Shown here piece by piece: positions 1 to 21,380 of a stretch of 21,380 bases of DNA. Position numbers and translations under genes: made by a program. The notes beneath the pieces were generated by a model. The model saw only the letters and a program-made list of their open reading frames with translations, searched no databases and was not told the origin of the DNA. This DNA comes from a virus. How positions within the stretch are numbered: the stretch's first letter is position 1; each line of letters begins with the position of its first letter. The stretch is taken from IMG/VR virus record IMGVR_UViG_3300022752_000450, positions 1 through 21,380 of that record; one strand, written 5' to 3'.

Positions 1-1
1 A

Positions 2-1426
2 ACAAAAATAGCAGATTCTCTTGTTTTTTCAGAACAAGAGCTTCCTAAAAATGATGATTTGGGAACAGTTAGTGATATAGTTAGGTTCGGAATGCCGATG
101 ACGTATGACTTTTTGGCAAGCGTATCAACATCTGGATTAATAAAAAAAATACTAAATGTTTTATCTACAGAGCCTTTTAGGAACTGGATTGCTTCTGACG
201 ATGTTGAATCTTTGTATAAGATGACTGAAGCATTTCCTGATGTTAAAAAAAATGTAGAACGGGCAAGTTATTATGCTCATCTTTATGGAAAATGTTTTAT
301 TTGGTGGAAAACTTTGCCTAAAGAAGGGGTTAGTGGGAATGATACAGAAGAAGAGATCACACAGAAAATAGAAGATTTAAAAAACTACTATAAAAACCCA
401 TTGATTCATAACCAAAACTATGCTGGATTTGAAGTTATATCGCCTAATCCTAATGATAGTGTTGGTATAAAAATTCAATATGATTTAGATAGGTTTTCTG
501 GTGGTAAAAAAGTTATTTCTTATTATTCAATAGGTGAGTTTACGGAAATTCATCCTAGCCATGTACAAATATTATCTTTTGATCCGCAATTGAATGATAA
601 TTTTTTGTTTGAAGATGATGGAACCACAACAAGCTTAATACAGCAAATTTTTCCATTTGTTGTTTATAGCCAGATAGTTTTATCAGAATGTATTGATGCT
701 GCCGTCACAAGAAATAATAAAACAATAGAGCAATCAGAAAAAGCTTCAGAGTTAAAAGAAAACAAGGTTGATGAGTGGATGTCTGAATGGATTGCTAAAA
801 ATGAATCAGCAACTCCAGATCAAATACTAGAAAAAAGATATGAGTTTACTTCGGCTATTGATGAGGCGCTGGCAACTGGAGTTCTTGAAACATTTAGAAA
901 AACATCTGCATTTGTTGTTTACGATGGAACAAAAATAACAAACCAAAATGGAAGAATAGATGATTTTAAACCAATTCTTGATGGTGTCTACCAACTTATT
1001 TCTGCAAACGTAAATATACCTTCATCAAAACTAATGGGAATACAATCATCTGGGCTTGGAAATAAAGATGAAGGTAGTCAAAAATTTTATCTACAATATC
1101 TTGGTTCAATACAAAATGCTTTGACTCCAATACTTGAAAAACATTTTCAATTTACTGCTGAAAAGATTGGCATTAAAAAAATAAAATCAATATCATGGTT
1201 ACCAATGGATGAAAGTTCTGCTTTTGATCAGTCTCAAATAATAAAAAATAAAATTGATGCTATTAATACTATCTCCCCATATTTAAAAACAGAAGAAATA
1301 AGAGAATCAATAAGAACAGACGATGATCTTAAATCAATTGTAGCAAAAAAAGAAAACGATAGCAAGGTGGACGAAAATGCAAAAAAACTACAGAAAACAA
1401 AAGAGAGTTCAGTTGGGAATGGTTGA
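2..1426 (+). CDS. Phage portal protein, DUF1073-like (5' end outside window)
   Basis: The portal is the dodecameric ring at one capsid vertex through which DNA enters and leaves. The frame is open to the left edge: codons before the TTG at 59 read TKIADSLVFSEQELPKNDD without a stop, so the real start lies upstream and the TTG should not be used. About 474 residues are visible. Features typical of DUF1073 portals are the HPSHVQILSF stretch at about residue 163 of the TTG-numbered frame and the later IPSSKLMGIQSSGLG segment, followed by a Q/Y-rich helix and LTPILEKHF. The C-terminus is charged and lysine-rich. Its position directly before the protease and capsid genes fits. The stop TGA (1424-1426) lies inside the next gene. 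The family call rests on motif recall and gene order, not on a database search. Confidence 0.85.
   Translation, partial: TKIADSLVFSEQELPKNDDLGTVSDIVRFGMPMTYDFLASVSTSGLIKKILNVLSTEPFRNWIASDDVESLYKMTEAFPDVKKNVERASYYAHLYGKCFIWWKTLPKEGVSGNDTEEEITQKIEDLKNYYKNPLIHNQNYAGFEVISPNPNDSVGIKIQYDLDRFSGGKKVISYYSIGEFTEIHPSHVQILSFDPQLNDNFLFEDDGTTTSLIQQIFPFVVYSQIVLSECIDAAVTRNNKTIEQSEKASELKENKVDEWMSEWIAKNESATPDQILEKRYEFTSAIDEALATGVLETFRKTSAFVVYDGTKITNQNGRIDDFKPILDGVYQLISANVNIPSSKLMGIQSSGLGNKDEGSQKFYLQYLGSIQNALTPILEKHFQFTAEKIGIKKIKSISWLPMDESSAFDQSQIIKNKIDAINTISPYLKTEEIRESIRTDDDLKSIVAKKENDSKVDENAKKLQKTKESSVGNG
1364..1379 (+). promoter_or_regulatory. Ribosome binding site deciding the protease start
   Basis: AAGGTGG at 1364-1370 lies 6 bases before ATG 1377 and inside the portal coding sequence. 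It is the best Shine-Dalgarno match near this gene and favours the long overlap over the later ATG at 1419. Confidence 0.55.
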
Positions 1427-2372
1427 GATTTTAAACCACGGAGGTGAGTCTTTATTTAGAACGCCTGAAGCTTTAAAGCAAACAGCAGACATAATAAACA
1501 AAAAAATAGCCATCCCAATAAATACAGAACATGTTTTTACAGATCAGTCATCTAATTTTGAGGCTGTTGGAACGGTAACAAAAGCTGAGATTGATGATAA
1601 AGGTAAACTTTTTGCAGATGTTGCTCTTTGGAAAATGCCAGCTTCAAACAAGGTTTCGCTTGGATATACTGGAGATGTTATAAGGAAGAATGGTAGTTTT
1701 AATGGCGTTCCTTATACACATATTCTAAAAAGCGTTTCTGACGTTGATCATGTTTCGATAACTCCAAACCCAAGGTCTCCTGGGGCAAGATTTTTAGATA
1801 GCCTCGATGAACAGCAGGTTTATATACAAGATTCATTTGAAATTGATTTTGCCGATTCTGAAAACGGCGAATATGTTGTTGAAAAACAACATCTATTGAC
1901 AGGCGATAAAAAGCCATTTAATATTAAGGAAAAAGCAAATATGGATTATACAATAGAATTAAAAAAAATTCAAGATACTCTTGATGAGCAAGGAAAATTA
2001 ATAAACAAGCTAACAGATCAATTTGTTGCTGGTAGCGCATCTTTAAAAGACTCTCTAGAGCAAAAGATAGAATTAATTAGACAGGAGTCTGAAAAAAAAT
2101 CAATTGAAGAAAAGCAAAAGTCTGAATTAGTTTCGCTTGCGGATTCAAAGGGTTTTACAGTAAACGCTTCAAAAACAATTAAAGAAATATGTTCTGAGCT
2201 TGTTTTGGCTATACAAAAAGAAACTGGTGTTGCAAAAATATCCGATTCTACCGATGCTGTTTTAACTGCGCTCTCATTATATACGCCAAAACAAAAAGAT
2301 TCAAACATTATAAAAGAAAAAAAAGAAGATTTTGAAGATACTTTTAGTAAAATCCAAAAACCTTCACTATAA
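1377..2372 (+). CDS. Prohead maturation protease with fused scaffold-like C-terminus (DUF2213-like)
   Basis: This probably cleaves scaffold and capsid proteins inside the prohead. The N-terminal half resembles DUF2213: FRTPEAL near residue 28, NTEH near 49-52 and VDHVSITPNPRSPGAR near 123-138. The His of TEH and the Ser of SLGY are plausible catalytic residues by analogy with assemblin-type proteases, which is inference. From about residue 189 the protein becomes a charged, heptad-like helix (KKIQDTLDEQGKLINKL onward), as expected of a scaffold. I chose ATG 1377 because AAGGTGG at 1364-1370 sits 6 bases upstream. That gives an unusually long 50-base overlap with the portal. ATG 1419 (8-base overlap, weaker GAGAG site) is the alternative and would remove 14 residues. 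An internal start at 1941 may give a free scaffold. Confidence 0.78.
   Translation: MQKNYRKQKRVQLGMVEILNHGGESLFRTPEALKQTADIINKKIAIPINTEHVFTDQSSNFEAVGTVTKAEIDDKGKLFADVALWKMPASNKVSLGYTGDVIRKNGSFNGVPYTHILKSVSDVDHVSITPNPRSPGARFLDSLDEQQVYIQDSFEIDFADSENGEYVVEKQHLLTGDKKPFNIKEKANMDYTIELKKIQDTLDEQGKLINKLTDQFVAGSASLKDSLEQKIELIRQESEKKSIEEKQKSELVSLADSKGFTVNASKTIKEICSELVLAIQKETGVAKISDSTDAVLTALSLYTPKQKDSNIIKEKKEDFEDTFSKIQKPSL
1926..1943 (+). promoter_or_regulatory. Candidate internal ribosome site and start for a separate scaffold protein
   Basis: AAGGA at 1926-1930 stands 10 bases before an in-frame ATG at 1941, codon 189 of the protease gene. This is exactly where the protease-like domain ends and the charged helical region begins. 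Initiation here would give a 143-residue scaffold-only protein ending at 2372. Lambda C/Nu3 and Mu I/Z are established examples of nested protease and scaffold genes. Use of this start is inferred. Confidence 0.45.
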
Positions 2373-2393
2373 AAATAATAAAAAAGGAAAAAA

Positions 2394-2936
2394 ATGACTG
2401 GATTATTACAGGCACAATATTTTGACAAAAATAATTATACAGGGATTGGTGTAGAGACTAGATTCCCTATTGATCAACCGCTTTTTTATGGAACAGGAAA
2501 ATTTAAAGATGGATTTGATTTTTCAAAATTGCTTCCTGGAACCATATTGACAAAAGACGCAAATGGTTTTATTGAGGTTGGTGGTTCTTCTGATATTTAC
2601 GCTGGTGTTGTTAGGTATACAGATGTTTTTAAAGATGAATATGAAAACCCAACAACATACCAAAATATGCGATTAAGCTTTTTAAACACTGGTTTTTGGT
2701 TTACTCTTTATGCTGAATCAGCTATTACAAAAAGACAGCTAATTGTTATGAATCAATTAACTGGCAAGGTAAAGGGCATTAATAAAGGTGATCCTGTTCC
2801 TGTTGGTTATACTTTGTTTACCAGCACTGAAGGAGAACCTTTTATTTATGCAGAACAAGATTCAAAAATTTATAAATCACTACATCAACAGCCAGATATT
2901 CTTGGTGTTTACGCAAAAATTAATATAAATTTTTAA
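2394..2936 (+). CDS. Probable capsid cement (decoration) protein
   Basis: This 180-residue protein lies between the protease/scaffold gene and the major capsid gene, a usual position for a cement protein that binds the outside of the capsid and stabilises it. It looks beta-rich and soluble, with many Gly, Thr and aromatic residues (for example DANGFIEVGG and GVVRYTDVF). It has no signal peptide or membrane segment. A strong site, AAGGA at 2384-2388, precedes ATG 2394 by 5 bases, consistent with high expression. Only 22 bases separate it from the protease stop. The role comes from position, size and composition. I recognise no diagnostic motif, so another head-associated structural role is possible. 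Confidence 0.6.
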   Translation: MTGLLQAQYFDKNNYTGIGVETRFPIDQPLFYGTGKFKDGFDFSKLLPGTILTKDANGFIEVGGSSDIYAGVVRYTDVFKDEYENPTTYQNMRLSFLNTGFWFTLYAESAITKRQLIVMNQLTGKVKGINKGDPVPVGYTLFTSTEGEPFIYAEQDSKIYKSLHQQPDILGVYAKININF

Positions 2937-2958
2937 TAATAATAAAAAAAGGATATAA

Positions 2959-4200
2959 ATGATAGCAAATCAAGAAAATATAGTTACTGGCACTGATGGT
3001 CTTATTGATGATTTAAAAGATGCAAAAATTGGTGGTCGTAGCACAAGTCTATATAGAGGTACAGAGCAAAAAAGAAGCGTAGAGCTTTTTGATGGATTAG
3101 CGTCTTTAACTAGCCCAACTGTCGAGAGCTGCCTAAATGTTGCGGAATCTCTTGGTTTTGATACAAAGAGTCAGTTTAATAATGGCGAAAAGATTGATTT
3201 TAGAGACTCTTCGACATATTTTCCTGGCAATGCAGACCCAAGAACGTTGGTTTACTGGATGTTTGCCAACCCTATTGAATATAAAAGACAACAAAATGAT
3301 TGGGACAAGCTTCCAGGTGAGGTAATGTCTGCCCAAATGTGGCTGGCGGATAGAATTGGGCTTGCTTATAGCGACTGGCAGGCAAGCGCAGCAAGCGTTT
3401 ACCAGCCTGATGATTATAAATCAGGAATTGCTAACCAGTCTTTAAAATACACATATTATCCAACGCTTCGCGGCTCTATTCACATGACCGCTGAACATGG
3501 ACCTGAGATGTTAAGGGATACTGGTGGAGGTCAATATAAAATAGGTTTTCAAATGTTCAATGATCAGATGATCATGAGAAAATTTGAGGATGAGGTTGAT
3601 CAATATAGAAAATGGGGTTTTATTACTGGTGGCCAGCAACACGGAATATCTGATCCTCAAATTTACGGATATTTCAATAACCCATCACTTCCAGCCACTC
3701 AACAACTATATCCAAACCCAGACCTTGAGACAGGGATTACAGCAAAAGAAATAATTGATTTATTTTCAGACATGATTATTGATTTGAATGAGCAAGCATT
3801 TAACTCAAAATCAGGTGGTGCTGGCAAAACGGTCCCCGCTACATTAATGCTTCCTGATGGTGTTTATGAAACATTTAATAGAATTAGATACCCAGACGTA
3901 GGTATTGTAGGTCCTGAATATACATTGGAATCAAAACTTAAATCGCTTTATCCAAATTTAACAATTCAATACTGGAAAGAGCTTAATACATTAGGCGCAT
4001 TTGGATCGGCAAGCTATAGACTAATGTTAAATAGAAGTGTTAATGTTCAAGCTAGTCCTATTTGGTGGCTTGATACTGCTCCAGTTCAAAACTCCTATAA
4101 CAAACTTGTTAATGGATCAATTAGACGTAAAAAGATTTGGGCTACTGCTGGAACATTTGTTGATCCAATGAGTATATTAATTAGACATGGGAGCATTTAA
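2959..4200 (+). CDS. Major capsid protein (probable HK97 fold)
   Basis: This 413-residue protein forms the icosahedral shell. The call rests on its place after portal, protease/scaffold and cement and before the neck genes, its length (normal for HK97-fold capsid proteins), and its strong ribosome site (AAGGA at 2949-2953, 5 bases before ATG). The N-terminal 60 residues are polar and could be a scaffold-contacting or cleaved arm. A long helix-like stretch at about 120-145 (AQMWLADRIGLAYSDW) could be the spine helix region. The C-terminal third is beta-rich and ends in IRRKKIWATAGTFVDPMSIL, resembling the A-domain/P-loop end of many capsid proteins. I could not place it confidently in a named capsid family such as DUF2184. 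Its stop overlaps the next ATG by one base. Confidence 0.78.
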   Translation: MIANQENIVTGTDGLIDDLKDAKIGGRSTSLYRGTEQKRSVELFDGLASLTSPTVESCLNVAESLGFDTKSQFNNGEKIDFRDSSTYFPGNADPRTLVYWMFANPIEYKRQQNDWDKLPGEVMSAQMWLADRIGLAYSDWQASAASVYQPDDYKSGIANQSLKYTYYPTLRGSIHMTAEHGPEMLRDTGGGQYKIGFQMFNDQMIMRKFEDEVDQYRKWGFITGGQQHGISDPQIYGYFNNPSLPATQQLYPNPDLETGITAKEIIDLFSDMIIDLNEQAFNSKSGGAGKTVPATLMLPDGVYETFNRIRYPDVGIVGPEYTLESKLKSLYPNLTIQYWKELNTLGAFGSASYRLMLNRSVNVQASPIWWLDTAPVQNSYNKLVNGSIRRKKIWATAGTFVDPMSILIRHGSI

Positions 4201-4547
4201 TGAATAAGGAAGATAAAAAAAAGATCGTTTCAGAAGAGATTGTTTTAACTGATAGCGGCTCTAGTATTGAACTTTTTTCAAACCCAGGAAAGGTTAGGGT
4301 TGTTTTAGGTGAGGAAAAGGATAAAAACGGTTCTGTTTCTTTAAAAAAGTTCGTTACTCTTGATTTTAAAAAGGTTGAGGGGAAAAATGTTGGTGTTTTG
4401 TCCATCAAAAGAGATACGCTAAAAACATTGCTTGCGAACGAAAATGGCGAGTTTGCTATTGCTTATAAAGCAGGCAATGTTTCGGAAAAAATAGAAGATA
4501 TTGAAAAGCGTTTTATGCCTTCTCCTTTTTTATTAAGTAAAGCATGA
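4200..4547 (+). CDS. Hypothetical small head/neck-region protein
   Basis: I do not recognise this 115-residue protein. It starts with a TAATG overlap on the capsid stop and has no clear ribosome site, so it is probably translated by coupling. The N-terminal 20 residues are highly charged and lysine-rich (MNKEDKKKIVSEEIV). The middle looks beta-rich, with alternating hydrophobic residues (GKVRVVLGEE, FVTLDFKKVEGKNVGVLSI), and the end is MPSPFLLSKA. It has no Cys, membrane segment or signal peptide. Its position between major capsid and adaptor genes is compatible with a minor head protein or an assembly helper, but no function can be assigned. Its stop overlaps the next start as ATGA. Confidence 0.75.
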   Translation: MNKEDKKKIVSEEIVLTDSGSSIELFSNPGKVRVVLGEEKDKNGSVSLKKFVTLDFKKVEGKNVGVLSIKRDTLKTLLANENGEFAIAYKAGNVSEKIEDIEKRFMPSPFLLSKA

Positions 4548-4951
4548 CACCACTTGAGTTTTTTGATATTGAGGCTTCTGAGTTTTCTTCATTAAGCGTT
4601 GATATTAAGCAATATTTCATAACATTAGCCGACGGTAAAAAGTCTTATGAATGGTATTGCTTAACTGACGATGAGAAAAACAGAGCAAACGCTTTATATG
4701 CTGCTTACTTAGTAAGTAAAAACCCAAAGTATAGCACATCATCAAACTCAAGTAGTGATTTGTATTTACAAAAGAAGGTTATTGGTCAATCAACTTTTGA
4801 GTATGCTGAAAAAAGCGGATCAAAAAGCTCAAGCGCAACATATTCTTTTGATGACAATTATTATTTGACAGAGTACAAAGAACTTGTTTCTAAATGTGGT
4901 TTTGGTAGTACGTCGTGCAATAGATTATCAATTTACGCTATTAAAAGATGA
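4544..4951 (+). CDS. Probable head-tail adaptor (connector) protein
   Basis: Adaptor proteins dock under the portal ring and extend the DNA channel. This 135-residue protein is the first of four consecutive small genes between capsid and sheath, where myophages encode adaptor, neck, head-closure and tail-terminator proteins. An N-terminal helical segment (DIKQYFITLADGKKSYEW) and the helix NRANALYAAYLVSK recall DUF4054/gp6-like adaptors, which carry a short AxxYxxAHxL-type helix. The centre is serine-rich (STSSNSSS and GSKSSSATYS), probably flexible. A TSCNRLSIYAI end follows. It overlaps the preceding gene by ATGA and has no ribosome site of its own. The assignment relies mostly on gene order. 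Confidence 0.55.
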   Translation: MTPLEFFDIEASEFSSLSVDIKQYFITLADGKKSYEWYCLTDDEKNRANALYAAYLVSKNPKYSTSSNSSSDLYLQKKVIGQSTFEYAEKSGSKSSSATYSFDDNYYLTEYKELVSKCGFGSTSCNRLSIYAIKR

Positions 4952-5430
4952 TAAAAAGCAAAACAGAGTTTAAAAGCAATCTGTTAGAGATATTCAAGGC
5001 AATAACCCAGCTACAAACAAAAAAAATAAAAGCTGGGGTCTTGGATAGATCAGAAAAAAATAGTGAAACTGGAGAATCTGTTGTTGATTATGCTGTTTAT
5101 AATCAATTTGGGTATGGAGTTCCTGCTAGGGCTTTTATGACTATTGGTGGTTTGTTTTCAAAAAAGAATACAGAGCCGTTAGTTATAAATATGTTAAATG
5201 ATTTGTTTAGATTAAAGCCGATAAATAAACATTTGTCAATAATAGCAAAACAAATGTCTTCTGATATTAAATATGCAATAGACCCAACACAAATAAGCCC
5301 AGCTTTAAGCAAAACAACAATAGAGATAAAAAGAAAAAAAGGCAGATCAAACCCGAGCAAAACACTTGTTGATACAAAGAGCCTTCACGGATCAATTAAG
5401 TTTTCTGTTGAGATAAAAAATGTCGTTTGA
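4948..5430 (+). CDS. Neck/tail completion protein, HK97 gp10-like
   Basis: This 160-residue protein matches the HK97 gp10 / Mu gpG-type morphogenesis pattern. It has an N-terminal helix, then AVYNQFGYGVPARAFM (residues about 49-64), equivalent to the family's (A/N)EFG...PARPF segment. Near the C-terminus TLVDTKSLHGSIKFSV corresponds to the usual PLxDTGxLxxSI. Such proteins act at the head-tail junction or in tail completion. It has a 4-base overlap with the preceding gene and an 11-base overlap with the next. The basic stretch IKRKKGRSNPSK before the DTKSLHGSI motif is normal for the family. Confidence is good for the family, less so for the exact position in the neck. Confidence 0.75.
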   Translation: MIKSKTEFKSNLLEIFKAITQLQTKKIKAGVLDRSEKNSETGESVVDYAVYNQFGYGVPARAFMTIGGLFSKKNTEPLVINMLNDLFRLKPINKHLSIIAKQMSSDIKYAIDPTQISPALSKTTIEIKRKKGRSNPSKTLVDTKSLHGSIKFSVEIKNVV

Positions 5431-5857
5431 AATTGTTTTTGCAGATATGCTGCAAGATTTTACTATACTTCGTAGAGGTAGGCAAAGCAAATCAAATGGA
5501 AGACCTATTGAAGGAGCTAGGTCTATCATAACGGTAAAAGGTAGGTATAACTCTGTAGGTGGTTCTTACACTGGAAAACTTCATTTTGATGATGGAGTTT
5601 CATTGATGGAAAACAGTATTTTCTTTTATACACAACAAGATTTGTTTATAACTGGTCAGTATGATGATATGCAGCCAGATTTTGTTTTGATAGATGAAGG
5701 AAATGGCGCTATTTTTATGTATAAAGTTGAGGCTTTATATAAAAACATGGATAACGATACAAGTGATAATAACATAAAACACAATAGATATCTTATCACA
5801 AAAACAATAAAATTTACAAATGATACAGACTGGTTAAGTGGTACTCTAAAGGCATAG
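5420..5857 (+). CDS. Probable head-closure (stopper) protein
   Basis: Head-closure proteins seal the DNA channel after packaging and connect to the tail. This 145-residue protein sits between the gp10-like gene and the tail terminator. It has the composition of small beta-barrel stoppers: ITVKGRYNSVGG, a middle segment IFFYTQQDLFITGQ where the family has a yT...L...G pattern, and a late DFVLIDEGNGAIFMYKVEAL followed by HNRYLITKTI, matching the recurrent D.i....g..Y.V.....~..Hy pattern. The start overlaps the previous gene by 11 bases with GAGAT upstream. The TAG stop at 5855-5857 is one base before the next ATG, in a different frame. Assignment by pattern and order. Confidence 0.6.
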   Translation: MSFEIVFADMLQDFTILRRGRQSKSNGRPIEGARSIITVKGRYNSVGGSYTGKLHFDDGVSLMENSIFFYTQQDLFITGQYDDMQPDFVLIDEGNGAIFMYKVEALYKNMDNDTSDNNIKHNRYLITKTIKFTNDTDWLSGTLKA

Positions 5858-5858
5858 T

Positions 5859-6365
5859 ATGCAAGCAACACTTTTAGAAAGAATTAGAGAGCCTTTTTAC
5901 CATTTTGCAAAAAAATTAACAGGCAATCAAGATGTGATGTTTTACATTGAGCCTGATGATGGTGGCAGCCCAAAGCCAAAAGAAATTTATTTTGTTTTAT
6001 GCCCACTATTAGAAGATGATCTTGGAGCAACGCAGGGAATATATGTACAAGAAGACGAAACGCAAAAAGTAGGCGGACTTAGACAGATGAATATAAGAGT
6101 TTATTGTATTGGAAAAGGCTCTTATTCTTTATTAAGCAGGATAAACACTCTTCTTCATTCAAGCACAGGAAGAATAATAAAAGATGAAGAAAAGATAGCA
6201 ATAGAAACACAAAGTGTTTTTTTATCTCCAAAAACTAATTTAGAACCGATGTATATAGAAACAGCCCACGTAAATGGAGTAGCTAGGTACTATAGTTTTG
6301 AGACAGACAATGAAAACAATGAATATATTGAAACAATAAACGATCCACAAATAACAATTACATAA
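5859..6365 (+). CDS. Tail terminator / neck protein
   Basis: This 168-residue protein probably caps the tail tube and joins it to the neck. It lies directly before the sheath gene, the standard place for a tail terminator. It begins with a helix (LLERIREPFYHFAKKL), followed by beta strands. The segment GGLRQMNIRVYCIGKGSYSL and the late GVARYYSFETDNE resemble tail-terminator proteins such as the LIC_12616/gp12-like group, in which a final Y.f...Y strand is conserved. AAAGG at about 5849-5853 precedes the ATG by 6 bases. I see no membrane segment. The role is supported mainly by gene order, with modest motif support. Confidence 0.6.
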   Translation: MQATLLERIREPFYHFAKKLTGNQDVMFYIEPDDGGSPKPKEIYFVLCPLLEDDLGATQGIYVQEDETQKVGGLRQMNIRVYCIGKGSYSLLSRINTLLHSSTGRIIKDEEKIAIETQSVFLSPKTNLEPMYIETAHVNGVARYYSFETDNENNEYIETINDPQITIT

Positions 6366-6376
6366 GGATAAAATTA

Positions 6377-7741
6377 ATGAAGGAATTATCAATTGATTTT
6401 TGGGTAAGATTAGCTGTAAAGATAAATGATCAGCAAATTGCGACAAAAAGCTATGATAAAGCATTGGCTCTAGCAAACACAATGGCTTTTTCTGAAAGAG
6501 TAAAAACGTATCTTAATATAAATCAAGTAACTGAAGATGGTCATCCTCAAGCTTTGATTGATATGGTTAAGCCGTTTTTTAATGCTGGCGGCGTATTTTT
6601 AAAGGTCGGTCGAAGAAGTTTAAATAAGGCTGTAATCAAGCTAACTGGAGTATTTACTCCGAAATTATACCAATTAAAGATTGGCGACACACTGTATGGA
6701 TATACTAGCGTAGTCGGCGATACCGAGACAGATATTATTGATGGAATTGATGCAGCATTAACAGGTGTGCCAAAAATAACAGTAACAAAAACTGCAACAT
6801 CGATTGAGGTTGTATATATTGATGATGATGATGCTGTTCCTATTAAGTTAATTAAAAACTTAAAATGGGACTCTTTTGAACCAAATTCTGTTTCTGGAAC
6901 TATTATTGATGATTTTGTAAAGATAAAAAATCAGGATAAAGATTTTTATCATATTGTATTGCAAGACAGAGATCAAGATGTTGTTAAAGAGCTTGCATCT
7001 TATGTTGAGTCAAACAAATATGTTTTATACACATCAAGCTCAGACAGCTTAAATTATTCTGACTCTGATGAAGATTCTGGGTTGGCTGGATATTTTAGCA
7101 CACTTGCTTACAATAGAACAAGCTGTATTACAGATAAAAATGCAGATGCACAATATGTTGATATGGGAGCCGCTGGTCTTTATGCGTCTAACGCACCAGG
7201 AAGTGTTACTGGACACTTTAAAGATTTTTCTGGATTAATACCAAGCGAGTTTGAGTCAAGCGAATATATAAACATTAAGAAAAAAAACAGCCCTGCTTTT
7301 GCTTATGTTGAAATAGCAAAAAGAGCTTTTGTTGATGCGACAATGGCATCAGGTAGGTTTATTGATGTTCAAATAGCAAGCGACTGGCTTGTCGAGTCTA
7401 TAAAAGAACAATGGGTTTTTACTTTAAAAAGAGAGAAAAAACTTCAATTTACAGACCTTGGTATACAAAGATTAGTTCAGGATGCGGAGCTTGTGTTAAG
7501 AAGAGCGCAGTCAGCACCTTACAACATAATCGTTTCTGATCCAATTGTAGAGCAAGAATATGTTAATGGCGTTCCAACTCCAACAGGAAATCTAATACAG
7601 CCTTTTGTTGTTACTGCTACTCCAAGAGACCTAGTCCCAGAGCAAAACAGAATTGCTAGGGAGTATGGGGATATATTAATTTCTTGCATATTTGGTGGTG
7701 CTATACATACTATAGCAGCATCTATTGATATAAGTTTCTAA
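6377..7741 (+). CDS. Contractile tail sheath protein (DUF3383)
   Basis: The sheath surrounds the tube and contracts to drive it through the host envelope. The 454-residue length and several DUF3383 landmarks support this: an N-terminal LSIDFWVRLAVKI strand, a glycine-rich AGGVFLKVGRRS near residues 70-81, GYFSTLAYNRTSCI in the middle, PGSVTGHFKDFSGLIPSEF after it, and a C-terminal section with an LQFTDLGIQRLVQDAE helix and the final strand GGAIHTIAASIDISF. Residues about 97-155 form what looks like an inserted beta domain (LYQLKIGDTLYGYTSVVGDT then IEVVYIDDDD). A strong ribosome site, AAGGA at 6364-6368, lies 8 bases before the ATG. The presence of this gene makes the phage a myovirus. Confidence 0.9.
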   Translation: MKELSIDFWVRLAVKINDQQIATKSYDKALALANTMAFSERVKTYLNINQVTEDGHPQALIDMVKPFFNAGGVFLKVGRRSLNKAVIKLTGVFTPKLYQLKIGDTLYGYTSVVGDTETDIIDGIDAALTGVPKITVTKTATSIEVVYIDDDDAVPIKLIKNLKWDSFEPNSVSGTIIDDFVKIKNQDKDFYHIVLQDRDQDVVKELASYVESNKYVLYTSSSDSLNYSDSDEDSGLAGYFSTLAYNRTSCITDKNADAQYVDMGAAGLYASNAPGSVTGHFKDFSGLIPSEFESSEYINIKKKNSPAFAYVEIAKRAFVDATMASGRFIDVQIASDWLVESIKEQWVFTLKREKKLQFTDLGIQRLVQDAELVLRRAQSAPYNIIVSDPIVEQEYVNGVPTPTGNLIQPFVVTATPRDLVPEQNRIAREYGDILISCIFGGAIHTIAASIDISF

Positions 7742-7756
7742 TAAAAAGGATAAAAA

Positions 7757-8200
7757 ATGGCTGGTACAGGTTCTGTTGGCGTAATTAGTTTTGATAATGT
7801 TGTTATTACCTATGGTGGTCAAACAATTAACTTAGATATGGTATCTTTGTCATACTCAAGATTAGAGGGGACAATAAAAGATTCTTTTGGTAATTTTGGT
7901 TCTGCTTCTATATCGTTTAATACCAATGAGCATTATAAAGTAACTTTAACATTGCTTCCGACCTCACAAAGTCTAGGTAAGTTAAACGTATTATATCAAA
8001 CTCAAATGGCATTAAAAAAAGCACTTCCTTTAACAATTAAAGATTCAAGTCTTGACAATGAATCTTTAATATCTCTAGCAGCAGTTATTGAAATGCCTGG
8101 AGAGGTAACAAAGTCAAATGATCTTAATAATAAAACATGGGAGTTTAAGGCTTACAATTGTATTGTTAATCACAGCGGCGGCGGCGCTAGTTTTACATAA
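7757..8200 (+). CDS. Tail tube protein (DUF3277)
   Basis: This 147-residue protein polymerises into the inner tube inside the sheath. It follows the sheath gene, as in nearly all myophages, and has DUF3277 character: an N-terminal ISFDNVVITYGGQTINL strand pair, then SFGNFGSASISFNTNEHYKV, TLTLLPTSQSLGKLNVLY, and a C-terminal tail of beta strands (WEFKAYNCIVNHSGGG). The SGGG is coded by a short GC-rich GGC-type run unlike the surrounding sequence. AAGGA at 7746-7750, 6 bases before the ATG, indicates strong translation, fitting a protein needed in hundreds of copies. Confidence 0.87.
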   Translation: MAGTGSVGVISFDNVVITYGGQTINLDMVSLSYSRLEGTIKDSFGNFGSASISFNTNEHYKVTLTLLPTSQSLGKLNVLYQTQMALKKALPLTIKDSSLDNESLISLAAVIEMPGEVTKSNDLNNKTWEFKAYNCIVNHSGGGASFT

Positions 8201-8209
8201 GGAGTTTAA

Positions 8210-8587
8210 ATGTATAGTAAGGTTTATGATAATTTTGAAGTTAAATGGAAAGATGGCTCTTTTGAGGGTTTAATAAAAAATCAGGTCGCAGCTCTTGGGC
8301 TGTATGAAATGTTTATTAAACATGGAATGATTTTGTTTAATGAGCCAAAAAAACAAATTGAAACAATATGTGAAATTTTTAAAGAGTGTAGTTTTGAGAT
8401 AAAAAAAACAAAAGATCAAAAACTAGAATCTGAAAAAGAATTTTGTTTAGTGAATAAAGATTTGATTGATTCAAGATTTAAGGCAAAAGACATTGCTATG
8501 TTGTCTAAAATGTTTATTGATTTAGTTGAGGATCAATACGGAGATGTTTTTATCTCAGCAGTGAAAAAATTCATAGAACAAGACTAA
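8210..8587 (+). CDS. Tail assembly chaperone, short form (gpG analogue)
   Basis: This 125-residue protein lies between tube and tape measure genes, where tailed phages encode the chaperones that coat the tape measure before tube polymerisation. It is small, acidic/helical and soluble, with an N-terminal beta portion (YDNFEVKWKDGSFEG) and helices after it. It has the best ribosome site in the window: AAGGAG at 8199-8204, 5 bases before ATG 8210. Codons 119-120 are AAA AAA in the context G AAA AAA (8563-8569), and the -1 frame remains open from 8530 to 8904. A minority of ribosomes are therefore expected to shift and make a longer GT protein. Family-level sequence identity is not recognised; the assignment uses position and recoding architecture. 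Confidence 0.8.
   Translation: MYSKVYDNFEVKWKDGSFEGLIKNQVAALGLYEMFIKHGMILFNEPKKQIETICEIFKECSFEIKKTKDQKLESEKEFCLVNKDLIDSRFKAKDIAMLSKMFIDLVEDQYGDVFISAVKKFIEQD
8563..8569 (+). promoter_or_regulatory. Probable -1 programmed ribosomal frameshift site (G AAA AAA)
   Basis: In the chaperone frame the sequence reads GTG AAA AAA TTC. Two lysine tRNAs on AAA AAA could slip back one base to GAA AAA and then read ATT CAT AGA. The -1 frame has its last upstream stop at 8527-8529 and is open until TGA at 8902-8904. The slip site lies 16 bases before the zero-frame stop. Tail chaperone frameshifting is well established in tailed phages. This exact site is the best candidate by inspection, though the first tRNA re-pairs imperfectly. 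Confidence 0.6.
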
Positions 8588-8904
8588 TTTATAAACCAGT
8601 CTTTAAATCGGAAAACAATTACCCAATAAAAACTGGCAATTTGTATGATGGATTTCAAATATACCAAATGGCTTTTGAATGTATAAAAAGAGGTTTTTTT
8701 TCTTTTTCCGATTTAAAGAGTATTGTTTCACTGCGTGATGTTGCTAGGGTATATTTTCATATCCAATACGATCTTGATATTGAAAACCAAAAAAATATTT
8801 TTGATATAGCAGAGCAAGAAAAAAGAAATTTTAACGATAAGATATATCGTAATGACGTTAATTTGTTATATTGGTATATTAAACAAAGTCAAAATAATAA
8901 ATGA
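8569..8904 (+). CDS. Tail assembly chaperone, frameshift extension (gpT analogue; part of a GT fusion from 8210)
   Basis: This -1 frame encodes 111 residues after the slip site. With 120 residues from the first frame it would give a 231-residue GT protein. It has no convincing start of its own: the TTG at 8641 and the ATG at 8668 lack ribosome sites, and the frame is open well upstream, which is what a frameshift-only extension should look like. The segment GNLYDGFQIYQMAFECIKRG is followed by FSFSDLKSIVSLRDVAR, then a charged helical end (DIAEQEKRNFNDKI and YWYIKQSQNNK). In lambda the T part contacts the tube protein while G binds the tape measure. Its stop overlaps the tape measure start as ATGA. 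Expression as a separate 87-residue protein is possible but less likely. Confidence 0.72.
   Translation: MHRTRLIYKPVFKSENNYPIKTGNLYDGFQIYQMAFECIKRGFFSFSDLKSIVSLRDVARVYFHIQYDLDIENQKNIFDIAEQEKRNFNDKIYRNDVNLLYWYIKQSQNNK
8600..8719 (+). repeat. Perfect 16-bp inverted repeat inside the chaperone extension
   Basis: The left arm is 8600-8615 (TCTTTAAATCGGAAAA) and the right arm is 8704-8719 (TTTTCCGATTTAAAGA). They are exact reverse complements, separated by 88 bases. The left arm begins 13 bases after the chaperone stop and 30 bases after the slip site. In the transcript this could form a long-range stem in a region crossed only by frameshifted ribosomes. A 5-bp pairing, 8596-8600 with 8632-8636 (CCAGT/ACTGG), could add a pseudoknot-like contact, but it is short enough to be chance. 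The repeat is observed; any function is inferred. Confidence 0.85.
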
Positions 8905-11462
8905 CAGATATTGTAGCATCAAGTCTAGTTAATAATCTAACCTTTAATGTAAAAGGCGAAGATAAATTAAAGACTATTGAAGAAAGATTATTAGCAATAA
9001 AAAACGCCGCTGATGGGATTGGTTCTATCAGCGGTATTGCTGCTGCAAAATCTGGAAGATCATCTGTATATTCTGATACCGCAAAAGGTCAATTGCTTTA
9101 TAATAAGGCGATGACTGAGGTATCGAAGCAACACCTTAATGCTGCAAGAATAACGACAGAAGGTTCAAAGCAATATGCAAACTCCGCAAAAGGTCAGTTG
9201 CTTTATAACAAGTCGATGACTGAGGTATCAAAACAATATTCTAACACAGCAAAAGGTCAATATAATTATAATAAGGCGATGACTGAGGTATCGAAGCAAC
9301 ACCTTAATGCTGCAAGAGTTGTTGAAATAAAATCAAAGGCTGATTTAATTGCTTTAAAATCTGTTGCTGAAAATACAAAAATCAAATTGAACGATAATAA
9401 ATCAATTACTGAGACTGTAAAGCAAAATTTATATGCTCAAAAAGCTGTTGAAGCAAAAGCAAATGCTGATTTAAAAGTCGCAAGAGCGTTAGAGTCAAAT
9501 GCAAAAACTATTGCTATTGGTGAAAAGACAAATGAATTAAAATCAAAAGCAGACCTTAATTATGCAAAAATAGCATCAATGGAAAAAAGAGATGAAGCAT
9601 CTGCAATAAAAGAAAGCGCCAGAGCGACAAAAGAAAATGCCAAAGAGCGAGATAGGCATACAAAAATGCTTTTGCGCCAACAAAAAGAATTAAGATCACA
9701 AGCATCTCAGCAATTAAGAGGTGCTATTCCTTTTGGTATGGGCACTCAAGGTGTTTTAGGTGGTATACCAACTCCTCTTGTAGGTATGCTTGGTGTTGGT
9801 GCTATTGCTCAAAAATATGATACAATAATTGGCGCTCAAGGCAGGATTCAAGCTGTTAGCACATTTAATGATCTTGGAAAAGAAGGTGCTTTAAATAATG
9901 TTTTTAAACAAGCTGAGGAGCTAAGGATTGATGCTTCTGATTATGCGACACTATTATCAAGAATAGGATTGGTCACGGAAGATGTTGCAAAAGAAACTGG
10001 ATATGGATCAAAGGGTCTTTTAGATTTTACAACAACTATATTCAAAGGTATGCGGTACAGTGGAGCAGGAACACAGCAAGCTGCTTCAATAATGACGCAA
10101 TTACCCCAAGCATTAGTTGGCGATGCTGGCGGTGAAGAGCTTAGGGCGCTTGTTGAAGGTATGGGTGCATTTGCTAACGACCTAGCTAAGGCAGTTAAAA
10201 ACCCAGATACAGGAAAGTTTTTTAAAAATGCACAAGAGATGAAGAAGTGGACTGGTGTTCAAGGGAATGATTTAACACCAAAAATGCTTATGGACGCAGC
10301 ACTTTCTTTAAAGCCTCTTTATGATGAAAGATTTTTACAGCTACCAAAGTTATTTTCTGACGTTTGGAATAATGCTGGAACTCAAGTTTCAAAAACAATT
10401 ATTGGATTAGAGCGAGATACTGGGTTTTTCTCAAAAACGATTGATGGTCTTTTATCTGGATTGAAACTTGTTGATAAAATAATACGTGTTATTACAGACG
10501 CTACTGGCGGATGGGGAAATGCTATGCAGCTATTTTTCTCATTGTATGGAGCGAAAAAAATTTATGACATGGCTGGTGCAGCAAAAAAATACTGGGATGC
10601 GATGCGGCTTGGCGTGATGTCTTATAATACTGCATCTGGTGCAACTGGTTTAGTTGGAGCTGCTGGCTCTATTGGTGTTGCTGGTAGAGCTGGTTCGGCT
10701 GGGAAATATGCTGTGCAAAGCGGCTATCAAATGGGCAGTGTCGCGACAACGGCTGCAACAACGGCTGGAGCTTTTCGCAGTGCCGCGGCTGGGACTATAG
10801 CATCAATAGGTAAGTTTACTGGCACAATGGCTTTATTAACTTTTGCTGTTGATGAGGGAATAAATATATTAAGCGGGCAAAGGTCTTTTTTGATGGAGAT
10901 GTGGGCTAAAATTACTGGAGATAAATCATACACCTCTTTTTTTGATACAGAAGACGCAATAAAAAGAAAACAAGGTAATGCGGCGTTGCTTGATCGTATA
11001 AGTGCGGCAAACGCTGAGGTTGGATATGAAAAGTTTACAGCAAAAAAACAAGAAGACTATAGTTTTTGGAAAGATACATCTCTTGCTGAAAAATTTACAT
11101 TGGCTACAGAACTACTTACTAACCCAGAATCTTTTTTTAGCACTAGTAAAAAAATTCAAGATAGATACTCGGCTGCACCTAGACTTGAGCAAACTGAAGC
11201 GAATAGAATGTTTAAACACTTTAGAGACCCTGTTTCTGGAGCTGCTATACAAACAGATGAGAGAATACCAGAGGCAGTAAATAGCGCAAATAAAAACTCT
11301 GTTGTCTATAACAACCCAGCAATTATTGGGAATGCTATTGGTAGCGCAGTAAAACTGCCACAACTTAACGTTCAAATTATGCTGCCAAACGGTCTTACTT
11401 TACAACCATTAAGTGTTTCTATAAACAAGGGAAGCGCATCAATACCAACTAGCGCATTTTAA
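8901..11462 (+). CDS. Tape measure protein
   Basis: The largest gene in the window encodes 853 residues and lies between the chaperone pair and the baseplate genes, as a tail tape measure should. It fixes tail length and occupies the tube lumen. Residues about 61-147 contain imperfect repeats of AKGQLLYNKAMTEVSKQ type. Residues 150-270 are Lys/Ala/Glu-rich helix. Residues 274-310 (IPTPLVGMLGVGAIAQ) and 611-653 (GTIASIGKFTGTMALLTFAV) are hydrophobic segments that may insert into host membrane during DNA entry. The C-terminal 200 residues are more polar. I see no obvious lysozyme or peptidase motif. The ATG overlaps the chaperone extension stop as ATGA and has no ribosome site upstream, so translation is probably coupled to the GT frame. 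Confidence 0.88.
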   Translation: MTDIVASSLVNNLTFNVKGEDKLKTIEERLLAIKNAADGIGSISGIAAAKSGRSSVYSDTAKGQLLYNKAMTEVSKQHLNAARITTEGSKQYANSAKGQLLYNKSMTEVSKQYSNTAKGQYNYNKAMTEVSKQHLNAARVVEIKSKADLIALKSVAENTKIKLNDNKSITETVKQNLYAQKAVEAKANADLKVARALESNAKTIAIGEKTNELKSKADLNYAKIASMEKRDEASAIKESARATKENAKERDRHTKMLLRQQKELRSQASQQLRGAIPFGMGTQGVLGGIPTPLVGMLGVGAIAQKYDTIIGAQGRIQAVSTFNDLGKEGALNNVFKQAEELRIDASDYATLLSRIGLVTEDVAKETGYGSKGLLDFTTTIFKGMRYSGAGTQQAASIMTQLPQALVGDAGGEELRALVEGMGAFANDLAKAVKNPDTGKFFKNAQEMKKWTGVQGNDLTPKMLMDAALSLKPLYDERFLQLPKLFSDVWNNAGTQVSKTIIGLERDTGFFSKTIDGLLSGLKLVDKIIRVITDATGGWGNAMQLFFSLYGAKKIYDMAGAAKKYWDAMRLGVMSYNTASGATGLVGAAGSIGVAGRAGSAGKYAVQSGYQMGSVATTAATTAGAFRSAAAGTIASIGKFTGTMALLTFAVDEGINILSGQRSFLMEMWAKITGDKSYTSFFDTEDAIKRKQGNAALLDRISAANAEVGYEKFTAKKQEDYSFWKDTSLAEKFTLATELLTNPESFFSTSKKIQDRYSAAPRLEQTEANRMFKHFRDPVSGAAIQTDERIPEAVNSANKNSVVYNNPAIIGNAIGSAVKLPQLNVQIMLPNGLTLQPLSVSINKGSASIPTSAF
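9081..9317 (+). repeat. Coding tandem repeats in the tape measure, with an exact 52-bp direct repeat
   Basis: Three imperfect units begin at 9081, 9186 and 9249 (codon GCA of AKGQ), giving spacings of 105 and 63 bases, both multiples of 21 bases and of three. Bases 9098-9149 and 9266-9317 are identical over 52 positions at an offset of 168 bases. The encoded units differ mainly by a 14-residue block (HLNAARITTEG region) present in the first unit. Such a pattern points to recent duplication within the gene. Confidence 0.85.
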
Positions 11463-11464
11463 TC

Positions 11465-12076
11465 ATGGAAACTTTTGTAATTAAGTTTGAAGCAACAGAC
11501 GGCGAATTTGGAGTGTTTGAGCTAGAGGCTCAAATGCAAGAAACGATGTCTTTTGAAAATGAAGTAGCTACGCATAGAATAGAAAATGGGCGTAGCTCTT
11601 CTGATCATATCCATAATGTTTCAAAAACGCTAACAATAGTTGCTGACATAACAGACACCCCTCTTAATGATGATCTTTATAGAATAAAAAGAGAGGCTGG
11701 AAGAAGAGAGGCGTATACAAATTTAGCCGTTAGCTTTTATGAAAAAAGAGGGCTTATGATTGTCTATACAAAAAATTATGTATGGGTAAACATGGCTATT
11801 GTAAGTATGGAAAAAAACACGACACCTGATAGAGGTGAGCGTGATATTTATACAATCACATTTAAACAGCTAGATATAACAGACACAAAAACGGTTTCTC
11901 TTCCAAAACCAGTAGCTAGAAAAAAAACAAACAGATCAAAAAATGTAACAAACAAATGTGGAACTCAAACAGACTCTGGGCAAAAACAAACAAATTCAAC
12001 ACAAAGCACTCAAAGCGCTATTGATGCTTTATTATTACCGCCAGGAATGAGAGATACATATCTTCCTAAACCATAA
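11465..12076 (+). CDS. Dit-like baseplate/tail protein
   Basis: This 203-residue protein follows the tape measure. Its N-terminal half carries a segment typical of Dit-like tail proteins: VATHRIENGRSSSDHIHN (residues about 35-52), matching the family's TxHxVExGxxxxDH pattern, followed by a strand TLTIVADITDTP. A second domain includes GLMIVYTKNYVWVNMAIVSM and IYTITFKQLDI. From about residue 146 the sequence becomes low-complexity, rich in Lys, Thr, Asn, Gln and Ser (NRSKNVTNKCGTQTDSGQ), ending in LLLPPGMRDTYLPKP, probably a flexible tail contacting the hub. It is separated from the tape measure stop by two bases and has no ribosome site. Role: ring at the tube tip joining tube and hub. Confidence 0.68.
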   Translation: METFVIKFEATDGEFGVFELEAQMQETMSFENEVATHRIENGRSSSDHIHNVSKTLTIVADITDTPLNDDLYRIKREAGRREAYTNLAVSFYEKRGLMIVYTKNYVWVNMAIVSMEKNTTPDRGERDIYTITFKQLDITDTKTVSLPKPVARKKTNRSKNVTNKCGTQTDSGQKQTNSTQSTQSAIDALLLPPGMRDTYLPKP

Positions 12077-12081
12077 TAAAA

Positions 12082-12453
12082 ATGGAAAAAATACCACTGT
12101 TATCAGGTGAAACAAAACAAAGAGTATCTGTTGATATTGATGAAGTGCCTTATGTTTTTGAGGTACAGTGGAACGATCATGCGCAAAAATTTTATATGTC
12201 TATTTTAACAACCGATCTTGTTGAAATTATTTCTGGTGTGTGTTTGGTTCCAAATACGCCATTAATAGGTAGACATAAAAAAGAAGAATTGCCAAAAGGT
12301 GAATTGTTTTTATTCCGCGTAAATTCAAAAAATGAATATCCGACGTTTGATGAGCTTGATGTTGGGTTTTGGTTAGTATACATACCTAAAACAACTACGT
12401 TAAAAGCACCAGTTTTGCCAATTATAACATCTAGGTATACCGAAACCGTATAG
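12082..12453 (+). CDS. Baseplate plug protein, Pam3 gp18-like (ends at an amber codon)
   Basis: This 123-residue protein resembles the small plug family described for cyanophage Pam3 gp18. The segment VPYVFEVQWNDHAQKFYMSI (residues about 22-41) corresponds to the YxfxxxwNxrxxxWxldI pattern, followed by ISGVCLVPNTPLIGRH and LPKGELFLFRV. It lies between the Dit-like gene and the hub, as expected. The gene ends in TAG (12451-12453), but the frame then continues for 16 sense codons to a second TAG (12502-12504), directly before the hub ATG in the same frame. The annotated end may therefore be a leaky stop or a nonsense mutation. No ribosome site is visible. Confidence 0.68.
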   Translation: MEKIPLLSGETKQRVSVDIDEVPYVFEVQWNDHAQKFYMSILTTDLVEIISGVCLVPNTPLIGRHKKEELPKGELFLFRVNSKNEYPTFDELDVGFWLVYIPKTTTLKAPVLPIITSRYTETV

Positions 12454-12504
12454 GACGAAGGCATAACAACATGGGATAATGGTGATACAAAATGGGATTT
12501 ATAG
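12451..12504 (+). other. Amber codon plus 16-codon in-frame extension between plug and hub genes
   Basis: Reading on past TAG 12451 in the plug frame gives DEGITTWDNGDTKWDL and then TAG 12502. The extension contains two TxW-D units and no rare-looking codons, so it reads like genuine protein. The 51 sense-and-stop bases here form the largest gap between annotated genes that is not explained by frameshifting, in a region where genes otherwise abut or overlap. A weak GGGA at 12494-12497 may serve the hub start 7 bases later. Confidence 0.6.
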
Positions 12505-13485
12505 ATGAGTGAAAATTTTGGCAGGATCGTAAAGCTAACTATTTTTGACAAAGACCCAAAAGAAAAAGGTGCTGATTTAAAAGGCGTTGAAATTGAGTTT
12601 TTAAAAATAGATTTTGAGGTTAAAAAAACATCATCAAAAGAACCAAATTATTGTAGAATTGATATAACAAATTGCAGTCAAAACACGATAGCGTATCTTG
12701 AAAAAATAGGAAATATAGCTATATTAGAGGTTGGATACGCTGGATTAGATGGAACAGGGAAGCCGACTGTTTTATTTACAGGCAATATTGTTAGGTTTGA
12801 TCCTCCAGGAGACGTTGCTGTTGATGAAGTTGTTTCAATAGAGGTTAGGGACGGATATTTAGAATATAGAGACACAAGAATATCTGTTTATAAGGACGTT
12901 GGTGCAAACGCACTCTCAGTATTAAAAGAGATTGTTTCTTATTTTAAACTTCCAGTTGAAAAACTTCCTGCAATTGAAGATAAGGTTTATGTAAACGGAT
13001 ATTCTTATACTGGAAAACTTAGAGAGGCTATGGATAGGGTTTGTAGATACCTTGGGCTAAGTTGGTCTATTCAAAACAGACGTATTCGTATTTTAAAAAA
13101 AGGTGAAACATATACTAAGCAATTTTATCATTTAACTTATGATAGTGGGCTTGAATTTTGTGGTAGAAAATCAATCACGGAAGATGATAGAAAAAAAGCA
13201 ACCAAAAGAAAAACAATATCAACCGAAAGAAAAGCAAAATCAACCAAGCTGACAAAAAAAGATAAAACTGACTTTGTTTTACCTGGCGACAATGAAAAAC
13301 TGAAAGTACAAGGAGTTGTTGTAAAAACGAGACTCAACCCTTTACTTTTACCAGGAGATACTGTTAAAATTACAAGTAAAATAATTGATGGTGATTTTTA
13401 CTCTATTGACGACATAGAATACAGAGGATCAAACGTTGATAATGAGTTTTATTGCAGATTTACTGCGAAAATAATAAAAAAATGA
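12505..13485 (+). CDS. Baseplate hub protein, gp27/gpD-like
   Basis: The hub is a trimer at the centre of the baseplate that joins the tube to the spike. This 326-residue protein fits in length and position, between plug and spike. It begins with beta-rich sequence (FGRIVKLTIFDKD, EIEFLKIDFEV) and has the gpD-like sequence LFTGNIVRFDPPG and SIEVRDGYLEYRDTRIS. A helical block AMDRVCRYLGLSWSIQNRRI follows, then a basic low-complexity linker (residues about 224-254, rich in Lys, Thr and Arg), and a final barrel with LNPLLLPGDTVKITSK, where the family has a PGD motif before a V.i strand. The stop TGA overlaps the spike start as ATGA. No lysozyme domain is present. Start chosen as ATG directly after TAG; the frame is continuous with the plug. 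Confidence 0.8.
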   Translation: MSENFGRIVKLTIFDKDPKEKGADLKGVEIEFLKIDFEVKKTSSKEPNYCRIDITNCSQNTIAYLEKIGNIAILEVGYAGLDGTGKPTVLFTGNIVRFDPPGDVAVDEVVSIEVRDGYLEYRDTRISVYKDVGANALSVLKEIVSYFKLPVEKLPAIEDKVYVNGYSYTGKLREAMDRVCRYLGLSWSIQNRRIRILKKGETYTKQFYHLTYDSGLEFCGRKSITEDDRKKATKRKTISTERKAKSTKLTKKDKTDFVLPGDNEKLKVQGVVVKTRLNPLLLPGDTVKITSKIIDGDFYSIDDIEYRGSNVDNEFYCRFTAKIIKK

Positions 13486-14198
13486 ATGATTCTGATTTTT
13501 TACAACAAATAGCCAGTAGGACAACTGAAGATGATATACATAAAATTCTCAAAGAGCATCTCAATACCAGTTTTCCTGCTACTGTTGTTAGTTATAGCAA
13601 TGGTCGTGTAAAGGTTAAGCCTGACATATCAAAAGATTATCAGGATGACGAAAGCCTTGAATATGCTGTACTAAATGCAAAGGTAATATACCCTAGATTT
13701 GACAACGGAAGCGCTGGTGTAAAGGGTAGGATAACAAAAGGTACGAAAGGGTATGTTCATATAGCGCAAGCAGCCACTGATAACAGTGGTGATCAACGAA
13801 GCTATGATTTGTCAGATGCCTTTTTTTATCCGTGTGATCCAACATTATCTGATCCAGTTGGGGTTGGAAATGATGAAATGGCTATGTTTTGGGGTGCAGC
13901 AAAGATAAGTATAAGTGAGGATGGGTTTATTACAATAGTAGCACCAAAAGGATTTAAGGTTATTACGCCAAAAGGCGAATTTACAGCAAAGCTAGAAACT
14001 GGAGATAATCTTAACGTAAAGTCTGGTGGTATTGATAATGTAGGTGGAATTAGAAATAGCGGTGGGATTGTTAATGCTGGTGGATTCTCAAGCACTGGCG
14101 CATCAACTTCAAACGGTGAAAAAATTACAACTGAGTCACATACACACAACTACACAGACGATGATGCGCAAAAAGTTACTGAAAAGGCTAATGTGTAA
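13482..14198 (+). CDS. Baseplate spike (central puncturing) protein, gpV/gp138-like
   Basis: The spike trimer leads penetration of the outer membrane. I choose ATG 13482 (238 residues), which overlaps the hub stop as ATGA, over TTG 13452. The N-terminal 30 residues are helical; an OB-like domain follows (FPATVVSYSNGRVKVKPDI to GYVHIAQAATDNSGDQ), as in gp138/gpV spikes. Residues 182-205 hold four six-residue units starting GG(I/F): GGIDNV, GGIRNS, GGIVNA and GGFSST, expected to wind as an intertwined beta-helix needle. Residues 220-222 are HTH in ESHTHNYTDDD, the HxH signature that binds an iron ion at the spike apex in P2 gpV and phi92 gp138. Its stop overlaps the next start as TAATG. Confidence in the role is high. 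Confidence 0.87.
   Translation: MNDSDFLQQIASRTTEDDIHKILKEHLNTSFPATVVSYSNGRVKVKPDISKDYQDDESLEYAVLNAKVIYPRFDNGSAGVKGRITKGTKGYVHIAQAATDNSGDQRSYDLSDAFFYPCDPTLSDPVGVGNDEMAMFWGAAKISISEDGFITIVAPKGFKVITPKGEFTAKLETGDNLNVKSGGIDNVGGIRNSGGIVNAGGFSSTGASTSNGEKITTESHTHNYTDDDAQKVTEKANV
14025..14096 (+). repeat. Four 18-base hexapeptide units in the spike
   Basis: Codons at 14025, 14043, 14061 and 14079 each start a six-residue unit with Gly-Gly and Ile or Phe at the third position. This exact six-residue period is typical of beta-helical needle segments. The nucleotide copies have diverged, so the repeat is kept by protein selection, not by recent duplication. Confidence 0.75.
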
Positions 14199-14560
14199 TG
14201 ACTGCTGATTTTAAATTGACAGAAAATGGTGATTTAGATTTAACAAATGGCAGAATGTCTTTATCAAAAGACACCGATGCGGTTGCACAAAGGGTAATAA
14301 ATAAGATTTATTTGGCTACTGGCGATTGGGACTTTGATTTGGTTTTTGGTACAAACTGGGACTTGGTGTTTGGCGCAAAAGGCAATACAAATATAAAAAA
14401 TGCAGATAACATTATTAAGTTGGCAATAAGAGAGACAGAAGGTGTTGCTGAAATTTTAACATACAAATCCACTTTAAACAACAAAACAGGTGAGTTCTTA
14501 ATAGAGTGTTCTATTAAAGATGTTTATGGAAAAACAATAAATCTAATAACAAAAAAATGA
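14198..14560 (+). CDS. Baseplate wedge protein, gp25-like
   Basis: This 120-residue protein matches the small gp25/gpW wedge family in length and order. The N-terminus (DFKLTENGDLDLTNGRMSL) carries the usual ...xxGDlxl.~G.~.l.~.~ strands, then DTDAVAQRVINKIYLATGDW (residues about 25-44), where the family has an i.q.i..~L.t..GEw helix-turn, then FGTNWDLVFGAKGN. A helix (IIKLAIRETEGVAEIL) and two strands finish the fold. It clamps the hub and connects to the gp6-like wedge encoded next. It starts at a TAATG overlap with only a weak AAGG upstream, and its end overlaps the following start by ATGA, so the three genes are probably translated together. Confidence 0.85.
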   Translation: MTADFKLTENGDLDLTNGRMSLSKDTDAVAQRVINKIYLATGDWDFDLVFGTNWDLVFGAKGNTNIKNADNIIKLAIRETEGVAEILTYKSTLNNKTGEFLIECSIKDVYGKTINLITKK

Positions 14561-15990
14561 CGCTTATAAAAGCAGATAAAAATGGTGTTTCAGTACAGAC
14601 ACTCCCAGAGCACTTAACGGAGCTTTTTGATACATTTTCTGAAAAATCTGGCATACCTATTGATAGAAAAGCAGATGACTTAACTGGTCAGGCTTTTACC
14701 ATTTTATCAGAAATGGCGACAGATATTGCAAGTAAGGTTCAATATGTATCAAGTCAGTTTTCAATTGATAGCTCTGAAGATGTTTTTCTTGACTATGCAG
14801 TTAGGTATGGTTTAATTGAAAGGCAGGAGGCAACACCAACAACGGTTTATGGTATATGTTACGATAACGAAGGTGTTGTTGTAGGCTCAGGCTTTGAGGC
14901 TAGAGATTTGTCTGGAAATAGTTTTTTGTCTATACAAGATACGACAATAACAAAAGACTATTGTGTTGATATAACGTTTTCATTTTCTGTTCAAGATAAT
15001 ACAACATATTCTATTGTATTGTCTGGCTCCGCAATATCAACAACAACAGGTGTATCAGCTACTGTTGATCAAATAATTGATGCTTTAATTCCGCAAATAG
15101 ATTCTGAAAAATACATAGTAGAAAAAAAAGAAGCAACATTAAGAGTTTTTTCAAAAAATGGATATTCCCCATTTTCGGTAAGCACAAGCACCAATATTTC
15201 AATAGATGAAATTGGCACGCCAGTATATTTTGTTTGTTCTGTTGATGGTTCTATAGCCTGCCAAGCTAATACTCTCACCATAATGGACTCGGAAGGTGTT
15301 AATAGAATAAACAACCTTGCAGATGGATTTGTTGGTAACGACATTGAAAAAGATGAAGAGCTTAGGGATCGTTTTTACAGGTCTGGTGGAGAGCAAGGCT
15401 ACGCAACACTAACGGCAATAAAATCAAGACTTGAAAACAACGTTGATGGCGTTTCAAATGTAACTGTATATCACAACCCATATTCAATAATCGACGCATT
15501 TGGTATGCCAAGGCATTCTGTTGAAGCTATTGTTGAGGGCGGTGAAGATCAAGCTATTGCAAATGAGCTTTTATTAAACTCGGTTGCGGCTGGCGTCGAG
15601 ACCCATGGAAATGTTGTTGTTGGCGTTAATGATGGCAATGGAAGCATTCAAGAATGTCGTTTTTCTAGGATCACATTCAAATATATCTGGGTTAAGGTTG
15701 ATATTCTAGCACTAAATGGCGAAGAATCTTTGGTTTTAGATGCAATACCAGCAATAAAGAACGCAATCTTGTCTTATGGCAATAAAATGGGCGTTGGTGA
15801 AAATGTTATTCCACAAAGATTTTATGGCTCTATTTATGGAGTAACAGCGGGGATAAGAGAGCTTGATGTTTCTGTTGCTGAAACAAATCTTCCTACAGAC
15901 ACCCCATCTTATGCTGATTATGATATACCAATATCAAGAAATCAAAAAGCATCTTTTGCTTTGGCAAGAATTATTGTAAACGGAATATAG
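14557..15990 (+). CDS. Baseplate wedge protein, gp6/gpJ-like
   Basis: Gp6/gpJ proteins form the ring of wedges around the hub that controls contraction. This 477-residue protein has a helical N-terminus (LPEHLTELFDTFSEKSGIPI), then the conserved SEDVFLDYAVRYGLIERQEA (residues about 73-92), equivalent to the family's G..LD..~~~~G~.R..a pattern. It then has FEARDLSGNSFLSIQD and the late FVGNDIEKDEELRDRFYRSG and SRLENNVDGVSNVTVYHNP, all characteristic of baseplate J. Residues about 149-220 seem to be an inserted beta domain (TTYSIVLSGSAISTTTGVSA, then ATLRVFSKNGYSPFSVST). The stop TAG is followed at once by the next ATG in the same frame. No ribosome site is visible. Confidence 0.87.
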   Translation: MTLIKADKNGVSVQTLPEHLTELFDTFSEKSGIPIDRKADDLTGQAFTILSEMATDIASKVQYVSSQFSIDSSEDVFLDYAVRYGLIERQEATPTTVYGICYDNEGVVVGSGFEARDLSGNSFLSIQDTTITKDYCVDITFSFSVQDNTTYSIVLSGSAISTTTGVSATVDQIIDALIPQIDSEKYIVEKKEATLRVFSKNGYSPFSVSTSTNISIDEIGTPVYFVCSVDGSIACQANTLTIMDSEGVNRINNLADGFVGNDIEKDEELRDRFYRSGGEQGYATLTAIKSRLENNVDGVSNVTVYHNPYSIIDAFGMPRHSVEAIVEGGEDQAIANELLLNSVAAGVETHGNVVVGVNDGNGSIQECRFSRITFKYIWVKVDILALNGEESLVLDAIPAIKNAILSYGNKMGVGENVIPQRFYGSIYGVTAGIRELDVSVAETNLPTDTPSYADYDIPISRNQKASFALARIIVNGI

Positions 15991-16731
15991 ATGGCAGACC
16001 TATACGAAAAATATTTATCCAGGCTTGCTGGAAGGTTTGTTGGAAAGCCAAACATAGAGGCTTTTTTAAGAACAGCAATTAAGCCTTATCAAGAACTTAG
16101 TGATGCCTGTGATTTTATTTTAACAATGGCCAACTTAGATGATGCTGTTGGATATTGGCTTGATATACATGGAAGCAGGGTTGCTGAAAAAAGAGATGGT
16201 AGAGATGATGACGAATATAGAGATGCTATAAAATTTAAGATAGCATTAAAATCGCCAAAGGCAACAATATCAGCAATTTTTAAGGCATTAAATTTTTTTG
16301 CACCAAAAATAAGATACGGTGTTTATATACCTCATTACCCAGCAGGGTTTTCGCTACTAACAGACTCACCTTTAATAAGACGAGTTGCTTTAGAAGGAAT
16401 AAAAAAAATAACAGCGGCTGGTGTTGGTTTAGATATTTATTACACAAAAGGAATGCCTATTAGTTTTTTAGGTGGGCTTTCTGATCAAACATTTCTTGGT
16501 CAGCAGAATAATAGACTGATTTATGCAAAACACAACAATAATCTTGTAAAAATAAAGCTACAAACGCTTTATTATTCAAAAGGAGGAACGCCTCTTGGCG
16601 GACTAATTGGTTCTTACCTAGGAGCACAATCTGGTAATTTTATTAAAACACAAAGTGGAAAAAGAATTATGTTGCGATCAAATATGAAATCTGTTGGTGG
16701 TTTTAGATTATCTGGAGTTTATACGGTATGA
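15991..16731 (+). CDS. Baseplate/tail protein, DUF2612 (gpI position)
   Basis: This 246-residue protein matches DUF2612 proteins, which follow gp6-like wedges and probably connect wedge to fibre. Supporting segments are the N-terminal YLSRLAGRFVGKPNIEAFL, a central FILTMANLDDAVGYWLDIHG (residues about 43-62), the DDDEYRDAIKFKIALKSPKA block and FFAPKIRYGVYI. The C-terminal 80 or so residues are an extra glycine-rich region with repeated Leu-Gly-Gly/Gly-Leu motifs (SFLGGLSDQTFLGQQNN, TPLGGLIGSYLGAQSGNF) which may form the fibre-docking surface. ATG follows the previous TAG directly; the end overlaps the next start as ATGA. Confidence 0.78.
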   Translation: MADLYEKYLSRLAGRFVGKPNIEAFLRTAIKPYQELSDACDFILTMANLDDAVGYWLDIHGSRVAEKRDGRDDDEYRDAIKFKIALKSPKATISAIFKALNFFAPKIRYGVYIPHYPAGFSLLTDSPLIRRVALEGIKKITAAGVGLDIYYTKGMPISFLGGLSDQTFLGQQNNRLIYAKHNNNLVKIKLQTLYYSKGGTPLGGLIGSYLGAQSGNFIKTQSGKRIMLRSNMKSVGGFRLSGVYTV

Positions 16732-17237
16732 CGGTAAAAAAAACAAGGCTTGGTGTTTACGCAAAAGAACCTGTAACAAAAAATGTTTTGGATGGAGTTC
16801 CTATGCAAAACAGGATGCCATTTTCACAAACATCGGCTTTTTTTGCTGGTAAAAAACCACCAATAAATACCACTACAGAAAAAACATTAGCCGACACTGT
16901 TGCAGCACAAGAATGGAATGAGCTTGCGTATTTAACAACAAAACAGATTGACTTGTCTGGTATAAGCGATGGTGAAGGTGATAATTTAATCACATATAAA
17001 AATTGCTTTATTAAGATAAGTGCTATTGATCTTGGTGATCAAACAAAATTTTTTGAAGCAAGAGGATGGGTTGGTGAATTAAATATTGTACCACAACTAA
17101 CTGTAATTGCGTCAAATGGGTTGTCGTTAGGAACGATAACAGCAAATGGAGCAATTCCTATAGTTGGAGGTAGTAGTGTTGCTAATGTAAGAGTGTTATG
17201 CGAATTAACACCAATAGATTTTAGAAGTGGGGAATAA
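16728..17237 (+). CDS. Hypothetical baseplate-to-fibre linker candidate
   Basis: I do not recognise this 169-residue protein. It overlaps the DUF2612 stop as ATGA and is two bases before the first fibre gene, so it is probably a baseplate-peripheral or fibre-adaptor protein. The N-terminus is basic (MTVKKTRLGVYAKEP). The middle has an Ala/Trp helix (LADTVAAQEWNELAYLTTKQ). The C-terminal half is beta-like with repeating hydrophobic and small residues (LTVIASNGLSLGTITANGAI, then VANVRVLCELTPIDF). It has no signal peptide, membrane span or catalytic motif. Function is inferred from position only. Confidence 0.7.
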   Translation: MTVKKTRLGVYAKEPVTKNVLDGVPMQNRMPFSQTSAFFAGKKPPINTTTEKTLADTVAAQEWNELAYLTTKQIDLSGISDGEGDNLITYKNCFIKISAIDLGDQTKFFEARGWVGELNIVPQLTVIASNGLSLGTITANGAIPIVGGSSVANVRVLCELTPIDFRSGE

Positions 17238-17239
17238 GA

Positions 17240-18514
17240 ATGGCAGATTTTACACCAGTTGAAATAGAGCAGCTACGTTTACTGCTTCAAAAACAAAGCG
17301 AATTGTTATCTATTGCTGATGATGCTGCAGCTCTTGATGTTGTTGCTGGTGCTGGTCAAGAGACAATACTTGATTTAAACGAAGAAACAGCCGCTACGTT
17401 AAATTTAGCAGATAAAACAGTTATCGATAAAAACGATGGCTCTGCAACAAAATCGCTTGCAATGTCAGGATTAGTTTCTTTTGTTAGCGGTCAAATTGGT
17501 GGAGGCGGAACTGAGTTTAATAAACAAGGTCATTTTAAATGGGTAGCTGGTGGTGGAGATGGTGGTGCAGGTTATAAACTAAATGATATAGTTTATCATA
17601 ACGGGAATACCTATATATCAACCGCCAACAACAATACCACTATTCCTGGTGCTGCTCTAGCAAGCTGGGATATTTTTTATCAAAACGCATCGACAAGCGT
17701 TAAAGGCATTACGCAACTACAAAGCACAGTTGATGATACTGAGAAAAATGCTGCAACGCCAAAAGCAATAAATAGAAGAGATGTGCATATACAAACCAAT
17801 GATTACAAAAAAGGCGCACGCGTTCAAAATGGTTTTGGTGGTGGTTGGCACGAAGCTGTTCAGGATGTGCCTGTCAATACTTTAATAACAAACCCGCTTT
17901 TCTGGCTGCCATCTAGTAATTTTAAAATTTTCAATTCGGACGATGTGCTAACAACTTCTCGCGCTTTAACGGTAAACGATATTAATAAGCATCTTGTTCT
18001 TAGTGGACCATCAAATCAAACTTTTTCTTTGCCCCTGGCAAACTCAGTGCCATCTGGATCAATGATTTTTGTTAAAGGAAGAAAAGATTTTAGAGCAACA
18101 TTTAATAGTCAAGGTTCTGATACTATCAACATAGATTCAGGAGCTGGCTTCACTTCATGCTCTTGCCGTGCACCCGAATCAATCATATTAGTATCAAATG
18201 GCAATCAAGATTGGCGCTTGACAAAAATAAATCCATTTTATAACGCAACAGCATTTACAGCACCTGCCCGAGCTGCAAATACAAACTACACAAATAGTTC
18301 ACCATTTCCTATTAGAGTAATAATTAATGTTAGTATGGGTGGGGCTGGGTCTTCCATAGTTTTAAGTGGGGCTTCGTCACACGCAAAACCATTCATTATA
18401 TTAAATAGTAACTTTTCAATTGAATCGTGGTTTTATCCTGGGGAGGTTTATCAACTCAGTACCACTGGAACGGTTACAATAGTTAGCTGGTTTGAATATG
18501 CTGTTACTATTTAA
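17240..18514 (+). CDS. Tail fibre protein with phage fibre repeat
   Basis: This 424-residue protein probably binds the host surface. The N-terminal 45 residues form a helix (VEIEQLRLLLQKQSELLS) suited to baseplate attachment and trimerisation. A glycine-rich hinge follows (residues 86-112). Residues 110-148 resemble a small carbohydrate-binding module (YKLNDIVYHNGNTYISTANN...ASWDIFYQ). Residues 150-178 match the phage fibre repeat type 2 pattern (STSVKGITQL ... NAATPKAINRR). The distal part is beta-rich (LNKHLVLSG-like strands and TFSLPLANSVPSGSMIFVKG). From about base 17815 arginine shifts from AGA to CGC/CGT/CGA, suggesting that the distal half was exchanged. GGGGAATAAGA lies before the ATG. 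Confidence 0.75.
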   Translation: MADFTPVEIEQLRLLLQKQSELLSIADDAAALDVVAGAGQETILDLNEETAATLNLADKTVIDKNDGSATKSLAMSGLVSFVSGQIGGGGTEFNKQGHFKWVAGGGDGGAGYKLNDIVYHNGNTYISTANNNTTIPGAALASWDIFYQNASTSVKGITQLQSTVDDTEKNAATPKAINRRDVHIQTNDYKKGARVQNGFGGGWHEAVQDVPVNTLITNPLFWLPSSNFKIFNSDDVLTTSRALTVNDINKHLVLSGPSNQTFSLPLANSVPSGSMIFVKGRKDFRATFNSQGSDTINIDSGAGFTSCSCRAPESIILVSNGNQDWRLTKINPFYNATAFTAPARAANTNYTNSSPFPIRVIINVSMGGAGSSIVLSGASSHAKPFIILNSNFSIESWFYPGEVYQLSTTGTVTIVSWFEYAVTI

Positions 18515-18526
18515 TAAAGGACAAAA

Positions 18527-19366
18527 ATGTTTTATTGTATAAATAAAAAAACAAAACAAATTTACGCATTCGACACAGAGCTCGAGCGAGATAATAAAGT
18601 TAAGTCTGATCCTGATTTTGTTGTTTGCGATGCGAGACCAAGCTTATTCCACGAATGGTCAGGTAGTGCATGGGTTTATGATGCGAATTTAGAGATGTTA
18701 AGCACAAAGAGTGCTTCCGTTGATGTTCTAAAACAGCTTGATGCGATTTATCGCAAAAAAAAGGATGGCGCTTTTCCTGTTGATATGACGGCGATTATAA
18801 ACAGTCTAAATATACCGAATAATACCAATATTTTATTCCCAACAAGCCAGCCTTCTTTTAACATAACCAACACTCCAAAACCAGCCACTTGTCAAAATCA
18901 AAAAATCGTTGGTTATTCAACAAGTAAAATAAAATACCCAACCCATGACCGTTGTGTGTTGTGGGTTCAAGATAGTCGAGATATCCAAAGCCTAGTTTCA
19001 CTTGGGCATGTTTTAGCCGCCGATTGGGTTTCAAAAAATAGCAACTCGTCCATTTCTGATTATGTTCATTATCAGCAAATCGGCATTGCTGGTGTTCAGT
19101 ACCGAGCAAATGAGATTAGAACGTTACAGCCCGATGGATATCCGATTGTTTTGGATAAACACTCGTTAAAAATGTGGATTCTTATTTTGGAAAAAATAAA
19201 TGAAAAAAAAGAACAATTGCATGGGCGATATCTTTTGTTAAAAACACAGATAAACAATTGTTCAACAATGGCCGCGCTTGAGTCTATTAAAGAGAATATG
19301 AAAACTGGGTGGGTTGAGGTTTTTAGTGATGATCAAACACCAGCTGGCTTGACAGTTGTTAGATAA
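18527..19366 (+). CDS. Probable tail fibre-associated or assembly protein
   Basis: The 279-residue product is not firmly recognised. The N-terminus has SLFHEWSGSAWVYDANLEML, a Trp-x-Gly-x-Trp block common in proteins encoded next to tail fibres (DUF4376-like and fibre-assembly proteins). The last 60 residues are a helical LEKINEKKEQLHGRYLLLK followed by INNCSTMAALESIKENMKTG, which resembles the I..~t..el..i end of DUF4376 proteins. The middle (residues 85-200) is unassigned. It has a clear site, AAAGGA before ATG 18527. Of nine arginine codons six are CGN, unlike the tail genes upstream (sheath: one of fifteen), which suggests horizontal exchange. Whether it is a fibre subunit or a chaperone is unresolved. 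Confidence 0.55.
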   Translation: MFYCINKKTKQIYAFDTELERDNKVKSDPDFVVCDARPSLFHEWSGSAWVYDANLEMLSTKSASVDVLKQLDAIYRKKKDGAFPVDMTAIINSLNIPNNTNILFPTSQPSFNITNTPKPATCQNQKIVGYSTSKIKYPTHDRCVLWVQDSRDIQSLVSLGHVLAADWVSKNSNSSISDYVHYQQIGIAGVQYRANEIRTLQPDGYPIVLDKHSLKMWILILEKINEKKEQLHGRYLLLKTQINNCSTMAALESIKENMKTGWVEVFSDDQTPAGLTVVR

Positions 19367-19383
19367 AATAGAGGTAGATATTT

Positions 19384-20175
19384 ATGAAATATACGTTAAA
19401 TTTAACGGCCAATATTTGGGAAAAGTTAGATGTCGCGCTAAGAGAAGGCGAAAAAATACGCATTCAAGGTGCAAGCCCCGACTCTAAATTTAGAATTGAG
19501 TTTAACGACGGGATCGCGTCACCTGGCGTTGGTGATAAGCCTGGCTTGATTTTGGATGGGCTGCAAGAGGTATCGATGTCAAACCCATATTTGTGGGTGA
19601 TGTCAGATAGAACAATGGATGTTGATGTCGAGGTTTGCCCGACTGCAGCGTCTGGGAGCATCTCATTGCCAGGTGGCGCAGCAACCGAAGCAAAACAAGA
19701 CGCTCAAATAACTGAATTACAAGCGATTACTACTGCAATTCAAAATAATACGATTAAAACTGCTTCAAAAGGCTCCACAACCTCAGCTAGCCTAACAAGC
19801 AAAAATATTGACTCGAATGTCCAGGCTTTGCACACAGTGCTGGCAGAAGCGGCGAAAACAAACGGCGTTCCCGCGTCCGGACTAAGTCCAATAGCAGGCA
19901 CTTTTTCAACTACCGGTCAAAGCGCTCACTTCACACCAATTGCAGGGCGTGATTTTAATATTCAAGTGCTTTTTAGTGGAGCTATTGGTCAGGTGAATTT
20001 AGAGCGAAGTTTTGATGGTATCAACTTTTACCCAATAACAGGATCTGGCGTAGCAATAATGAGATTCACTAGTGATGCTAACGAGCAGTGGGGTGATGGT
20101 GAGGTTGGAGTAAAATATAGGTTGAATTGCACTGCGCTGTCTGCGGGAACAGTGAGTTATAGAATATCACAATAG
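19384..20175 (+). CDS. Phage structural (fibre-region) protein with C-terminal beta-sandwich
   Basis: This 263-residue protein has three parts. Residues 1-90 are beta-rich (GEKIRIQGASPDSKFRIEF and LWVMSDRTMDVDVEV). Residues 91-130 hold LPGGAATEAKQDAQITELQ, a linker with a short coiled coil that recurs in phage virion proteins. Residues 172-263 match a common phage beta-sandwich pattern: ... QVNLERSFDGINFYPITG ... VGVKYRLNCTALSAGTVSYR, where the family has vqLeRSFDgG..W.pv and gv.YRl.Ct..sGt..Yrls. It probably belongs to the virion surface or host-recognition apparatus. GAGGTAG lies upstream of ATG 19384. The TAG stop at 20173-20175 is genuine because the frame closes again within five codons. 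Confidence 0.65.
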   Translation: MKYTLNLTANIWEKLDVALREGEKIRIQGASPDSKFRIEFNDGIASPGVGDKPGLILDGLQEVSMSNPYLWVMSDRTMDVDVEVCPTAASGSISLPGGAATEAKQDAQITELQAITTAIQNNTIKTASKGSTTSASLTSKNIDSNVQALHTVLAEAAKTNGVPASGLSPIAGTFSTTGQSAHFTPIAGRDFNIQVLFSGAIGQVNLERSFDGINFYPITGSGVAIMRFTSDANEQWGDGEVGVKYRLNCTALSAGTVSYRISQ

Positions 20176-20186
20176 GATTATGAAAA

Positions 20187-21380
20187 ATGAGTAAATCTGA
20201 ATTTGGGGCATTGGTTGGCATTATTGATCAATATAACTCACTTAGTCAGCCTAAAATAGAGATGGTAGCTAATCAAGCTGAGATGTTATCTCTAAATGCT
20301 GATGTTGGCGTTATTGTGATTAGAGCAGATGATAATAATTATCAATACCGATTGAAAGCATTGCCTGCCAACAGCCTAAGTAATTGGCAAGTATTAGGAA
20401 AAGACGCACAGCCAATCGGTGAAACGGTTGCGGATGTTATTACAACAAACGAAGTGATTACATCAAAGGCAGATGGGCTTTATGCTTTTACTGGCGTTCC
20501 AAATGGGGGCTTTCCATCTGGAATTTCACAAGGTGATATTGCACAAAAAACAGGTGCAGTTTGGACTGTTGTTTATAATTTCGCAAGCGCACCAGCTACC
20601 ATATATTCTATTAGTGATGGTCAAACTTATGATAAGAAAATAAACACGAGCGGGCAAAATAGTTGGGTTCAAAAACCTAAACCTGCTGTTTATGAAATGG
20701 GCTCCGATAGAGAGTTTGTTTCTGTTAACAGCATGTTCGCAAAGTTTATTACAGATGCCATTGCTGTTGGGGCTGGAATTGTCTATGACTCAGTTGTTAA
20801 CGAAAAGATTGTATTCGCGTCGAATGCGCAAAACTTTTTATTACAAGGCTACGGTACGACAACAAGAAACAATTCGCAAATTTCAAGTTTTGAAATTTTA
20901 GGGCACAGATTCACATTAAAAAATGTGCAAGCGTTTGCTAATACTGGTGTTCAAACACGCACAATTTCAACAACAAGTGGTTCAAAAATAATCAATATTT
21001 CTGGCGCAGGGCAAACAACAGCAGGATTTCTAAAATATCAAAAAATCACTGGCACTGGAATCCCAGCATTTTCATATATTGACACGATAGTTAACTCAAC
21101 TTCGTTCACAATTAATCAAAATGCTACTGCTAACGGAACAAATATAACAGCAACTATACAGCCCAAAGCACCTGTTGTTATTGATTGCAGTGGAACTATT
21201 ACAGAGAACGGCGTTCAAAACGTTCCAAGAGGGAAACATGTTTTTGACGGGGTCAGCTTTTCAAACCCATCGGGCGACTCGGCCGTAGATATTTTTAATT
21301 GCGGGAGCTTTATTGAATTTAAAGACTGTGATTTTGGAAATAAGACTATCAATATATTCAGCTCTTCAGCTTCGTTAAGC
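20187..21380 (+). CDS. Tailspike/fibre protein with beta-helix onset (3' end outside window)
   Basis: The frame is open from ATG 20187 to the right edge, 398 codons with no stop. The N-terminus (PKIEMVANQAEMLSLNADVG, residues about 22-41, then IVIRADDNNYQYRL) is a frequent attachment module of phage fibres. Residues about 256-328 form a repeat-like beta module (TISTTSGSKIINISGAG ... ITGTGIPAFSYIDTIVNSTS ... INQNATANGTNI), common in bacterial and phage surface proteins. From about residue 330, VIDCSGTITENG, HVFDGVSFSNPSGDSAVDIF and FIEFKDCDFGN have the short-strand, Asn/Cys/Phe-ladder rhythm of a pectate-lyase-like parallel beta-helix, as in tailspike depolymerases. The catalytic region would lie beyond the window. 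AGGA at 20174-20177 precedes the start. Confidence 0.68.
   Translation, partial: MSKSEFGALVGIIDQYNSLSQPKIEMVANQAEMLSLNADVGVIVIRADDNNYQYRLKALPANSLSNWQVLGKDAQPIGETVADVITTNEVITSKADGLYAFTGVPNGGFPSGISQGDIAQKTGAVWTVVYNFASAPATIYSISDGQTYDKKINTSGQNSWVQKPKPAVYEMGSDREFVSVNSMFAKFITDAIAVGAGIVYDSVVNEKIVFASNAQNFLLQGYGTTTRNNSQISSFEILGHRFTLKNVQAFANTGVQTRTISTTSGSKIINISGAGQTTAGFLKYQKITGTGIPAFSYIDTIVNSTSFTINQNATANGTNITATIQPKAPVVIDCSGTITENGVQNVPRGKHVFDGVSFSNPSGDSAVDIFNCGSFIEFKDCDFGNKTINIFSSSASLS

Follow-up and report, generated by a model that had tools for sequence, protein, structure and literature searches.

A probable recent nonsense allele that trims a conserved Trp-Asp tail from a phage baseplate plug

The window, that is, the whole stretch of 21,380 nucleotides analyzed here, comprises positions 1-21,380 of the IMG/VR virus record IMGVR_UViG_3300022752_000450 and is itself a fragment. 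Its gene content fits a baseplate cluster of the contractile tail type, with tape measure, Dit-like, plug, hub, putative spike, wedge and J genes. The features around the junction between plug and hub are the following:

12082-12453, + strand: plug open reading frame of 123 aa (coding 12082-12450, stop TAG 12451-12453)
12082-12393, + strand: plug core, residues 1-104, a beta fold of the Pam3_gp18 family (Pfam PF22479, predicted strands, Foldseek)
12394-12450, + strand: linker, residues 105-123, leading from the core to the Trp-Asp (WD) tail and still translated in the window (pLDDT, plug alignment)
12451-12453, + strand: TAG nonsense codon at the site of the first conserved tail Trp (TGG in the related record G001, TAG in the related record G002)
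12454-12501, + strand: remnant of the WD tail, DEGITTWDNGDTKWDL, 16 codons now past the stop (tail translated in G001)
12494-12497, + strand: GGGA, a weak Shine-Dalgarno-like element of putative function, 7 nt 5′ of the hub ATG (sequence reading)
12502-12504, + strand: original plug stop TAG, common to G001 and G002 (sequence comparison)
12505-13485, + strand: baseplate hub gene, with its ATG at 12505 in the plug frame (PHROG 196)

An earlier note on this DNA had described plug, extension and hub as a single frame broken by two ambers. Its coordinates and translations are borne out by the open reading frames and by a reading of the frame over 12082-13485, where taking TAG as sense gives one plug-tail-hub frame of 467 aa. 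The protein identities that it proposed also stand, since the plug matches Pam3_gp18 (PF22479) with E 3.5e-20 (72.8 bits against a curated cut-off of 24.2) and the hub matches the PHROG 196 baseplate hub profile with E 6.3e-49. An open run of 16 codons past a stop is in itself nothing rare, occurring at 299 of the 1355 stop triplets in the window (22%), though at only 1 of 23 other gene ends. It is comparison that sets the present run beyond chance, through the Trp found at the TAG position in G001 and the tail motif of distant homologues.

The AlphaFold2 model of the G001 plug, whose confidence is modest (mean pLDDT 62.9), shows a beta-rich core with strands from residue 2 to 101 and an end at about 101-104, followed from residue 105 by pLDDT values below 50, with the tail predicted to be disordered. 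Foldseek matched this model to solved baseplate plugs (7yfz_h, E 6.4e-06; 9ndy, E 3.1e-06; also 9cuy_M), the matched proteins being 102-118 aa long and coming from Pam3, Bas63, PhiTE, Pa193, E217 and XM1. The Pam3 gp18-like plug (PF22479; 7yfz_h) thus resembles that of the window in its core fold, with significant sequence and fold matches, as well as in the gene order Dit-like, plug, hub and spike. However, compared with the matched solved plugs, the gene lineage of the window had an extra linker and WD tail of ~36 residues, which in the window is cut by the TAG. A homologous core is also encoded just 5′ of the hub gene in Pantoea phages PSKM and LIET2, Erwinia phages phiEt88 and phiEa21-4, and Pseudomonas phage PAK_P1, whose plugs (107-118 aa), unlike the tail-bearing ones, end soon after the core and lack the WD tail. 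The plugs of six cultured relatives measure 107-118 aa without this tail, and when plugs from cultured phages were aligned, their divergence was too great for the alignment to serve as a scan query. The core folds independently of the tail, and a plug stopping at residue 123 still has the core in full as well as the linker.

Scans of IMG/VR, for which the queries were three proteins (plug, hub and baseplate J) as well as a DNA pattern, retrieved only two close records, G001 (72,164 bases) and G002 (6,953 bases), whereas bacterial genomes scanned with the hub yielded no relative and a terminase comparison identified no host. In G001, the codon at the site of the window TAG is TGG (Trp), and the plug reaches 140 aa, ending in VWDEGITTWDNGDTKWDL and a stop. 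G002, which diverges from the window by ~2.6% over 6.3 kb, has the same TAG together with the neighbouring synonymous variants of the window. The occurrence of the TAG in two records with this level of divergence indicates that it is real and inherited. A sequencing or assembly error at 12451 would fit a codon differing from that of G001 by a single base, but the sharing of both the TAG and its neighbouring variants with G002 makes it very improbable, and sequencing error was rejected on these grounds.

The window and G001 differ in the plug gene by 8 synonymous and 1 nonsynonymous codon changes and, across the 16 tail codons, by 3 synonymous and no nonsynonymous changes in addition to TGG/TAG. 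Three randomly placed changes would all be synonymous with P ~0.012, and this synonymous-only divergence indicates that the tail has been under protein-level constraint during most of the period since the window and G001 diverged. The tail was therefore translated until recently. The suggestion of the earlier note that the 16-codon extension looks like protein is therefore upheld, in the sense of a former coding sequence, since G001 translates the tail and distant plugs share its motif. Between the window and G002, the tail shows one change, from Gly to Val, at a site occupied by Gly in all the other plug tails, as expected if constraint was relaxed after the TAG arose, a single change being too few for proof.

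A DNA pattern combining the tail motif, a stop and an ATG retrieved plugs from unrelated contigs, and a broader three-repeat pattern gave 73 stretches. Besides G001, 12 of these are plugs or plug fragments (L027, L028, L029, L032, which is a fragment, L033, L039, L042, L044, L083, L088, L095 and L097), several of them near-identical, so that they represent ~5-7 independent lineages. The distant plugs that were aligned share 32-39% identity with that of G001 and match Pam3_gp18 where tested, with PF22479 hit by all 10 members of the plug alignment. They end in T/S-x-WDxGxxxWDxGxTxWD[QM] and a stop, and the hub ATG follows 0 or 1 codon later in the same frame; over the distant homologues as a whole, the residue after the last WD is L, M or Q. 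The TAG of the window occupies the first Trp of the three Trp-Asp repeats, a position where every tail-bearing homologue has Trp. The presence of Trp in G001 and in all the tail-bearing outgroups indicates that the TAG is the derived state. Since the search pattern itself required a Trp at the first repeat, complementary scans were carried out for tails with TAG or TGA at that position, which returned G002 only for TAG and no case for TGA.

This comparison of homologues, which the earlier note had proposed, shows relatives that carry the tail with a sense codon (Trp), rather than relatives that end at the same place with varied, non-coding sequence after the stop. Among the three explanations then offered, a recent mutation to TAG fits best, although the original codon was TGG, as in G001 and the homologues, and not CAG, GAG or AAG.

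A related question is whether TAG is read as sense. As had been claimed, TAG works as an ordinary terminator elsewhere and recoding is not needed: a 145-aa gene of the window at 5420-5857 has TAG as its stop, whereas its same-length G001 counterpart has TAA, and translation with TAG as Q leaves nearly all the open reading frames of the window unchanged. No tRNA was found in a search of the window, whereas G001 encodes tRNAs for Arg, Met and Pro only, none of which reads TAG or has the CUA anticodon of a suppressor. The RNA 3′ of the TAG folds no better than shuffled sequences (z ~+0.6). Whole-phage TAG recoding (code 15) was rejected from the TAG=Q translation, the TAG/TAA swap at a homologous gene end and the tRNA searches, which found no suppressor. 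Phages with TAG reassigned to glutamine under code 15 (PMC9523058, PMC10607447) share with the window a TAG within a former coding frame. In the window, unlike in those phages, a single site is affected, a Trp is replaced, TAG remains a normal stop and no suppressor tRNA was found.

The regulated leaky stop put forward in the earlier note finds no backing in these data: neither the window nor G001 yielded a suppressor tRNA, and the RNA downstream forms no stable structure. Programmed read-through, under which the stop would be kept among relatives, was likewise discarded, as G001 and the distant relatives have Trp. A basal read-through is possible, and nothing points to a regulated one. Amber suppression occurs in some hosts, and partial read-through, either by such suppression or by near-cognate decoding, would yield a minority of tailed plugs and mixed forms in each virion. 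The nearly intact, in-frame tail after the TAG speaks for this possibility, but the lack of a suppressor tRNA in either sequence and of RNA structure 3′ of the TAG, the consistent encoding of the tail by relatives, among which no further stop at this site came to light, and the Gly-to-Val change in the G002 tail make it unlikely.

The most probable explanation, to which we assign a probability of about 0.83, is a recent TGG-to-TAG nonsense allele that trims the plug tail, an ordinary truncation rather than an unusual reading of the code. The ancestral plug of 140 aa would have consisted of a folded core of ~104 aa, a flexible linker and three Trp-Asp repeats ending just 5′ of the hub. In the lineage that comprises the window and G002, the first of these Trp codons would have changed from TGG to TAG, so that the protein would stop at residue 123, leaving core and linker intact and losing the last 17 residues. 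The stop is presumably effective, and the plug may well work without its tail, as natural tail-less plugs exist. The tail was probably lost in the window lineage and is probably a conserved but dispensable, accessory element. That its loss is tolerated is suggested by the retention of the core, the tail-less plugs of cultured phages and solved structures, and the occurrence of the allele in two records. On the other hand, two observations run against a plain truncation: the remnant is nearly intact, with one change between the two TAG records, as maintained read-through also predicts, these records being too close to separate loss from maintained read-through; and the stop is present in two records ~2.6% apart, hence not quickly purged. 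What looked like a possible recoding event resolves as a natural truncation, illustrating how comparison recognises one, and nature offers matched alleles, with and without the tail, of a nearly identical protein, which make the function of the tail testable.

Expression of the hub has to be considered together with this truncation. Relatives that carry the tail have their plug stop immediately adjoining the hub start, an arrangement that suits termination-reinitiation, and in the window plug termination is shifted 51 nt upstream. The hub would then be translated either from its own weak GGGA site or through reinitiation at a distance of 51 nt from the new stop. This GGGA is formed by the last Trp-Asp codons and is kept in all of the three close records. 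The sequence that follows the TAG could have been retained as a ribosome-binding site for the hub and not for translation, a tentative proposal that is compatible with a truncating nonsense allele. It would fit the last-WD TGGGAY, which in the window lies 7 nt 5′ of the hub ATG and in all relatives just 5′ of the hub start, as well as the complete match of the three close records over the 20 nt that precede the hub; but it accounts for the last ~12 nt only, and the GGGA match is weak and also a simple consequence of Trp-Asp codons.

A rare plug-hub fusion had been suggested too. Programmed read-through of both ambers would produce it, and plug and hub do share a frame in the window and in all the tail-bearing relatives. 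However, every tail-bearing relative has the second stop, which varies (TAA in most of them, TGA in a single one and TAG in the close relatives) and so argues against the fusion; common descent accounts for the shared frame, and most tail-less relatives have plug and hub in other frames or overlapping. With no sign of selection for read-through into the hub, the fusion is hardly credible.

The WD tail is a more interesting lead than the nonsense allele, as the comparison brings out a conserved Trp-Asp tail in a set of phage plugs and, judged by motif, in further virion proteins. In four virion protein families that are unrelated to one another, namely the Pam3_gp18 plug, Mu Gp48, the neck/tail terminator PF23961 and the minor tail protein PF05939, the triple tail WDxGxxxWDxGxTxWD lies 0-11 residues before the stop (C-terminal examples are L033, L029, L045, L096, L061, L065 and L063), whereas in other proteins, such as L037, L052 and L059, the motif is N-terminal or internal. 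The motif gives the impression of an exchangeable peptide that recurs among the structural proteins of phages. A more speculative and quite improbable extension would regard the TAG as a tolerated, partly read stop that sets the fraction of Trp-Asp-tailed plugs, the tail being an undescribed attachment or docking peptide common to unrelated virion proteins.

Further observations concern the rest of the window. The TAG stop of the baseplate J gene abuts the in-frame ATG of the next gene (window 15988-15991), a junction of the plug-hub type that is present in G001 too. The relationship between the window and G001 is mosaic, with ~95% nucleotide identity over 9584-19376 and 4480-5868, 83% at 5859-6973, ~65-69% in the segments 235-1945 and 20397-21357, and large parts of the remainder lacking any reported match. 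The tape measure gene contains a 63-bp tandem repeat of 2.2 copies (window 9161-9299); its open reading frame encodes 853 aa in the window, compared with a shorter open frame of 789 aa in G001, and the repeat stretch aligns repeatedly. Finally, a putative tail fibre gene (17240-18514) differs from its G001 counterpart by 38 nonsynonymous and 30 synonymous codons plus 33 gapped codons, an excess of nonsynonymous changes that the plug, hub and wedge genes, unlike the tail fibre, do not have.
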